The notes beneath the pieces are model-generated. The model had not been told where the DNA came from and searched no databases. It saw nothing but the letters and a program-made list of their open reading frames with translations. A stretch of DNA of 64,000 nucleotides from Rhizobium sp. ASV20 (GTDB lineage: Bacteria > Pseudomonadota > Alphaproteobacteria > Rhizobiales > Rhizobiaceae). The stretch is taken from assembly GCF_016429015.1 (NCBI RefSeq), contig NZ_JAELTU010000023.1:1-64000 (forward strand), in the 5' to 3' direction. Of the stretch, positions 1 through 64,000 are shown piece after piece. Position 1 is the stretch's first letter. Each line of letters starts with the position of its first letter. A program made the translations under genes and the position numbers.

Positions 1-910
1 CATGGCCGGGCTGCCCGTTTCCGCTCGCATAAATGCCCGCCTGCACCGGCCCGCCGGCGATCCAACGGGCAAAGGCCTTCGCCTCTTCGGGAGCCTGCGT
101 TCGTGCCGAAACGGCAATGCCCGTACCGCCCAGAGCCGAACCATTCGGCGCGCGGCCATCGATAGCGGGCATATCGGCAAAGGCGATCCGAGCGAGCCTG
201 AATCCGGCAAAGGAATAATTCACGTAGCCGTAGATGAAGGGCGACGCCACATAGGGGCTGTCGGGCTTGCCCATCAGGTCGAGCACGGCAATCGGATCCA
301 TCTCGTAGCAGCTGCTATCCATCCCAGAGACAAGCCGTGCCATCCAGTCGAGCACCACTTCGCCATCGGCCTTCGCGATGAAGTCGGGACCTTCGATGCT
401 ACAGGGCGCACCGAGATGCGCGGCAAGCGTGATGAAGGTCATCAACGAGTGCGGCGGTCGCATCGGCAGGATCGTTTTGCCTTCCTTGGCGAGCGTTACA
501 AACTCTGCGAGATCCTTGACCGGCGCGCTCAGGCGATCGGGCCGGTATGCCTGCACCTGGGTTGCCGCATCGAGCGGAAACGCCCACTGGCGTCCCTGCC
601 AATTGTAGCTCGGATAGGAGCGCCCGACAGTGCCGGCTGCAATCGCCGCAACTTCATCGGCATGAGCAGCATCATCGAGCGGCAACAGGCAGTCTTCACG
701 CGTGATCTGGCCGACATGCGGGTGATCGATGACGATGAGATCGTATTGCGCGGCAAGTTCCTCCACCGGAAAGGTCTCGAAATCCTGCAGCGACCGCTTC
801 TCCCAGCCGATCTCGACGCCGGTCTTTTCCTGCCATTGCTTCGAGCAGGCGATCATCGGATCGTAGCCGCGCGGATGCGACCAGGTCATTCCCTTAAGCT
901 TCACTATCAT
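1..910 (-). CDS. ABC-type solute-binding-protein-like protein without signal peptide (partial, runs off left edge)
   Basis: An open frame of 302 codons begins at ATG (910) and is still open at base 1. The protein resembles family-1 extracellular solute-binding proteins: it has a DLIVIDHP segment near residue 57, a [10 protein letters not shown] stretch near 108, and an [13 protein letters not shown] segment near the cut end. Family members are exported, but this one starts [19 protein letters not shown] and has no hydrophobic signal segment. The upstream MaoC-like gene ends with TGA overlapping this ATG (ATGA), so the two are translationally coupled. It is the last visible gene of the leftward sugar operon. 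Either it is a cytosolic sugar- or ligand-binding relative, or its start has been lost. I infer the former because the coupling fixes the start. Confidence 0.8.
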
Positions 911-1368
911 GCCTTCTCCGTACCGGCCTTGCGCTCGACAATCAGGATATGATCGGCAGCGAGCACGACTTCATCGCGCTGGTTCAGCACCTCACAGCGT
1001 TCGACAACGCGACCGGCTGCCGGTCGCTTCGGATCATCCTCTTTCGCCGAAATGGTGACGCGCGTGCGGATCGTATCGCCGATATGCACCGGGCGGACGA
1101 AACGAAGCCGATCGTAACCATAGGAAAAGGCGACGGGATTGATGAGCGAAGCCGTGAGCCCGACGCCGATCGCAAAGATCATCGTCCCATGCGCGATGCG
1201 CTGGCCGCCGGGCAAGGTCTTGGCGAATTCCGCATCCATGTGATGCGGGAAGAAATCGCCGGTATGGCCGGCGTGTACAACGAAATCTGTCTCGGTGATC
1301 GTCCGTCCCGTGGTCACTCTGACATGACCGAGTTCATAGCCTTCGAAATAGATGATTTGCTCTGCCAT
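907..1368 (-). CDS. MaoC family dehydratase-like protein, catalytic dyad intact
   Basis: This 153-residue single hot-dog-fold protein carries the hydratase-2 signature around residues 37-45 (GDFFPHHMD). Asp38 and His43 are spaced as in (R)-enoyl-CoA hydratases, and a conserved [11 protein letters not shown] strand lies near residue 84. Such enzymes add or remove water on acyl-CoA thioesters in the cytosol. It lies four bases after the oxidoreductase stop and overlaps the next gene by ATGA. A related protein is encoded on the other arm of the locus (10345-10890), which suggests the two act in one pathway, perhaps as a heteromer. The substrate is unknown. CoA chemistry is not a usual part of sugar-acid degradation. 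Confidence 0.88.
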
Positions 1369-1371
1369 TCC

Positions 1372-2445
1372 TCAAGCCTCTGGAAGTTCTGCAATCGGCG
1401 TCGCAGGCGCGGCGCTCGACCGATAGGCGGCCTCGACGAGGGCCATGGTCTGCCAGGCGTCCTCGACGGAGCCAACCAGTTCCTGATCCTCGCCGGATGC
1501 GAAGCGCTGCAGGTTGGCCATGCGGTTGACGAAGGCGTCCGGGAACCAGGCGCCCTCGAGCTTCACCTCGACCCAATCGCTGCCACCCTCGGGGCGGATC
1601 CACAACTCGTCCGGCTCACCGCGCGGATAATCAAGATTGACGCCGAGCTTGATGTAGGCCGCGCCCTTGGTGCCTGATATGCGAAACTCGCAGGCCTGGA
1701 ACTTGCGGCCGAAATCATGGTCGTGATTGACCGAGAGCATGCAGCGGACCTTGTCGCCATAATCGAGGATTGCCGCCGTCCGCGTCTGCGCGACGTCATG
1801 ATTGGGATGGCCGATGGTCTTGGCGTGGACGCCTTGCGGATTGCCGAGCAGTCCGCGAATGAAATCGAGATAGTGGATCGAGTGCATGGCGATCTCGATC
1901 CGCGGCAGTCCTTTCAGGAAGGGCCACAGACCCCAGGGCGTGGCGAGCGCCAGCCATGCATCGAAATCGACGACATCTCCGAGATAGCCCGTGTTCACGG
2001 CATCGTAGAGCGCCAGCATCATCGGTGCGAAGCGGAGCTGGAAATTGACCGCCGCCTTGATGTCACGCTCGCGGCAGACCCGCAAAATTTCGGAGGCGCC
2101 TGTGAGGTCGCTGCCCATGGGTTTCTGGATCAGCGCGAAGGAACCACACGGCAATTTCGACAGGATCGTGGCATGCGCCGCCGGCGGCGTCGCCAGATCG
2201 AAAATAGCACCTTCTATGGCAAGCGCTTCTGCCTCGGAGGCGAAAGTACGGATGCCCCATTGAGCGGCAAGCGCTGCCGCTTTCTCAGCATTCGGATCGT
2301 AAAGACCGGCGACCGGAAAGCCGCCTTGCCTGTATGCCGGCAAATGCGCGTCACCGACGATGCTGCCGGCGCCGAAGATCACGATCGGACGCGGCTTCGA
2401 CGGCTTCGGCCACCATTGACGGAGGGATTTGGGATCGAAACTCAT
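1372..2445 (-). CDS. Gfo/Idh/MocA family NAD(P)-dependent oxidoreductase
   Basis: A protein of 357 residues with an N-terminal Rossmann fold (GAGSIVGDAHLPAY, about residue 22) and the family Lys motif in the form QKPM near residue 107, where most members have EKP. An MHSIHYLDF His motif follows near 188, and a C-terminal alpha/beta domain completes the fold. Relatives oxidise sugars, inositols or sugar derivatives with NAD or NADP. The frame stays open upstream to 2616, but that part lies inside a palindromic repeat. ATG 2445 has GGAGG five bases upstream and a normal family N-terminus. In this operon it is the natural candidate for the first sugar-oxidation step giving a lactone. Substrate not determinable from sequence. 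Confidence 0.9.
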   Translation of the reverse strand: MSFDPKSLRQWWPKPSKPRPIVIFGAGSIVGDAHLPAYRQGGFPVAGLYDPNAEKAAALAAQWGIRTFASEAEALAIEGAIFDLATPPAAHATILSKLPCGSFALIQKPMGSDLTGASEILRVCRERDIKAAVNFQLRFAPMMLALYDAVNTGYLGDVVDFDAWLALATPWGLWPFLKGLPRIEIAMHSIHYLDFIRGLLGNPQGVHAKTIGHPNHDVAQTRTAAILDYGDKVRCMLSVNHDHDFGRKFQACEFRISGTKGAAYIKLGVNLDYPRGEPDELWIRPEGGSDWVEVKLEGAWFPDAFVNRMANLQRFASGEDQELVGSVEDAWQTMALVEAAYRSSAAPATPIAELPEA

Positions 2446-2448
2446 TGC

Positions 2449-2606
2449 ACCCTCCCCTTGAGGGGGAGGGTCGGACCGAAGGTCCGGGGTGGGGTGATCC
2501 CTCCTCGTGCAAAAACAGCAGCGTTGCGCGCCGGGAGCATCACCCCCACCCGCGCATTCCGCACGACCTCCCCCCTCAAGGGGGAGGTAATCGCTTCGCG
2601 GTCTGA
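2449..2606. repeat. RIME-like palindromic mosaic repeat
   Basis: Two GC-rich palindromic arms flank a short core. The left arm contains CCCTCCCCTTGAGGGGGAGG, followed by a GGTCCGGGGTGGGGTGAT block. The right arm begins ATCACCCCCACCCGCG and ends CCTCCCCCCTCAAGGGGGAG. The arms are inverted relative to each other, so the whole unit can fold into a long hairpin. This is the form of the rhizobial intergenic mosaic elements (RIME) and similar MITE-like repeats in alphaproteobacteria. It separates the mutarotase and oxidoreductase genes inside one operon. On the minus strand its edge (AAGGGGAGGG) provides the Shine-Dalgarno of the oxidoreductase gene. Confidence 0.8.
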
Positions 2607-2619
2607 CCCACTCCAATCT

Positions 2620-2949
2620 CTAATCATGATGAAACACCTCCTCCATCATGGCCCACCACTCGCCCTCCCTGCGGGTCTCGAGCGGCTTCTGGCAGGGTAT
2701 GCAGACGGACCACCATTCCTGGTTTTTCGGGCTGGCAGCCATCTTGCGCATGTCGGCCTCGAAATCGGTTCCGATATATTCCCAATAGCCGAAGAGCAGG
2801 TTTTCCGGCTCCTTCAGGAAGATCGAATAGTTGGTGATGTTGCATTCGGATATCAGCGCCAGGATCTCGGGCCAGACGGCCGCGTGAAGCGCCTTGTATT
2901 CCGCGATCTTGGCCGGCTCCAGGCCGATTACCATTCCCATCCGTTGCAT
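2620..2949 (-). CDS. L-rhamnose/L-fucose mutarotase family protein (COG3254)
   Basis: A 109-residue dimeric ferredoxin-like alpha/beta-barrel family that interconverts alpha and beta anomers of 6-deoxyhexoses. The family N-terminus (MQRMGMVIGLEPAKIAEY), the LHAAVWP segment with its conserved His near residue 22, the NYSIFL strand and the MEEVFHHD C-terminus are all present. ATG 2949 was chosen because GAGGAGG lies eight bases upstream and family members start here. A start ten codons earlier is possible but less likely. The gene lies 13 bases after the enolase-family gene. COG3254 members pair with COG3618 lactonases and enolase-type dehydratases in L-fucose oxidation, which fits this locus. 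Confidence 0.9.
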   Translation of the reverse strand: MQRMGMVIGLEPAKIAEYKALHAAVWPEILALISECNITNYSIFLKEPENLLFGYWEYIGTDFEADMRKMAASPKNQEWWSVCIPCQKPLETRREGEWWAMMEEVFHHD

Positions 2950-2962
2950 AGCCCGTTCCTCC

Positions 2963-4075
2963 TCAGCCGTGAATTTCACGGGTGAACTCGCCGATGGAGC
3001 GAGCCTTTACGGCCTCCCAATCCCAGGCGATGCCGATGCCGGGTTCCGAAGGAGCGAGCGCCTTGCCGTCGACGATTTCCATCCCCTTCGTGGTGAGATC
3101 GTCGAGCTGCGGGATGTATTCGACATATTTGCCGTTCGGTACCGCGCAGGTGAGGCTGACATGCAGCTCCATCAGGAAGTGCGGGCAGACCGGAATATCG
3201 AAGGCCTCGGCAGCATGCGCCACCTTCAGCCAGGGGGTGATGCCGCCGATGCGGGCAACATCCACCTGCACGATCGAGCAGGCCCCCTTCTGCATATATT
3301 CGCGGAAATGCCGGATCGAATACATGGATTCTCCAACCGCGATCGGCGTCGGCGTCGATCGTGTCAACCGGATATGGCCATCGAGATCATCAGCCGGCAG
3401 CGGCTCTTCGATCCAGGCAAGATCCAGCTCCTTCAGGCGCGCCGCCCGGCGGATCGCCTCATCGACGGTAAAGCCCTGATTGCAGTCGGTCATGATCTCG
3501 AAACCGGACCCGAGCGCCAGACGCATCGCGGCCAAACGATCGTAATCTTCCGAGCCATGCGGCTTGCCGATCTTCACCTTCGAGCCGGAAAAGCCCTTGG
3601 CCTTCGCCTGCAAGGCGTCCTCGACCAAGGCTTCCTTTTCGATATGCAGCCAGCCGCCCTCTGTGGTGTAGAGCGGGCAACGATCCCTAGCGCCGCCGGC
3701 AAGCTTCCAGAGCGGCAGGTTCTGCTTCTTCGCCCGCAGGTCCCAAAGTGCGGTGTCGACCGCCGCAAGGGCCAGCGCCGTGATAGGCCCGATGGTCGTC
3801 GCATGTGTGGCGAATTCCAGCTTATGCCAGATCGCCTCGATGCGATCGGCATCCTCACCGATCAAAAGCGGCACCAGATGGTCGGAGAGCAACCGCATGA
3901 CGGAGGAACCGCCGGTACCGATCGTGTAGCTGTAACCGGTGCCGACAGCGCCGTCGCTGTCGGTGATGGTGACGATCGGCGTCTCCTGGCTGACGAAGCT
4001 CTGGATAGCATCCGTCCGCTTCACCTTCGGCGGCAGATCGACCATCCGCAATTCAATTTTCTCGATACGTGCCAT
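2963..4075 (-). CDS. Mandelate racemase/muconate lactonizing enzyme family protein (acid-sugar dehydratase-like)
   Basis: A 370-residue enolase-superfamily enzyme. An N-terminal capping domain is followed by a TIM barrel with Lys166-x-Lys168 (KVKIG), metal ligands Asp197 (TDCNQG), Glu223 (WIEEP) and Glu249 (VGES), and the Asp272/His299 dyad (VDVARIGG, CPHF). This is the mandelate-racemase subgroup, which includes dehydratases of galactonate, rhamnonate, fuconate and tartrate. These abstract the proton alpha to the carboxylate and give 2-keto-3-deoxy acids. AAGGA lies nine bases before the ATG. Neighbours on both sides are sugar-operon genes. The specific acid sugar cannot be named from sequence alone. 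Confidence 0.92.
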   Translation of the reverse strand: MARIEKIELRMVDLPPKVKRTDAIQSFVSQETPIVTITDSDGAVGTGYSYTIGTGGSSVMRLLSDHLVPLLIGEDADRIEAIWHKLEFATHATTIGPITALALAAVDTALWDLRAKKQNLPLWKLAGGARDRCPLYTTEGGWLHIEKEALVEDALQAKAKGFSGSKVKIGKPHGSEDYDRLAAMRLALGSGFEIMTDCNQGFTVDEAIRRAARLKELDLAWIEEPLPADDLDGHIRLTRSTPTPIAVGESMYSIRHFREYMQKGACSIVQVDVARIGGITPWLKVAHAAEAFDIPVCPHFLMELHVSLTCAVPNGKYVEYIPQLDDLTTKGMEIVDGKALAPSEPGIGIAWDWEAVKARSIGEFTREIHG

Positions 4076-4087
4076 AGGGCTTATTCC

Positions 4088-5185
4088 TTAGATTGCCAGG
4101 CTCTTGCCGGTTTCGACGGAGAAGAGGTGTGCCTGACTAAGGTCGAAGCTCATCTTCAGCTGTTCGCCGCTCTTCAGAGAGCGCGGATTGAGCATGCGCG
4201 ACACCCATTCGCGCCCTGCGAACTCGACGAACACAAGCGTTTCGTTGCCGAGCGGTTCGGTGATGGCAACAGGCAATGTCAGTTCGTACACGGCAGACTC
4301 CGCTCCCGAATGCAGGCCATGTCCGGTCGGGAAGATGTCATCGGGCCTCAGGCCGAAGGCAACCTTTTCGCCTTCCTTGACCTTGCCGGCAAATTGGCCC
4401 GGCAGTGGCAGACGGTCACCATTCTTGAAAACCAGTTCGCCCGCCTTCAGCGTCGCCTCCTCGATATTCATCGGCGGCGAGCCGATGAAGCCGGCGACGA
4501 AGCGTGTGGCAGGGCGCTTGAACACTTCATCCGGCGTACCGACCTGCTCAATATAACCATCGCGCATGATGACGATGCGGTCGGCCAGCGTCATGGCTTC
4601 GACCTGATCGTGGGTGACGTAGACAACCGTCGACTGCACCTTGGCGTGCAGCTTCTTGATCTCGGTGCGCATCTGCGTGCGCAGCTTGGCATCGAGGTTC
4701 GACAAGGGTTCGTCGAAGAGGAAGACTTCGGGCTGGCGGACGATGGCGCGCCCCATGGCGACGCGCTGGCGCTGACCGCCGGAAAGCTGCGCGGGGCGAC
4801 GGTCCATGAGAGCTTCGAGGCTGAGAATGGCGGCGGCCTCGTTGACGCGCTTGTCGATCTCCGCCTGCGGCTGCTTGGCGATCTTTAGCGAGAAGCCCAT
4901 GTTCTCGCGCACCGTCATATGCGGATAGAGCGCATAGGACTGGAACACCATGGAGATGTTGCGGTCACGCGGCGGCAGATTGTTGACGACGGTGTCGCCG
5001 ATCTCGATCGTGCCGCCCGATACCTCCTCCAGGCCGGCAATCATGCGCAGCGTCGTCGACTTGCCGCAGCCGGACGGGCCGACGAGTGCGATGAACTCCT
5101 TGTCGGCGATATCGAGATCGATGCCGTGGACGATTTCCAGAGCGCCGTAGCGCTTGACGAGTTTTTTAAGAGAAACCTGAGCCAT
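4088..5185 (-). CDS. Sugar ABC transporter ATP-binding protein (MalK/UgpC type)
   Basis: A 365-residue ATPase energising the two permeases encoded just upstream. Walker [10 protein letters not shown] is near residue 37, the Q-loop [12 protein letters not shown] near 80, the signature LSGGQRQR near 135, and Walker [13 protein letters not shown] near 155. The H-loop [11 protein letters not shown] is followed by a C-terminal OB/TOBE domain typical of CUT1 carbohydrate importers. The gene follows the second permease by six bases and precedes the dehydratase by 12. It is 365 residues long, as is usual for MalK-type proteins. The substrate should be the sugar degraded by the operon. Confidence 0.95.
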   Translation of the reverse strand: MAQVSLKKLVKRYGALEIVHGIDLDIADKEFIALVGPSGCGKSTTLRMIAGLEEVSGGTIEIGDTVVNNLPPRDRNISMVFQSYALYPHMTVRENMGFSLKIAKQPQAEIDKRVNEAAAILSLEALMDRRPAQLSGGQRQRVAMGRAIVRQPEVFLFDEPLSNLDAKLRTQMRTEIKKLHAKVQSTVVYVTHDQVEAMTLADRIVIMRDGYIEQVGTPDEVFKRPATRFVAGFIGSPPMNIEEATLKAGELVFKNGDRLPLPGQFAGKVKEGEKVAFGLRPDDIFPTGHGLHSGAESAVYELTLPVAITEPLGNETLVFVEFAGREWVSRMLNPRSLKSGEQLKMSFDLSQAHLFSVETGKSLAI

Positions 5186-5191
5186 GAGGGA

Positions 5192-6067
5192 TCAACCTTT
5201 GACCGCACCGAATGTCAGACCCGACACCAGATGCTTCTGAATGATGAAAGTGAGAGCGAGCGCCGGAACGATCATCACGACCGCGAGTGCGCACATGCCA
5301 CGCCAGTCGATGGTGAACTCGGAGGTATAGTCGAGCAAGCCGACCGGCAGCGTCTTCGAATCGACCGAGCGCGTCAGCTGCGAGGCCAATGCATATTCGT
5401 TCCAGCAGGTGAGGAAGGCGAAGATGCCGGCAGACGCGATGCCTGGACCGGCAAGAGGAAACTCCACCTGCCAGAAGGCCTGCCAGCGCGTGCAACCATC
5501 GATCTGAGCGGCTTCTGCGAGATCCTTCGGCACCTGCCGGAAGAAGCCGTCGATCAGCCAGATCGTAAAGGGCACGTTGAGCGCGACATAGGTGAGGATC
5601 AGGCCGAAATGCGTGTCGATGATCCCGAGCCGCGCATAGACCATGAACAGCGGCAGCGACAGGGCAACACCGGGCACGGAGCGCGTCAGCATGAGCCCTA
5701 AAAACACGGTCGACTTGCCGCGGAAACGGAACCGGGCGAAGGCATAACCGCCGGACATGCCTATAATGAGCGCGATGGCGGTCGAAGTGATCGAGATGAT
5801 CAGCGAATTGCGGAAGTAATCCCAGACGGGAATGCCGCCCTGCCCCACACCGCTGAACATGGAGCGATAGGCTTCGAGCGAAAGCTCCTGCGGGATCCAG
5901 ACCGGCGGCTTTGCCATGATCTCCACGGTCGGCCTGAGCGAGCTGATGATGATCCAGAGGCCCGGCAGGCAGATGATGAGCATCGCGATGAAAAGGCCGA
6001 TGAGATAGGCGACCTTCCAGAGGCGGCGCTGCAGGCGTTGTTGAGCATTGCGATCCATGATTACCAC
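5192..6067 (-). CDS. Carbohydrate ABC transporter permease (MalG-like)
   Basis: An inner-membrane permease of about 291 residues with six hydrophobic segments, the first near residues 20-45. The cytoplasmic EAA loop EAAQIDGCTRWQAFWQVEFP docks on the ATPase. The family C-terminus GLTFGAVKG is present. GTG 6067 has GGAG four bases upstream and overlaps the preceding permease gene. ATG 6058, three codons later and two bases after that gene's TAA, is an alternative start. Together with the gene at 6061-6954 it forms the transmembrane pair of a CUT1-type importer. Confidence 0.93.
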   Translation of the reverse strand: MVIMDRNAQQRLQRRLWKVAYLIGLFIAMLIICLPGLWIIISSLRPTVEIMAKPPVWIPQELSLEAYRSMFSGVGQGGIPVWDYFRNSLIISITSTAIALIIGMSGGYAFARFRFRGKSTVFLGLMLTRSVPGVALSLPLFMVYARLGIIDTHFGLILTYVALNVPFTIWLIDGFFRQVPKDLAEAAQIDGCTRWQAFWQVEFPLAGPGIASAGIFAFLTCWNEYALASQLTRSVDSKTLPVGLLDYTSEFTIDWRGMCALAVVMIVPALALTFIIQKHLVSGLTFGAVKG

Positions 6068-6954
6068 TCTGCTCCGATCTGGGTACGCGCAAGCGCCAGC
6101 TTACGGAAGAAATAGACTGTGAAGGCGATGGAAAGAATGATCGAGACATAGGCCATGGCGTTGGCAAGCCCCATCTGCGCATCGGCATAGGCGGTGCGTC
6201 CGACCAGCGTCCAGATCAGCTCTGTGCGCCGCGCTGGCCCGCCATCCGTCATGATCTTGACGATGTCGTAAGCGCGGGCGACGTCGAGCGAGCGGATCGT
6301 CATGGCGATGAAGGCAAAGGGCATCAGGAACGGCCAGGTGACGTAGCGGAAGGTCTGCCAGCTGGTGCAGCCATCGACCTTGGCGGCCTCGACCGGCTCT
6401 TGCGGCATGGCGAAGAGGCCAGCCAGAATGAGAATGGCAAAGACCGATGTCGATGACCAGATTTCCGCGACGATGATCGAAAACAGCGCCAGATTGCCGT
6501 CGATGAGCCACGGTATGGCATCATTGGTAATGCCCAGGGATTGCAGTGCGTTGTTGATGATGCCGACATTGTCGTTGAACATGAATTTGAACTGGAAGCC
6601 GACAAGCACAGGCGAAAACATCATCGGGAACATCATGAGCGTGCGTAGCACGCGCTTGCCGTGGGTCGCCTTGTTGACCAGGAGAGCCAATCCAAGACCA
6701 AGCAGCATTTCCAGATTGAGCGCGATCGTCAGCAGCACGACTGTGCGCACGAAAGCAGCCAGAAACACCGGGTCGCTGAGGATGCGAATGTAATTGCGCA
6801 GCCCGATGAAGGTGAAAAGCGTCGCCGGCTTTGTCAGGCGAAACGGCGTGAAACTGGAATAAAACGAGAGAAGCAGCGGAAACAGCACCACCGCGACAAG
6901 GACGATAATCGCCGGCAGAAGAAGCAGGACCGGTGGGGATATCTTTTTGAACAT
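6061..6954 (-). CDS. Carbohydrate ABC transporter permease (MalF-like)
   Basis: A 297-residue inner-membrane protein starting MFKKISPPVLLLLPAI. It has six predicted membrane segments and an EAA loop with the motif EAAKVDGCTSWQTFRYVTWP near residue 190. ATG 6954 was chosen over an upstream in-frame ATG (7047) because AGGTG lies seven bases before it and the first hydrophobic segment then begins at the N-terminus as in relatives. The stop overlaps the next permease start. A gap of 167 bases with a stem-loop separates it from the binding-protein gene, which implies lower expression than that gene. Confidence 0.92.
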   Translation of the reverse strand: MFKKISPPVLLLLPAIIVLVAVVLFPLLLSFYSSFTPFRLTKPATLFTFIGLRNYIRILSDPVFLAAFVRTVVLLTIALNLEMLLGLGLALLVNKATHGKRVLRTLMMFPMMFSPVLVGFQFKFMFNDNVGIINNALQSLGITNDAIPWLIDGNLALFSIIVAEIWSSTSVFAILILAGLFAMPQEPVEAAKVDGCTSWQTFRYVTWPFLMPFAFIAMTIRSLDVARAYDIVKIMTDGGPARRTELIWTLVGRTAYADAQMGLANAMAYVSIILSIAFTVYFFRKLALARTQIGAEW

Positions 6955-7080
6955 GGTTTGCACCTGTCGGCATTCCTCGGCAGCATGGCCCGGACTGCTT
7001 GGAATGAATTGCGTGAGGACGAGAATACGGCTCAAATGCGGTGGCACCGATCAAAAGCCATTCCCGAAGTCAGATTGCGG

Positions 7081-7109
7081 AAGTCCCGCGCATTTCAGGC
7101 GCGGGACTT
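7081..7109 (-). terminator. Intercistronic stem-loop downstream of binding-protein gene
   Basis: A perfect 11-bp stem (AAGTCCCGCGC / GCGCGGGACTT) with a 7-base loop lies 13 bases beyond the stop of the solute-binding-protein gene. There is no U-tract on the minus strand, so it is probably a messenger-stabilising or partial-attenuation hairpin, not a full terminator. Such hairpins are common after the first gene of ABC importer operons, where the binding protein is needed in excess over the membrane parts. Confidence 0.6.
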
Positions 7110-7121
7110 TAATTGCATCGC

Positions 7122-8438
7122 TTAGAGCGCGCCGGCATCCTTCAGGACATCGGTTGCCTTCTGGGCAGCGGCATCGAGCGCCTGCTTCGAGGTTTTGTCG
7201 CCGAGAATAGCAGCCTGAAGCTCCGGATAGACGACATTAGAGATTTCGATCCATTGCGGCGTGCGCGGAACCGGGAAGGCGTACTTCATCGATTCCTGGA
7301 AGGTGCTCAGCACTTCCTTCTTGTATGGGTCGGAAGCAGCCTGCTGGATATCCCAGTCCCAGACGGCCTTGCGGGTCGGCAGGGTGCCGTTCGCAGCTTC
7401 GAGCTTCTGCGAGTCGTCGTTGGTCAGGAACCAGACGAGGGAAGCGGCCGCATCCTTATGAGCGCAGGCTTCGGTGACCGAGAAACCATGATGGCCGGAC
7501 CAGCCGGTGTGCTTGCCGGAGGAGCCGACAGGCTGCACGACGACGCCGACATTGCCAGCGACCTTCGAGGACTTCGGATCGTTGAAATAGGTCGCCCAGC
7601 CCGGCCAGTCGAGATCGAGCGCGATCGAGCCGGAAGCAAAGCCGGCGCCGAGGTCGTCCCACAGATAGTTGGTCGTGCCGGCCGGAACGGCCTTGGCCTT
7701 GTACATGTTGACGAACCAGTCGAGCGCACGCACGCCGGCTTCGGAGTTGAAGGCAGGCTTGCCGTCTTTGTCGAGATACTCGCCGCCTTCCGCGACCAGC
7801 ATTTCAAAGAAGCGACCGTTGATCGCCTCTTCCTTGCCTGGGAACTGCGTGCCGAAGAAGTTCGGCGGGTTGGAGAAGAAGATCGCCTGATCGGAGACTT
7901 CCTTCCAGGTCTTCGGCGGCGCCAGATCGTAGCCATACTTCGCCTTGAAGGCCGTCTTCTTGGCTTCGTCGTTATAGAGGCTCTTCTGATAATAGAGCGC
8001 CGAGACGTCGAACTGGGCGCGCGGCAGCATGATCAGGCGGCCGTCGATGGTCGAGGCCTGAATGGTGGAATCGACGAACTGGGCAATCTCTTCCTTTGGC
8101 AGCAGCTTCGACAGATCGGTGTAAAGATCCGGGTACTGCGGCGCGAAGGACGAGTGGTTCGAGCCCACGCACCAGGAAATGCTGCCCGATGCCATGTCGG
8201 ACTTGATTTCCTTGTCGAGCTCGAAGTGGTTCTTCTTGGACAGGATGTTGACCTTGGCGCCGGTTGCCTTCTCCCACTCGCCAATGCGCGCATAAAGTGG
8301 CTCATATTGCTGACCGCCGATGAGCTTCGCATCGATCGTCACGCCCGAAAACTTGCCCGGCAGATCGGCAGCGAAGACCGAGGTGCCCGCAAGCAATGCC
8401 ATCATGCCGGCAGCGAGACCGGCCCTCCAATTCCTCAT
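7122..8438 (-). CDS. Sugar ABC transporter extracellular solute-binding protein
   Basis: A protein of 438 residues with a clear signal peptide (MRNWRAGLAAGMMALLAGTSVFAAD, cleavage near residue 24) and the bilobed family-1 binding-protein fold. An IGEWEKATGAKVNIL segment lies near the start and YNDEAKKTAFKAKYG near residue 155, with a WDDLGAGFASGSIALDLDWPGW stretch in the second lobe. GGGAGG stands seven bases before ATG 8438. It is the first gene of the leftward operon and faces the IclR regulator gene across 181 bases of promoter DNA. The exported protein should capture the substrate in the periplasm. The ligand is unknown. Confidence 0.93.
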   Translation of the reverse strand: MRNWRAGLAAGMMALLAGTSVFAADLPGKFSGVTIDAKLIGGQQYEPLYARIGEWEKATGAKVNILSKKNHFELDKEIKSDMASGSISWCVGSNHSSFAPQYPDLYTDLSKLLPKEEIAQFVDSTIQASTIDGRLIMLPRAQFDVSALYYQKSLYNDEAKKTAFKAKYGYDLAPPKTWKEVSDQAIFFSNPPNFFGTQFPGKEEAINGRFFEMLVAEGGEYLDKDGKPAFNSEAGVRALDWFVNMYKAKAVPAGTTNYLWDDLGAGFASGSIALDLDWPGWATYFNDPKSSKVAGNVGVVVQPVGSSGKHTGWSGHHGFSVTEACAHKDAAASLVWFLTNDDSQKLEAANGTLPTRKAVWDWDIQQAASDPYKKEVLSTFQESMKYAFPVPRTPQWIEISNVVYPELQAAILGDKTSKQALDAAAQKATDVLKDAGAL

Positions 8439-8568
8439 CGAAATTCCTCCCATTAAGATCGGACCTCTTGTCCGATCGCCCTCTCGACCCAAATATGGAT
8501 CAATGATTTATAAGTAAACATCTTGTTCATTGGTCGTCAAGCCGAGATCGCATGCTTGAAAACTACGT

Positions 8569-8594
8569 TCATTCATATATGAATGATGAATCAT
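8569..8594. promoter_or_regulatory. Palindromic operator, probable IclR-family binding site
   Basis: The intergenic region between the divergent binding-protein and iclR-type genes contains the perfect 18-bp palindrome TCATTCATATATGAATGA (8569-8586). It overlaps a second inverted repeat, ATGAT-GA-ATCAT (8583-8594). It lies 26 bases before the regulator's ATG. IclR regulators bind short AT-centred palindromes in such shared promoters, so autoregulation and control of both arms are inferred. No unambiguous -35/-10 pair could be fixed. A CTTGACG near 8535 on the minus strand is one candidate -35 for the importer operon. Confidence 0.6.
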
Positions 8595-8619
8595 ATTTCT
8601 TCGCGTGGGGGGCTAGTTG

Positions 8620-9411
8620 ATGAGTTTGGAAGATGACAGTGATCGCTATCGCGCGCCGGCCCTGGACAAGGGGCTCGACATATTGGAGCTGCTCGCCACG
8701 ATCGATGGCGGGCTGACACAGGCGGAAATCGCCAAGGCGCTCAACAAGAGCCCCAACGAATTCTATCGCATGCTCGATCGGCTGGTGCGGCGCGGCTACG
8801 TGCAGCGGCAGGATGGCGACCGCTTCTATCTGACGCTGAAGCTGTTCGGGCTTGCGCATTATCACGCGCCGGTGCGCCGCCTCGTCTCCTTCGCAACACC
8901 GCTGATGCGGGAGTTCGCCAACCTTGCCGAGCAGGCCTGTCATCTGGCGATTTACGATCGCGGCTCGGTCGTCGTCATCGCCCAGCAGGATTCACCGACC
9001 TATTGGGGCATTTCGATCCGCGTCGGCGCTCAGATCAATCTCTACAATACCGGCTCCGGTCACATTCTGCTGGCATTCCGGGATGCGAAGCAGCGCCTGA
9101 TGATGATCAACGAGCAAAGACGCCAGGAGCAGGACCCGGAAGAACCGCCTGCCGATCTCGAAGAGAAGCTGCTGGCCATCCGCGACAAGGGCTTCGAGAC
9201 CATGAACAGCCTGCAGACGAGCGGTGTTTACAATATCTCTGCTCCCGTGCTGGCGATGGACGGCAATGCATTGGCCGCCCTCACCTGCCCCTATATCGAG
9301 CCCGTAAACCCGAAGGCGCCCACCCGCGAACAGGTGGTCGAATATGTGCGGGAAGCGGCCAAGCAGATCTCCGAAACCGTGGCCGGCACAGTGGACAAGG
9401 CCGAGCTGTAA
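8620..9411 (+). CDS. IclR family transcriptional regulator
   Basis: A 263-residue regulator. An N-terminal winged helix-turn-helix (about residues 12-70; GLTQAEIAKALNKSPNEFYRMLDRL) is followed by an IclR effector-binding domain with a SGHILLAF motif near residue 145 and a C-terminal NISAPVLAMDG strand. ATG 8620 follows a GGGGGGC stretch, and a TTG one codon earlier is possible. It starts the rightward operon with the amidohydrolase, MaoC-like and CoA-transferase genes and faces the sugar-importer operon. It therefore probably senses a pathway intermediate and controls both arms through the palindrome at 8569-8594. Confidence 0.93.
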   Translation: MSLEDDSDRYRAPALDKGLDILELLATIDGGLTQAEIAKALNKSPNEFYRMLDRLVRRGYVQRQDGDRFYLTLKLFGLAHYHAPVRRLVSFATPLMREFANLAEQACHLAIYDRGSVVVIAQQDSPTYWGISIRVGAQINLYNTGSGHILLAFRDAKQRLMMINEQRRQEQDPEEPPADLEEKLLAIRDKGFETMNSLQTSGVYNISAPVLAMDGNALAALTCPYIEPVNPKAPTREQVVEYVREAAKQISETVAGTVDKAEL

Positions 9412-9476
9412 TTTTTATTTGAATAAACTATTCTTCTGTGAGTATATGTTGAGCAAGCAGGTATGGGAGGAACGCC

Positions 9477-10313
9477 ATGCTTTTCGACAGCCATTTGCAC
9501 ATCGTCGACCGGAAACGCCTCGCCTATCCCTGGCTGGCTGAAGCCGGCGCGCTCAACCGCGATAGTCTCTACGAGGACTATGCCCGCGAAGCCAAGCGGC
9601 TTGGAATAACCGACACGCTTCACATGGAGGTCGATGTCGCCGAAGACGATGTCGAGCGCGAGACGGATTACGTCAAAGAATTGAGCCGCCAGCCCGGCAG
9701 CCTCCTGCGTGGCGCCATTGCCGCCTGCCGTCCTGAGAGCACAAGCTTCCCTGCCTATCTTGAGCGCGTGCTCGCAGACCCCTTCGTCAAAGGCTTTCGC
9801 CGGGTGCTGCATGTCGTGCCGGATGAAGTCTCCGAGGGTGCGCTGTTTCGCGAAAACCTGAAAAGGCTTGCCGATACGCGCCTTACCTTCGATCTGTGCG
9901 TCCTGCCGCATCAGATAGCCAAGACGATTGCACTCATCGACCTCAATCCCAACGTCCAATTCATCCTCGATCATTGCGGCGTCCCCGCAGTGAAGGATGG
10001 CCTCAGCGAAAATTGGTCGTCCGGCATAAAGGAAGTTGCCAAGCGTCCGAATGTCATCGTCAAAATATCAGGCGTCGTTGCCTATGCCGATCCGGACAAC
10101 TGGTCGCCGGAAACGCTGCGGCCTTTCGTCGAACATTGCATCGGCGGCTTCGGCTGGGATCGCGTCATCTGGGGCAGCGATTGGCCTGTCTGCACGCTCG
10201 GCGGCAATCTTTCCACCTGGGTCGCCGCCACCCATGCGCTGATGCAAGGCGTAAGTGCCGACGAACGCAACAGGCTCTATCACCTCAATGCCAAGCGCCT
10301 CTGGTCTCTCTGA
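9477..10313 (+). CDS. Amidohydrolase family protein (COG3618, sugar-lactonase-like)
   Basis: A 278-residue TIM-barrel metal-dependent hydrolase. The metal motif is DSHLH (Asp4, His6, His8), with KGFRRV at 105-110, His166 (LDHCG) and Asp235 (WGSDWP). COG3618 includes L-fucono- and L-rhamnono-lactonases and 2-pyrone-4,6-dicarboxylate hydrolase. Next to a dehydrogenase and an acid-sugar dehydratase, a lactonase role is the most economical reading. The ATG is preceded by GGGAGG with six-base spacing. It lies 65 bases after the IclR gene in the same direction. Substrate identity is inferred from context only. Confidence 0.88.
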
Positions 10314-10344
10314 GACCGGAGGTTTTCCATCGAAAGACACTGCC

Positions 10345-10890
10345 ATGACCGCCACCGTCGGCGTATCCAGCACCCATCCGAAAACCATGCCTGCCGATCA
10401 CGCCGAAATCCCCGTCTGGAACGCGGAAAACTGGTTCTACGAGGATTTCGAGATCGGCCATAAGATCCGCTCGCTGCGCCGCACGATCTCCGAGGGCGAG
10501 TCGCAACAGTTCAATGCGCTGGTGCTCGACATGCACCCTTACGTCAGCGATCAGATTTTCGCAGAAACCGAGGGGCTGTTCGGCAAGCGGCTCGTGGCCG
10601 GCGCCTTCGTCTTTTCCGCCGGCCTGGGTCTTGTCGCCACCAATTGCGTCAACGCCTTTTCCTATGGTTACGACAAGCTGCGTTTCATCAAGCCGACCTT
10701 CATCGGCGAGACGATCTACACCATTCGCACCAATCTGGATAAGCAGCCGAAATATGCCGAACTCGGCCTGATCCGCTCATCTTACGAAGTCTTCAAGGGC
10801 GAAGGCGAACTGGTGCTCTATTGCGAGCATATCCAGACCGTGCGCTACAAGAACGGCCGGCCTGCGGATGCGCCGCCGCTGAAAGTCTGA
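10345..10890 (+). CDS. MaoC-like hot-dog protein with degenerate catalytic motif
   Basis: A 181-residue protein related to the MaoC-like product of 907-1368. Both share an [11 protein letters not shown]-type strand and similar length and order of segments. The hydratase motif is altered: Asp62 is kept (LDMHPYVSD), but the position of the catalytic His is Val67. It may therefore be a non-catalytic partner or a thioester-binding protein, or it may use another residue such as His64. ATG 10345 is the first start after the amidohydrolase stop, with GAAAGA upstream. ATG 10387 is an alternative. One base separates it from the CoA-transferase gene, so the two are cotranscribed. Confidence 0.85.
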
Positions 10891-10891
10891 C

Positions 10892-12055
10892 ATGAACACG
10901 GACAATGACGAAGGCCTGCTCTCCGGCATCATCGTGCTGGATATGAGCCAGTTTCTTGCCGGCCCGATGGCGGCGTTGCGGCTCGGCGATCTCGGCGCGC
11001 GCGTCATCAAGATCGAGCGGCCCGATGGCGGCGATCTCTGCCGTCGGCTCTATCTCAGCGACACCGAAATCGGCGGTGATTCCACCCTCTTTCATGCCAT
11101 CAACCGCGGCAAGGAGAGCTTTGCCATCAACATGAAGGACGAGAGCGACCTGCAGGAGCTGCGCGCTCTGATCGCCAAGGCCGATGTCGTCATCCAGAAT
11201 TTCCGTCCCGGCGTCATCGAAAGGCTGGGTCTCGACTACGCCTCCGTGGCCGCGATCAATCCCCGCATCGTCTATGGCAGCATCACCGGCTACGGCCCCG
11301 ACAACGAATGGCGGCACTTCCCCGGACAGGATCTGCTGGCCCAGGCGCGCTCCGGTGTCATGTGGCTGAATGGCGAGGCCGATGACGGCCCCGTGCCCTT
11401 CGGCCTTGCCGTCGCCGACATGCTGGCCGGCAATCTCCTCGTTCAAGCCATACTCGCCGGGCTGGTGCGGCGTGGCGTGACCGGACGCGGCGTGCATGTG
11501 GAAACGAGCCTGCTGGAAGCACTGGTCGATTTCCAGTTCGAAGTGCTGACCACGCATCTCAACGACGGCGGCCGCCTGCCGAAGAAATCCGCCGTGCGCA
11601 ATGCCCACGCCTATCTCGCCGCCCCCTACGGCGTCTATCGCTGCGCCGATAGCTGGCTGGCGCTCGCCATGATGCCGCTGGAAAAACTCGCGCCGCTGCT
11701 CGATCTGCAAGCGCTCGCCGACTACACGCCTGATGACGCCTTTCAGCGCCGCGACGAGATCAAGACCATGATCGCAAGCCGGCTGCAGGAAAAGACGGTT
11801 CGGGAATGGCTCGCCATCCTGGAGCCTGCCGATATCTGGGCGGCAGAAGTGCTCGATTGGCCAAAATTGCTGCAAAGCGCGGCCTTCCGCCAGCTCGACA
11901 TGCTGCAGACGGTGAGCCGCGACGACGGAACATCCGTGCGGACGACGGCAAGCCCGATCCGGGTCAATGGCATCCGTGCCAAGAACGGATTGGCGGCGCC
12001 GACGATTGGCGGCCAGTCGGACAAGGTCAGGGCGGAATTTATTGGCGATCGGTAG
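10892..12055 (+). CDS. CaiB/BaiF family CoA-transferase
   Basis: A 387-residue class III CoA-transferase. The N-terminal VLDMSQFLAGPMAALRLGDLGARVIKIERPDGGD CoA-binding region is present (residues 15-48). Asp147 (FPGQDLLAQARSG) matches the Asp that forms the anhydride intermediate in formyl-CoA transferase, and a linker domain follows. These enzymes move CoA between carboxylic acids in the cytosol. It ends the rightward operon and stands tail-to-tail with transaldolase. With two MaoC-like proteins at the same locus it implies that the pathway passes through an acyl-CoA stage. Donor and acceptor acids are not predictable. Confidence 0.92.
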   Translation: MNTDNDEGLLSGIIVLDMSQFLAGPMAALRLGDLGARVIKIERPDGGDLCRRLYLSDTEIGGDSTLFHAINRGKESFAINMKDESDLQELRALIAKADVVIQNFRPGVIERLGLDYASVAAINPRIVYGSITGYGPDNEWRHFPGQDLLAQARSGVMWLNGEADDGPVPFGLAVADMLAGNLLVQAILAGLVRRGVTGRGVHVETSLLEALVDFQFEVLTTHLNDGGRLPKKSAVRNAHAYLAAPYGVYRCADSWLALAMMPLEKLAPLLDLQALADYTPDDAFQRRDEIKTMIASRLQEKTVREWLAILEPADIWAAEVLDWPKLLQSAAFRQLDMLQTVSRDDGTSVRTTASPIRVNGIRAKNGLAAPTIGGQSDKVRAEFIGDR

Positions 12056-12129
12056 GTTGTCACGCGTGTTTGTCTGCCGCACCCATGGCACGCCAAGCTC
12101 AAAACTCCAATCTCAGCTCCACCGCAAAA

Positions 12130-12161
12130 CAAAAAAGGGCGCCGCATCCCTGCGGCACCCT
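12130..12161 (-). terminator. Rho-independent terminator of the transaldolase gene
   Basis: Read on the minus strand, AGGGTGCCGCA pairs with TGCGGCGCCCT around a GGGA loop with one mismatch, followed directly by TTTTTTG. It lies 40 bases beyond the transaldolase stop. There is no matching U-run on the plus strand, so the convergent CoA-transferase operon is not ended by it in the usual way. Confidence 0.85.
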
Positions 12162-12201
12162 CTCAAATGAATGCCCCTCCTAAAAGGGAGAAGCGATCTC
12201 A

Positions 12202-13167
12202 TCAGGCTGCAGCGAGCTGCAGTTCCTTGCTGACCATGGCGCGCAGCGTGCCGAGATCCTTGGCGAAAGCGCGGATGCCTTCCGAGAGCTTCTCGGTTGC
12301 CATTGCGTCTTCGTTCATCATCCAGCGGAAGGTCTTTTCGTCAACGGCGATCTTTTCGACGGAGCCCTTGTTTTCCGGCGAGAGCTTGCGCTCGAGCTTG
12401 CCCTGATCGGCGGCGAGTTCGTCGAGCAGGTTCGGGCTGATCGTCAGGCGGTCGCAACCGGCAAGCGCTTCGATTTCGCCAGTGTTGCGGAAGGAGGCGC
12501 CCATGACGATCGTCTTGATGTCGTTGGACTTGTAGTAGTGGTAGATATCGCGCACCGAGACAACGCCCGGATCTTCCTCAGCCGTGTAGTCCTTGCCGGT
12601 CGACTTCTTGTACCAGTCGAGAATGCGGCCGACGAAGGGCGAGATCAGGAAGACCTTGGCGTCGGCGCACGCGATCGCCTGTGCCTTGCTGAAGAGCAGC
12701 GTCAGATTGCAGTCGATGCCTTCCTTCTGCAGCACTTCGGCAGCACGGATGCCTTCCCAGGTGGAAGCGAGCTTGATCAGGATACGGTCACGCTCGATGC
12801 CGCGCTCCTTGTAGGAAGCGATGATGGAGCGAGCCTTCGCAAGCGATGCTTCCGTATTGAAGGACAAGTCGGCGTCGACTTCGGTGGAGACGCGGCCGGG
12901 AACGAGGCCGGAGAGCGCAGCGCCGACGGAAATGGCCAGACGGTCGGCAACGGCATGAACGACGGATTCCGACGTGCCGCCCTGCTTCTTGCCCCAGGCA
13001 ACGGCTTCCTTGATCGCATCGGCGAACATCGGCGTGCCGAGCGCCTTCAGCACGATGGTCGGGTTGGTGGTGCAATCCACCGGCTTCAGGCGTGCGACAG
13101 CCTCGATATCGCCTGTGTCGGCCACAACGGTGGTTATGGCACGGAGTTGGTCAAGCTTGGAAGTCAT
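12202..13167 (-). CDS. tal: Transaldolase
   Basis: A class I transaldolase of 321 residues, TalB type. Asp17 (ADTGD), the [11 protein letters not shown] motif at 32-42 and Lys132 in [11 protein letters not shown] (the Schiff-base lysine, same number as in E. coli TalB) are present. The enzyme transfers a dihydroxyacetone unit between sedoheptulose 7-phosphate and glyceraldehyde 3-phosphate in the pentose phosphate pathway, which also serves the polyol and pentulose genes further right. AAGGAT precedes the ATG. It is a single-gene unit with its own terminator, divergent from a SorC-type regulator. Confidence 0.96.
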
Positions 13168-13669
13168 AACAGGTATCCTTGTTGAATGAGGCCCATGGGG
13201 AAGCGGAGATTTGGGGCGGCGTGACTGGTCCGGTCGGCGGACGGCTCGAAGGCATCAGGCAGAATACGCCCTTCCTTCTCCTATGTATCGGCAACGGGGT
13301 AAAAAGCGCTAGAGTTCCATTTCCGGTGAACGGCCGAGCGGTGAAAGAACAACCCTCCGAACACAAGCTTTCCACCGGCACCGGGCGCCCTATATGAACC
13401 CCCGTCCGACCTGGAACCTGCTCGGAGCAACACTCGCACATTGTCCTCCTCGATTGGACAAGACCGAATTCCTCAGCACCGACTGAAGCAATCTCGCAAT
13501 GAAAAGTCAAGGACATTTGTGCAATTCAATTGACATAAGTTTCACGTCATAGAATATCGGCGACAGAAGAGCCGACCTCGCCTGCTCCCGTCATCCAGCA
13601 TCGCCCCGTTTCATTCTCCGGGGTGATCATGACCCTAAAAGGCGCATGCGACAATCATTCGGAGGACCT
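13168..13669. other. Intergenic region between tal and a SorC-type regulator
   Basis: About 500 bases with no gene I can support. A minus-strand frame across 13151-13516 has no family resemblance and no ribosome site. A possible plus-strand promoter is TTGACA at 13530-13535 with AATATC 17 bases later (13553-13558), oriented toward the regulator. The rest probably holds the tal promoter on the minus strand, but no clear boxes were found. Confidence 0.4.
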
Positions 13670-14659
13670 GTGGCCAAACTGAGACGCGGAACCCATACCG
13701 CCTATTCGGAGACCTCATCCCTGAGGCTTCGCGCCGCTTGGCTCTATTACAATCAGGGCCTGACACAGAAGGATGTTGCCGAACAGCTCGGCATCAGCCG
13801 CACCACAGTCATTCGCCTGCTGGATGAGGCCATGCGCCGCAGCGAGGTGCAGATCTGGATCACCGAAGGCATTGACGATTGCGTGGAGCTGGCGATCAAG
13901 CTTGAGCGAACCTATGGGCTCGACGAGGCGATAGTCGTTCCCGAGCCAGCCGGCAGCGACGTCAATGCCCAGGCGAAGAGCGTCGGCCTGGCGCTCGGTC
14001 AGTTCCTGACGGAAGCCATCCCAGACAATTATACGATCGGCGTCGGCTGGGGCCGGACGATGACGGCCTCGCTCGCAAGCTTCCGCCCGACCCGGCGCGA
14101 CAATTGCAAGGTGGTTTCCCTGCTCGGCGGCATCGTCGCCGTCCACCAGACCAACCCGATTGACTATACATGGCGGCTGGCAAGCCAGCTCGGCGCGGAA
14201 TGTTACATGTTCCTCGCGCCGCTGCTCGTCGACTCTGTTGAGACCAAGCGCAATCTTATCGAGAAATGCGGCCTCGAGGCCATCTACCGGCTAGCTGAAA
14301 ATCTCGATCTCGCTATCGTCAGCTGCGGCGACATCGGCCCGCAATCGACCTCGCTGTCGGAAGGTTTCATCTCGAAGCGCGAGCTGGAAGAGCTGATCGA
14401 AATGGGCTGCGTCTGCGACACCATGTTCAACTTCCTCGACACCGAGGGCAATTCCGTCGACCACCCCATCAACAAGCGGGTCATGTCCGTCGATCTCGAC
14501 ACGCTGAAAAAGGCAAAGCATATCGTGATCTCCTCGGGCGGCGCGCACCGCGCTCAGGCGATCAGCGCCACCATCAAGCGGATCGGCTGCAACACGCTGA
14601 TCACGGATGAAAGCGCCGCCAAGGCACTGCTGAATATGGCTTTGGCGAAAGCGGCCTAA
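13670..14659 (+). CDS. SorC-type sugar-binding transcriptional regulator
   Basis: A regulator of about 329 residues. An N-terminal helix-turn-helix (LTQKDVAEQLGISRTTVIRLL, about residues 30-50) is followed by a sugar-phosphate-sensing domain with GVGWGRTM near 125 and VSCGDIGPQ near 215. GTG 13670 has GGAGG four bases upstream, and ATG 13646 in the same frame is the alternative. It stands divergent from transaldolase, which it may control, and tail-to-tail with the AraC-Ogt gene six bases away. Relatives in rhizobia control polyol and sugar genes. The inducer is not evident. Confidence 0.88.
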   Translation: MAKLRRGTHTAYSETSSLRLRAAWLYYNQGLTQKDVAEQLGISRTTVIRLLDEAMRRSEVQIWITEGIDDCVELAIKLERTYGLDEAIVVPEPAGSDVNAQAKSVGLALGQFLTEAIPDNYTIGVGWGRTMTASLASFRPTRRDNCKVVSLLGGIVAVHQTNPIDYTWRLASQLGAECYMFLAPLLVDSVETKRNLIEKCGLEAIYRLAENLDLAIVSCGDIGPQSTSLSEGFISKRELEELIEMGCVCDTMFNFLDTEGNSVDHPINKRVMSVDLDTLKKAKHIVISSGGAHRAQAISATIKRIGCNTLITDESAAKALLNMALAKAA

Positions 14660-14665
14660 CCCCGC

Positions 14666-15538
14666 TCAGGCATCCCCGGATTCCCATCCCAGCATCGCCC
14701 GCTTGCGCGTCAAGCCCCAATGGTAACCCGTCAGCTGGCCATTCTTGCCAAGCGCACGATGGCAGGGCACCACGAAAGAGATCGGGTTGCGACCGACTGC
14801 TGCGCCTACCGCCCGCATCGCGGTCGGCTGACCGATATCCCTGGCGATGTCGGAATAGGTGACAGCGCGGCCCATCGGGATTTTCAACAGGCTTTCCCAG
14901 ACGCGAAGCTGGAAATCCGAACCGATCAGCACGACCCGCAGCGGCTGATCGCTCGACCAGTTCGACCGTTCGAATATGCGCCCCGCATAAGGTGCCGTCG
15001 CATGCGGATCCTCGATGAACTGGGCATTCGGCCAGCGGCAGGTCATGTCGGCCAGACATGCCTTTTCATTGCCGGAATCGCTGAAGGCAAGGCCGGCCAG
15101 ACCACGATCCGTGACCATGATCAAGGCAAGGCCGAAGGGAGAGATGTGAAACGCATAGCGCATCACCAGACCGCTGCCCCTTGCCTTCCATTCACCCGGA
15201 GACATGGCCTCATGCGTCACGAAAAGATCGTGCAGCCGGCTCGGACCCGAAAGACCAACCTCGAAAGAGGTCTCCAGCAGCGGCAAATCCTCCTTGCGCA
15301 GAAGGCGCTTGGCGTGATCGAGCGTGACGGCCTGAAGAAACGCCTTGGGCGACAGCCCGGCCCAGCGCGTGAACGTCTTCTGCAATTGGGTCGGTGATTG
15401 GCCGAGCCGATCGGCAAGCATCTCCAGCGACGGCTGGTCGCGATATTCCTCGGTGATGAGCTCGATCACTTCCCGCACGGTCTCATAGTCCTGACCTTCC
15501 GGGGTGATGTCTTTCTTCAGCTGTGCGATCGCATTCAT
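14666..15538 (-). CDS. AraC-type helix-turn-helix fused to methylated-DNA--protein-cysteine methyltransferase
   Basis: A two-domain protein of 290 residues. An AraC helix-turn-helix region (about 25-120; LEMLADRLGQSPTQLQKTF) precedes an Ogt/AGT domain. The latter ends in VVPCHRALGKNGQLTGYHWG, with the alkyl-accepting Cys near 259. It repairs O6-methylguanine by suicidal methyl transfer. Compared with E. coli Ada it lacks the N-terminal zinc-Cys methylphosphotriester domain, so the classical Ada switch is absent. ATG 15538 has AAGGAG eight bases upstream. An in-frame extension to 15610 is unlikely. No other ada-response genes are adjacent. Confidence 0.9.
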   Translation of the reverse strand: MNAIAQLKKDITPEGQDYETVREVIELITEEYRDQPSLEMLADRLGQSPTQLQKTFTRWAGLSPKAFLQAVTLDHAKRLLRKEDLPLLETSFEVGLSGPSRLHDLFVTHEAMSPGEWKARGSGLVMRYAFHISPFGLALIMVTDRGLAGLAFSDSGNEKACLADMTCRWPNAQFIEDPHATAPYAGRIFERSNWSSDQPLRVVLIGSDFQLRVWESLLKIPMGRAVTYSDIARDIGQPTAMRAVGAAVGRNPISFVVPCHRALGKNGQLTGYHWGLTRKRAMLGWESGDA

Positions 15539-15650
15539 GATCTTTCTCCTTGGAAAGGAGAAAACCACGGCGGGAATGCTAAAACCACCCGTTTCTTGCG
15601 CAGACGGCACAACTCCGAAAATGTGATGCCGCTGATTTCGCCCCGCCTGC

Positions 15651-16154
15651 TCATATCCGTTGCGTCACGGTTGCCAGCGCCCGCTTGAACGCCTGGGCGA
15701 AACTCTCGCGATCCTCGGGATTGAGAAAAGAACCGACCTCGGTGTCGTGGCTTCTGTCACGGACATGCATGGAGACGACCCCGATCTCACGGTGACGACG
15801 AACGAGAAAACGCGTCCAGAACGGATTGAAATCATGCTCCACCATCCGCCCGGTCGGCGAGAACTTGCGGATGGAAACATTCGTGCGCGATACCGTCACT
15901 TCCTCGCGTACGCGACCGGACCGATAGTTCAGCCAGAAAGCTCCAAAGAGCAGGATGAAATCCGCGCCGAAGAAGATGCCGACCGGCCACGCGCCGCGCA
16001 TGACGAAGAGAATGGTGTAGAAGAGGCAGAAGGCTCCGGCCAAGGCCAGCATGACCTTGAACCCCTTCCGCCCGAGCGAGCGGTGGGGGAACAATTCGGC
16101 GGCGAAAACCGGCCTGTTGCCGTCTGCCGCAGTATCGGCGTTGCGTTCCGTCAT
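15651..16154 (-). CDS. DUF2244 domain-containing membrane protein
   Basis: A 167-residue protein whose FAAELFPHRSLGRKGF start, two hydrophobic segments (about 35-80) and C-terminal RKFSPTGRMVEHDFNPFWTRF region identify the DUF2244 family, which has no known function. ATG 16154 gives the usual family N-terminus. An in-frame ATG at 16178 would overlap the ATG of the divergent endonuclease III gene base for base. Either way the two divergent genes share almost no intergenic DNA. Likely an inner-membrane protein with its C-terminal part in the cytosol. Confidence 0.82.
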   Translation of the reverse strand: MTERNADTAADGNRPVFAAELFPHRSLGRKGFKVMLALAGAFCLFYTILFVMRGAWPVGIFFGADFILLFGAFWLNYRSGRVREEVTVSRTNVSIRKFSPTGRMVEHDFNPFWTRFLVRRHREIGVVSMHVRDRSHDTEVGSFLNPEDRESFAQAFKRALATVTQRI

Positions 16155-16176
16155 AGGACTTGAGTATAGGTCGTTC

Positions 16177-16956
16177 ATGGCAAATCCCAAGATCAAATCC
16201 AGCGCCCAAACCGTGAAAAAGTCAAATGCGACTGCAGGCCGCAAGCCGGCAGTAAAGAACCTTTATCCCAGGGCGGACCTGGAAGAGATCTTCAGACGTT
16301 TCTCCATCCAGCGACCGGAACCGAAGGGCGAGCTCGAACACGTCAATCCCTTCACGCTCGTCGTTGCCGTTGCGCTATCGGCACAGGCGACCGATGCCGG
16401 CGTCAACAAGGCGACGCGCGCACTTTTCGCCGTCGCCGATACGCCGCAAAAGATGCTTGATCTCGGCGAAGAGCGCATACGCGAATATATCAAGACGATT
16501 GGTCTATACCGCAACAAGGCGAAGAACGTGGTGGCGCTCTCGCAAAAGCTGATCACTGATTTCGGTGGCGAGGTGCCCCGTACCCGCGAAGAACTCGTGA
16601 CCCTGCCGGGCGTCGGCCGCAAGACCGCCAACGTGGTGCTGTCGATGGCTTTCGGTCAGGCGACGATGGCTGTCGACACCCACATCTTCCGCATTGCCAA
16701 CCGGCTGCTCCTGGCCCCGGGCAAGACGCCAGACGAGGTCGAGCAGCGACTGATGAAGATCATCCCCGACGAATATCTCTATCATGCGCACCACTGGCTG
16801 ATCCTGCACGGGCGCTATTGTTGCAAGGCGCGCAAACCCGAGTGCGAACGCTGCGTCATCGCCGACCTCTGTCGCTCACCGGAAAAAACCTGGGACATCC
16901 CGGCGCCGCTGGTCGAACTGCCGGCGCAGATCATCGGCGCGGAAGCCACCAGCTAA
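16177..16956 (+). CDS. nth: Endonuclease III
   Basis: A DNA glycosylase/AP lyase of 259 residues for oxidised pyrimidines. The helix-hairpin-helix LPGVGRKTANVVL carries Lys149 (Schiff base), Asp167 (VDTHIFR) is the second catalytic residue, and the [4Fe-4S] cluster motif Cys216-x6-Cys223-x2-Cys226-x5-Cys232 is complete. ATG 16177 gives a start MANPKIKSS typical of rhizobial Nth, with a basic tail of about 30 residues before the core. The 3' end overlaps the convergent CysZ-like gene by four bases. Promoter elements must lie inside the divergent DUF2244 gene. Confidence 0.96.
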   Translation: MANPKIKSSAQTVKKSNATAGRKPAVKNLYPRADLEEIFRRFSIQRPEPKGELEHVNPFTLVVAVALSAQATDAGVNKATRALFAVADTPQKMLDLGEERIREYIKTIGLYRNKAKNVVALSQKLITDFGGEVPRTREELVTLPGVGRKTANVVLSMAFGQATMAVDTHIFRIANRLLLAPGKTPDEVEQRLMKIIPDEYLYHAHHWLILHGRYCCKARKPECERCVIADLCRSPEKTWDIPAPLVELPAQIIGAEATS

Positions 16957-17675
16957 ACCCGCCCCAAACGTCGTCTGGTTTCCTTATGCGAAATCAGTTT
17001 GTGCAGATGCACCATCATCCCGGCCGCGAACAGCGGCGTCAGCAGATTGAGCAATGGGATCGCCAGAAAGGCCGCGATTATGAGGCCGGCGAGGAAAACC
17101 GTGAAGGCGTGTTTGACGCGAAACTCCCGCGCCTCGACCGGCGAGCGGAAGCGCATGGCGGCGAATTCGAAAAACTCCCGGCCGAGCAAATAGCCATTCA
17201 CCAGAAAGAAGGCGATCAGATTGACGCCAGGGATGAATAGCAGAAACAGCGCCACGATATTGCCAACGATGACGACACCGAGAAATCGCACGGAACTTTT
17301 CATCGCCGCACCGATCGGCATCGCCGTTCCGGGGACATCATCGGGGTAATCACGCTTTTCCACGACGTCCGCGACATCGTCGAGGAAGAGGCCCGCAATC
17401 AGAGCCGTGATCGGCGATATCAGCAACGCCATTGCGAGCGCCAGCGCAATGCCAGCAAAGATGGCCAGAAAGAGTGTTAGCCAACCAGTCCAATCCGCAC
17501 TCGCCGGCATGAAGCCTTGCAGCCATGGCAGGGCGAACGAATTGAATGCGCCGCGCAAGGCGAACCAAAGCGCGGCAAGCGCCAGCAATGTCAGGCCTAG
17601 AACCTTCCAGAAAACCTTGCGTGTTTCAGGCGCGAAGAGATTTTCGAAGGCGAGGCGGGCAGCGAGAACAATCAT
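16953..17675 (-). CDS. EI24/CysZ-like membrane protein
   Basis: A 240-residue integral membrane protein with about five to six hydrophobic segments. The EI24-domain features LISPITALIAGLFLDDVADVVE (about 86-107) and NGYLLGREFFE (about 160-170) match the CysZ family. E. coli CysZ is a sulfate permease, but alphaproteobacterial members have not been assigned a substrate that I can confirm. The stop overlaps the end of nth on the other strand. It has no cysteine-pathway neighbours here, so a role in sulfate uptake is only a family-based guess. Confidence 0.82.
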   Translation of the reverse strand: MIVLAARLAFENLFAPETRKVFWKVLGLTLLALAALWFALRGAFNSFALPWLQGFMPASADWTGWLTLFLAIFAGIALALAMALLISPITALIAGLFLDDVADVVEKRDYPDDVPGTAMPIGAAMKSSVRFLGVVIVGNIVALFLLFIPGVNLIAFFLVNGYLLGREFFEFAAMRFRSPVEAREFRVKHAFTVFLAGLIIAAFLAIPLLNLLTPLFAAGMMVHLHKLISHKETRRRLGRV

Positions 17676-17808
17676 TCGGTCTAGCTCTCATGGCGGATAG
17701 TCCGACACCTAGGGAGCGATCGCCCCGATATCAATATCCCGAGAGATATACGAGTATGCTCAATTAAAAAATTGCATCATTGTAATAAAGCCTAGACTAA
17801 TATATTTT

Positions 17809-18780
17809 ATGAGCCTTGCTACGAACAACAAACAAAACAACAACGGCGGCCTTGAGAGATCTGCGTACCCGATTGTTCCACCAATTGGTGCACTCGAACA
17901 TCAGAAGGACCGTCAGCGGGGCGGAAATTTGGAAGACCTTGGTCAGAAACTTAGGGAATATATCAAGGTTGGCACGCCGGCCGAGCGTCGCATTGCAAAG
18001 TATTTCTCGGAACATCTGAATGAACTGCCATTCGAGACCGCCTCCTCCGTTGCCGACAGGCTGGAGTTGAGCCCTATGACGGTGGGGCGCTTCCTGCGAT
18101 CCCTCGGCTATCATGGTCTTGATGGCATCAAAGTGCACCTGAAGGAAAACGCGCCTCCGACCACGTTACAATTGCCTAACATTCTGGAGCAGATGCAGAA
18201 GGATGCCGTCGAGAGCCGCCCATTGGCCGCCCAAATCGTCGAGCAGGTGGAGATGCTCCAGCATATCTACAATCTCGCCAATCAACCGCAGTGGCACGAA
18301 GCGGTTTCGACAATCCTGTCCTCGGCCAACGTGTTCATCACCGCGCATCCCGGCCTTGCAGGACTCGGACGCCATTTCTGCGACCGGCTGACACTCGCAC
18401 GCGACCATGTTCTCTTTCTCGATGGAGCCAATGGCAGCTACATCCAGATGCTTGGCGCACAATCGGAAAACAACCTCACCATCATCATCGATTCACCGCG
18501 CTTCGTCGCGTCGCGGTTATTGGCGCGAACGGCCCGCCGCGCCGGACACAAGGTTCTGCTCGCAACCGGCCAATTTACGGAATGGGCGCATGAATTCGCC
18601 AATATTACGCTGTCCTTGCCGCCTCAGCGCGCCAACAGCAACGACAGCCTCTCGGGCATGATGGCGCTGCTCGAGCTGCTCTCGATGGCCGTCACACAGG
18701 CAGGCGGCGAGACTGCGGAGAGCAGGATACGCCGTATCGAAGAATTGCAGGCGATGTTCGCACCTGCACCGCTCAGATAG
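17809..18780 (+). CDS. MurR/RpiR family transcriptional regulator
   Basis: A 323-residue regulator with an RpiR-type helix-turn-helix (about residues 55-110; TPAERRIAKYFSEHLNELPFETA followed by LELSPMTVGRFLRSLGY) and a C-terminal SIS domain for phosphosugars (about 140-290). ATG 17809 gives an N-terminal extension of about 40 low-complexity residues, and no Shine-Dalgarno is visible before it, so a later non-ATG start is possible. Its upstream region is AT-rich. It lies tail-to-tail with the FGGY kinase of the polyol operon, 18 bases apart, and may control sugar-phosphate genes there. Confidence 0.88.
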   Translation: MSLATNNKQNNNGGLERSAYPIVPPIGALEHQKDRQRGGNLEDLGQKLREYIKVGTPAERRIAKYFSEHLNELPFETASSVADRLELSPMTVGRFLRSLGYHGLDGIKVHLKENAPPTTLQLPNILEQMQKDAVESRPLAAQIVEQVEMLQHIYNLANQPQWHEAVSTILSSANVFITAHPGLAGLGRHFCDRLTLARDHVLFLDGANGSYIQMLGAQSENNLTIIIDSPRFVASRLLARTARRAGHKVLLATGQFTEWAHEFANITLSLPPQRANSNDSLSGMMALLELLSMAVTQAGGETAESRIRRIEELQAMFAPAPLR

Positions 18781-18798
18781 GCGACGCAAAACAACTAT

Positions 18799-20382
18799 CT
18801 ATTCCATGGCGTCCAATTCAGCCCGATGGCGATACATGGCCAGAAAGCGCCGATAATCACGGTCGTAGAGCGCCTTCCTGCCCGTATCCGGCAACCGCTC
18901 GAGGCCACCTGGATACATCGCGGCACCGGCGGCACCCAGGCTTTCATGGATGCCGCAGGAGACGGAAGCAGCGATGGCCGTACCGAGAAGCACGGTCTCG
19001 TTCATCTTCGGCATCACCACCTTGCAGCCGGTGACATCGGCATAGAGCTCCATCAGCACGGAATTCTTCACATGGCCGCCGGCAACGTGCAGCGTGTCGG
19101 GCACGTAGCCATATTCCCGCATCCGTTCCAGAATATGACGGATGCCGAGCGCAATACCGACACTGGTGCGCCAGTAAAGCCGGCAAAGCCCGTCGAAGGA
19201 TGCATCCAGCGTCATGCCACTGATGACACCGAGGGCGTGCGGATCCGCAAGCGGCGAGCGGTTGCCGTGAAAATCGGGCAGCACATGGATACGCCCGCCG
19301 AGAGTATCGCCCTCGGCAAGCCTGAGCTCCGCGATCCGCCGTACGATGCGGTCGTGCAGCGCCGCCGTCGGAGGGCCACCGGCCGCATGCATGCTGACGA
19401 TATGGTCGATAAGCGCACCCGTGGCCGACTGTCCTGCCTCGACGAGCCACATGCCCGTGAACACGGCCTCATAGTAAGGCCCCCACATGCCGGTGCTGCG
19501 CTTGCGCTCGCGCGCAAAGGAGACGACACAGCTCGATGTCCCGGCGATCAGAGCCAGCTGATGCTCCAGCGCGGCGGCATCACCGGCATGGCCGGCAAGC
19601 GCACCGAGCGCGCCGGCATAGGCGTCGATCATGCCCGCACCGACATGACAAGCCGGGTCGAGGCCAAGCGCGTCGGCGGCCTCGGCGGTCAGCGTGCCGA
19701 TGCTCGTGCCGACCGCAACGCTCTCTTCGGGAAGACTGCCACGATCGCGCAGATCGCCAAGCCCGATCACGTTCAGAAAATCGGCCTGCCAGCCCGGCTC
19801 CCGATGCGCGAGATAGTTCCATTTCGCCACCAGCGTCGAGCGTGACCGGGCAATAGAACCGGTCGCCTTCCAGGTCATGAAATCGGCAAGGTCGAAGAAG
19901 TAGCCCGCCTTTGCCCAGCTTTCCGGCAGGTTTTCTTTCAGCCACATCAGCTTCGGCATTTCCATTTCCGGCGACATGAACTCGCCGGAATAATGGAGAA
20001 CCTCGTGCTTGGTCGCCGTGCAATAGTCGGCCTCCGCAAGCGCCCGATGATCGAGCCAGACGATGGTGTCGAACCGGCTCTTCCCGTCCGTGGAAACCGT
20101 CAGCTGCCGGCCGTCGCGATCGCGCACGACAAGCGAACAGGTGGCATCGAAGCCGATCGCACCGATGGCGGAAGCATCGACACAGGAGGCCTTCACGGCC
20201 GCGCGGACAGCGGCGCAGACGGCAGCCCATATATCTTCTGAATCATGCTCGGCATGGTTTTCACGCGGGCGATGCATCAGGATCGGATGTTCGCTTTTTG
20301 CAAGCAGTGAGCCGCTCGCCGTGAAGACACCGGCGCGCGCGCTGCCTGTGCCGATATCGACCGCAACCACGTGATCACGCAT
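18799..20382 (-). CDS. FGGY-family pentulose kinase (D-ribulokinase type)
   Basis: A two-domain actin-fold sugar kinase of 527 residues. The N-terminal ATP/sugar motif AVDIGTGSARAG is at 8-19, GAIGFDATCSLVV near 72, the FGGY-type DFHGNRSPLADPHALG segment near 365, and the ADP-binding HVAGGHVKNSVLMELYADVTG near 430. Members of this length group phosphorylate ribulose and related pentuloses or ribitol. As last gene of the polyol operon it would phosphorylate the ketose made by the mannitol-dehydrogenase-family enzyme and feed the pentose phosphate pathway. No good Shine-Dalgarno precedes the ATG. Confidence 0.9.
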   Translation of the reverse strand: MRDHVVAVDIGTGSARAGVFTASGSLLAKSEHPILMHRPRENHAEHDSEDIWAAVCAAVRAAVKASCVDASAIGAIGFDATCSLVVRDRDGRQLTVSTDGKSRFDTIVWLDHRALAEADYCTATKHEVLHYSGEFMSPEMEMPKLMWLKENLPESWAKAGYFFDLADFMTWKATGSIARSRSTLVAKWNYLAHREPGWQADFLNVIGLGDLRDRGSLPEESVAVGTSIGTLTAEAADALGLDPACHVGAGMIDAYAGALGALAGHAGDAAALEHQLALIAGTSSCVVSFARERKRSTGMWGPYYEAVFTGMWLVEAGQSATGALIDHIVSMHAAGGPPTAALHDRIVRRIAELRLAEGDTLGGRIHVLPDFHGNRSPLADPHALGVISGMTLDASFDGLCRLYWRTSVGIALGIRHILERMREYGYVPDTLHVAGGHVKNSVLMELYADVTGCKVVMPKMNETVLLGTAIAASVSCGIHESLGAAGAAMYPGGLERLPDTGRKALYDRDYRRFLAMYRHRAELDAME

Positions 20383-20402
20383 GCAAAGGAGGTCCCGACT
20401 AC

Positions 20403-21077
20403 TTATCTCGTGTTGCGGACAAGTTGTAGCAATTCCGGCATCGCGTCAAACACGACTTCCGGAGAAAGCTGCTCCAGCTCTGCCCGATAGCTCGGCGAAT
20501 GGGCATGCGAACCACCGGTAAAGGCGAAAACCGTCATGCCAGCTGCGCGTGCAGCCGTGATGCCGGCCGGGCTGTCTTCCACGACGATGCAATCCTTCGG
20601 CGGCACACCCATTTTTTCGGCGGCATAGAGGAAAAGATCCGGTGCCGGTTTGCCGCGCTTGACCATGCTGGCGCTGAAAATATTCGGCTCCAGCCTGTCC
20701 AGAAGACCGGTCACCCCTAACGAAAGGCGGATACGCTCCAGCTGGCTTGAGGACGCAACGCAGCGCGGAAGCGGAAGTGCGTCCAGCGTCGCGGCAATGC
20801 CGTCCGTCGGCTTCAATTCATGCTTGAAGCGTTCGTAGAGATTGTTGCGAACCCGATCCAGAAACGCCTGATCGATGAAGACATCGAATTCCGTCTGCAT
20901 CGTGTCGACGAGCGTCGCCAGGCTCTTGCCGAGGAAGCGGCTATACACATCCTCCTCGGTCATATCCACGCCGATATCGTGCATCGCCTGAATGAGCACA
21001 CTGACCGACAGCGGTTCGCTGTCCACAAGTACGCCGTCGCAATCGAAGATTACGAGCCCCTTCTCCGCATCGGTCAT
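20403..21077 (-). CDS. HAD-IA family hydrolase
   Basis: A 224-residue HAD phosphatase. Motif I is VIFDCDGVLVDSEP (nucleophile near Asp12), motif II the CVASSSQ segment, motif III the lysine of MVKRGKPAPDLF, and motif IV CIVVEDSPAGITAARAAGM. The helical cap follows motif I, as in phosphoglycolate phosphatase and beta-phosphoglucomutase relatives. It lies between mannitol dehydrogenase and the pentulose kinase, 20 bases before the latter. A sugar-phosphate phosphatase role, perhaps clearing dead-end polyol or ketose phosphates, is likely but the substrate is unknown. Confidence 0.9.
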   Translation of the reverse strand: MTDAEKGLVIFDCDGVLVDSEPLSVSVLIQAMHDIGVDMTEEDVYSRFLGKSLATLVDTMQTEFDVFIDQAFLDRVRNNLYERFKHELKPTDGIAATLDALPLPRCVASSSQLERIRLSLGVTGLLDRLEPNIFSASMVKRGKPAPDLFLYAAEKMGVPPKDCIVVEDSPAGITAARAAGMTVFAFTGGSHAHSPSYRAELEQLSPEVVFDAMPELLQLVRNTR

Positions 21078-21139
21078 CGTAGGTCCAACCTGAATTCTGT
21101 TGCCGTCTCGCCTGCACGATATGCAGGCTCAATAATGGA

Positions 21140-21171
21140 AAACGGCCGGAACAGGAGAATTCCGGCCGTTT
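21140..21171 (-). terminator. Hairpin with U-tract after the mannitol dehydrogenase gene
   Basis: A perfect 12-bp stem (AAACGGCCGGAA / TTCCGGCCGTTT) with an 8-base loop lies just past the mtlK-type stop. On the minus strand it ends in TTTTCCATTATT. It probably ends or reduces transcription before the HAD and kinase genes. Confidence 0.7.
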
Positions 21172-21176
21172 GAAAA

Positions 21177-22658
21177 TTATTCCGCGAGTTTGTTGTCCAA
21201 GTATAGCTGCAGGGTGACGCGGGTACCCTTTTCCCACAGCGTTTTCAGTGCATGCGCGAAGCGCTTGCGGAAGAGATCGGACTTCGCGACATCGCCAAAG
21301 ATATCGTCGAAGACAAGGAAGGCTGCCGGATCGTTCTTCGCCTTGAGCGCTGCTTCATGCAGCCGATCGGCGCTGGCATCGTTAAAGACGATGTCCTTGC
21401 CGCTATCGCTCTTGCCGGCGAAATAACGGCACCACAGGGCGGAGACGAGCGCGAGGCCGACAATATCCTCACCGCGGCGAAGACGATCGGCAGTCGACGG
21501 CAGGATGAACTTCGGCTGACGGTTCGAGCCGTCCTGCGCCAGGCGCGGGATGGTGTCGGCGATCTTCGGATTGGCGAAGCGATGCTCGATCAGCTTGAAG
21601 TAATCGGCAAGCACCGTGTTCGGCACCGGCGGGATGACGGGAATGATCTCATCGTTTTCGAGCTTGGCGAGGAAGGCGCGGATGAGCGGCTCTTCCATGG
21701 CTTCATGCACGAAATGGATATCCATCAGCGCCGCCGGATAGGCAATCGCCGCGTGGCCGCCATTGAGAATGCGGATCTTCATATGCTCATAGGGCGTCAC
21801 ATCGGGCACGAAAGTCACGCCGACCTTCTCGAGCGCCGGACGCCCTGCCGGAAAATTGTCTTCCAGCACCCACTGCTTGAATTCTTCGCAATAGACTGGC
21901 CAATTGTCTTCGATATCGAAGGCTTGCTTCAGGAGATCGATCTCGCGCGCACCCGTTGCCGGTGTGATGCGGTCGACCATGCCATTCGGGAAGGCAACGT
22001 TCGCAGCGATCCAATCGGCAAAAGCCGGATCGGAAAGCCGCGCCGTACCAACGACGGCAGCTTTGGTGACGCCGCCATTATGGGGAATGTTGTCGCAGGA
22101 CATGACGGTGAAGGGCTGCAGGCCGGCGGCACGCCGCGCCTTGAGACCGGCAACGATCAGGCCGAACACGGTCTTGGGCGCATCGGGGTTCTGCCCGTCC
22201 GCGACGATCGCGGGATGAGCGGGATTGAACTTGCCGGAGGCATCGATGAAGTAGCCGCCCTCGGTGATCGTCATGGAAACGATGCGGGTCGTCGGATCGG
22301 CCAGCTTGGCAATAATGGTCTTGGCATCGCCGACTGGCAGAATATCGACCATCGGCGCCGTCACGCGGGCAGCCGTGCGATTGTTGTCCTGCTCGACGAC
22401 AGTCGTCAGAAAATCCTGAGCTGCGAGCTTTTCGCGCATCGCCGCATCCGAAGGCAGCACGCCTGCGCCGATGATTGCCCAGTCATGGGCTTCACCGGCA
22501 TTGAAGAGATCATCGAGATAAACAGCCTGATGGGCGCGATGAAAATTACCGACGCCGAAATGCACGATACCAGCTGAAAGCGACTTCGGATCGTAGGCGG
22601 GAATGGCAGCCTTTGCAGCCGCCTCCTGGAGAGTTGCGAGCGATAATTTGCACGTCAT
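21177..22658 (-). CDS. mtlK: Mannitol 2-dehydrogenase family protein (polyol dehydrogenase)
   Basis: A long-chain polyol dehydrogenase of 493 residues. The N-terminal Rossmann part starts with IVHFGVGNFHRAHQAVYLDDL, TITEGGYF follows near 135, and the catalytic Lys/Asn/His set lies in KIRILNGGHAA near 300. It oxidises D-mannitol, D-arabitol or D-sorbitol to the ketose with NAD. ATG 22658 gives the usual N-terminus, with AAGGA upstream. A frame extension to 22748 is not supported. It follows the importer ATPase gene by 145 bases. The symbol is by analogy with the Sinorhizobium smo-mtlK cluster, and substrate range cannot be read from sequence. Confidence 0.92.
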   Translation of the reverse strand: MTCKLSLATLQEAAAKAAIPAYDPKSLSAGIVHFGVGNFHRAHQAVYLDDLFNAGEAHDWAIIGAGVLPSDAAMREKLAAQDFLTTVVEQDNNRTAARVTAPMVDILPVGDAKTIIAKLADPTTRIVSMTITEGGYFIDASGKFNPAHPAIVADGQNPDAPKTVFGLIVAGLKARRAAGLQPFTVMSCDNIPHNGGVTKAAVVGTARLSDPAFADWIAANVAFPNGMVDRITPATGAREIDLLKQAFDIEDNWPVYCEEFKQWVLEDNFPAGRPALEKVGVTFVPDVTPYEHMKIRILNGGHAAIAYPAALMDIHFVHEAMEEPLIRAFLAKLENDEIIPVIPPVPNTVLADYFKLIEHRFANPKIADTIPRLAQDGSNRQPKFILPSTADRLRRGEDIVGLALVSALWCRYFAGKSDSGKDIVFNDASADRLHEAALKAKNDPAAFLVFDDIFGDVAKSDLFRKRFAHALKTLWEKGTRVTLQLYLDNKLAE

Positions 22659-22803
22659 GTCCCTGGTCCTTCTGAAAGGTCTCTGGCTCCGGGCGTCCTG
22701 GGAAAACAGCTCCGGCGCTATGCTTGTCCGCCCCGGAGATCTACGCATACGGAGCGGGAGAAATGCATTGGCCGCGCGCGTGGATCGCGCATGGCCTTGA
22801 CGC

Positions 22804-23808
22804 TCAGGCTGAGATCGCCAGCCCTTCGGCGTTGAACCGGTGAATGTGCGCCTTGTCCGGCGTCAGGTAGACGGTGTCGCCGGCACGGGCCGGAAAATCG
22901 CCGGAGCCGCGCGCGGTCACCGAGCCGATCCCGTCGACCTCGATGTGCAGGAACGTGTCGGAGCCGAGATGTTCGGCAACCAGCACCTTGCCCTGCCAGT
23001 CGCCTGCGGTGGTCGACAGCAGTGTATGTTCCGGCCGCACGCCGATCGTGTCGCCGCCGAGGCTCTGGGCATAGGCACCCTTCACGAAATTCATCTTCGG
23101 CGAACCGATGAAACCGGCGACGAAGAGATTGCGCGGGCTGCGATAAAGCTCCAGAGGCGAACCGACCTGCTCGATATTGCCGCGATTGAGCACGACGATC
23201 TTGTCGGCCATGGTCATGGCTTCCACCTGATCGTGCGTCACATAGACCATCGTCGTCTTCAACTGCTGGTGGAGTTCGCTGATCTCGAGACGCATGTTGA
23301 CGCGCAGCGCTGCATCGAGGTTCGATAGCGGTTCGTCGAACAAGAACGCCGCCGGCTGGCGCACGATGGCGCGACCGATCGCGACGCGCTGGCGCTGGCC
23401 GCCGGAAAGCTGGCGCGGCTTACGCTCCAGATAGTCGGTCAGGTTCAAAACGCGCGCGGCATCTGCCACCTTCTTGTCGATCTCAGCCTGCGGCATGCCC
23501 GCCATCTTCAGCGGAAAGGCGATGTTCTTGCGCACGCTCATATGCGGGTAGAGTGCATAGGACTGGAACACCATCGCAAGGCCGCGTTCGGACGGCTTGA
23601 GATTGGTGCCGTCCTTGCCGTCGATGAGGATCTGGCCGCCGGTGACATCTTCAAGGCCGGCGATCAGGCGCAGCAGCGTGGATTTGCCACAGCCGGAGGG
23701 ACCGACGAACACGACGAACTCACCATTATCGATTTCGAGATCGATGGAAGGGATGACCTTGGCTTCGCCGAAGACCTTGGAAACTTGTTTGAGAACAATG
23801 CTACCCAT
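22804..23808 (-). CDS. smoK: Polyol ABC transporter ATP-binding protein
   Basis: A MalK-type ATPase of 334 residues. Walker [10 protein letters not shown] is near 36, Q-loop [12 protein letters not shown] near 79, signature LSGGQRQR near 134, Walker [12 protein letters not shown] near 155 and the H-loop [10 protein letters not shown] near 189. A short TOBE domain follows with GVRPEH. It is 11 bases after the second permease gene. Together with the three genes upstream it forms a complete CUT1 importer in the order binding protein, permease, permease, ATPase, as in the rhizobial sorbitol/mannitol (smo) system. Confidence 0.93.
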
Positions 23809-23819
23809 GTTTCTCTTCC

Positions 23820-24662
23820 TTACTTAACCGCGCCGAAGGTCAGGCCGCGAACGAGTTGTTTCTGGCTGAACCAGCCGAGGATCAGGATCGGAGCGATCGC
23901 CATGGTCGATGCCGCCGAAAGCTTGGCATAGAACAGGCCTTCCGGGCTGGAATAGGAGGCGATGAAGGTGCTGAGCGGTGCGGCATCGACAGCCGACAGG
24001 TTCAGCGTCCAGAAAGCCTCGTTCCACGCCAGGATGATGTTGAGCAACATCGTCGAGGCAAGTCCGGGGATCGCCATCGGCGTCAGGACGTAGATGATCT
24101 CCTTGGCGAGCGTCGCACCGTCCATGCGAGCCGCCTCGAGAATCTCACCCGGGATTTCCTTGAAGTAGGTGTAGAGCATCCAGACGATGATCGGCAGGTT
24201 GATGAGCATCAGCACGACGACCATGCCGAGCCGGCTGGCGAACTGATTGTTCAGAAGGCCGAAGCCCTGGAACAGCAGGTAGATCGGGATGAAGGCGCCG
24301 ACCGGCGGCATCATCTTCGTGGACAGCATCCACATCAGCACGTCCTTGGTCCGCCTGGTCGGCGAGAATGCCATGGCCCAGGCGGCCGGCACCGCGACAA
24401 GCAGCCCGAGGATCGTGGAACCGAAGGCGATGATGACCGAATTGCCGAAATGGAGGAAGTAATCCGAGCGCGCCTGCACCTCGAAGTAGTTCTCCAGCGT
24501 CCAGTGGAAGAAGAGGAACTGAGGTGGCGAGGCGATGGCATCGCCTTCCGTCTTGAAGCTCGTCAGGATCGTCCACAGGATCGGGAAGAAGATAAGGATT
24601 GCCACGATCCAGGCGGCGATCGATACGACGATCTTGCGTTGTGTGGTGACTTTGCGTGCCAT
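23820..24662 (-). CDS. smoG: Polyol ABC transporter permease (SmoG-like)
   Basis: A 280-residue MalG-type inner-membrane permease with six membrane segments. An EAA loop [20 protein letters not shown] lies near residue 185 and the C-terminal [14 protein letters not shown] is typical of the family. One base separates it from the preceding permease gene, so translation is probably coupled. It forms the translocation channel with the product of 24664-25536. Confidence 0.92.
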
Positions 24663-24663
24663 C

Positions 24664-25536
24664 TCAAGCCTCCAGATTCTTGCCGACTGCGCGCATCAGG
24701 AAGATCGCGACGATATTGGCGAGGATGACGGCGATGATACCGCCTGCCGATGCGCCGCCGACGTCCTGCGACAGAACGATCTGCGAATAGACGAGATAAG
24801 TGAGGTTCGTCGTTGCCGTGCCCGGGCCGCCATTGGTGGTGACGAGGATTTCGGCGAAAGCGGAGAGCAGGAAGATCGTCTCGATCAGGATCACCACGGT
24901 AATCGCACGGGCCAGATGCGGCAGGATGATATAGATGAACTTCGAGATCGGTCCGGCACCATCCATCTCTGCAGCCTCCTTCTGCTCCTCATCGAGCGAC
25001 TGCAGTGCGGTCAGCAGGATAAGCGTTGCGAAAGGCAGCCATTGCCAGGCGACGATGATGATGATCGACAGGAGCGGAACCGTCTCCAACCAGGTCAGCG
25101 GATCGAGCCCGAAGAGCCGGAAGAGATGTGCCAGAAGCCCGTTCACCGGGTTCATGAACATGTGCTTCCAGATAAGAGCAGCGACCGTCGGCATCACGAA
25201 GAAAGGCGCAAGCACCAGCATGCGCACGATGCCCTGGCCGAAGATCGGCTGATCAAGCAGGAGAGCGAGTGCAATGCCGCCGACCACGGTAATCAGCAAC
25301 GCGCCACCGACAAGCAGTAGCGTCACGATCAGCGAGCTTAGGAAAGCCGGATCAGTGACGAAATATTCGTAGTTGAGCCAGCCGATAAAGTCATGCGTGC
25401 CGGGGTTCAGCAGATTGTAGTTCAGCGTCGAGAAATAGATCGTCATCACAAGCGGGACGATCATCCACGCAAAAAGAAGCAGAACCGAAGGCGCCATCAT
25501 GACGCGGGCAGTGGAACGGGTGTGCAACGTTGCCAT
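24664..25536 (-). CDS. smoF: Polyol ABC transporter permease (SmoF-like)
   Basis: A 290-residue MalF-type permease starting MATLHTRSTARVMMAPSVLLLF, with six membrane segments and the EAA-type loop KEAAEMDGAGPISKFIYIILP near residue 185. No strong Shine-Dalgarno is visible before ATG 25536. A 147-base gap with two stem-loops separates it from the binding-protein gene, which would lower its expression relative to that protein. Confidence 0.92.
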   Translation of the reverse strand: MATLHTRSTARVMMAPSVLLLFAWMIVPLVMTIYFSTLNYNLLNPGTHDFIGWLNYEYFVTDPAFLSSLIVTLLLVGGALLITVVGGIALALLLDQPIFGQGIVRMLVLAPFFVMPTVAALIWKHMFMNPVNGLLAHLFRLFGLDPLTWLETVPLLSIIIIVAWQWLPFATLILLTALQSLDEEQKEAAEMDGAGPISKFIYIILPHLARAITVVILIETIFLLSAFAEILVTTNGGPGTATTNLTYLVYSQIVLSQDVGGASAGGIIAVILANIVAIFLMRAVGKNLEA

Positions 25537-25597
25537 GGCAAGTACCGACCTATCTTTGAACAGGAGGAGTTGGCCGCGGACCGGCTGAAACGAAAAG

Positions 25598-25667
25598 GGC
25601 CGCCAAGGGCAATTCGGGCGCTCGGCGGCCTAGAGGAAAGCAGCACTCGAGAGGTGTGCCGCTTTCC
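25598..25667 (-). terminator. Two tandem intercistronic stem-loops after the polyol-binding-protein gene
   Basis: On the minus strand the first hairpin is GGAAAGCGGCAC / GTGCTGCTTTCC (one mismatch, 25635-25667). The second is GGCCGCC / GGCGGCC (25598-25630), followed by CCTTTTCG. The second has a modest U-run, so it may act as a partial terminator. This is the usual arrangement for making more binding protein than permease. Confidence 0.65.
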
Positions 25668-25683
25668 GTAGTTTCAAAGGCCC

Positions 25684-27000
25684 TTACTTCGGGTAGCCGG
25701 CCTTCTTCATTTCGCGTTCCGTCAGCTGCTGTGCAGCCTTCAGAGCCTGATCGACAGAGATCTGGCCGGCAAGAGCGGCCGAGAACTGCTGGCCGACAGC
25801 CGTGCCGATGCCCTGGAATTCAGGGATAGCGACGAACTGGACGCCGACATAGGGAACCGGTTTCACGGTCGGATGTGTCGGATCAGCCGAGTTGATCGAG
25901 TCGAGCGTCATCTTGGCGAAGGGAGCTGCCTTCTGGTAGTCCGCATTCGCATAGAGCGAGGTGCGGGTGCCGGGAGGTGCGTTCAGCCAGCCTTCCTTCT
26001 GAGCGACAAGGTTGGTGTATTCCTTGCTGGTTGCCCAGGCGATGAACTTCTCTGCAGCTTCCGTCTTCTTCGAGGAAGCGGGAATGGCGAGGTTCCATGC
26101 CCAGAGCCAGTTGCCGCGCTTGCCGAGACCCTTGTCCGGAGCCAGAGCGAAGCCAACCTTGTCGGCAACCTTGGATTCCTTCGGATCGGAGACGAAAGAA
26201 GCGGCAACCGTCGCGTCGATCCACATTCCGCACTTGCCGGACTGGAACAGGGCCAGGTTTTCGTTGAAGCCGTTGGAGGAGGCACCCGGAGGGCCTGCGT
26301 CCTTCATCAGCTTGACGTAGAAGTCGAGCGTCGCCTTCCATTCCGGCTGATCGAACTGCGCCTTCCACTTCTCATCGAACCAACGGGCACCGAACGAATT
26401 CGACATCGCCGTCAGGAACGCCATGTTCTCGCCCCAGCCGGCCTTGCCGCGAAGGCAGATGCCGTAGACTTCATGATCCTTGTCGGTGATCTTGCGGGCT
26501 GCATCGGCAACGAAGTCCCAGGTCGGCGCGTCCGGCATCTTCAGGCCGGCCTTGTCGAACAGGTCCTTGCGGTACATCACCATCGAGCTTTCGCCGTAGA
26601 ACGGTGCCGCATAGAGCTTGCCGTCGGTCGTCAGACCGCTGCGAATGGCCGGGAGAAGGTCATTCACGTCGTAGTCCTTGTCGGCGGAAAGCTTGTCGAG
26701 CGATGCAAGCCAGCCGAGCTTGCTCCAGATCGGAACTTCATAAGTACCGATGGTCAGCACGTCGTACTGGCCGGCCTTGGTAGCGATGTCGGTCGTGACC
26801 TTCTGGCGCAGGACGTTTTCTTCAAGCGTAACCCATTGCAGGTCGATACCGGGGTTCTTGGCTTTGAAGTCGTCCGTAAGCTTCTGCATACGGACCATGT
26901 CGCCGTTATTGACGGTTGCGATCGTGAGAGTTTCGGCAGAGGCCAGGCCAGCAAACATGAGCGCCGAGCAGGCGCTCAGCAATAAAGTCTTCAATTTCAT
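25684..27000 (-). CDS. smoE: Polyol ABC transporter solute-binding protein
   Basis: A 438-residue family-1 binding protein. The signal peptide is at residues 1-22 (MKLKTLLLSACSALMFAGLASA), followed by VNNGDMVRMQKLTDDFKAKNPG, a GTYEVPIWSKLGWLA segment and PFYGESSMVMYRKDLF, characteristic of sorbitol/mannitol-binding proteins. A strong GGGGAGGAAGAT site precedes the ATG. It has its own promoter with an operator (27038-27079). It captures the polyol in the periplasm and hands it to the two permeases. The symbol is by analogy with the Sinorhizobium smo cluster. Confidence 0.92.
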   Translation of the reverse strand: MKLKTLLLSACSALMFAGLASAETLTIATVNNGDMVRMQKLTDDFKAKNPGIDLQWVTLEENVLRQKVTTDIATKAGQYDVLTIGTYEVPIWSKLGWLASLDKLSADKDYDVNDLLPAIRSGLTTDGKLYAAPFYGESSMVMYRKDLFDKAGLKMPDAPTWDFVADAARKITDKDHEVYGICLRGKAGWGENMAFLTAMSNSFGARWFDEKWKAQFDQPEWKATLDFYVKLMKDAGPPGASSNGFNENLALFQSGKCGMWIDATVAASFVSDPKESKVADKVGFALAPDKGLGKRGNWLWAWNLAIPASSKKTEAAEKFIAWATSKEYTNLVAQKEGWLNAPPGTRTSLYANADYQKAAPFAKMTLDSINSADPTHPTVKPVPYVGVQFVAIPEFQGIGTAVGQQFSAALAGQISVDQALKAAQQLTEREMKKAGYPK

Positions 27001-27037
27001 ATCTTCCTCCCCAGAAGACTAAAAATGAGCATTCGCT

Positions 27038-27079
27038 TTGCTCGTGAGCAATTACTCACTCATTGCGACAAAATGTCAA
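27038..27079 (-). promoter_or_regulatory. smoE promoter with overlapping SorC-type operator
   Basis: On the minus strand TTGACA (27079-27074) and AGTAAT (27056-27051) are separated by exactly 17 bases. The inverted repeat TTGCTC-GT-GAGCAA (27038-27051) starts at the last base of the -10 box and covers the expected transcription start. That position fits repression by the SorC regulator encoded immediately upstream, released by the polyol or its derivative. Confidence 0.65.
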
Positions 27080-27140
27080 TGCGAATTCGTTGCTGCATTG
27101 CCGAGCAAGCAACCTATCATCTTGTTTTCATGGGTTAAAT

Positions 27141-27165
27141 TTTTTGCTCAATCCCTGAGCAAAAA
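27141..27165. promoter_or_regulatory. Second TTGCTCA/TGAGCAA inverted repeat at the 3' end of the SorC gene
   Basis: TTTTTGCTCA-ATCCC-TGAGCAAAAA is a perfect 10-bp inverted repeat spanning the stop codon of the regulator gene. Its half-sites match those of the smoE operator about 100 bases away, so a second regulator-binding site allowing DNA looping is plausible. It could also act as an RNA hairpin. There is no U-run directly after it on the minus strand. Confidence 0.55.
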
Positions 27166-28101
27166 CTCGGCAACAGCCTCGTCAGTGATCAGGCCATTGA
27201 TTTGGCGGCCTTTTACGGCGGCCTTGATCGCGTCGAACTTGCGTTTTCCCTTGGCGATTCCGATGACAGCGGACGTGTCGCGCGAGGGGATCGGCGCACT
27301 TGCCACGCGCTCGTTGACATCGTCAGGCATGAGCTTGCCTTCGCGATCGAAGACCCAGCCACAGATCTCGCCGGCAGCGCCACGCTCAATCAGGGCGAGC
27401 ATCTCGTCCCGCTCGAGAAATCCGTCGAGACAGAGCGGCGCGTCGACACCCATTTCGCCGATGCCGACAAAAGTCACATCGGCCTGCGCGCTGATATCGA
27501 GCGTCGAGCGCACGAGCGCCTGCGCATGCAGCAGTTCGCGCTCCTCCGCGGACGACACCAGCACCGGCAGCGGCATGGGAAAATGCCGTGCCTTGACGAC
27601 ATCGGCCATGCTGAAGATGACGTTGTAGTAGGCGGCCGAGCCGTCCGGCCCGATATTGCCGGTCAGCGACACCACGCGGTGCTGCAGACATTCTATTGCC
27701 GGCAGCTGGTCGACCGCGGCCTTCAGCGTGCGGCCCGTCCCGATCGCCACCACGATCGGATCGCTGCGCTTCAGCCAGCGTTCGATTTCGGCAGCACCGG
27801 CCTGGGCGATGCCGACAGTCGAGGATGCCCCATCGGTATCGCTCGGCACGACTTCGACATGCTTGAGATCGAATTTCCGTTTCAGTGCCGCCGCATGTTC
27901 CAGGCAGGCGGCGATCGGATGATCGAGCCGAACCTTGATCAGCCGCTCGGCGACGGCCAGCGACACCAGCCGCTGCGCCGACTGGCGAGAGATTCCCATC
28001 GCTGCTGCAATCTCGTCCTGCGTCCGCCCGGCGACGTAATAGAGCCATCCGGCGCGCGCCGCATCATCGAGACGCCCTTGGGAATCCAGCTTCTTCGCCA
28101 T
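27148..28101 (-). CDS. smoC: SorC-type sugar-binding transcriptional regulator of the polyol operon
   Basis: A 317-residue regulator. The N-terminal helix-turn-helix (GRTQDEIAAAMGISRQSAQRL, about residues 25-45) is followed by the sugar-binding domain with VAIGTGRTLKAAVDQL near 117 and TFVGIGEMG near 205. It lies directly upstream of the binding-protein gene and in the same direction, with matching inverted-repeat operators in the intergenic region. It is preceded 41 bases upstream by the RbsD/FucU-like gene, so both are probably cotranscribed. The symbol is by analogy with the smo cluster. Confidence 0.88.
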   Translation of the reverse strand: MAKKLDSQGRLDDAARAGWLYYVAGRTQDEIAAAMGISRQSAQRLVSLAVAERLIKVRLDHPIAACLEHAAALKRKFDLKHVEVVPSDTDGASSTVGIAQAGAAEIERWLKRSDPIVVAIGTGRTLKAAVDQLPAIECLQHRVVSLTGNIGPDGSAAYYNVIFSMADVVKARHFPMPLPVLVSSAEERELLHAQALVRSTLDISAQADVTFVGIGEMGVDAPLCLDGFLERDEMLALIERGAAGEICGWVFDREGKLMPDDVNERVASAPIPSRDTSAVIGIAKGKRKFDAIKAAVKGRQINGLITDEAVAEFLLRD

Positions 28102-28142
28102 TGCATTCCTTTATCGAAACAACGTTTCGCCCGACGATCGGA

Positions 28143-28598
28143 TTATTCAGTTTCCGGCGGGATGACACCCTTGGTCAAGGTGAAACAACCATAGAAACGG
28201 CGCTCGCCGGTCTGGATGATGCAAAAGGCATCCTTGGCACGCTCGTAGAAAGCGAAGCGTTCGACCGGCGACAGTGGCCAATGCTTGCCTTCGGCCTTGT
28301 CGATCGCAGCCTGCACCTCGCGCTGGACCTGCGGCAGCTCGTCGGGCGCGCCAACGACTTCCATGCGCGTTGCCGCGTCATCGATGAAGGTATCGAGCGG
28401 CATCAGGGACAGGATGGCGGCAACGGCATCGGCCGCAGGCACATTGTCGATACGCAGCAATTCGCCGAGAACCGTCTGGCTTGCGATGGCCTCGGCGGGA
28501 AAATTCGTGTCGACCACGACGAGCATGTCGCCATGTCCCATCGATTTCAACGCATAAAGCACATCCGCATTCAGCAGCGGCGAAATTCCCTTCAGCAT
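28143..28598 (-). CDS. RbsD/FucU family sugar mutarotase-like protein
   Basis: A 151-residue protein with the family start MLKGISPLLNADVLYALKSMGHGDMLVVVD. The conserved His of GHGD is near residue 22 and Asp30 follows, with a GCFTLTKGVIPP C-terminus. Members open or invert ring forms of ribose or fucose. ATG 28598 is preceded by GGAGG ten bases upstream, and a longer in-frame start (28856) would run through the divergent promoter and is unlikely. It is the first gene of the leftward polyol set, which is odd because polyols have no anomeric carbon. It may act on the ketose or aldose product. Confidence 0.88.
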   Translation of the reverse strand: MLKGISPLLNADVLYALKSMGHGDMLVVVDTNFPAEAIASQTVLGELLRIDNVPAADAVAAILSLMPLDTFIDDAATRMEVVGAPDELPQVQREVQAAIDKAEGKHWPLSPVERFAFYERAKDAFCIIQTGERRFYGCFTLTKGVIPPETE

Positions 28599-28824
28599 GA
28601 CCGAACAACCTCCAATGGCTTGTTGCGGCAATTCCTTGGCCGCTTCGTTCCGGAGGCAAAGAAGTAACCACGGCGTTCCTGTCTGTCCATAGGCGCCGGC
28701 GGCGTTTTCGGCAAAGGCGCGTCGCCTTGAAACGCATATCTCCACATGGCCTATTTTGGCCGTTATTGACCCGATAGGTTCGTCGGCATTAACTGAAGCG
28801 CGGTCAACGGTTGAGAGGGCTAAG

Positions 28825-29484
28825 GTGCGGATTCTTCTTGTGGAAGACGATGACACGATCGGCAGCGCCGTTCGCGACCATATTGCGGCAGGCGCTCATG
28901 CCGTCGACTGGGTGAAAAACCTGGCCGACGCCGATGAAGTGACCAGTGCCGTGAACTATGGTCTCGTCCTTTTGGATCTGCAGCTCCCGGACGGCAGCGG
29001 TATCGAGTTTCTGAAGCGCCTGCGCCGCAAGCCCGACGAAACCCCGGTCATCATCCTGACAGCGCGCGACCAGATCTCCGATCGTATCGAAGGCCTGAAC
29101 AGCGGCGCCGACGACTACCTCGTAAAACCCTTCAATCTCGGCGAGCTCACGGCCCGCATCCTGGCGGTCGCCCGTCGCTATATCGGCAGTCCGCAGCCGA
29201 CCGTCCGCTTTGCCGACCTTGAGATTGACCAGCCGCAACGGCTCGTTCGGCTCGAAGGCAAGAACATCATCCTGACAGGCCGCGAATGGGCCGTGCTGGA
29301 TCTGCTTGTGGCGCGACCGGGCGCCATAGTCTCGAAAGATACGATCGAAGAGGCGCTCTATGCCTTCGGCTCCGAAATCGAGAGCAACACGGTCGAAGTC
29401 TATGTCAGCCGCCTCAGAAAGAAGATCGGCAAGGACCGTATCCGGACGGCCCGAGGCGTGGGCTACAGCCTGGGTGACAGATGA
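28825..29484 (+). CDS. OmpR-family response regulator
   Basis: A 219-residue response regulator with receiver domain residues Asp8/Asp9 (VEDDD), phospho-acceptor Asp51 (VLLDLQLPDG), Thr79 and Lys101 (DDYLVKPF). A C-terminal winged helix for DNA binding contains NTVEVYVSRLRKKIG. GTG 28825 was chosen because GAGAGGG lies just upstream and the receiver then begins MRILLVEDD. A frame extension to 28756 is unsupported. It overlaps the histidine kinase gene by ATGA. It most resembles TctD/QseB-type regulators. Confidence 0.93.
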   Translation: MRILLVEDDDTIGSAVRDHIAAGAHAVDWVKNLADADEVTSAVNYGLVLLDLQLPDGSGIEFLKRLRRKPDETPVIILTARDQISDRIEGLNSGADDYLVKPFNLGELTARILAVARRYIGSPQPTVRFADLEIDQPQRLVRLEGKNIILTGREWAVLDLLVARPGAIVSKDTIEEALYAFGSEIESNTVEVYVSRLRKKIGKDRIRTARGVGYSLGDR

Positions 29485-30833
29485 CAGAACGCAAGGAGCC
29501 GAGCCGCGCAAGCATTACCCGACGCCTGATCGCCGCGCTGACCGGCGCAGTCGTGCTTTTCTGGCTGATTGCCGTCGGCATTGGCGCCTATGTCGTCAAC
29601 AAGGAATTGTCCGAGACCTTCGACGGCGCGCTGCAGGAAACGGCGGAGCGATTGCTGCCCCTGGTGCTCGACGATCTGGCCAATCGCGACCATTCGGGCG
29701 ACCCTCAGAGTCTCGAGCAACTCAATAAGGGGCTGAACCGCGAATATCTGACCTATCAGGTGCTCGACGCCAACAGCAATGTAATCCTGCACTCGCACGA
29801 CGCTCCGCCGACCGCCTACGATGTGCCGTTGGAGATCGGCTTCCACAATACGCCGCGCTATCGGATCTACACAGAGTCCTCAGCGGATGGAACGATCTTC
29901 CTGCACGTTGCCGATGCCTTCAAGAACCGGCGCGAAGCATCCCGCGAAAGCGGCGTCGCCCTGCTGTGGCCACTGCTGGCCCTGATCCCCGCCAGCATAG
30001 TCGCGATTGGTCTGGTCGTCGGTCGTTCGCTGCGTCCGATCGACCGCCTGCGATCGGAGATCGCCACCAAGGACGGCGGCAATATGATGCCGCTGGACAG
30101 CGAAACCCTGCCGCGCGAACTGCAGCCGATCGCACGATCCGTCAATCTTCTGCTCGAGCGCCTGCGTCTGGCACTCGAAGCCGAACGAGAATTCTCCGCC
30201 AATAGCGCGCATGAACTGCGCACACCGATTGCAGGCGCCCTCGCACAAACACAGCGCCTGCTCGCGGAATTGCCGCCCGGGCAACTGACCGAACGTGCCG
30301 CCCGCATCGAAACGTCGCTTTCCAATCTCGGCCGCCTGGCTGAAAAGCTGCTGCAGTTATCCCGCGCCCAGGCAGGTATCGGGGCCGGCGAAAAACCGAT
30401 CGATCTGATCGCTGTGATCGAAACCGTGATCGGCGATTACGATCGCGACACCGGCACTGCCGGCCGCGTGCTGCTGGAAGACGACACCAAGGAAAGACTG
30501 ATCCGCAATATCGATATCGATGCCTTCGCCATCGTCATGCGCAACCTGATCGAGAATGCGCTGATCCATGGGCCGACGGACGATGAAGTGACCGTCCACG
30601 TCGATGACGGAGTCGTCCGCGTCGTCAACGGCGGCCCCGTGCTTTCGCAGGAGGAACTCGCCGGCCTTAAGAAACGCTTCTGGCGCGGCAAGACGAACGC
30701 TGCCGGTTCCGGCCTCGGGCTTTCCATCGTCGAGCGCATCGTCAATCAGATCGGCGGGCGCGTCGATCTCCTCTCACCCGCCGCGGGAAGATCGGACGGT
30801 TTCGAAGCAAGGATCACTCTGCCACGCGGTTGA
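29481..30833 (+). CDS. Sensor histidine kinase
   Basis: A 450-residue membrane kinase. It has a TM segment at about 20-38, a periplasmic sensor of about 120 residues, a second TM at 160-182 and a HAMP-like linker. His244 lies in the H-box (ANSAHELRTPIAGAL), followed by the N-box RNLIENALIHG and the G-box GSGLGLSIVERIV. It phosphorylates the response regulator encoded upstream with ATGA overlap. The sensor resembles QseC/TctE-type kinases, but no ligand can be inferred. The D-box (G1) is degenerate: VVNGGPVLS replaces DNGPG. Confidence 0.93.
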   Translation: MTERKEPSRASITRRLIAALTGAVVLFWLIAVGIGAYVVNKELSETFDGALQETAERLLPLVLDDLANRDHSGDPQSLEQLNKGLNREYLTYQVLDANSNVILHSHDAPPTAYDVPLEIGFHNTPRYRIYTESSADGTIFLHVADAFKNRREASRESGVALLWPLLALIPASIVAIGLVVGRSLRPIDRLRSEIATKDGGNMMPLDSETLPRELQPIARSVNLLLERLRLALEAEREFSANSAHELRTPIAGALAQTQRLLAELPPGQLTERAARIETSLSNLGRLAEKLLQLSRAQAGIGAGEKPIDLIAVIETVIGDYDRDTGTAGRVLLEDDTKERLIRNIDIDAFAIVMRNLIENALIHGPTDDEVTVHVDDGVVRVVNGGPVLSQEELAGLKKRFWRGKTNAAGSGLGLSIVERIVNQIGGRVDLLSPAAGRSDGFEARITLPRG

Positions 30834-30920
30834 TGGCTAAACCGTGCCACAAGGAATAGCCTTGCAAAGACCGGCAAAGGGTGCGAGCAAGTGCCGCATG
30901 TTTCCTTCAGGTCTGTATTC

Positions 30921-31847
30921 ATGATCGTTTCCTTCGACATCGGCGGTAGCGCCATCAAGGGCGGAATCGCCCGCTCTATGACCGATATTCTGCCGCTGGC
31001 GCGGCGCCCTACTCCAAAGCATGATTTTTCCGAGTTCGTCACAGCCTTGCGCGGTGTCATCGCCGAAGCGGGTGAGAAGCCGGCATGCCTCTCCTTCTCC
31101 ATCGCCGGCGTCGTCGATCCCGACACGCAGGCGCTGACTTGCGCCAACATACCCTGCATCCATGGCCGGCACCTCGCCGCCGATCTGGAGGCCGAACTCG
31201 GCTACCCCGTGCTGATCGCCAATGATGCAGATTGTTTTGCCATGGCCGAAGCCATGTCCGGTGCAGGCCGGGGCCATCGCATTGTCTTCGGCGCCATTCT
31301 CGGCACCGGCGTCGGCGGCGGCTTGGTGGCGGATGGTCGCCTCGTCAACGCCGCCGGCGGCTTTGCCGGCGAATGGGGCCACGGCCCGATCATCGCGTCC
31401 TTTGCCGGCAATCCCCCCGTCGCTATTCCAGCCTATCCCTGTGGTTGCGGCCAGAAGGGCTGCGTCGACACCGTCGGCGGCGCCCGAGGCATCGAACGCC
31501 TGCACAAGACGCTGCATGGCGTCGAACTCTCCAGCGAAGAGATCATCGGCCACTGGCTGAAGGACGATCAGCAGGCGCAGCGCACCATCGACGTCATGAT
31601 CGACCTGGTCGCATCGCCGCTTGCCCTGACGATCAACATCACCGGAGCGACCGTCGTTCCGGTTGGCGGCGGCTTATCCAACGTCGAACCGCTCCTGGCG
31701 CGGTTGGACGAGGTCGTGCGCGATCGCACCCTGCGCAAATTCGGCCGACCGCTCGTCGTTCCCAGCCAGTGCAAGCTGGAACCGGGGCTGATCGGCGCCG
31801 CCCTCCTGGGACTGCAATATGTCGGAGAACATGACCATGCTGCTTGA
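30921..31847 (+). CDS. ROK family sugar kinase
   Basis: A 308-residue ROK kinase. The ATP phosphate motif is DIGGSAIKGG (6-15), Asp103 (NDADC) the catalytic base, His154 (EWGHGP) and the zinc cysteines 174, 176 and 181 (CGCGQKGC) complete the ROK signature, and GTGVGGG is near 128. Such kinases phosphorylate glucose, N-acetylglucosamine or N-acetylmannosamine. ATG 30921 gives the family N-terminus. The last 11 bases overlap the cutC start, so the two are translationally coupled. Substrate not determinable. Confidence 0.9.
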   Translation: MIVSFDIGGSAIKGGIARSMTDILPLARRPTPKHDFSEFVTALRGVIAEAGEKPACLSFSIAGVVDPDTQALTCANIPCIHGRHLAADLEAELGYPVLIANDADCFAMAEAMSGAGRGHRIVFGAILGTGVGGGLVADGRLVNAAGGFAGEWGHGPIIASFAGNPPVAIPAYPCGCGQKGCVDTVGGARGIERLHKTLHGVELSSEEIIGHWLKDDQQAQRTIDVMIDLVASPLALTINITGATVVPVGGGLSNVEPLLARLDEVVRDRTLRKFGRPLVVPSQCKLEPGLIGAALLGLQYVGEHDHAA

Positions 31848-32547
31848 GATCTGCGTTGACGATATTTCCGGCCTCAAGACTGCCATTGCCGGCGGCGCGG
31901 ATCGCATCGAGCTGTGCAGTGCGCTCTCGATCGGAGGCCTCACACCGAGTGCCGGGCTGATCGCCGTAGCGGCAGAGCAGCCCGTTCCCTCCTACGCCAT
32001 GATCCGCCCGCGCGCCGGCAACTTCATCTATTCGGCCGATGAGCTTGACGTTATGAAGCGCGATATCGATGCATGCCGCGACGCCGGTCTGCCGGGTGTG
32101 GTGTTCGGCACCTCGTTGCCGGACGGGCGGCTCGATTTCGACACGCTCTCCGCGCTGGTGGCCCATTCAGGCACTCTTGGCAAAACGTTGCATCGCGCAT
32201 TCGATCTGGTTCCGGATATCGCAGAGGCGATCGAAATGGCCGTCTCCCTCGGTTTCGAGCGCATCCTGACATCCGGCTGCGCAAAGACGGGAGCAGAAGG
32301 TGTCGCAGTGCTGGAGCAGGCCATTGCCCTTGCTGCCGGCCGGATCTCCATCATGCCCGGTGCCGGCGTCTCGCTGGCGACGGTCGGCCAATTGTGGCCG
32401 CGACTGCAGATCAGCGAAATCCATTCCTCCGGCGCAGTGACCGTGGTGGAGAACGACACGCGCCTGCTCGATCTCGGATTCTCGACACCATCTTCCCGTC
32501 ACACCGATGTCGCGACCGTGAAAGCGCTGAAGGCCTATTTCGCCTAG
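31837..32547 (+). CDS. cutC: CutC family protein
   Basis: A TIM-barrel protein of about 236 residues starting MLLEICVDDISGLKTAIAGGADRIELC. RPRAGNFIYS is near 52, GKTLHRAFDLV near 115 and GAGVSLATV near 165. The family was named for copper homeostasis in E. coli, but the biochemical role remains unsettled. ATG 31837 has GGAGAA with nine-base spacing, and ATG 31831 and 31819 are alternatives. Its coupling to a ROK sugar kinase points to a carbohydrate-linked function more than to copper. This is inference from context. Confidence 0.9.
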   Translation: MLLEICVDDISGLKTAIAGGADRIELCSALSIGGLTPSAGLIAVAAEQPVPSYAMIRPRAGNFIYSADELDVMKRDIDACRDAGLPGVVFGTSLPDGRLDFDTLSALVAHSGTLGKTLHRAFDLVPDIAEAIEMAVSLGFERILTSGCAKTGAEGVAVLEQAIALAAGRISIMPGAGVSLATVGQLWPRLQISEIHSSGAVTVVENDTRLLDLGFSTPSSRHTDVATVKALKAYFA

Positions 32548-32600
32548 GGCGGTTCAGCTCTTCACGGAATCTCCTCACCGCTACATTCTGTTGTTTCGCT

Positions 32601-32650
32601 GCAATTGCGGACAGAAAACCGCTGCGTGCTTTTCCTATCGTTGCTCGCAG
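32601..32650. repeat. Rhizobial short intergenic repeat, copy 1
   Basis: The segment GCAATTGCGGACAGAAAACC followed by GCTGCGTGCTTTTCC aligns with the copy at 59486-59533, sharing GAAAACCGCT-CG--CTTTTCCT and flanking GCAATT and TTGCTC blocks. In this copy the outer inverted repeat is worn. It lies between cutC and an unrecognised gene, with weaker similarity continuing about 30 bases to the left. Confidence 0.65.
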
Positions 32651-32788
32651 CAACATCATGAATTGACAAAGAAACATTAGGATGATCAATCGTTCATAAA
32701 CGCATATGCTGTAGGCATGGGCGAGCTGCGCAACATGTGGTCGTTGCAGCAAGGCAGGGTTCCTCGGGAGTAGCTGTAGATCTCGATC

Positions 32789-33691
32789 ATGTCGGTGGCG
32801 CCACCTCGCAAGAAAAGCTGGGCTGTGTTCTGGATTGCAGCTGTTGTCATCGGCTCGATCATTCTCGCGACCGCATTGCTTGCCAACGACATGCGAAACC
32901 TGAGAACGCTGGACCGCCGCTATCATCTCGATCTGTTCCCCAAGCCGGAACAGCAGACCGCAGCTTCACCGACACATAGTGCCGAGAATAAGCCGCCCCC
33001 ACCCGCGGCCGCGGCCTCCTCCAGCAGCACAGCCGGCAGTCCCGCCGCCACACCGGAAAGCGCCCCCGCACATAGCGCCACCTTACCGGCCAAGGCGGTG
33101 GTTGCCAAATCACCTCCACGCAAAACATCGCACTTGTTCGATGAGCCTGTCGACGCGCTGCGCAGCGCTTTCGTGCGAAGCTGGACAATATCCGGCGAGA
33201 AGCTCTGCGCGGATCTGGTAACATTTGGCCTGTCCGTGGGCCAATGGCGGTCGAGCGAACTGGGCGCCGGCACCTCGGAGTGCAGCTACGCTGTCCAGAA
33301 AGGTGCCTATGGCGACGCGAAGGCCGCATCCTTCTTCATCATTGCCCGCGGCAAGCCCACCGGCGAACTCGATACCATTCGCATCAAGGTCATCATGCCT
33401 GACAATGACGATGGCAAGGCCATCGCCAGCACCTTTGTCGACACCGTGGTGCTGCTGCTGAACGAAACGCGCTGGCTGGACTTCCAAACGGCGCTTAATG
33501 CGATCGGCGCACTGCAGGACGTAACGCTACAGGCCTTCGGCGCCAAACTCAGTTTCTTCAAGGAATTCCAGAGCAACAATAGCTTCAATCTTCAGCTGGA
33601 ATTGCGAAGAACATCCCCGGAGCAGATCCGAACCGCCATCGTCTTCGACAAGGCACGCTGGACGCTCCATTCTCCCGCCACGACGAACTGA
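32789..33691 (+). CDS. Hypothetical membrane-anchored protein with Pro/Ala-rich linker
   Basis: I do not recognise this 300-residue protein. It has a basic N-terminus and a single TM segment (about 11-33), a low-complexity Ala/Pro/Ser linker (about 58-115, including PPPPAAAASSSS), and a globular C-terminal domain of about 180 residues with two Cys (about 138 and 164). This suggests an inner-membrane anchor with a periplasmic domain that may hold a disulfide. No close Shine-Dalgarno precedes the ATG. It has no obvious operon partner: cutC ends 241 bases upstream and an MFS exporter follows 222 bases downstream. Confidence 0.75.
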   Translation: MSVAPPRKKSWAVFWIAAVVIGSIILATALLANDMRNLRTLDRRYHLDLFPKPEQQTAASPTHSAENKPPPPAAAASSSSTAGSPAATPESAPAHSATLPAKAVVAKSPPRKTSHLFDEPVDALRSAFVRSWTISGEKLCADLVTFGLSVGQWRSSELGAGTSECSYAVQKGAYGDAKAASFFIIARGKPTGELDTIRIKVIMPDNDDGKAIASTFVDTVVLLLNETRWLDFQTALNAIGALQDVTLQAFGAKLSFFKEFQSNNSFNLQLELRRTSPEQIRTAIVFDKARWTLHSPATTN

Positions 33692-33913
33692 AGCGTGTTG
33701 CACACCGGTCTTGCGGCAATGATCGTTGCAAAGTCAGAAGCTTGACGCGCGCCGAGCGCATCTGAAAGATCGCGGCGTGCGCAATGTCGGGAGACAAACC
33801 TGGCACCACAAGCCTCTTAATAGTTCGGTTTTTGTTGCACTGCGCCATGGATAATGGTCATATCAATAGGAAACGCCTGCCCCCCCTCAGGCGCTGGAAA
33901 GCCATTACATTCC

Positions 33914-35365
33914 ATGGACTCGCCTGATCTCAATTCGCAGGGCCAGACTTTCGCAGTCGAACGCAATCCTCGCCTGCGTTACATCATCCCTGCTGTCGTT
34001 GCTGTTGCTTTCCTGATGGAGCAGCTGGATTCGACCATTCTCATAACTGCCGTACCGGATATCGCCAAAAGCCTCGCAACGACCCCGGTGCGCATGAACC
34101 TGGCGGTGACCACCTATATCCTCACCCTTGCCATGTTCATTCCGGTGAGCGGCTGGTTTGCGGATCGCTTTGGGGCGCGCCGCATATTCGCGCTTTCCCT
34201 TTGCATTTTTACGATCGGCTCGATCCTGTGCGGCCTGGCGACCAGCCTGCCCATGCTGATCGCGATGCGCGCATTGCAGGGCTTCGGCGGCGCGATGATG
34301 ACGCCCGTCGGGCGCCTCATCCTCATCCGCAGCTTCCCGCGTAGCCAGCTTGTGACCGCCATGACCTACATGACCCTGCCCGCCGTCATGGGGCCGGTCA
34401 TCGGACCTGTGCTTGGCGGCTTCCTGACGACTTATCTTTCCTGGCGCTGGATATTCTGGGTGAACCTGCCCTTTGGCCTGATCGGCATCTTCATGGCATT
34501 GCGTTATGTCGAAGATACCGAACGCGACGAAACGATCAGGTTCGACTTTCCCGGCTTCGTCATGGTCGGTCTCGGCTGCGTATTGCTGCAATACGGGATC
34601 GAGAATATCGGTCGCCCTGTGATTCCGGTTTGGGCAATTTTCGTCGCCCTCGCTGCCGCCGGCCTGCTGCTCGCAGGCTTCATCCGCTATGCGAGAACGG
34701 CCGAGGCACCGGCTGTCGACCTTACCCTGTTCCGGCTCAGAACCTTCCGCATCGGCACCTTGGCCGGCGGCATCTGTCGTGTCGGGTTGAACGGCGTTCC
34801 CTTCCTGCTGCCGTTGATGCTGCAGGTCGGCTTCGGCCTGAGCCCGATCGTCTCAGGCACGCTAACCTTCGTCAGCGCTCTCAGCGCGCTCGTCGTGCGG
34901 CCCGTATCGGTGAAACTTCTGAAGCTCTATGGTTTCGAACGCATCCTGACATGGAGTGCAGTCTTCGGCGCGGCCGTCGTCGCCGGATTCGCCCTGATTA
35001 CGCCGAGCACACCGCACTGGGTCATCATCGTCTACGTTTTCGTCTTCGGGCTGGCGCGGGCGGCGCAGTTCATGACCTCAAACACCCTGTCATATTCCGA
35101 TACGCCCGCCGCCCAGCTCAGCCGTGCGACCAGTCTCGGCGGCGTCCTTCAGCAGTTGAGCGTCAGCTTCGGCGTTTCCGTCGCTGCGATGCTGCTTGGC
35201 CTGGTCACGCTGGATGGTTCGCCGCTGACGCCGGAAAAATTCCACATGGCGTTTCTGCTGATGGCGGTAATCCCTCTTCTCGGCATACCCGGCTTCCTCA
35301 AGCTGCAACCGGAAGACGGCGTGCAGGTAAGTGGCCACCAGCGCCGACCGAAACAATCATCGTAG
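33914..35365 (+). CDS. MFS transporter, DHA2 (EmrB/QacA-like) drug exporter
   Basis: About 483 residues with 13-14 membrane segments. The motif QLDSTILITAVPDIAKSL (about 35-52), motif A variant GWFADRFGARRIF near 80, and motif C GPVIGPVLGGFLTTYLSWRWIFWVNLPFG near 150 identify the drug:H+ antiporter-2 family. It exports toxic compounds using the proton gradient. ATG 33914 matches the usual N-terminal length, while ATG 33854 is in frame, and neither has a strong ribosome site. It converges with spoVR. No regulator or adaptor gene lies beside it, so the substrate is open. Confidence 0.9.
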   Translation: MDSPDLNSQGQTFAVERNPRLRYIIPAVVAVAFLMEQLDSTILITAVPDIAKSLATTPVRMNLAVTTYILTLAMFIPVSGWFADRFGARRIFALSLCIFTIGSILCGLATSLPMLIAMRALQGFGGAMMTPVGRLILIRSFPRSQLVTAMTYMTLPAVMGPVIGPVLGGFLTTYLSWRWIFWVNLPFGLIGIFMALRYVEDTERDETIRFDFPGFVMVGLGCVLLQYGIENIGRPVIPVWAIFVALAAAGLLLAGFIRYARTAEAPAVDLTLFRLRTFRIGTLAGGICRVGLNGVPFLLPLMLQVGFGLSPIVSGTLTFVSALSALVVRPVSVKLLKLYGFERILTWSAVFGAAVVAGFALITPSTPHWVIIVYVFVFGLARAAQFMTSNTLSYSDTPAAQLSRATSLGGVLQQLSVSFGVSVAAMLLGLVTLDGSPLTPEKFHMAFLLMAVIPLLGIPGFLKLQPEDGVQVSGHQRRPKQSS

Positions 35366-35377
35366 TCAAGTCAGCGC

Positions 35378-36928
35378 TTATGCCGCAAGTGCCGAAGCGC
35401 GTGGATGAACCAGGTGATCGCGAAGCACCGTGCCCGAGCGGTCGACTTCCTGCATCAGCACATCGTAGCTCCAAAGGTCGGCCAGGTGCTGCAGCACGCG
35501 CTTGGCGTCCATGTCCTCAAGCAGCGTGCCATTCAGCACTGTATGCCTGAGCAGGAGCTTTCTGTCGCCGGAAAGGTCGACATCGACGATCTCGATATGC
35601 GGATCGATCCAGCCCACGTCATATTGCCGCGCCAGTTCCCGACGGATGCGCAGATAGCCGCGCTCGTCATGGATCGCCGCCACCTTCAGCCCCTCTTCCT
35701 CCTCCGGATCGTCGGTCAGCTGGAACATCCGCATCTTGCGCATCAGATGCGGACTGAGGAACTGTGAGACGAAGCTCTCATCGCGATAGTTCGCCCAGAG
35801 ATCGCGCAGCACCGCCATGGCGTCACCTGTCCCCGCGATCTCCGGAAACCACTGGCGATCCTCATCCTTCGGCCTCGTTACGATGCGCTCGATATCCTGC
35901 ATCATAGCGAAGCCGATGGCGTAGGGATTGAGGCCGGAATAACGCTGATCGTTGAAGGTCGGCTGGAAAACCACGTTGGTATGTGATTTCAGGAATTCCA
36001 GAAAATCGCCGTCGCTAATGCCGCCAAGCTCATGTAGTCGCGTCATGATGCGATAGTGCACATAGGTCGCCGTGCCCTCGTTCATCACCTTGGTCTGGCT
36101 CTGCGGGTAGAAATATTGGGCGACATGCCGCACGATGCGAATGATCTCGCGCTGCCAGGGCTTCAGCCGCGGTGCCATTTTCTCGAGAAAATATAAGATG
36201 TTCTCTTGCGGCAGACCGGCCAGTGAGCGCCGGCGTTCCAGATCGAGATCGGGCGCCTTCTTGCCCGACCCGGCCGGGATGGTGCGCCAGAGGTCGTTGA
36301 AAATCTTCTCATCATATTCGCGCCGCTCGCGCTCGCGCTTTTCCTCATCGCGCAAATCCGGGGTCTTCTTCCCGGCATAGCGATGGACGCCGTGCGACAT
36401 CAGCGCATGCGCCGCATCCAGTGTCCGCTCCACGGCTGCGTGGCCGTAGCGCTCCTCGCAGCGTGCGATATAGCTCTTGGCGAAATTGAGATAATCGAGA
36501 ATCCCTTCCGCATCCGTCCAGAGCTTGAAGAGGTAGTTGTTCTTGAAGAAATGGTTATGGCCGAAGGCAGCATGCGCGATGACCAGCGCCTGCATCGTCG
36601 CCGTGTTCTCCTCCATCAGATAGGAAATGCACGGCGAGCTGTTGATGACGATCTCATAGGCAAGACCGCGCAGCCCCTTGCGATAGAAGGCCTCGTGATG
36701 CGCGAAATGCTTGCCGAAGGACCAATGCTTGTAGAAGAGCGGCATGCCGATCGAGGAATAGACGTCGAGCATCTGCTCGGCGGTGATGATCTCGATCTGA
36801 TTGGGGTAGACGTCGAGGCCAAGCTCCCCGACGGCAATCTTCTCGCAGGCATCGTGGATTCGCTGGATGGTGGCGAAATCCCAGTCCGCACCCTCAAAAA
36901 GCCGTTCCATCGATGCTTTCGCCATCAT
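35378..36928 (-). CDS. SpoVR family protein
   Basis: A 516-residue SpoVR-like protein (YcgB in E. coli). The family segments GLDVYPNQIEIITAEQMLD, MPLFYKHWSFGKHF, EIVINSSPCISYLMEENT and a C-terminal LRHTVLNGTLLEDMDA are visible. The function is unknown, but the gene is nearly always third after prkA and yeaH and is linked to stress or stationary phase. ATG 36928 overlaps the yeaH stop (ATGATG), with AAGGAG just upstream. ATG 36925 has better spacing. It is soluble, with no signal peptide. Confidence 0.93.
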   Translation of the reverse strand: MMAKASMERLFEGADWDFATIQRIHDACEKIAVGELGLDVYPNQIEIITAEQMLDVYSSIGMPLFYKHWSFGKHFAHHEAFYRKGLRGLAYEIVINSSPCISYLMEENTATMQALVIAHAAFGHNHFFKNNYLFKLWTDAEGILDYLNFAKSYIARCEERYGHAAVERTLDAAHALMSHGVHRYAGKKTPDLRDEEKRERERREYDEKIFNDLWRTIPAGSGKKAPDLDLERRRSLAGLPQENILYFLEKMAPRLKPWQREIIRIVRHVAQYFYPQSQTKVMNEGTATYVHYRIMTRLHELGGISDGDFLEFLKSHTNVVFQPTFNDQRYSGLNPYAIGFAMMQDIERIVTRPKDEDRQWFPEIAGTGDAMAVLRDLWANYRDESFVSQFLSPHLMRKMRMFQLTDDPEEEEGLKVAAIHDERGYLRIRRELARQYDVGWIDPHIEIVDVDLSGDRKLLLRHTVLNGTLLEDMDAKRVLQHLADLWSYDVLMQEVDRSGTVLRDHLVHPRASALAA

Positions 36929-38196
36929 CCACTCCTTGTTTCCGCAGTCCGGCGCTGGAAGAGATCGTGGAAGACCGGATAGATCTGGCTGCGATCGTTC
37001 ACGCGCCGCATCGAGAGCACGGGCCAGGCTGCCTGCAACCGCTCGTAAAGCGACCAGATCGCCGAACCGGACGAGATCGCCACGCCGCGCGCCTCCCCCA
37101 CTTCCAGATAGGCGAAATACTGGCAGACCGGCAGAATCTCGCCGGTCAACAGCGCCGCCGTTGTGGCATTGTCTGAATAGGCATTGTCACCATCCGATGC
37201 CTGCGCCGCATAGATGTTCCAGTCGGATGCCGGGAAGCGGTCATGCACGATCCGGCGCATGGCTTCGAGCGCGCTGGAAACCTGCGTGCCGCCGGTTGCA
37301 GGGCTGCGGAAGAAGGTCTCCTCGTCCACCTCCTCAGCCACGTCCGTGTGGCGGATGAAGACAATCTCCACCCGACGATACTGCCGGGTGAGGAAGATAT
37401 AGAGCAGCATGTAGAAGCGCTTGGCGAGATCCTTCATGTGCTCCGACATCGAGCCGGAGACGTCCATCAGGCAGAACATCACGGCCTGCGCCACCGGTTT
37501 CGGCTCATTCTCGAACCGCCGATAGCGAATGTCGATCGGGTCGATGTAGGGAATGCGCCGGACCTTGGATTCCAGCAGCTTGATCTCGGCCTCGAGCTGC
37601 GCCCGGCGCGTCTCGTCCTTGCACTCTTCCGCCTCTTCGACGAGTTTGGCGACCGTTTCCGGCTTCGGCCGATGCAGGGCGACACGGCGCATCATCGCCA
37701 GCCGCATGGTGCGGTTGATGGCGAGATTGGCGGGCGAGCCGGTGACGGAGTAGCCGGAGCGGACCGGATTGATCTGATCCGCCGACATCAGTCGACGCTT
37801 GGCAAGATCCGGCAGCTCAAGATCATCGAGGAAGAGATCGAGGAATTCGTCGCGTGTCAGGATGAAGCGGAAGGCGTCTTCGCCGGTGCCGTCACCGCCC
37901 GCCTGAGGCTTGCCGCCACCACCCTCGGGACGCGGCAGAATATCACCCTCGAGGAAGTCCTTGTTGCCGGGAAGAATATGCTCCTTCAGCCCCTCGGGGC
38001 CGCGATGGAACCGAGGCTCCTCGGTTCCATCCAGTGGAATGCTGATTTCGCCACCTTTCAGAATGTCCTGAATGTCGCGTTTCTGAGAGGATTCATAGAC
38101 CGCTCTCTGCACCAGCGCTTTTGCTCTTCGCAAAAATCGTTGACGATTTTCTAGACTTTTTCCGCCTGGGTTCAGGCGTCTGTCAACAATGTGCAT
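36925..38196 (-). CDS. yeaH: YeaH/YhbH family protein (DUF444, vWA-type)
   Basis: A 423-residue protein with a C-terminal von Willebrand A-type domain. The metal-ion site is MDVSGSMSEHMKD (near residue 240), with further MIDAS elements TGGTQVSSALE and ASDGDNAYSD. The N-terminus is charged and includes a glycine-rich stretch (PEGGGGKPQAGG) near 95. It is the middle gene of prkA-yeaH-spoVR and probably works with the PrkA kinase in stress adaptation. The biochemical role is unknown. AAGGA lies close before the ATG. Confidence 0.93.
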   Translation of the reverse strand: MHIVDRRLNPGGKSLENRQRFLRRAKALVQRAVYESSQKRDIQDILKGGEISIPLDGTEEPRFHRGPEGLKEHILPGNKDFLEGDILPRPEGGGGKPQAGGDGTGEDAFRFILTRDEFLDLFLDDLELPDLAKRRLMSADQINPVRSGYSVTGSPANLAINRTMRLAMMRRVALHRPKPETVAKLVEEAEECKDETRRAQLEAEIKLLESKVRRIPYIDPIDIRYRRFENEPKPVAQAVMFCLMDVSGSMSEHMKDLAKRFYMLLYIFLTRQYRRVEIVFIRHTDVAEEVDEETFFRSPATGGTQVSSALEAMRRIVHDRFPASDWNIYAAQASDGDNAYSDNATTAALLTGEILPVCQYFAYLEVGEARGVAISSGSAIWSLYERLQAAWPVLSMRRVNDRSQIYPVFHDLFQRRTAETRSG

Positions 38197-38214
38197 TCCT
38201 TCTTCCTTGGTGGC

Positions 38215-40161
38215 TCATCCCGCCTGTTTTACACGCATGTACCATTCCACAAGCCGTCGAACCTGACGCTCGGTATAGCCTCGCGCCACCATTCGTTCGA
38301 CGAATTCGCCATGTTTCTTTTCGGACTCGCCGTCCTTCTTGGATCCGAACGAGATAACAGGCAAAAGATCCTCCACCTGAGAGAACATCCGCTTTTCGAT
38401 GACTTCGCGGATCTTCTCGTAGCTCGTCCAGGAGGGGTTTTTGCCACCGTGGCTCGCCCTTGCTCTCAGGCAGAACTTGACGATCTCGTTGCGGAAATCC
38501 TTCGGATTGGCGATGCCGGCCGGCTTCTCGATCTTGGTGAGCTCCTGGTTGAGAAGCTCGCGATCCAGAAGCTGGCCCGTATCCGGATCCTTGAAATCGA
38601 CATCCTCGATCCAGGCATCGGCATAGTCGACATAACGATCGAAGAGGTTCTGTCCGTAATCCGAATAGGATTCCAGATAGGCCTTCTGGATCTCATGCCC
38701 GATAAACTCCGCATAGCGTGGCCCAAGCTCGCTCTTGATGAACTCGATGTAGAGCTTTTCGGTTTCGAGCGGCAACTGTTCCCTGCGGATCGACTGCTCC
38801 AGCATATACATCAGATGCACCGGATCGGCACCGATCTCGGTCGTGTCATAGTTGAAGGTCGCTGCCAGCACCTTGAAGGCGAAGCGGGTAGATGCCCCGT
38901 CCATGCCTTCGTCGACACCGGCGGTATCGCGATATTCCTGCACGCTGCGTGCTCTCGGATCGGTCTCCTTCAGGCTCTCGCCGTCATAGACCCGAAGCTT
39001 GGAGAAAGCAGTCGAATTCTCATGCTTGGAAAGCCGCGTCAGAACCGTGAAGCGGGCAAGCGTTTCGAGCGTCGAGGGCGCGCAAGGCGCATCGCTGAGC
39101 TCGGATTCCTCGATCAGCTTCTCGTAGATCTTCTGCTCTTCGGTGACCCGCAGGCAATAAGGCACCTTCACGACACAGATACGGTCGATGAAAGCCTCAT
39201 TGTTCTTGTTGGCCTTGAAGGTCTGCCACTCAGACTCGTTGGAGTGGGCCAGAATGATGCCTGAGAACGGTATCGCGCCGATATTCTCGGTGCCGATATA
39301 GTTGCCTTCCTGCGTTGCCGTGAGCAACGGATGCAGCATCTTGATCGGCGCCTTGAACATCTCGACGAATTCGAGAATGCCCTGGTTGGCGCGGTTCAAT
39401 GCACCCGAATAGCTGTAGGCGTCCGGGTCGTTCTGCGCCAGGCTTTCGAGCTTGCGGATATCCACCTTGCCGACCAGCGAGGAAATATCCTGGTTGTTCT
39501 CGTCACCCGGCTCCGTCTTGGCGACGGCGATTTGCCGCAGCCTCGACGGCTGCAGGCGAACGACGCGGAAGCGGGAAATGTCGCCTTCGAACTCTTCCAG
39601 TCGCTTCAGGCACCAGGGGCTCATGAGCCCCGTCAGGCGCCGGCGCGGAATGCCATAGCGTTCCTCGAGCATCGGCCCCATGGTCACCGGGTCGAACAGG
39701 CTGAGCGGGCTTTCGAAGACCGGGCTCAGCTCGTTTCCGGCCTTGAGCACATGGATGGGATGGACCTCCATCAGCGACTTCAGCCGCTCGGCAAGCGATG
39801 ACTTGCCGCCGCCGACGGGGCCGAGCAGATAGAGGATCTGCTTGCGCTCCTCCAGCCCCTGGGCCGCATGCCGGAAGAAGGCGACGATACGCTCTATCGT
39901 CTCTTCCATGCCGAAAAAGCCCGCAAACGCCGGATAGGTCCGGATGGTCCGGTTCATGAAGATACGCCCAAGTCTCGTGTCTTTGGCCGTATCGATCAGC
40001 AGGGGTTCTCCCATGGCTGCCAGCAGCCGCTCTGCCGCATTTGCGTACATGAGCGGATCCTCCCGGCACCCTTCCAGGTATTCGGAGAATGACATCTCGA
40101 CTTCGCGCCGTGCTTCGAAAGTACGGGCGAACGTGTTGAATAGAACATCGTTGTTTGACAT
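38215..40161 (-). CDS. prkA: PrkA family serine protein kinase
   Basis: A AAA+-type protein of 648 residues. The N-terminal PrkA domain includes MSFSEYLEGCREDPLMYANAAER and Walker A GPVGGGKSS at 114-122. The central SGIILAHSNESEWQTF and AFIDRICVVKVPYCLR segments and a C-terminal PrkA kinase-like domain follow. Described members phosphorylate proteins or act as AAA+ proteases in stress and sporulation. It is the first gene of the operon, with YeaH and SpoVR downstream. An AT-rich 440-base region lies upstream, with no clear promoter boxes. Confidence 0.95.
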   Translation of the reverse strand: MSNNDVLFNTFARTFEARREVEMSFSEYLEGCREDPLMYANAAERLLAAMGEPLLIDTAKDTRLGRIFMNRTIRTYPAFAGFFGMEETIERIVAFFRHAAQGLEERKQILYLLGPVGGGKSSLAERLKSLMEVHPIHVLKAGNELSPVFESPLSLFDPVTMGPMLEERYGIPRRRLTGLMSPWCLKRLEEFEGDISRFRVVRLQPSRLRQIAVAKTEPGDENNQDISSLVGKVDIRKLESLAQNDPDAYSYSGALNRANQGILEFVEMFKAPIKMLHPLLTATQEGNYIGTENIGAIPFSGIILAHSNESEWQTFKANKNNEAFIDRICVVKVPYCLRVTEEQKIYEKLIEESELSDAPCAPSTLETLARFTVLTRLSKHENSTAFSKLRVYDGESLKETDPRARSVQEYRDTAGVDEGMDGASTRFAFKVLAATFNYDTTEIGADPVHLMYMLEQSIRREQLPLETEKLYIEFIKSELGPRYAEFIGHEIQKAYLESYSDYGQNLFDRYVDYADAWIEDVDFKDPDTGQLLDRELLNQELTKIEKPAGIANPKDFRNEIVKFCLRARASHGGKNPSWTSYEKIREVIEKRMFSQVEDLLPVISFGSKKDGESEKKHGEFVERMVARGYTERQVRRLVEWYMRVKQAG

Positions 40162-40747
40162 GGCGCCCCGTTAGCTTGCTATTGCAAATAAACGCTGGAC
40201 TTAACGAGATCACTTGACCCCGCTATATCTAAGGTGCGGTATCAGTCTCTTCGAATCAATAGGTGACCCGTACAATAATTCGTACGCCTGATTGTAAATA
40301 CCATCAACATCTTGAAGTGCTCATGCACTAAATTAATGAAGAACCATCTTCAAGTTGTCGTGATGGAGAATTAGCCATCACAGGATGCATGGTCTCGCCA
40401 AAGAATTCCACTAGGCTTTCCATACGGAAATCCGGTCCGACGACGAATTGGTTTCAGTTCGCGTCGAGACCCATTGTCCGCATGATTTGGGAGAAAAGAT
40501 GGTGTTAAGGGGCGTCTCGCAACCGAGCACACGAAGGATGGGCCAAACTTTAGCCAGAATATACCAAAGGCGACGCAATGTGTCGGTATCATTTTTTTAT
40601 TAGTTGAAGATGGGACGGAATTGGACAAACGCGATCACCGTTAGAGTACCATTCAAAGCAAACTCGAAGTGGAGGCTCCGAGAACATGGCTATTTGCCAT
40701 CAGAAATAATGAATTGCCGATCCCGCAAACTGGAGAAAAAAAGGAAG
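40162..40747. other. AT-richer intergenic stretch beside prkA
   Basis: Nearly 590 bases without a supported gene. The composition is visibly more AT-rich than the flanks. It must hold the prkA promoter (leftward) and that of the gene at 40748 (rightward), but no convincing -35/-10 pair was found. A minus-strand frame at 40371-40628 has no family resemblance. Confidence 0.5.
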
Positions 40748-41488
40748 ATGGTTGAAAGTCAGCGATGGACGTTCTTCGGTCGAGTGCTTCCCAACAATGT
40801 ACCTATTACATTGGGCGTGCCGTTACGCGGTGGCGCCCAAGTTAATGATGCATATTCGCTAGGTTGTGAATTCGAAGTCAGATTGCATTTGGGGCAGCTG
40901 GTTGTTGATGCCAATTTTTCAGGTCAGGACTTGCATCTGGAAACCATGCGAAATTTCATAAGGGAACAGGCCGAACATCTTGTGGCACTAATCGGCTATA
41001 AATTCGGCGGAACATTTGATGTAGAGATATTGGCCGCTTCCCGTGAAGGAACGAATGACTGGGCAGTCTTTGGAAACGAAATCGGGTGTCTGGTGAATGC
41101 AAGACCTGACCGATTTGCTCCGCTGCAGGTAGATCTCTTTCAAGCCGTGTTAACAAATCAATATGCGTGTTTGGTCCTGTCTGATTTTCAGCGCGCAATG
41201 CGAGAGGACACGGGGTTTTATTGTTATCGGGCGATCGAATCAATGATGCAATCAGTTAAGCAAGATCACGGGCTAACTGAAAAACCTGCATGGGCTAGGC
41301 TGCGCAACGACCTAAAAATCAGCCAAGACTCAATTTATCGCGTTAAGGACTTCGCAGATCCAGTCCGGCACGGCAAAACAAAAGGTATGTCAGACGATGA
41401 CCGTGCCGAGATTCTCTCAACCACGGACAAAATTATCGATCGTTTCCTGAGATATCTGTTGTCAGGACGGCAGCCGCTATCAGCCTGA
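40748..41488 (+). CDS. Hypothetical protein with possible C-terminal HEPN-like helical domain
   Basis: I do not recognise this 246-residue protein. It starts MVESQRWTFFGRVLPNNVPI, has a beta-rich N-terminal half (to about 125), and a helical C-terminal half. There YCYRAIESMMQSV and DFADPVRHGK (Arg207-His208) recall the R-x-H type motif of HEPN RNases, but the match is short. ATG 40748 follows AAGGAAG, and the frame extends to 40604. Codon use is AT-richer than its neighbours. It stands alone between prkA and tRNA-Phe, a typical place for acquired genes. Defence function is a guess. Confidence 0.65.
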   Translation: MVESQRWTFFGRVLPNNVPITLGVPLRGGAQVNDAYSLGCEFEVRLHLGQLVVDANFSGQDLHLETMRNFIREQAEHLVALIGYKFGGTFDVEILAASREGTNDWAVFGNEIGCLVNARPDRFAPLQVDLFQAVLTNQYACLVLSDFQRAMREDTGFYCYRAIESMMQSVKQDHGLTEKPAWARLRNDLKISQDSIYRVKDFADPVRHGKTKGMSDDDRAEILSTTDKIIDRFLRYLLSGRQPLSA

Positions 41489-41583
41489 CAAGCTCGGCTG
41501 ACTATCTTTGACAGCTTCATTTGGATGCGAAACTCAGCCGTCACACACGAAAAATGCTTATAGGGTGACGTTGCTTCGAAAAA

Positions 41584-41659
41584 TGGTGCCCAGAGCCGGA
41601 ATCGAACCAGCGACACGCGGATTTTCAATCCGCTGCTCTACCAACTGAGCTATCTGGGC
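41584..41659 (-). tRNA. tRNA-Phe (GAA)
   Basis: A 76-base tRNA read on the minus strand: acceptor GCCCAGA pairs with TCTGGGC, the D-arm is TAGCTCAGTTGGTAGAGC, the anticodon loop TTGAAAA gives anticodon GAA, the T-arm is GGTTCGATTCC, and CCA is encoded. Confidence 0.97.
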
Positions 41660-41855
41660 ATCCAAGCTTCACGTCAAACGAAGAGCCTTGGCAGGCGCTG
41701 GGCGGTTGGTTCGCCCCGGAAGCGAGCGGGGTTATAGCATCTTGTTCGGCCATGTCCAGCAGCAAATGACTCTTTTTTGACAGGAAATGGAATTTTGGTA
41801 ATTCGCGAACAAAATGAAAGGGTTCGTAAGCTCGGGCAACGCGGGAAAACCGCGT

Positions 41856-42071
41856 TCAGCCCTGATCGGAGCCGTCAGCTTTCGTCTCATCCTCGGTGAC
41901 GGGGATAGCGTAAGAGCCGTTCAACCAGCGCGAAAGATCGAGCGAGCGGCAACGATCCGAGCAGAATGGATAATGCTCGCGCACCGAAGGCTGGCCGCAT
42001 TCCGCGCAGGGACGCGTCTTTCGCAGCGGCTCGACCTTCGAGCCAACCTTGATCTCATCGATTTTCGCCAT
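41856..42071 (-). CDS. yacG: DNA gyrase inhibitor YacG
   Basis: A 71-residue zinc protein with four ligands Cys22, Cys25, Cys37 and Cys41 (RPCAECG, PFCSDRCRSLDLSRWL), the YacG/DUF329 signature. It binds gyrase B and blocks DNA binding in E. coli. The start ATG 42071 gives MAKIDEIKVG. Longer frames upstream overlap maf and are not supported. It lies four bases after maf, as in many alphaproteobacteria, at the end of the housekeeping block. Confidence 0.93.
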   Translation of the reverse strand: MAKIDEIKVGSKVEPLRKTRPCAECGQPSVREHYPFCSDRCRSLDLSRWLNGSYAIPVTEDETKADGSDQG

Positions 42072-42075
42072 GTCG

Positions 42076-42696
42076 CTATCCTTCCTGCCATCCGGCGTGG
42101 ACATCGAAGCCCTCGCCCGCCAGCAGAAGCATGGTTTCATAAAGCGGCAATCCCACGACATTGGTGTAGGAACCGACAAGTTTCTGCACGAAGGAGCCGG
42201 CAAGCCCCTGAATGCCATAGGCTCCCGCCTTGCCGCGCCACTGGCCCGACGCAAGGTACATTTCGATGTCGCGGCCGGAAAGCCGCTTGAAGCGCACCTT
42301 CGTCTCGACCACCTTCTGGCGCAGCTTGCGATCCGGCGTGATCAGGCAGATGCCGGTATAGACGACATGGCCGCGGCCGGAGAGCAAATGCAGCGCCGAA
42401 GAGGCTTCGTCGATGAACTCCGCCTTCGGCAGGATGCGGCGCCCGACGGCAACCACCGTATCGGCCGACAGGATATAGCTACCTTGCCATGCCGCATCGC
42501 TCTTGATGGCTGCAAAAGCCGCCTCACCCTTTTCAGCCGAAAGCCGCCGCGCCAGCGAGCGCGGATGCTCCGACTTCTTCGGCGTCTCATCGATATCCAT
42601 CGGCATGAGGCGCGCGGGTTCGATGCCGGACTGGTGCAGCAGCTCGACGCGGCGCGGCGATCCTGAAGCCAGTATCAGCTTATGTTTCAACGCCAT
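42076..42696 (-). CDS. maf: Maf-like nucleotide pyrophosphatase
   Basis: A 206-residue protein starting [20 protein letters not shown], the Maf signature. An [11 protein letters not shown] motif with the metal-binding Asp is near residue 85, and [11 protein letters not shown] near 160. The family hydrolyses non-canonical or canonical nucleoside triphosphates to monophosphates. GAGG precedes the ATG by four bases. Gene order infA - maf - yacG is conserved in rhizobia. Subfamily (YhdE or YceF) not resolved. Confidence 0.93.
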
Positions 42697-42775
42697 CAGA
42701 CCTCGACCTGTGATGCGGGAATGAAAACCGGCTCTAGAGCGTGACCTGAGATCATCCGCTCCAGCGAGCGGCGGA

Positions 42776-42994
42776 CTACTTGAAACGGTAGGTGATGCGG
42801 CCCTTGGTCAGGTCATAGGGGGTCATTTCCACCAGCACCTTGTCGCCGGCAAGAACGCGGATGCGGTTCTTGCGCATGCGGCCCGCCGTGTGGGCGATGA
42901 TCTCATGCTCGTTTTCCAGCTTTACGCGGAAGGTCGCGTTCGGCAGGAGTTCGGTGACGACACCGGGAAATTCGAGGACTTCTTCTTTCGGCAT
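42776..42994 (-). CDS. infA: Translation initiation factor IF-1
   Basis: A protein of 72 residues ([20 protein letters not shown]), a single OB fold with the universal [32 protein letters not shown] and [16 protein letters not shown] segments. It binds the 30S A site during initiation. Start ATG 42994 is fixed by family length. A frame extension to 43078 is not used. Confidence 0.97.
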
Positions 42995-43137
42995 TAAAGC
43001 TTCTTTTCCTGTCGGTTGGGGTCGGCGCCCATGGCAAAAAGCCGGGGGTCGCCGGAAATTTGCGCGGAAACTACACAATCATCGCGGTTTTGTGAACCTC
43101 GTTGATAAGGGTTTCTGCATTTGTTTCATCGACAGCT

Positions 43138-43605
43138 CTAAAGCGAACCACGATGCTCCACAAGTCGGCTCTCGATCAGCCCGAGTAAATGATCCCGAAC
43201 GCCGCGATAGGCATCGAGAACCTGGTCACGCGTGCCATCGGTCGCAGAGGGGTCCATGGTCGGCCAATAGATGACGTCTATGGCGTTCGCCCGCGTCAGC
43301 TCAAGCGCGGCATGGTGCGCCTCCGGCGAGAGCGTGATGATGACATCGAAGAAGTCGTCCTCCAGCTCTTCCAGGGTCTGCGGCTGCCGGCGCCCCAGAG
43401 AAAGCCCGATCTCATCGAGCACGACGTCCACGAAGGGATTGCGCTCGCCGGCCCGCACGCCGGCCGAGGCTATATAGGTGCCCTGCGGCAGCATGCTACG
43501 CGCGATCGCTTCAGCCATCGGCGAGCGGATGGCGTTGAGCCCGCACATGAAGAGGATGGCGCCGGGCGCTTTGCCGTTGTGCTCGATCACATGCGGCTGC
43601 TCCAT
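43138..43605 (-). CDS. Low-molecular-weight protein-tyrosine-phosphatase-like protein
   Basis: About 155 residues. The phosphatase loop Cys21-x5-Arg27-Ser (MCGLNAIRS) lies near the N-terminus and the general-acid Asp sits in WPTMDPSATDG near 115. This is the rhizobial variant next to UPF0262. It may dephosphorylate Tyr or arsenylated substrates (LMW-PTP and arsenate-reductase relatives), and the substrate is unknown. ATG 43605 lies five bases past the upstream stop. GTG 43614 would give a GTGA overlap. Confidence 0.88.
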   Translation of the reverse strand: MEQPHVIEHNGKAPGAILFMCGLNAIRSPMAEAIARSMLPQGTYIASAGVRAGERNPFVDVVLDEIGLSLGRRQPQTLEELEDDFFDVIITLSPEAHHAALELTRANAIDVIYWPTMDPSATDGTRDQVLDAYRGVRDHLLGLIESRLVEHRGSL

Positions 43606-43610
43606 GCCGC

Positions 43611-44084
43611 TCACCCGCGCCAATAGAGTACGCAGACGAGCGTGAAGAGCCGGCGGGCTGTATCGAAGTCGACGGTAATCTTGCCGCCCAGCCGGTCCAT
43701 CAGCGTTTGGGAGCCTTCGTTGTGAATACCGCGCCGGCCCATGTCGATGGCTTCGATGCGGCTCGGCGTGGCCGAACGGATCGCTTCGTAATAGCTCTCG
43801 CAGATCATGAAGTAGTCCTTCACGATGCGTCGAAACGGCGTCAGCGACAGAATATGTGTGGCGACGATGGTGCCATCTTCGATGCGGATGTCGAAGACGA
43901 GCTTCTGGTCGACCAGCGACAGATTGAGCAGATAGGGGCCGCCCTTGTGCCCGACGGGCTCGAAGCTGTTTTCTTCGATGAGGTCGAAAATGGCGACGGC
44001 GCGCTCATGTTCGACATCCGGCGTCGAACGGCCGATCGTGTCGTCCAGGACAACGTCGCTCAGCCGGAAGACGCCCTTGGCCAT
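43611..44084 (-). CDS. UPF0262 family protein
   Basis: A 157-residue protein of the alphaproteobacterial UPF0262 family, with [32 protein letters not shown] near the N-terminus, [16 protein letters not shown] near 80 and [15 protein letters not shown] near 115. No function is known. It lies three bases after hisD and before the phosphatase gene, an order conserved in rhizobia. No signal peptide or membrane segment. Confidence 0.92.
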
Positions 44085-44087
44085 CCC

Positions 44088-45386
44088 TTACCCCTCGAGA
44101 TTGAGGCGGATCGCAACCGACCGCGCATGTGCGTCGAGCCCCTCGGAATTGGCAAGCGCGATCGCCGCAGGCCCGAGTGCGCGAAGCTGCTCCGGCCCAA
44201 GCCGGAGGATAGACGTACGCTTGACGAAATCCAGCACGGAAAGGCCGGAGGAGAAGCGAGCGGAGCGCGCCGTCGGCAGCACGTGGTTGGAACCGCCGAC
44301 ATAATCGCCGATCACTTCCGGCGTATGGCGACCGACGAAGATCGCGCCGGCGTTGCGGATACCGGCCAGCAGCGGCTCCGGATCATCGAGCGCGAGTTCC
44401 AGATGCTCGGCCGCGATGCGGTTTGCCAGCGGAATGGCCTGTTTGAGATCGGAAACCAGAATGATGGCACCGAAATCACGCCAGCTGGCTGCTGCCGTCT
44501 TCGATCGGTTCAGTTGCTTGAGCTGGCGCTCGACAGCACCCTCCACTGCCTTGCCGAATTCGGCGTCGTCGGTGATCAGGATCGACTGGGCGCCTTCGTC
44601 ATGCTCGGCCTGCGCCAGGAGATCCGCGGCCAGCCAGTCCGGATCATTGTTCTTGTCGGCAATGATAAGCACTTCGGAAGGGCCGGCGATCATGTCGATG
44701 CCAACAGTGCCGAAGACATGGCGCTTGGCAGCGGCGACATAGGCATTGCCGGGGCCGGTGATCTTGGCGACCGGCGCAATCGTCTCGGTGCCATAGGCAA
44801 GCGCCGCGATCGCCTGGGCGCCGCCGATGCGATAGATCTCCTCGACGCCTGCGAGGCGAGCCGCGGCAAGCACGGCCGGGTTGATGGCGCCGCCCATGGT
44901 CGGTACGGCAATGACGATACGGTCGACACCGGCGACCTTGGCCGGCACGGCGTTCATCAGCACGGAACTCGGATAGCTCGCCGTACCGCCCGGAACATAG
45001 AGGCCAACGGCTTCGATCGCCGTCCAGCGCGAGCCGAGGCCGACGCCGAGATCGTCTTCGTAGATATCGTCCTTCGGCAGCTGGCGGCGATGATGCGATT
45101 CGATGCGGGTCGCAGCGACCTTCAGCGCGCCGAGCACCTCGGCCGGAACAGCCTCGATCGCCGCATCGATTTCCGCTTCGCTGACGCGCATGGGTGTGGT
45201 TGCGAAATCGATGCCTTCGAACTTCTTGGAATAATGCGCAAGTGCCTCATCGCCGCGTGTCCGCACATCGTCGATGATGCCCCGCACAACGGCGTTCACA
45301 TCCTCGGACACTTCCCGCTTGGTCGTCAGGAAAGCGGCGAACTGCTGCTCGAATCCTTCCGACGCCTGATCCAGCCAGATAGCCAA
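44088..45386 (-). CDS. hisD: Histidinol dehydrogenase
   Basis: A 432-residue enzyme for the last two steps of histidine synthesis, L-histidinol to L-histidine with two NAD. Diagnostic parts are VGLYVPGGTASYPSSVLMNAVPAKVAGV (about 123-150), ITGPGNAYVAAAKRHVFGTVGIDMIAGPSE (about 205-235) and the LLAQAEHD catalytic His segment (about 258). The start is TTG at 45386 with GAGGAA eight bases upstream, giving MAIWLDQ. It begins 58 bases after the DUF2948 gene. Other his genes are not in the window. Confidence 0.96.
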   Translation of the reverse strand: MAIWLDQASEGFEQQFAAFLTTKREVSEDVNAVVRGIIDDVRTRGDEALAHYSKKFEGIDFATTPMRVSEAEIDAAIEAVPAEVLGALKVAATRIESHHRRQLPKDDIYEDDLGVGLGSRWTAIEAVGLYVPGGTASYPSSVLMNAVPAKVAGVDRIVIAVPTMGGAINPAVLAAARLAGVEEIYRIGGAQAIAALAYGTETIAPVAKITGPGNAYVAAAKRHVFGTVGIDMIAGPSEVLIIADKNNDPDWLAADLLAQAEHDEGAQSILITDDAEFGKAVEGAVERQLKQLNRSKTAAASWRDFGAIILVSDLKQAIPLANRIAAEHLELALDDPEPLLAGIRNAGAIFVGRHTPEVIGDYVGGSNHVLPTARSARFSSGLSVLDFVKRTSILRLGPEQLRALGPAAIALANSEGLDAHARSVAIRLNLEG

Positions 45387-45444
45387 CGCTGATATTCCTC
45401 TTTCACTGCAGCCGCCCTAAGCGGCAAAAACTAACCGCCGTTAC

Positions 45445-45888
45445 CTATTCGCCGGCATCGGGATGTCGCGGCTTATGCGCCGTTTCCCAGGCACCGCCGA
45501 TATCGGCAAGCTGGACCTCGATGCATTCGACATCGAGCACGATGGTGGCATTGCCCGCAAGCGCCAGTTCGATCGTGCCGTCGGGACCTTCGCCCCTCTG
45601 TTCGAAGCGGATGGCGAGCAGCGACAGCACCTCGTCGCGCTTGCGCCGATCGATGCCGTTGGATCGCACCGCCTGGACCCGCTTGAACACGAGCGCGGCA
45701 CGATGGCGCTCATAGGACTTCTTGCGCTCTTCCGAGCGCGCCCAGTCGAAACGATTGGCAGCAAGCGAGAATTGCTCGAGCTTCGGCGCGAAGGACATGT
45801 CGCCGACCTTGAAAACGCTGTCCTGCATATGCGCGGAGATGACGGCCAGATCCTCGTTGTCGAGTGCCATTAGCTTGAGATTACTCAT
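45445..45888 (-). CDS. DUF2948 family protein
   Basis: A 147-residue protein starting MSNLKLMALDNEDLAVISAHMQDSVFKVGDM, followed by ANRFDWARSEER and a C-terminal VECIEVQLADIGGAWETAHKPRHP, the DUF2948 signature. Function unknown. In alphaproteobacteria it sits between murA and hisD, as here. ATG 45888 was chosen by family start, and the frame reaches 46053 without support. Soluble, no signal peptide. Confidence 0.9.
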   Translation of the reverse strand: MSNLKLMALDNEDLAVISAHMQDSVFKVGDMSFAPKLEQFSLAANRFDWARSEERKKSYERHRAALVFKRVQAVRSNGIDRRKRDEVLSLLAIRFEQRGEGPDGTIELALAGNATIVLDVECIEVQLADIGGAWETAHKPRHPDAGE

Positions 45889-46109
45889 TCGCTCCTTAAT
45901 CCCCGATCGCGCCAGCAAACGCCGTCTCCGACATTTCTCTTCTGTGGACATAGGATGAGAGCGCCAAAGACGCAACCGAAGAAAGCGGGCTTGCCCGCTC
46001 TCTTCACGACAAGAAATGGAATTGGCGCATCCTGCAGGGCCATTCGCCGCCATATCGCGGCGAAGGCTGGCCAGGTATCAAAGACACTGGCCCGACAGAG
46101 CGGATGACC

Positions 46110-47402
46110 TTAGTCGCTGATACGTTCGACGATAGCGCCGCAACGGGTCAGCTTGTCTTCCAGCCGCTCGAAGCCGCGATCGAGGTGATAGATGCGCGAC
46201 ACCAGCGTCTCGCCTTCGGCGGCAAGGCCGGCGATGACGAGCGAGACGGAAGCGCGAAGATCCGTCGCCATGACAGGCGCGCCCTTCAGCTTGTCCACGC
46301 CTTCGATGCGTGCCGTCTGGCCGGACAGGGAAATCTTGGCGCCGAGGCGGGCAAGCTCCTGCACATGCATGAAGCGGTTTTCGAAAATAGTCTCGGTGAT
46401 GTGCGAAATGCCGGAGGAGCGCGTCATCAGCGCCATGAACTGCGCCTGCAGGTCCGTCGGGAAGCCGGGGAACGGATCGGTGACGACGTCGACGGGCTTG
46501 ATGCCGCCGCCATTGCGCATGATCCTGATGCCGTTGCCCGTCGGCGAAACATTGGCGCCAGCACGACGCAGGCTTTCGAGCGCTGTGTCGAGCAGCGAGA
46601 TATCGGTGTTTTCGAGCGTGACGTCACCGCCCGTCATGGCGACGGCCATGGCATAGGTGCCGGTCTCGATACGATCAGGCAGCACGCGATGGCGGGCGCC
46701 GGAGAGCGAGGTGACGCCTTCGATGGTGATCGTGCTGGTGCCGGCGCCGGAAATCTTGGCGCCCATAGCGATCAGGCAGTTGGCGAGATCGACGACTTCG
46801 GGTTCGCGGGCGGCGTTGCCGATCACGGTCGTGCCGCGGGCAAGCGTCGCGGCCATCATCAGCACATGTGTCGCGCCGACGGACACCTTCGGGAAGACAT
46901 AGCGGGCGCCGATGAGGCCGCCCTTCGGCGCGGTGGCGTTGATATAGCCGCCGTCGATTTCCATGGTGGCGCCGAGCGCTTCAAGACCCTCGATGAAGAG
47001 ATCGACGGGGCGCGTGCCGATGGCGCAGCCGCCGGGCAGAGAAACGCGCGCCTGTCCTTCACGAGCAAGCAGAGGCCCGATGACCCAGAAGCTCGCGCGC
47101 ATCTTGGCGACCAGCTCGTAAGGCGCTGTGGTATCGACGATAGTGCGGCAGGTGAAGTGGATCGTGCGGGAATAGCCGTCTTCCTGGCGCTCGCGACGGC
47201 CGTTGACGGCAACGTCGACACCGTGATTGCCAAGGATGCGCATCAGAAGCTCGACATCGGCCAGATGCGGCACGTTTTCGAGCGTCAGGGTATCGCTGGT
47301 CAGAAGCGAGGCGATCATCAGCGGCAGGGCGGCATTCTTGGCGCCGGAGATCGGAATGATACCGTTGAGCTCGTTGCCGCCGACAATCCTGATACGATCC
47401 AT
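46110..47402 (-). CDS. murA: UDP-N-acetylglucosamine 1-carboxyvinyltransferase
   Basis: A 430-residue EPSP-synthase-fold enzyme, first committed step of peptidoglycan synthesis. It starts [28 protein letters not shown], with Lys22/Asn23 binding UDP-GlcNAc. The catalytic, fosfomycin-sensitive Cys is near 126 ([13 protein letters not shown]). A frame extension to 47450 is not used. It heads the leftward housekeeping block. The downstream DUF2948 gene starts 221 bases after the stop. Confidence 0.97.
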
Positions 47403-47530
47403 GTGTGCAATACGGGCGAAGCCCGCCTTTCCTGAAGTTCCGTGCGCCAAATTTCACGCGCTTGGGGAGAAAGCGCTGTTTAGATGAAATAGATTAACGC
47501 ATCAATTCGTTTGATGATGAGCGACATGAA

Positions 47531-47818
47531 TCATTGCGATTCGTCCATTTTTGCGGCAGCGCCCCGCTCATCCCCTGTTTTTACAGCGCTTGCTTTTGCA
47601 GCCGGCAACCCATCCGTCTCGTCGGCCTGGCCGGCGCGGCGCGCCCGCACCTGCTGTTTGCGGCGCGAGAGATTCTCCCGCAGCTTCTGCGCCGCGCGCT
47701 CGCGCCGCCGGTCTGCCTCGGTGATCTGCCCGGCATCCGCACGCTCGGAGGCCTCGGCGGGCGTCGAACCACCCTGCAAAGCCTGCCCTTCATCGATTTT
47801 CGTCTTGTCTGCAACCAT
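47531..47818 (-). CDS. Small charged hypothetical protein
   Basis: A 95-residue, strongly charged, Ala-rich protein without membrane segment or cysteine. The middle (ADRRRERAAQKLRENLSRRKQQVRARR, about 36-62) should form a long basic helix, and the acidic flanks are probably disordered. No function recognised. ATG 47818 has a weak site. It lies upstream of murA in the same direction, 129 bases away, and may share its transcript. It could bind nucleic acid, but that is a guess from charge only. Confidence 0.65.
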   Translation of the reverse strand: MVADKTKIDEGQALQGGSTPAEASERADAGQITEADRRRERAAQKLRENLSRRKQQVRARRAGQADETDGLPAAKASAVKTGDERGAAAKMDESQ

Positions 47819-47972
47819 GCTTTTCCATAGCCGAAAACCTCAGCCTTCAAAAGACCGACACATTTTTTCCAACTATCTTTCACAGAACTTGCAATTTGCG
47901 GCTTGCACTCGGCCTCCACCTATGGCAATAGCCGCCTCGCCCAATACGGCGCACAGCGCGGCGCCACGGAAT

Positions 47973-48047
47973 GCTGCTATAGCTCAGGGGTAGAGCACTC
48001 CCTTGGTAAGGGAGAGGCCGAGAGTTCAAATCTCTCTAGCAGCACCA
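47973..48047 (+). tRNA. tRNA-Thr (GGT)
   Basis: A 75-base tRNA: acceptor GCTGCTA pairs with TAGCAGC, the D-arm is TAGCTCAGGGGTAGAGC, the anticodon stem CTCCC/GGGAG carries loop TTGGTAA with anticodon GGT, the T-arm is GAGAGTTCAAATCTCTC, and ACCA is encoded. Confidence 0.97.
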
Positions 48048-48472
48048 GTTTTTCCCGCGACGAATAAAAGTTTTGAAGATGGCGGCGCAAATTGTCTTCC
48101 AGTTGGGGGAGCAAGCGGTTGGGCAATCATGCATCAATGCCTGCCGACGGCAGCACATGTAAACGGCTTCGCGTCAAATACACGCGCTGAGTTGAAGCAC
48201 TGAAGAGTGGACAACCGCCGCCGAGACATATTCACATCGACCGTGGCTACTTGCCTATCTTGTCAATTGGGTACGAATTATCGGCGACTTCAAAGCAGCC
48301 TGCTTTCGCAATCCATCGATCGCGACGCTGTCTTTAGTTATCTGATTCAATCCATTTGATTGCCGAATCTCTAGATGGAATCACAGCCAAAATCTGAAAT
48401 CAGTGATTGCAAAGCCGCCAAATCGATCGGCCACATCGCGCTGCAGTCAGCAGCATCAAATAATCAAAAGCA
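48048..48472. other. AT-richer intergenic stretch 3' of tRNA-Thr
   Basis: About 425 bases with no gene I can support. The composition is more AT-rich than the flanks. A plus-strand frame that begins inside the tRNA (48003-48203) is not credible. No copy of the tRNA 3' end was found here to mark an attachment site. Confidence 0.5.
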
Positions 48473-48880
48473 CTATTGATTATCTGCAGCATAGTTCTCG
48501 CCGACATCAAGCAAACGCTTCGCGGATTGGCAAAATCCGTCTTTCTGCTCTTGTGTCGGATATTTCATCGTTGAAACTGCGCCTGCGAGGATGAACAGTT
48601 TCTGACCTTCATCGCTCTTGAGAAACCCGTTAGCCGCTACCAGCTTCTCCAACTTTTTGGATGGCTGCGGATTATTGCATGAGTTGGTCGTAAACAATCC
48701 AACAAAATAGGAAGACTGGATTGGGAACCTTGCGCTGTAGCTTGAAAATTCCCGCATTAGAAGATCTTGGTTCGTAAAAATTGCAGCCACATACTGCTTC
48801 ATCTCAGGTGACAACTCATCTGCGAACGCAGGGCGGAATCCCCACACGAGCGCACCGCAGATGACCAGTATCTTCCACAT
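48473..48880 (-). CDS. Hypothetical secreted protein
   Basis: A 135-residue protein with a signal peptide (MWKILVICGALVWGFRPAFA, cleavage near 21) and a mature domain of about 115 residues. The domain is helical and holds two cysteines (NSCNNPQP and DGFCQSAKR) that may form a disulfide in the periplasm. No family recognised. ATG 48880 has GGAGG four bases upstream, so the longer frame to 48943 is rejected. It lies alone in an AT-richer patch between tRNA-Thr and the outer-membrane barrel gene, which suggests accessory status. Confidence 0.75.
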   Translation of the reverse strand: MWKILVICGALVWGFRPAFADELSPEMKQYVAAIFTNQDLLMREFSSYSARFPIQSSYFVGLFTTNSCNNPQPSKKLEKLVAANGFLKSDEGQKLFILAGAVSTMKYPTQEQKDGFCQSAKRLLDVGENYAADNQ

Positions 48881-49130
48881 ATTACCTCCGATGCCTTCGC
48901 GTACGACAACACGCATAAGGCGAATTACTATTTCCCCAATCATCTAAATGGTCAACGACATCTTCCTTCTTTTTAAAGAAAAAGATCTCCTCCTGATTGT
49001 ATCGACATGAAGGCGGGTCATTCCCTCAAGCCAGCACTCGCCATTGAACGGCATCGGCTTTCCTGAGTTCCATTCTGGATGCAAAGCGTAGCCTCCTATG
49101 CTCCACCATGGCCGTCATGAGCATCGCTCT

Positions 49131-49166
49131 AAAAAAAAAGCCCCGCCAGCAAATGCCAGCGGGGCT
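49131..49166 (-). terminator. Rho-independent terminator of the outer-membrane protein gene
   Basis: On the minus strand AGCCCCGCTGGC pairs with GCTGGCGGGGCT around a short loop and is followed by a run of T (9 on the coding side). It begins 26 bases past the stop of the barrel gene. A strong classical terminator. Confidence 0.92.
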
Positions 49167-49191
49167 CTCCAAATCAAACCAGTCCTAAATC

Positions 49192-49830
49192 TTAGAACTT
49201 CACGCCGACGCCGACGGAGATGACGTGTTGGTCGAGGTCGGCCTTGATGCCGTAGAAGTCCTTGTCGCCGAAGCTGTTGAAGCGGTATTCGGCGCGGGCG
49301 AAGATGTTGTTGGTGAAAGCGTAGTCGACGCCGGCGCCAACGGTCCAGCCGTTGAAGGTTTCTGTTTCCTTGTCACCCAGAGCCTTGACGAAACCGCGCG
49401 TCGCAGTCCAGCCGCCGGTTGCGTAGATAAGCGTGCGGTCGAAGGCATAGCCGACGCGGGCGCGAACGGAGCCGGCGACATCCGTGCCGACCTTAACCTT
49501 CGTGCCGAAGACGTCGTAGTTGTTCGAGTTCCAGTTGTAGTTCAGATCGCCTTCGACGCCGAGCACGACATTGTTGCTCAACTGATAGTTGAATCCGGCA
49601 AAACCGCCGATGAAGCCGCCGTTGAACTTATCCGATGTGCTTGCGCCCGGAACGCTGAAATCGCCGTTCAGCCAGCCTGCGCCGCCATTCACGCCGAGGT
49701 AGCCGCCGGTCCAGGAAAAGCCGGCTTCAGCGGGCGCGGCAGGGGCGGTCGGCGTTGCAAGATCGGCAGCATGGGCAGACATTGCGAGAGTTGATGCAAT
49801 GACTGCAACGGACGCGAACAGGAACTTCAT
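49192..49830 (-). CDS. Outer-membrane beta-barrel protein (Omp25/31-like)
   Basis: A 212-residue porin-like protein. The signal peptide is at 1-21 (MKFLFASVAVIASTLAMSAHA), then a Pro/Ala linker (LATPTAPAAPAEA), FSWTGGYLGVNGGAGW, eight amphipathic strands and a C-terminal Phe (ISVGVGVKF) for BAM recognition. This matches the Omp25/Omp31/RopB group of Rhizobiales surface proteins. GAGGAGAA lies nine bases before the ATG. It is a single-gene unit with its own terminator. Likely abundant in the outer membrane, and its role beyond structure is unknown. Confidence 0.92.
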   Translation of the reverse strand: MKFLFASVAVIASTLAMSAHAADLATPTAPAAPAEAGFSWTGGYLGVNGGAGWLNGDFSVPGASTSDKFNGGFIGGFAGFNYQLSNNVVLGVEGDLNYNWNSNNYDVFGTKVKVGTDVAGSVRARVGYAFDRTLIYATGGWTATRGFVKALGDKETETFNGWTVGAGVDYAFTNNIFARAEYRFNSFGDKDFYGIKADLDQHVISVGVGVKF

Positions 49831-50138
49831 AATGCATTCTCCTCAATATAGATGCGCTACGTAAAATCGTAGTTGGCGACCTCATACAACCATTGAGGAA
49901 ACAATGCTGTGTTGAAATTGTCACAATTCATGCAATTAACAGGAGAAATAAAAGCACAACCACTTGCTTTCCCAAGCAAGCACCAAGCAACCATGCCGTT
50001 TGGAGCTTAAGTGGAAGGCTGCAAGTTCGATGGAGCCGCATCGGAGCCAGCTCGCGGCCCGCTTCCGCAATTCCGCTACAATCCCCCGTTTAAACCCTTC
50101 TCCCATCACATCCATCCTGGCCCGGGAGAAAAGCCTCA
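49831..50138. other. Divergent promoter region between the outer-membrane protein and D-Ala ligase genes
   Basis: About 308 bases without a gene. It holds a 7-bp inverted repeat CTTGCTT-TCCC-AAGCAAG (49963-49980) and AT-rich sequence toward the barrel gene. No reliable -35/-10 pair was identified in either direction. Confidence 0.45.
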
Positions 50139-51203
50139 ATGTCGAAACTACGCGTCGCCGTTCTGTTTGGCGGTCAGTCCACCGAGCATGAGGTTTCCGT
50201 CATGTCGGCCCGCAATGTCGTCAGGGCGATCGATGGCGCAAGATATGAGATCGTGCCGATCCTGATCGACCGCGCCGGGCACTGGCTGCTGGTGGAGGAA
50301 AAGGATGGTGCACTGCCGGAGCCGATCGCCTATGAAGGCACGGAAGTCTGCCTTGTGCCGGGCGGCAAGGGGCGGCTGATGGCGCTGGAGGGATCCGCCC
50401 CGCGCGAACTGCCTGCGGTCGATGTGCTGTTTCCGGTGCTGCATGGGCTGAACGGCGAGGATGGCTCCATCCAGGGCCTTGCCCAGATCGTCGGACTGCC
50501 CCTCGTCGGCTGCGGCATTCTGGGCTCGGCCAATGCGATCGACAAGGACATGGCAAAGCGCCTGCTGCGCGAGGCTGGCCTGCCGGTAGCACGCTCCGTC
50601 ACGCTGACGCGTGGCGACAAGCCAAGTTTTGATGAAATTGCGAGCGCACTCGGCTCGCCCGTCTTCGTAAAGCCCACACGCCAGGGCTCGTCGGTCGGCG
50701 TCAGCAAGGTGCAGGATGCCGTAGCGTTCGAAGCTGCACTTGCCGAAGCTTTCCGGCATGACCGCAAGGTGCTGGTAGAAGAATTCGTCCGCGCCCGCGA
50801 GATCGAATGCGCCGTTCTGGAAAAGCCGGACGGTGCGCTCTTTGTCTCCGTGCCGGGGGAGATCGCGACGGCGGCAACCCACGGCTTCTATTCCTACGAA
50901 GCAAAATATCTCGATCAGGACGGCGCGGTCGTCACCGTGCCGGCGGATATTCCGGCAGAGACGGCCGAAGTGCTGAAGCGCATGGCGGCGGACGGTTTTC
51001 GTGCACTTGGTTGCGAAGGGTTGGCGCGCGTCGATTTCTTCTTGGCGCCGGATGGCAGCATCGTCATCAACGAGATCAACACCATGCCCGGCTTTACCAA
51101 TATCAGCATGTATCCCAAGGCCATGGGCGCCTCCGGCATTTCCTATCCGGAGCTTGTCAGCCGCCTGATCGAACATGGGCTTGCGCGGGCGCGGCAGGCC
51201 TAG
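50139..51203 (+). CDS. ddl: D-alanine--D-alanine ligase
   Basis: An ATP-grasp ligase of 354 residues. It starts KLRVAVLFGGQSTEHEVSVMSARNV, with FPVLHGLNGEDGSIQGLAQ near 100, FVKPTRQGSSVGVSKV near 175 and the metal-binding FFLAPDGSIVINEINTMPGFT near 305. It makes D-Ala-D-Ala for peptidoglycan. No dcw cell-wall genes are adjacent, so this is probably the second, stand-alone Ddl that rhizobia often carry beside ddlB. GGGAGAA lies upstream of the ATG. It is monocistronic. Confidence 0.93.
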   Translation: MSKLRVAVLFGGQSTEHEVSVMSARNVVRAIDGARYEIVPILIDRAGHWLLVEEKDGALPEPIAYEGTEVCLVPGGKGRLMALEGSAPRELPAVDVLFPVLHGLNGEDGSIQGLAQIVGLPLVGCGILGSANAIDKDMAKRLLREAGLPVARSVTLTRGDKPSFDEIASALGSPVFVKPTRQGSSVGVSKVQDAVAFEAALAEAFRHDRKVLVEEFVRAREIECAVLEKPDGALFVSVPGEIATAATHGFYSYEAKYLDQDGAVVTVPADIPAETAEVLKRMAADGFRALGCEGLARVDFFLAPDGSIVINEINTMPGFTNISMYPKAMGASGISYPELVSRLIEHGLARARQA

Positions 51204-51242
51204 TTCAGAGGGGCGGCAGGGTATAATGCCGCCCGCCAGACA

Positions 51243-51590
51243 TCAGACCTTTTCCTTCTTCTTGGTCTTCACCTTCGGCTCTGCCGGCGCATCCGGCGTT
51301 GGCACCAGAAGCTTTCTGAGCGAAGCGATCTTGTCCTTCACCAATGGACGGAAGCGGCTGGCGCGATAGGGCATGTCGGCGGCGCCATAGCCCTCCGGCC
51401 CGTCGTCATTGCCGCGGTGGATCTCCTCCAGCTTCACGCCGATGAAGGTGCCGTCGACATAATGCGTGTATTCGCCGACCCAGCGAATGGTGTAGATCGT
51501 TCCCTTGCGGATCAGCTGATCGATGCTGACATGCTTGAACGTGTCGTTGATGCAGACGACCTTCTGGCCCACATGGAAATCGTAGCTCAC
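51243..51590 (-). CDS. Conserved small hypothetical protein
   Basis: A 115-residue protein starting at GTG 51590 with GGAGG six bases upstream. The N-terminal half (FHVGQKVVCINDTFKH, LIRKGTIYTIRWVGEY, GTFIGVKLEEIHRG) reads as a small SH3-like beta-barrel. The C-terminus is a Lys-rich tail (KVKTKKKEKV). I know similar proteins from rhizobial chromosomes and prophages but no function. It converges on ddl, with 39 bases between stops. Possibly nucleic-acid binding, from the basic tail only. Confidence 0.7.
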   Translation of the reverse strand: MSYDFHVGQKVVCINDTFKHVSIDQLIRKGTIYTIRWVGEYTHYVDGTFIGVKLEEIHRGNDDGPEGYGAADMPYRASRFRPLVKDKIASLRKLLVPTPDAPAEPKVKTKKKEKV

Positions 51591-51759
51591 CCCTGCCCTC
51601 CTTCAAGCGACGAAACATCATGGTCCCAGCCGCTAGGGCAGGAACATGGCCAGATATCGGCAACGACTGCCGACAGAAGCCGGGAGATAGTTCTACGACA
51701 TGCCGAACCAGCAGGCCAGACCGCATGACCTGCGCAAGACGGCGGCTGGTAAACCGGGC

Positions 51760-52638
51760 TCAAGCGCCGGCGAGAAACGCCGCGTCTGCCGCCGGCGGCC
51801 GGCCAAACAATTTGCGATATTCACGCGTGAACTGCGTCTGACTGTCGTAGCCGACCTCAAACCCGATCTCGCGCGCGCTGGCCTCCCGAAGAAGCAATCT
51901 GCGGCGCGCTTCCTGCAGCCGAATAAGCGCCCGATATTGCAACGGCGACATCAGCGTTACGGCTTTGAAATGCCGGTGCAGCGACGTTATGCTCATTCCC
52001 GCCATCTCAGCCAGCTCTCTGATGCTCATTGCCTCGGCGAAATGCTGCTTTATCCAATCGGTAGCGCGGCCGATTTGCGCCAGATTCGTCCCCTGCGTCG
52101 CAAGCTGCCGTAGCATCGGCCCGAGTTCACCCCGAAGCAGCCGGTAGTATAGTTCGAGCCGGGCAAGCTTCGCCATCATCTCGATATCCTCGGGCGTATC
52201 CAGGCAGGAGACGAGATTCAAGGCCGCGCGCAGGATCTCCGGCGTCTGCCGCGACACTGCAATGCCGGTGTGATCGTGATGCTCGGCCGCGCGGGCTGGC
52301 GGAATTTCGGTGAGAACCTTGGCGATCTCCTCCCGGTCCAACTCAAAGGACAGCGCCAGATGCGGGTTGGCCGCGTCAGCCTGCTCGACGCGAGCCGACA
52401 CCGGCAGGTTGACTGTCGCGATGAAGTATTGGGAAGAGTCCACGCTGAACGTCCGCTCTCCCAGCCGGATCGTCTTTGCCCCCTGCAATACCAGGCAAAT
52501 TCTCGGGCTGTAGACGCTGTCCGTAGGCAATGTCGGCCGGCTCACCTTGTAAAGCGTCAGCCCTTGCACCTCGGTCGCCTGCTTCTGAACTGCGGCGTGC
52601 CGGCTGATCAACTCTCGTAACTCTGTCGACGGTTCCAT
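51760..52638 (-). CDS. AraC family transcriptional regulator
   Basis: A 292-residue protein. The N-terminal AraC-type cupin domain contains PTLPTDSVYSPRICLVLQGAKTIRLGERTF (about 35-65), and the C-terminal double helix-turn-helix comprises MSIRELAEMAGMSITSLHRHFKAVT and ASAREIGFEVGYDSQTQFTREYRKLFG. It is divergent from the SDR gene at 52822, which it probably controls, a frequent arrangement for this subgroup that senses aldehydes or related small molecules. The ATG lacks a strong Shine-Dalgarno. Confidence 0.92.
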   Translation of the reverse strand: MEPSTELRELISRHAAVQKQATEVQGLTLYKVSRPTLPTDSVYSPRICLVLQGAKTIRLGERTFSVDSSQYFIATVNLPVSARVEQADAANPHLALSFELDREEIAKVLTEIPPARAAEHHDHTGIAVSRQTPEILRAALNLVSCLDTPEDIEMMAKLARLELYYRLLRGELGPMLRQLATQGTNLAQIGRATDWIKQHFAEAMSIRELAEMAGMSITSLHRHFKAVTLMSPLQYRALIRLQEARRRLLLREASAREIGFEVGYDSQTQFTREYRKLFGRPPAADAAFLAGA

Positions 52639-52821
52639 GGCTCCGGCTCTCGATGATGGCGGCGTTTCTGGCAGAAGATAGCTACCATCGGCAAAATTGG
52701 AAGGATCGTATGAAAGTCTGGCCCTTCTGCCCTAACGCTCGGGCGTCAGCCGCTCCTAGATTTGACCCATGCGGCCCTTCGTCATGAAGCCCGCCCTAAC
52801 ATTCAAAAGGAAGAGCTGAAC

Positions 52822-53673
52822 ATGAGCGACACACCTGTATGGTTTATCACCGGATCGTCTGCGGGCCTCGGGCTCGAGATTGCAAAATCCGTGCTTGAGC
52901 GGGGCTGGCGCGCGGTCATAACGGCGAGACAGCCTGAGCAACTGAAAGCCCTCGTCGCTGAGCACGAGGGACGGGCTTTGGCGCTCCGCGTCGATGTGAC
53001 CGACAAATCCACGATCCGGGCAGCCGTGGCCTATTCCATCGCCGCTTTTGGCAGAATCGATGTGCTCGTCAACAACGCCGGTTACGGTTATCTCGCCGCG
53101 ATCGAGGAAGGCGATGACGAGGGCGTGCGCAAGCAGTTCGAAACAAATCTGTTCGGTCTGATCGATGTCACCAAGGAAATATTACCCGGCATGCGCGCCC
53201 GCAGGAGCGGCCACATCGTCAACATCTCGTCGTTGGGCGGCTTGGTGGCATTCGCCGCCACAGGCTACTATCACGCGACGAAATTTGCCGTCGAAGCGAT
53301 CTCGGAATCCCTGTCCTATGAAGTTGCTCCGCTCGGTTTGAAGGTGACGATCGTCGAGCCGGGAGCGTTTCGCACCAATTGGGCCGCAAGCTCGATGGTC
53401 GAGTCTCCGATCAGGATCGACGATTACGACGACACGGCCGGAAAGCGCCGCCAATCGACAAAGGCTTCCTCGGGCAACCAGCCTGGCGATCCCTCGCGCG
53501 CCGCAGCCGCAATCATAAAAGCGGTCGAGGCCGACGCGCCGCCGCTTCGGTTGCTGCTGGGTGCTCCGGCACTGGATATCGCTTACAAGCGCCTCGATGC
53601 GCTCAGGGCGAATTTCGATGCCTGGAAGGATGTTACTTTAAGCGCTGACTTCCCGGCGCCTCCAAGAAACTGA
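52822..53673 (+). CDS. SDR family oxidoreductase
   Basis: A classical short-chain dehydrogenase of 283 residues. The cofactor motif TGSSAGLG is near 11-18, NNAGYG near 88, catalytic Ser of NISSLGG near 140 and YxxxK as YYHATK near 155. NAD or NADP preference is unclear. ATG 52822 has AGGAAGAG a few bases upstream. It lies 183 bases from the divergent AraC regulator gene, its likely controller. Substrate unknown. Confidence 0.9.
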   Translation: MSDTPVWFITGSSAGLGLEIAKSVLERGWRAVITARQPEQLKALVAEHEGRALALRVDVTDKSTIRAAVAYSIAAFGRIDVLVNNAGYGYLAAIEEGDDEGVRKQFETNLFGLIDVTKEILPGMRARRSGHIVNISSLGGLVAFAATGYYHATKFAVEAISESLSYEVAPLGLKVTIVEPGAFRTNWAASSMVESPIRIDDYDDTAGKRRQSTKASSGNQPGDPSRAAAAIIKAVEADAPPLRLLLGAPALDIAYKRLDALRANFDAWKDVTLSADFPAPPRN

Positions 53674-53903
53674 CAGTCGCGCAAATGCTGGCATCGCCAC
53701 CTGGCCGTCGGCGACACTCGCTTGTGTAGGGGCTTGCCAAAACACCGCGTTAGGCAAGCCCGGTCAATGAAACGGTGACAAAGCAACCCGTTGACAAGCC
53801 TTCCGGAAGGCTGAACATAGCCCTTCGTCCCAAGCAGCCGTAAGGCCTTGCTTTCATGTTCATATCCGATACCCGCAAGGCCCGTTGAAGGCGCTTCAAG
53901 TTC

Positions 53904-55088
53904 ATGCCCACCCTCCGCCTCATCGCCGACGACCTCACCGGCGCACTCGATACCGCAGTCGAATTTGTCGGCGTCTACGGGCCGATCGACGTGGAACGCA
54001 GCGACGCGCTTTCCAAGAACCTGCCGGATTGTCTCGCGATCGATAGCGGCACACGCGAGAAAACGGCTGCCGAAGCGGAGGCAATCGTCGGCGGCATTGC
54101 GCCGCTGCTGGAGGGCGCCGATCTCGCCTTCAAAAAGGTGGACAGCCTGTTTCGCGGCCCCTGGGCGGTGGAGCTCGCGGCCTGCTTCCGGCTCGGCCAC
54201 TGGCGGCATTGCATCCTCGCACCGGCCTTTCCGCATCATGGGCGGCACACGCGGGGCGGACGGCAGGTGCTTTATGCCGGCAAGGATGCCTGGCGCGACG
54301 TCAGCGGCGATCTCGTCACCCATTTGCGGACCGAGGGATTGCCGGCTTTCAATGCGACCCTTGTTGGTGCTGAAGACCTACCCATTCCGGATGGCATTCA
54401 TGTCTTCGATGCTCACACAGATGATGATCTGGACGCCGTCATCGCATGGGTGTCTTCGCAGCTGGAGGGACCGGTCCTCTGGAGCGGCACCGGCGGCCTC
54501 GCCCGCGCCTTGGCGCGCAATATCGAACTGGCAACGCACCATCTACCTCGCCCAGACAGCGCCTCAGGAGAAAAACACTCCGCTCCCGCCGTCCCGATCT
54601 CGCGCAAACTGCAAAGGCCGGTACTCGGCCTATTCGGCTCCGACCAGCCAATCACCTTGGCGCAACTCCAGGCCTGCGGCCCCAATTTGCTGAAGCTTGC
54701 CGAAGGCGCTGATCCCGATGCGGTCCGGCATCAAATCCAGCAAAGCGGCGTGGCGATGGTCAGCCTCGACCTGCCAAGAGGGCTCGATCGCGACGATGCA
54801 GCCAAGCGCATCGCGGCGACCTTCGGCAGCGTGGCCAAGGCACTCCCCGCCCCTGGCACATTGATCGTGGCCGGCGGAGAGACCCTGCGCAATCTCTGTT
54901 CGGCGCTCGATGTCGCAGCGCTCAGTATCACAGGCCAGGCTGCACCCGGCCTGCCGCGCTCGACGATCGTCGGAGGCCCCTGGGAGGGGACCACGGTCAT
55001 CTCCAAGTCCGGTGCGTTCGGCGGCCCTACCCTGTGGCGCGATCTCTTGAGTGAAAACGGACTGATTGCCGGAGGAGAAGAACCATGA
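53904..55088 (+). CDS. Four-carbon acid sugar kinase (DUF1537 family)
   Basis: A 394-residue DUF1537 kinase. The N-terminal substrate domain has RLIADDLTGALD (about 5-16) and KVDSLFRGPW (about 77-86), and the C-terminal nucleotide domain has VAGGETLRNLCSAL (about 325) and PGLPRSTIVGGPWEG (about 352). The family phosphorylates D-threonate, D-erythronate and similar acids at C4. The stop overlaps the start of the PdxA-like gene (ATGA). This pairing is the D-threonate route described for DtnK-PdxA2, in which the product becomes dihydroxyacetone phosphate and CO2. Confidence 0.9.
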   Translation: MPTLRLIADDLTGALDTAVEFVGVYGPIDVERSDALSKNLPDCLAIDSGTREKTAAEAEAIVGGIAPLLEGADLAFKKVDSLFRGPWAVELAACFRLGHWRHCILAPAFPHHGRHTRGGRQVLYAGKDAWRDVSGDLVTHLRTEGLPAFNATLVGAEDLPIPDGIHVFDAHTDDDLDAVIAWVSSQLEGPVLWSGTGGLARALARNIELATHHLPRPDSASGEKHSAPAVPISRKLQRPVLGLFGSDQPITLAQLQACGPNLLKLAEGADPDAVRHQIQQSGVAMVSLDLPRGLDRDDAAKRIAATFGSVAKALPAPGTLIVAGGETLRNLCSALDVAALSITGQAAPGLPRSTIVGGPWEGTTVISKSGAFGGPTLWRDLLSENGLIAGGEEP

Positions 55089-56101
55089 CGCGGCATTTGG
55101 CAATCACCATGGGCGATCCCGCCGGCATCGGCCCGGAAATCATCGTCAAGGCCGCAGCACGCCTGAAAGACAGGCTCGCGGAAAGTAAGTTAAAACTAAC
55201 GATCATCGGCAGCGGCCCTGCTCTGCGCTTTGCGGAAAAGCAGCTTGGCCTCGATATCGAAATCCCGGAAGCGCAGATGGAGGGCGACTGGCCGAACCTC
55301 TGCCTCATCCAGGCCGATGTCGAAGGAGACCCTATCCTGCCGGGCCGCCTTTCCGCCGATGGCGGTCGCATGGCCTTCAAAGCGATCGAGAAGGGTGTTC
55401 AGCTCGCGCTGTCAGGCAAGGTCGGCGGTATCGTCACGGCGCCGCTCAACAAGGAAGCACTGAACAAGGCCGGCTTCCACTATGCCGGCCACACAGAGCT
55501 GTTGGCGGAACTGACCGGTGCACGCGGCTCGGTGATGATGCTTGCTCATGGCAACATGCGCGTCAGCCACGTCACCACCCATATCGCGCTGGAGGATGTG
55601 CCGAAGCGCTTGACGCCGGAGCGGCTGCGGCTCGTCATCGACCTCACCGACAAGGCACTCAAGAATCTCGGTATCATCAAGCCCAAAATTGCGGTAGCCG
55701 CGCTGAACCCGCATGCCGGCGAAGGCGGCCTCTTCGGCCGGCAAGATATCGACATCTCCGCGCCGACCATCGCCAAGGCAGTCTCCGACGGGTTCGATGT
55801 CGTCGGACCTGTTCCCGGCGACACCGTTTTCGTCAAGCTGCGCGCCGGCCAGTACGACGCCGTCATCGCGATGTATCACGATCAGGGACATATTCCGGTC
55901 AAGCTGCTCGGCTTTGAAATCGATCCAGCAACGGGCAAGTGGATGGATCTCTCGGGCGTCAACATCACCCTCGGCCTGCCGATCGTGCGCACGTCGGTCG
56001 ACCACGGAACCGCCTTCGATATCGCCGGCAAGGGCATCGCCAATGAGCGCAGCCTGATCGAGGCGATCGAATTCGCCGAAAGGCTTGCGGCCGCGGGTTA
56101 G
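55085..56101 (+). CDS. PdxA2-type four-carbon acid sugar phosphate dehydrogenase
   Basis: A 338-residue member of the PdxA fold: ITMGDPAGIGPEIIVKA at the start, GHTELLAEL near 135, and the metal site residues in MYHDQGHIPVKLLGF near 265. Classical PdxA makes pyridoxal precursors, but pairing with a DUF1537 kinase by ATGA overlap marks it as the PdxA2 form that oxidatively decarboxylates threonate or erythronate 4-phosphate. The 3' end overlaps the convergent LysR gene by four bases. A class II aldolase (OtnC type) is not present nearby. Confidence 0.9.
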   Translation: MTRHLAITMGDPAGIGPEIIVKAAARLKDRLAESKLKLTIIGSGPALRFAEKQLGLDIEIPEAQMEGDWPNLCLIQADVEGDPILPGRLSADGGRMAFKAIEKGVQLALSGKVGGIVTAPLNKEALNKAGFHYAGHTELLAELTGARGSVMMLAHGNMRVSHVTTHIALEDVPKRLTPERLRLVIDLTDKALKNLGIIKPKIAVAALNPHAGEGGLFGRQDIDISAPTIAKAVSDGFDVVGPVPGDTVFVKLRAGQYDAVIAMYHDQGHIPVKLLGFEIDPATGKWMDLSGVNITLGLPIVRTSVDHGTAFDIAGKGIANERSLIEAIEFAERLAAAG

Positions 56102-57018
56102 GCCCCGTGGGCCGCCGATGTCTCGCCAAGCAGCAAATCGGTCCGCTCTGCGAGCAGCGTCAGGAACGCTTTCGTCCGGGCAGCCGGCCGCGGCCCCGGC
56201 GGATAGATGGCATGCACTTCCACTCGCTTGAACTCATAGGACGGCAGCACGGGAGCCAGCCTGCCCTCGGCGATTTCCCGCCCGCAGACGGCCGCAAACA
56301 ATGCGCCTATTCCCCGCTCGGCCAGCACCGCCTCCATCAGCGGCCTCCAATGATTGACGCGCCACTTGGTGTGAATGAGTGCTTCCACGGATTCGCCGTC
56401 GGTGCCAATCAGATGCAGCCGCTCGTCTGCCGCGAAGCCGGCAACCCTGATGAACGGATGTGCCGCTAACTCCGCTGGTTCCCGCGGCAAGCCGTGCCGC
56501 TCGATATAGCCGGGAGCGGCCAGCATGAGCCGTCGCATCGCCCCCAGCCGGCGGGCGATGAAATTGCCGCTGCCGATCTCGCCGATGCGAATGGAGAGAT
56601 CCACGCCCTCGGTCATCGGGTCGACGAAGCGATCGTTCAAGGTCACGTCTATCGCCAGCTCAGGATGCAATCGCTGGAATTCGACCAGAAGTCTCGGCAA
56701 AGTCATCTCGCCAAGCCCATGCGGCGCCGCGATCCGAAACGTTCCGGTCAGCGATGTCTCTGCCGACGCGACGGACGCTTCCGCCTCCTCGGCGGCTTCG
56801 ATAGCGCGCTTGGCATACTCATAGAAGCGCGCGCCGGCATCGGTCGCCTGCACCGAGCGGGTCGTGCGGTAGAGGAGCCGCGCGTTCAAGTGCTTCTCCA
56901 GCTTTTCGACGCGTTCGCTGACGGTGGGTTGGCCGAGGCCGAGGTCACGCGCAGCAGCCGAGAGGCTGCCGCGTTCAATGACACGAGTGAAAATGCGCAT
57001 GGCAGAAAGCATATCCAT
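56098..57018 (-). CDS. LysR family transcriptional regulator
   Basis: A 306-residue regulator. The N-terminal helix-turn-helix (MLSAMRIFTRVIERGSLSAAARDLGLGQPTVSERVEKLEKHL) is followed by a periplasmic-binding-like effector domain with GRFRIAAPHGLG-type segment near 92. This is the CrgA-like subgroup, often repressing a divergent oxidoreductase gene. It is divergent from the SDR gene at 57131, with an ATC-N9-GAT palindrome just upstream of its own start (57029-57045), which supports autoregulation and control of that gene. Confidence 0.92.
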   Translation of the reverse strand: MDMLSAMRIFTRVIERGSLSAAARDLGLGQPTVSERVEKLEKHLNARLLYRTTRSVQATDAGARFYEYAKRAIEAAEEAEASVASAETSLTGTFRIAAPHGLGEMTLPRLLVEFQRLHPELAIDVTLNDRFVDPMTEGVDLSIRIGEIGSGNFIARRLGAMRRLMLAAPGYIERHGLPREPAELAAHPFIRVAGFAADERLHLIGTDGESVEALIHTKWRVNHWRPLMEAVLAERGIGALFAAVCGREIAEGRLAPVLPSYEFKRVEVHAIYPPGPRPAARTKAFLTLLAERTDLLLGETSAAHGA

Positions 57019-57028
57019 ATCAGCATCC

Positions 57029-57045
57029 TATCGTCTTTAACGATA
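57029..57045. promoter_or_regulatory. LysR-type binding site
   Basis: TATCGTCTTTAACGATA is a perfect 6-bp inverted repeat with a 5-base spacer. It contains both the T-N11-A and ATC-N9-GAT forms of the LysR box. It lies 10 bases before the lysR start and about 85 bases before the divergent SDR gene, the standard place for such sites. Confidence 0.7.
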
Positions 57046-57130
57046 AATGACATCGCTATTCGCTTCCTTCTAAAGCATATGCCGATCAACGATCTTTAGG
57101 CCGGTCAACAATCCAACCGGAGAACCAGCC

Positions 57131-57877
57131 TTGCAGACCAGCACCATTCCAACCGAAAATACGCAGTCTCACTCGTTCCAGGGACAGAACATCGTCATTA
57201 TCGGCGGCTCCTCGGGCATCGGCCTGGCAACCGCCAGGCAGGCCAAGAATGCCGGCGCGAATCTCTTTCTGGTATCGCGCAATCCTGAACGTCTTCGGGA
57301 AGCGGCCGAAACGATCGGCGGCGCAACCCAGATCGTTGCGGATATCGCGGCCGCGCAGCCGGCGATATTTGCCGGGATCGACAGGATCGATCATCTGCTG
57401 ATCACGGCCGGAACGGTGCACCTGCAATCGCTCAAGGATCAGTCGGAAGCGGATCTCTCGAAGGTCATCAGCGAGCGGCTGACTGGCCCCCTGCTCGCCA
57501 TCAAGGCCGCTCTTCCGCTTCTCCATCCCGCAAGCTCGATCACGATGACCTCGGGACAGTTCGCCACCCGCCCAGCCGCTATCGGTGCCGTCGTGGCAGC
57601 CGCGGTCGCTGCGGTGGAGAGCACCGTTCGCGCCCTCGCTCTCGAATTGTCGCCGATGCGCATCAATGCGGTATCGCCGGGATGGGTGGATACGCCGCTG
57701 CTCGACGGATTGATGGGTGAAGCCAAGCGGCAGGTCCTCGAGCAAACCGCCTCGACCCTGCCCAGCCGCAATATCGGCAGGCCCGAAGATATCGCCCAGG
57801 CAATTCTCTTCCTGATGGCGAACCGTTTCGTGACGGGAGAAGTCCTGCACATCGATGGTGGCGGGCGCCTGGTCTAG
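57131..57877 (+). CDS. SDR family oxidoreductase
   Basis: A 248-residue short-chain dehydrogenase. NIVIIGGSSGIGLATARQAKNAG is near 20, the active-site Ser in SITMTSGQ near 137, and the C-terminal ARNRFVTGEVLHIDGGGRL-type ending is present. The Tyr-x3-Lys of most SDRs is not evident (the segment after the Ser reads FATRPAAIGAVVAAAVAAVES), so the enzyme may be divergent. The start is TTG 57131 with GGAG eight bases upstream, and no earlier ATG exists in frame. It is divergent from the LysR regulator. Confidence 0.88.
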   Translation: MQTSTIPTENTQSHSFQGQNIVIIGGSSGIGLATARQAKNAGANLFLVSRNPERLREAAETIGGATQIVADIAAAQPAIFAGIDRIDHLLITAGTVHLQSLKDQSEADLSKVISERLTGPLLAIKAALPLLHPASSITMTSGQFATRPAAIGAVVAAAVAAVESTVRALALELSPMRINAVSPGWVDTPLLDGLMGEAKRQVLEQTASTLPSRNIGRPEDIAQAILFLMANRFVTGEVLHIDGGGRLV

Positions 57878-57979
57878 CAGTCCAACTGCCGGCAGGAGTT
57901 CGAAAAAATTTCGGAACCTTGTCGGCCTCGCCGCTCTTCCTTCGTCCTAAGGACATTCAATCGGAGAGAGGAGCACACC

Positions 57980-58453
57980 ATGTCCAAGATTGCCCCATGC
58001 CTTTGGTTTGCGCGAGAAGCGGAAGAAGCGGCGAATTTCTATGTCTCGCTCTTCCCGGATTCCCGGATCGATCACGTGCAGAACAACATCATCGACACGC
58101 CCTCCGGCAAGCCCGATCAGGTTCTGGTCGTCAGCTTCACGCTTGCCGGCCAGCGCTTCATGGCGCTGAACGGCGCTAGCCGCGTCGAGTTCAACCATTC
58201 GATTTCGCTGGCGGTGGATTGCGCCGATCAAGCCGAGGTCGATCGGCTCTGGAACGGCCTTGCCGATGGCGGAACGCCGGTGGCATGCGGCTGGATAACC
58301 GACCGCTATGGCGTGTCCTGGCAGATCGTACCGACGATTCTCCTCAAATATATTGCCGATCCGGACAAGGCGAAGGCAGCCCGCGTCATGCAGGCGATGA
58401 TGCAGATGATCAAACTCGATATCGCCGGCATCAAGGCCGCCTATCGCGGCTGA
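57980..58453 (+). CDS. VOC family protein (PhnB/3-dmu-9_3-mt type)
   Basis: A 157-residue vicinal-oxygen-chelate protein. The opening PCLWFAREAEEAANFYVSLFPDSRI and closing WGLADGG-type and DRYGVSWQIVPTIL segments match the PhnB-like group, which shows paired beta-alpha-beta-beta-beta modules. Function within this group is generally unknown. GAGAGGAG precedes the ATG. It follows the SDR gene by 102 bases and could share its transcript. Confidence 0.88.
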   Translation: MSKIAPCLWFAREAEEAANFYVSLFPDSRIDHVQNNIIDTPSGKPDQVLVVSFTLAGQRFMALNGASRVEFNHSISLAVDCADQAEVDRLWNGLADGGTPVACGWITDRYGVSWQIVPTILLKYIADPDKAKAARVMQAMMQMIKLDIAGIKAAYRG

Positions 58454-58685
58454 GCATCGCGGTCGATCGGGGGTCGCGCAAGACGCGCGACTTCCGAATG
58501 CGTCGATGAAATCTCCCGCTATTGCATCCTTTCAGATCGGCGGCGGCGCCAGCATGACTTGCGGCCGGTCGTAGCTTGGAATACCGTCACGTGCCGACTC
58601 GCAAAAGGCGGGTTTCTCAAAACTATTTCAAGCAATTGAACCGCCTTGGCCATCAGGCTCAACCCGGCGGGAAACGGTCGATTTC

Positions 58686-59432
58686 ATGCAACATCAACGG
58701 GATCGTATAGACCTCACCGGGCGCGATTATGACGCGGTCTATGCAATGAGTGACATCCACGGCTGCTACCACGACATGGTGAAAGCTCAACAGCGCATCG
58801 TCGAGGACGCTCGCGGCCTCCCCGGCCGGAAGCTGCTGATGTTTCTCGGCGATTATATCGATCGCGGCCCACACTCCAGCGATGTACTGGCCCATCTCTG
58901 CGCGCCGCCACCCGAGGGCTTCGACCGCTATGCGCTGTGTGGCAATCACGACGACGTCTTCCTGCGCTTTCTGGAGGACCCCGACGCCAACAGACGCTGG
59001 CTCGAACTCTTCGGCGCGCTGCCGACGCTCGCCTCCTACGGTGTCGATGCGGATGAGATACTAAATGCCCGGGGTGGCAGCCTCGCCGAATTGCGCGACC
59101 TGACACTCAAGGCGATGCCGCCGGCGCATGTCGATCTGCTGCGCTCTCTTGCCGCAGCCGTCACATTGGGCTCGACCCTGTTCGTCCATGCCGGCATCAG
59201 GCCCGGCATACCGCTGGCAGATCAGACCGATGAGGACCTGATGTGGATCCGCGAGCCCTTCCTATGGGATGGCCCGCAATTGCCGTTGCTCGTCGTTCAT
59301 GGTCACACGCCCGGCTCCGAGCCGGTCTTTGGCCAGGGCCGCATCGGCATCGACACGGCCGTCTCCATGGGTGGAACGCTGACGGTTCTCAAGATCGCCG
59401 GCGGCAGACAAACGATCCTGCCCCCACCTTAG
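58686..59432 (+). CDS. Metallophosphoesterase family protein (Ser/Thr phosphatase-like)
   Basis: A 248-residue calcineurin-like phosphatase with the full metal set: SDIHGCYHD (about 22-30), GDYIDRGPHS (about 56-65), CGNHDD (about 86-91), VHAGIRPG (about 171) and VHGHTPG (about 207). This is the bacterial PrpA/PrpB-like or diadenosine tetraphosphatase-like group of short members. The substrate (protein Ser/Thr phosphate or nucleotide) is unresolved. It is monocistronic, 233 bases after the VOC gene, and is followed by a repeat element. Confidence 0.9.
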   Translation: MQHQRDRIDLTGRDYDAVYAMSDIHGCYHDMVKAQQRIVEDARGLPGRKLLMFLGDYIDRGPHSSDVLAHLCAPPPEGFDRYALCGNHDDVFLRFLEDPDANRRWLELFGALPTLASYGVDADEILNARGGSLAELRDLTLKAMPPAHVDLLRSLAAAVTLGSTLFVHAGIRPGIPLADQTDEDLMWIREPFLWDGPQLPLLVVHGHTPGSEPVFGQGRIGIDTAVSMGGTLTVLKIAGGRQTILPPP

Positions 59433-59485
59433 AGCCTTTCTGCTTTTCTTCGAACCGCTAAAATGCTCCATCTTTTTGTCCTTAC

Positions 59486-59533
59486 GCAATTCCGGGCGGA
59501 AAACCGCTACGCACTTTTCCTGGAATTGCTCCA
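59486..59533. repeat. Rhizobial short intergenic repeat, copy 2
   Basis: GCAATTCC (59486-59493) and GGAATTGC (59522-59529) form a perfect outer inverted repeat around GGGCGGAAAACCGCTACGCA and CTTTT. The core matches the copy at 32601-32650. The element lies between the metallophosphatase gene and the efflux-pump terminator. Confidence 0.7.
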
Positions 59534-59547
59534 GACAGCCCGAACGA

Positions 59548-59572
59548 AAACCCCGGCCAGAAGCCGGGGTTT
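59548..59572 (-). terminator. Rho-independent terminator of the RND efflux operon
   Basis: AAACCCCGGC pairs with GCCGGGGTTT around a 5-base loop. On the minus strand the stem ends in GGGGTTTTCG, 14 bases past the pump gene stop. It is symmetrical and may also end the plus-strand metallophosphatase transcript (tail TTTGTCTTT). Confidence 0.85.
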
Positions 59573-59586
59573 GTCTTTCAAGAGCC

Positions 59587-62500
59587 TTACTCCGCCGCCA
59601 CAGCCGGTGGCAGCTGGATGGTATTGTCCTGCTCTTCGGTCTGATCCTTGGCCGGAGGCTCTGCCGACTTATGCTTCGGTTCACGACCGAAGAACAAGGC
59701 ATAACCGGCGGGAAGCACGAAGATCGTCAGGATCGTCGCCACCAGAATACCGCCCATCATCGCATAGGCGAGCGGACCCCAGAAGACGCCGCGCGAGATC
59801 GGGATCAGCGCCAGCACGGCCGTCAGCGCCGTCAGCATGATCGGACGGAAACGACGTACGGCCGAACCGATGATCGCCTCGCTTCGCTCCATCCCCGCCG
59901 CGATATCCTGATCGATCTGGTCGACGAGGATGATCGAGTTGCGGATGATGATGCCGAGCAGCGCGATGACGCCGAGGATCGCCACGAAGCCGAAGGGCGC
60001 GCCGCTGATCAGGAGAGCTGCCGCAGCACCGATAATCCCAAGCGGACCGGTCGCCAGCACCAGCATTGCCTTGCCGAAGTGCTGCAGCTGCGCCATCAGG
60101 AGCACGACGATGATGACGAGCATGATCGGCGCCTTGGCGGCAATCGAGGCCTGGCTTTCGGCGCTGTCTTCGGCACCGCCCTGGATCTCGATCTTGTAGC
60201 CGGCAGGCAGGCTGCTTCTGAGATCGGCCATGTCATTATAGAGCTTGGCCGTCACGTCGTTCGACTGCACGTCGTCAGGCAGCGTTGCCCGCACCGAGAT
60301 GGTCGGCAGGCGGTTGCGGCGCCACTCGATGCTCTGCTCCATGACGGGCACGATCTTGGCGACCTGCGACAGCGGGACGAAACCGCCCGAATCTGTCGGG
60401 ATATAGATCGAATTGACCGACGTCAGCAGATGACGGCTTTCCTCCGGCTCGCGGGCAACGATCCCGACGGTTTCCTCGCCTTCGCGATAATTGTCGAGCG
60501 TGAAGCCGGACATGGAGGCCTGCAGCATCTGGCGGATACGCTGCGAGGTGACACCGAGAGCACGGGCACGATCCTGGTCGATGACCAGTTTCATCGCAGG
60601 CACCTGCTCGAGCCAGTCGTCATGGATGGCGCCAAGCAGCGGATTCTGGGCAAAGCGTTGCTTCACCTGGTCGGCTATATGGCGAACCTCCTGCCGATCC
60701 GGCCCCATGATGCGCATCTGCACGGGCCAGCCGGTGGGCGGACCAAGGAACAGGCGGTCGACCTTGCCGCGGACGGCGGGGAAGTCCTCCGCCAGAATGT
60801 TGCGCATCTTCGCGATCAACCGCTCGCGGGCCGGCTCATCCTTGGCCATGACCAGCATCTGGGCATAGTTCGGGTTTGTCAGCTGCTGATCAAGCGGCAG
60901 GAAGAAGCGCGGGGCGCCCTGGCCGACATAGGTGGCAATGAAACGCTTGTCCGGATCGTCGGCCATGCGGGCTTCCAGAGCCTGAGCCTGGCGCTCGACT
61001 TCCTTGATGTTCGTGCCTTCAGGCAGCCAGAGATCGACGAGGATTTCCGGACGCGACGACTGCGGGAAGAAGTTCTGCGGAATGAACTGGAAGGACCAGA
61101 GGCTGCCGACGAAAGCGGCAAGCGTCAGCAACAGAACGATGACGCGGTGGCGTACGGCCCATGCCACCGAGGTATGCAGGCGGCGATAGAAGCGCGTATC
61201 GAACACGTCATGATGCTCGCCGGCATGATGCCGCTGCTTGAGGATCATGTAGCCGAGCCATGGCGTGAAATAGACGGCCACGAACCAGGAGACCACGAGC
61301 GCGATGCCGACGACATAGAAGAGCGAGCGGACATATTCGCCGGCCGTCGATGCCGCAAAGCCTACCGGAATGAAGCCGGCCGTGGTGATCAGCGTACCCG
61401 TCAACATCGGGAAGGCGGTCGAGGAATAGGCGAAACTGGCGGCATCGAGCTTCACCAGCCCCTCTTCCAGCTTGCGCTCCATGAGCTCGACCACGATCAT
61501 CGCGTCGTCGACAAGCAGGCCGAGCGCGATGATGAGCGCGCCGAGCGAAATGCGCTGCAGATCGATGCCGAGCTCGTACATGATGGCAAAGGTGGCGGCG
61601 AGCACCAGCGGAATGGCGATCGCAATCACCAGGCCCGAACGCCAGCCGATCGACAGGAACGAGACGATCAGCACGATAACGAGAGCTTCGCCGAGCGCAT
61701 GCATGAACTCGCTGATCGCGTCGGTCACGACATCAGGCTGGTTGGCGATCTGGTCGACCTGAACGCCAACCGGCAGCGACGCCTCAAAGCGCTTATAGGT
61801 TTCCTCGACGGACTTGCCGACATCTGTCACCTTGAAGCCCGGGGCCATGACGACACCCAGCTGCACGCTCGGATGACCATTGTAGAGGAACTTGGCGGTG
61901 TAAGGATCCTGCAGGCCGGCGGTGACGCTGGCGATATCGCCGAGGCGCGTAACCTGGCCGCCAGCGGTCAGACGCAGGTTCTTGATATCCTCGATCTTGT
62001 TGACATCGCCCTCGACCGAGATGCGTACCGAGCGCGTGCTGGTATCGACATTGCCGGCGGGATCGACATTGTTCTGGCCGACGATGGCGTTTTTCAAGTC
62101 ATTGAGCGTCAATCCACGCTCAGCCAGAACCTTGGAGGAGACATCGATGTAGATCTGCTCTGCCTGGTCGCCGATGATGGTGGCCTTCTCGACACCAGGT
62201 GTCGAGAGCAGCATGTCACGCGCCTGGATGGCGAATTTCTTCAGCTCGGGATAGCTATAGCCGTCGCCGCTGATCGAATGCAGCGTGATGAAGGTGTCGC
62301 CGAATTCGTCGTTGAAATAAGGCCCGAGCAAGCCGGCCGGCAGTTCGTTGCCGATATCGCCGACCTTCTTGCGGATCTGGTAGAAGGCATCCTTCACCTC
62401 GGCCGTATTGGTATCGCCCTTGATCTGGACGGTCGTGATGGCGAAGCCGGCGCGGGTGTAGGATTTGACCCAATCGAGATGCGGCGTTTCCTGCAGCTTG

Positions 62501-62742
62501 CGCTCGATCTTGTTGACCACCTGGTCTTCCATGTCCTGCAAGGAAGCGCCGGGCCACACGGTCTGCACGACCATGACGCGGAAGGTGAAATCAGGGTCTT
62601 CCTTCTGGCCCATATGGGTCAGGCCGAGCGCGCCTGCGATGATGATGAGCCCGAACAGGAAACGCGCAATGCTGGGATGGGCGATCGCCCAACGCGACAG
62701 ATTGAACCGCTTCCTCTCGCCAGAGGTGCTATTGATGGACAT
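59587..62742 (-). CDS. RND efflux transporter permease
   Basis: An AcrB-like inner-membrane pump of 1051 residues. It has a TM segment at about 28-45, two large periplasmic loops, and twelve TM helices in two repeats. The paired proton-relay aspartates lie in GLLVDDAMIVVELMERK near 410, and the second repeat has RRFRPIMLTALTAVLALIP near 975. It drives export of drugs or metabolites with the proton gradient, together with the adaptor lipoprotein encoded 22 bases upstream. No outer-membrane channel gene is in view. Substrate class not inferable. Confidence 0.95.
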   Translation of the reverse strand: MSINSTSGERKRFNLSRWAIAHPSIARFLFGLIIIAGALGLTHMGQKEDPDFTFRVMVVQTVWPGASLQDMEDQVVNKIERKLQETPHLDWVKSYTRAGFAITTVQIKGDTNTAEVKDAFYQIRKKVGDIGNELPAGLLGPYFNDEFGDTFITLHSISGDGYSYPELKKFAIQARDMLLSTPGVEKATIIGDQAEQIYIDVSSKVLAERGLTLNDLKNAIVGQNNVDPAGNVDTSTRSVRISVEGDVNKIEDIKNLRLTAGGQVTRLGDIASVTAGLQDPYTAKFLYNGHPSVQLGVVMAPGFKVTDVGKSVEETYKRFEASLPVGVQVDQIANQPDVVTDAISEFMHALGEALVIVLIVSFLSIGWRSGLVIAIAIPLVLAATFAIMYELGIDLQRISLGALIIALGLLVDDAMIVVELMERKLEEGLVKLDAASFAYSSTAFPMLTGTLITTAGFIPVGFAASTAGEYVRSLFYVVGIALVVSWFVAVYFTPWLGYMILKQRHHAGEHHDVFDTRFYRRLHTSVAWAVRHRVIVLLLTLAAFVGSLWSFQFIPQNFFPQSSRPEILVDLWLPEGTNIKEVERQAQALEARMADDPDKRFIATYVGQGAPRFFLPLDQQLTNPNYAQMLVMAKDEPARERLIAKMRNILAEDFPAVRGKVDRLFLGPPTGWPVQMRIMGPDRQEVRHIADQVKQRFAQNPLLGAIHDDWLEQVPAMKLVIDQDRARALGVTSQRIRQMLQASMSGFTLDNYREGEETVGIVAREPEESRHLLTSVNSIYIPTDSGGFVPLSQVAKIVPVMEQSIEWRRNRLPTISVRATLPDDVQSNDVTAKLYNDMADLRSSLPAGYKIEIQGGAEDSAESQASIAAKAPIMLVIIVVLLMAQLQHFGKAMLVLATGPLGIIGAAAALLISGAPFGFVAILGVIALLGIIIRNSIILVDQIDQDIAAGMERSEAIIGSAVRRFRPIMLTALTAVLALIPISRGVFWGPLAYAMMGGILVATILTIFVLPAGYALFFGREPKHKSAEPPAKDQTEEQDNTIQLPPAVAAE

Positions 62743-62764
62743 GATGTCGTCCCCTCGATCCGGG

Positions 62765-63913
62765 TCAGCGTACGATATCCGCCGAAGCGGCTTTGGTTTC
62801 AGCGGAGGCCTGCTGGGCTGATGCAGCCGGAAGCTTGACCTTCATGTTCTCGGTCATGAATTGCGTGCCGGCGGCAACGACGACATCGCCGGCCTTGAGG
62901 CCATCGGCAACCCTGACGCCGTCATCGGCGAAATCGGCAACCTTGATGGTGCGCGAATGAACCGTGCCGGCACCGCGATCGACGAGCCAAACGATCTTCT
63001 GTCCGTCCTTCTGCGCAAGCGCGCTCAGCGGAATGGAAACATAGGGCTGGGTATTGTCGGCGAGCGCCTCGATCGTCGCGGTCATGCCGAGCAGCACGCG
63101 CGGATCGTTCGGCAGGCTCACGCGCACAGCGAAGGTGCGTGATTGATCGGCGCTGCCAGAGACTTCCCGCACCTTTCCATCCAGTACCAGGGCCGAGTCG
63201 GACCAGAAGCGCGCCTTGACGTCCTTGCCGACCTTGAACTGGGCAATGTCCATTTCCGGCACCGCAACCTGCACTTCCTTCTCACCATCAACGGCAACGG
63301 TGACGACCGGCGTGCCCGAGGCGACCACTTGGCCGACATCGGCATTGATTGTCGTAACGATGCCGTTCATGTCGGACGTCAGGTCGGTGTAGGCAACCTG
63401 GTTCTTGGCTTCGGTCAGTGCGGAGACGGCGGAATCCCGCGACGAAACGGCTTGCTCGTAGGAGAGCTCAGCCTGTTCGAGCTGCGACTTGGAGGTGACA
63501 TTCTTGTCGAACAGCGCCTGCGCACGATTGCGGGCGAGCTCGGCCGTCTGCACCTGCTTTTCCGCCGAATCCAGACTTGCCTGCGAGCGGCGTACGGCTA
63601 GCGTATAGTCCGTCGGATCGATGCGGGCGAGCACGTCGCCCGGCTTCACTCTCTGGCCGATATCCACCTTGCGCTCGACGATCTTGCCGTTCACTCGGAA
63701 GCCGAGATTCATATCCGTCCGCGCCTTGACTGCACCGGAATAGTCGAGCTTGCGCGTTGTATCCGCCTTGGCGATTTCGACCACCTTCACCGGCCGGATG
63801 ACCTCCGCCGTCTCTTCCTTCTTCTCATTGCAGCCAGAAAGTCCGAGCCCAAGGGCGGCAATGAAAGCCGCGCCGGCAAAGGCCCGCAGGGTGTTGGTCG
63901 TCAGCGAAACCAT
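62765..63913 (-). CDS. RND efflux periplasmic adaptor lipoprotein
   Basis: A 382-residue membrane-fusion protein. The signal peptide has lipobox LGLSGC, with the acylated Cys near residue 28. A biotinyl-lipoyl-like domain (LGFRVNGKIVERKVDIGQRVKPGDVLARID, about 70-100), a coiled coil (about 105-165), a beta-barrel and a membrane-proximal domain follow. It bridges the RND pump to an outer-membrane channel. It is the first gene of the operon. The 87 bases upstream to the window end hold its promoter, with no regulator visible. Confidence 0.94.
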   Translation of the reverse strand: MVSLTTNTLRAFAGAAFIAALGLGLSGCNEKKEETAEVIRPVKVVEIAKADTTRKLDYSGAVKARTDMNLGFRVNGKIVERKVDIGQRVKPGDVLARIDPTDYTLAVRRSQASLDSAEKQVQTAELARNRAQALFDKNVTSKSQLEQAELSYEQAVSSRDSAVSALTEAKNQVAYTDLTSDMNGIVTTINADVGQVVASGTPVVTVAVDGEKEVQVAVPEMDIAQFKVGKDVKARFWSDSALVLDGKVREVSGSADQSRTFAVRVSLPNDPRVLLGMTATIEALADNTQPYVSIPLSALAQKDGQKIVWLVDRGAGTVHSRTIKVADFADDGVRVADGLKAGDVVVAAGTQFMTENMKVKLPAASAQQASAETKAASADIVR

Positions 63914-64000
63914 GTCGCTCTCCTAGTCGAACAAAAGAGTGAAAGCGCGCCGGCCATCCGGTGCGTGCATTGTTATTTTTTCAAGGCCCTGATGGCGAAC

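Follow-up and report, generated by a model that had tools for sequence, protein, structure and literature searches.

Why should a sugar-catabolic operon carry a second gene of the solute-binding protein (SBP) fold, devoid of any export signal, next to an ABC importer that has its own exported binding protein? The question is posed by the first gene of the window, by which we mean the whole stretch of 64,000 nucleotides from Rhizobium sp. ASV20 analyzed here. This leaderless gene (2..910, minus strand) appears there as an open reading frame for 303 of about 377 amino acids, open at the contig edge: the first base of contig C309 is base 1 of the window, and the gene is cut at that point. The C-terminal remainder, 74 residues, is encoded on contig C139 (locus L002), where 127 bases are identical to the start of the window and an SDR dehydrogenase gene adjoins the gene remainder. 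Joined, the two parts give a full-length protein of 377 residues, the same as in close relatives.

The start of the gene was taken by an earlier note on this DNA to be set by a stop/start overlap, and the reading frames agree. The initiating ATG lies in an ATGA at 907..910 (minus strand) that overlaps the stop of the upstream MaoC gene, and a 20-codon upstream extension of the window copy contains no in-frame ATG, GTG or TTG. An overlap of 4 bases with the upstream open reading frame is present in 71 of 116 family copies. The absence of an export signal, also claimed from this single copy, proved general. Each of the 116 copies, representing 116 distinct loci and distinct proteins, was scored by its most hydrophobic 12-residue stretch within the first 35 residues, at the likely start and at every in-frame start within 80 codons, with the exported binding proteins encoded at these loci as controls. 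The family maximum is 1.61, so that none of the 116 is export-like, against at least 1.78 in all 74 controls, a narrow gap across which the dividing line of 1.7 was drawn after the data had been seen. The top family value is due to an alanine-rich first helix at locus L109. By eye, the upstream in-frame regions of 25 homologues from relatives' genomes likewise contain no leader. The comparison of N-termini that the earlier note had proposed thus yielded, among 116 scored and 25 inspected homologues, none with a signal peptide encoded further upstream, the one observation that it had named as fatal to its claim. A hidden upstream signal peptide was ruled out by the lack of a hydrophobic N-terminus at any scored start, and a local, one-off loss by the spread of leaderless copies across three bacterial phyla: at the level of sequence, the leaderless state is a cross-phylum trait of the family.

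These observations weigh on the most conventional account, that the protein is an ordinary exported SBP whose signal peptide lies upstream, was recently lost, or is replaced by some other export route. In its favor, the annotated records examined label the gene as an extracellular solute-binding protein, a carbohydrate ABC transporter protein or an ABC transporter substrate-binding protein. Against it stand the 116 copies, whose N-terminus is not hydrophobic at any of the in-frame starts within 80 codons, the window copy with no upstream start, a leaderless start that is strongly conserved, and an operon that encodes an exported binding protein of its own. The conventional account is hardly credible on these grounds, and the leaderless protein in all likelihood resides in the cytoplasm.

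The fold itself, assigned earlier as that of a binding protein, is supported from two sides. The window protein matches the Pfam profile SBP_bac_8 (E=1.8e-15, 57.9 bits against a cut-off of 27), and an AlphaFold (AF2) model matches MalE-type proteins over its full length. The model is of a relative that shares 91% identity with the part encoded in the window and was aligned with 53 other sequences; its mean pLDDT is 92.9 and its pTM 0.91, with lower confidence (mean 73) in the conserved N-terminal loop at residues 11-20. SBP_bac_8 reaches E<=1e-3 in 53 of the 54 members of alignment A2; for the distant Streptomyces copy, Pfam gave no match. The top structural match among 1000 chains is the trehalose/maltose-binding protein 1eu8_A (Z 36.3, rmsd 2.9, 366 residues, 19% identity); maltose-, alpha-glycoside- and sulfoquinovosyl-binding proteins follow within 1 Z unit, and LpqY comes next at 35.2. 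The first strand of the model comprises residues 4-9, and translation therefore starts at the point that corresponds to the N-terminus of a mature exported SBP. The family thus shares the two-lobed fold over its full length, and the Pfam families SBP_bac_8 and SBP_bac_1, with the MalE-type cluster B/D SBPs 1eu8, LpqY and SmoF. It differs from them in lacking a signal peptide, in an identity of 11-19% across the listed structural matches, and in its conserved WxHxRG and DHP motifs and linkage to a CaiB-type CoA-transferase. The SBP fold occurs outside transport, partly in the cytoplasm, in cyclohexadienyl dehydratase, Thi5/NMT1 and MqnA/MqnD, which belong to other Pfam families; the first of these we take as the named precedent for an enzyme derived from an SBP. 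Profiles for NMT1/THI5, MqnA/D and cyclohexadienyl dehydratase found no match in our protein, and SBP_bac_8 and SBP_bac_1 alone reached E<=1e-3.

Conservation is concentrated in a few motifs. The pattern G[MLIV]TWxHxRG is found at the first strand or near the N-terminus in 105 of 116 copies, the other 11 carrying near variants such as ALTWDHPRG, GMTWSDPRG and GLAWDHRRC, and the DHP motif is present in 115 of 116, the Microvirga copy having DYP. Invariance over 22 members extends to 34 columns, including W10, H12, R14, D62, H63, P64 and D114; this alignment includes the truncated copy of the window, and identity to its first row is 36-93% for 20 of the 21 other members and 29% for the last. Many of the invariant polar residues (W10, H12, R14, H63 and D114) are expected at loops facing the cleft. 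In a sequence alignment, D62 and R333, the latter nearly invariant, correspond to positions 69 and 363 of 1eu8, presumably the trehalose contacts Asp70 and Arg364. Where 1eu8 has an Asp and a Trp, which we take to be Asp123 and Trp295, the leaderless protein has Ala116 and Thr263, and because of these two replacements the ancestral sugar site looks remodelled. The dN/dS ratios to three relatives (0.05, 0.09 and 0.14) show that the gene is under purifying selection.

Near-invariant polar residues across diverse members, together with a remodelled sugar site, are what one would look for in a stand-alone enzyme evolved from an SBP, which might isomerize, dehydrate or hydrolyze a sugar acid or lactone and merely share a pathway with the CaiB-type enzyme. 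SBP-derived enzymes have a precedent, as far as the part of PMC7683729 consulted goes. Two points tell against such an enzyme: no catalytic motif was recognized in the leaderless protein, and fucose-type clusters already have dehydrogenase, lactonase and dehydratase genes.

Directly upstream of the leaderless gene in the window, on the minus strand, lies MaoC-like hydratase 1 (907..1368; PF01575, E=3.5e-21), whose GDFFPHHMD region retains the Asp and His of the hydratase motif, which we read as the catalytic motif of R-specific hydratases. Then come, on the same strand, a Gfo/Idh/MocA-type dehydrogenase gene (1372..2445; a profile match, its start picked by eye), a gene of the L-rhamnose mutarotase family, RhaM (2620..2979; profile match, E=3.8e-34), and an enolase-superfamily gene resembling sugar-acid dehydratases (2963..4075; a profile match under all NCBIfam equivalog cut-offs). 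The interval at 2446..2610, between the Gfo/Idh and RhaM genes, is G+C-rich with inverted repeats apparent by eye, and in our view resembles rhizobial intergenic mosaic elements. A whole CUT1-type ABC importer, recognized from its translations, occupies 4088..8492 of the minus strand, with the ATPase at 4088..5185, the permeases at 5192..6067 and 6061..7047, and the binding protein at 7122..8492. The last has a hydrophobic, exported-looking N-terminus, MRNWRAGLAAGMMALLAGTSVFAADLPGK, so the earlier statement that the operon has a normal exported binding protein holds. The importer genes are annotated in the same order in S. meliloti and are 76-86% identical in S. meliloti 1021. SMc02774 is, according to the part of PMC3454389 available to us, another transporter of S. 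meliloti. The exported binding protein at 7122..8492 matches nothing in Pfam at E<=1e-3; a weak NCBIfam match is to GanS (27.8 bits), and its counterparts in relatives are labelled sugar ABC transporter binding proteins.

On the plus strand, a divergent IclR-family regulator gene (8617..9411; profile match) is followed by a fuconolactonase-like gene of the amidohydrolase 2 family (9477..10313; 95 bits against an NCBIfam cut-off of 400), MaoC-like protein 2 (10255..10890; profile match) and a class III (CaiB-type) CoA-transferase, hereafter CaiB (10892..12055). MaoC 2 has a Val in LDMHPYVSD where the hydratase His is expected, which we place at the catalytic His position of R-specific hydratases; MaoC 1 and MaoC 2 might form one heterodimer. 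The CaiB gene shares PF02515 with formyl-CoA transferase, CaiB itself and succinyl-CoA:mesaconate CoA-transferase, and falls far under every listed NCBIfam equivalog cut-off; the whole genome holds only 6 CoA_transf_3 matches.

Taken together, the cluster looks like a non-phosphorylating operon for a 6-deoxy sugar of the fucose or rhamnose type. The L-fucose route of this kind (route 3) calls for a mutarotase, a dehydrogenase, a lactonase, a dehydratase, a 4-dehydrogenase and a hydrolase. Most of these have family-level matches in the cluster, although none of the window genes is above an equivalog cut-off, and no FAH-type hydrolase was recognized in the first 14 kb of the window. In four relatives the operon extends to genes that carry the label L-fuconate dehydratase or fumarylacetoacetate hydrolase family. 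The non-phosphorylating L-fucose pathway described in PMC11199699, to the extent of the text accessible to us, runs FucM-FucA-FucB-FucC-FucF-FucG. Its likeness to the window lies in the mutarotase-, lactonase- and dehydratase-like genes and the SDR around the leaderless gene; unlike the window, its scheme has no place for MaoC, CaiB or the leaderless protein, and in the main text of that paper the string 'CoA' occurs 0 times. That the leaderless protein is a cytosolic SBP relative within a sugar pathway, as the earlier note had suspected, accordingly fits both its N-terminus and its company, its cytoplasmic location being deduced from the former. It is probably a cytoplasmic player in sugar breakdown, from a family so far unstudied, and very likely acts in catabolism rather than transport.

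How far does this arrangement extend? Copies of the gene occur in Alpha- and Betaproteobacteria, Streptomyces and Persicobacter (Bacteroidota). The 116 loci are not independent, being mostly from Hyphomicrobiales and including two from S. meliloti; also among them are Caballeronia, Paraburkholderia, Skermanella, Streptomyces (L156), Persicobacter (L157), Microvirga (L158) and strains of the Roseobacter group. Judged by the leaderless protein, Rhizobium tropici, R. lusitanum and R. hainanense provide the closest named strains among the matches listed. Taking one genome per species, a scan returned at least 476 relatives among at least 596 candidate stretches, with 80 kept. An even draw from the phylum gave matches in 18 of 398 genomes, the window's own included, and 145 of 72,556 plasmid records contain one. 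In S. meliloti 1021 the leaderless gene and CaiB form a pair on pSymB.

Across this range it is CaiB that recurs beside the leaderless gene. In 92 of the 116 loci the two are same-strand neighbors no more than 400 bases apart, and in 100 they lie no more than 10 kb apart. MaoC or crotonase genes are present in 109 of 116, a count taken without a background control. Other genes of the same loci are seldom next to CaiB: the exported binding protein in 2 of 75 cases, the two permeases in 0 of 81 and 0 of 83, the ATPase in 0 of 95, IclR in 1 of 96, Gfo/Idh in 2 of 69, the SDR in 5 of 64 and MaoC 1 in 5 of 65. The exceptions are MaoC 2 (51 of 66) and, to a lesser degree, crotonase (7 of 16). The recurring unit is therefore CaiB plus the leaderless gene plus a hydratase-type gene, and since MaoC 2 is about equally often next to CaiB, adjacency does not by itself mark the leaderless protein as the partner of CaiB. 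The coupling to MaoC 1 proposed earlier stands for the window, where the ATGA overlap is real, but does not carry over to the family: as a general partner MaoC 1 was rejected, since in 92 of 116 loci the gene next door is CaiB and a crotonase may take the place of MaoC as the hydratase.

CaiB was not seen in the fetched DNA of the remaining 16 loci. Twelve of these (L028-L036 and L038-L040) are of the R. tropici type, and their fetched stretches end at MaoC 2, exactly where, in the window, CaiB follows; in the R. tropici-type lineage that includes the window, CaiB belongs to the same cluster and does not adjoin the leaderless gene. L046 is a short contig. At L043, L114 and L158 no CaiB is present near the leaderless gene in the fetched DNA, which for L114 and L158, two divergent loci, covers 9-10 kb on each side; the neighbors of these two are instead SMP-30, SDR, FAH or UxuA/ManD genes. 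In the Microvirga locus (L158:7940-11173, plus strand) the second of two mannonate-dehydratase-like genes, a member of the UxuA family, shares 4 bases with the leaderless gene, and CaiB is not within reach. These two loci without CaiB, with their lactonase-, SDR- and dehydratase-type genes, again speak for a stand-alone enzyme, which we nevertheless consider improbable, if worth keeping in mind. As they suggest a role of its own for the leaderless protein, our confidence that it shares a step or a complex with CaiB, a reading drawn from gene adjacency, is held a little below an even chance.

With thresholds of E<=1e-20 for the family and E<=1e-70 for CaiBs close to that of the window, 61 genomes divide into 20 with both, 2 with the family only, 1 with CaiB only and 38 with neither (Fisher P = 7e-13); within the genus the corresponding numbers are 17, 1, 1 and 18 (P = 2e-8). 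These genomes are related to one another, and part of the signal is linkage, because the two genes often share one cluster. The genome with CaiB only (G003) is 82% complete. Of the two with the family only, G028 has no CaiB at E<=1e-70, and in G049 a CaiB of a more distant group adjoins the leaderless gene (L109). Distance matrices of the leaderless family correlate best with those of CaiB among nine families (r 0.891), followed by SDR (0.874), PermG (0.863) and SBP (0.861); CaiB comes first but not distinctly, and this mirror-tree signal was set aside as evidence of pairing. In a CaiB tree of 58 rows, where 34 of 91 adjacent CaiBs were kept after thinning and long branches limit the reading, adjacent CaiBs need 7 label changes against a shuffled mean of 18.7. 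They cluster without forming one clade, and some are found in each of three deep groups. The window's own genome has a second CaiB on contig C64 (L204:7217-9704, minus strand), 63% identical to the first and without a leaderless gene; it adjoins an enolase-superfamily gene that is, over the available part, 81% identical to a labelled L-fuconate dehydratase, and the same pair recurs in L205-L208. In the tree, this second CaiB falls among CaiBs paired with a leaderless gene, in a group of five with a support of only 69.

The family loci lie mostly in or near sugar-oxidation clusters, and the surroundings of the pair vary. The leaderless gene and CaiB stay together across CUT1, CUT2/Rbs, TRAP, MFS and RhaT transporters, and they stay while the regulator (IclR or LacI) and the hydratase (MaoC or crotonase) vary. 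Many Rhizobiales have a CUT1 importer with RhaM, Gfo/Idh, MaoC and SDR genes. L154 and L161 have an Rbs-type importer, a sugar isomerase, an aldose epimerase and a crotonase; the Streptomyces locus L156 has MFS and LacI genes, with CaiB 2.6 kb off; the Persicobacter locus L157 has RhaT, two CaiB genes and an alpha-L-fucosidase; and L152 has IclR, two CaiB genes, a crotonase, an aldehyde dehydrogenase and a gene that is GH2-like by eye. At some loci, for example L067, the leaderless gene and CaiB stand alone among the gene types searched. This variability bears on the possibility of a cytoplasmic sensor or regulator which, bound to its ligand, would modulate CaiB, the hydratase or the IclR repressor. 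A binding fold with no recognized catalytic signature and the presence of IclR in many loci would suit a sensor, yet the leaderless gene stays when the regulator type switches, and many of its residues are common to clusters that apparently serve different sugars, a constancy for which a sugar-specific sensor would have no need. We regard a sensor as quite unlikely; residues kept across such clusters suggest instead one common type of ligand or chemistry.

The reading that we favor, at no better than even chances, is that of a former SBP that lost its export signal and, in the cytoplasm, acts with a CoA-transferase in non-phosphorylating breakdown of sugar acids. The protein would hold a sugar-derived acid, or a CoA ester thereof, in its two-lobed cleft, and would serve as a substrate-presenting partner of the class III CoA-transferase or act on the adjoining step; the product would then pass to a MaoC or crotonase-type hydratase.

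A second SBP family shows the same peculiarity. Matching SBP_bac_1 (84.5 bits for the L157 copy), it is leaderless in all five copies, L157:13445-14677, L142:14984-16165 and L143:15767-16930 on the plus strand and L051:13330-14514 and L075:13399-14535 on the minus strand; these five are the matches, out of 67, that align from near the N-terminus. BLAST similarity to the first family is not significant (E 0.013 and 0.15). Two or more CaiB-type genes are present at each of the five loci, and in L100, L148 and L152, with two such genes each, no second-family copy is found in the fetched DNA. Conceivably, leaderless SBPs and class III CoA-transferases form a novel kind of two-component enzyme, which would open a CoA-dependent branch of sugar oxidation, and the second family would be the same solution reached twice. 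In the cytoplasm, the SBP would enclose a polyhydroxylated sugar acid and offer it for CoA transfer. This bolder proposal strikes us as rather doubtful.

We know of no class III CoA-transferase with a binding-protein partner. In the open-access papers searched, partly represented by titles and the beginnings of abstracts, no description of a leaderless binding protein paired with CaiB was found; the portion of PMC9007349 at hand lacks the terms 'MaoC', 'CoA transferase', 'rhamnose' and 'meliloti'. The SBP fold has apparently moved into the cytoplasm here, a move with precedents among SBP-fold enzymes, but with a CaiB partner that is unreported. Hundreds of genomes seem to carry the gene, and its transport labels would misdirect metabolic reconstruction. 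If the protein does work with the CoA-transferase, current schemes of fucose- and rhamnose-type oxidation miss a CoA step, and the SBP fold gains an unreported role in the cytoplasm.
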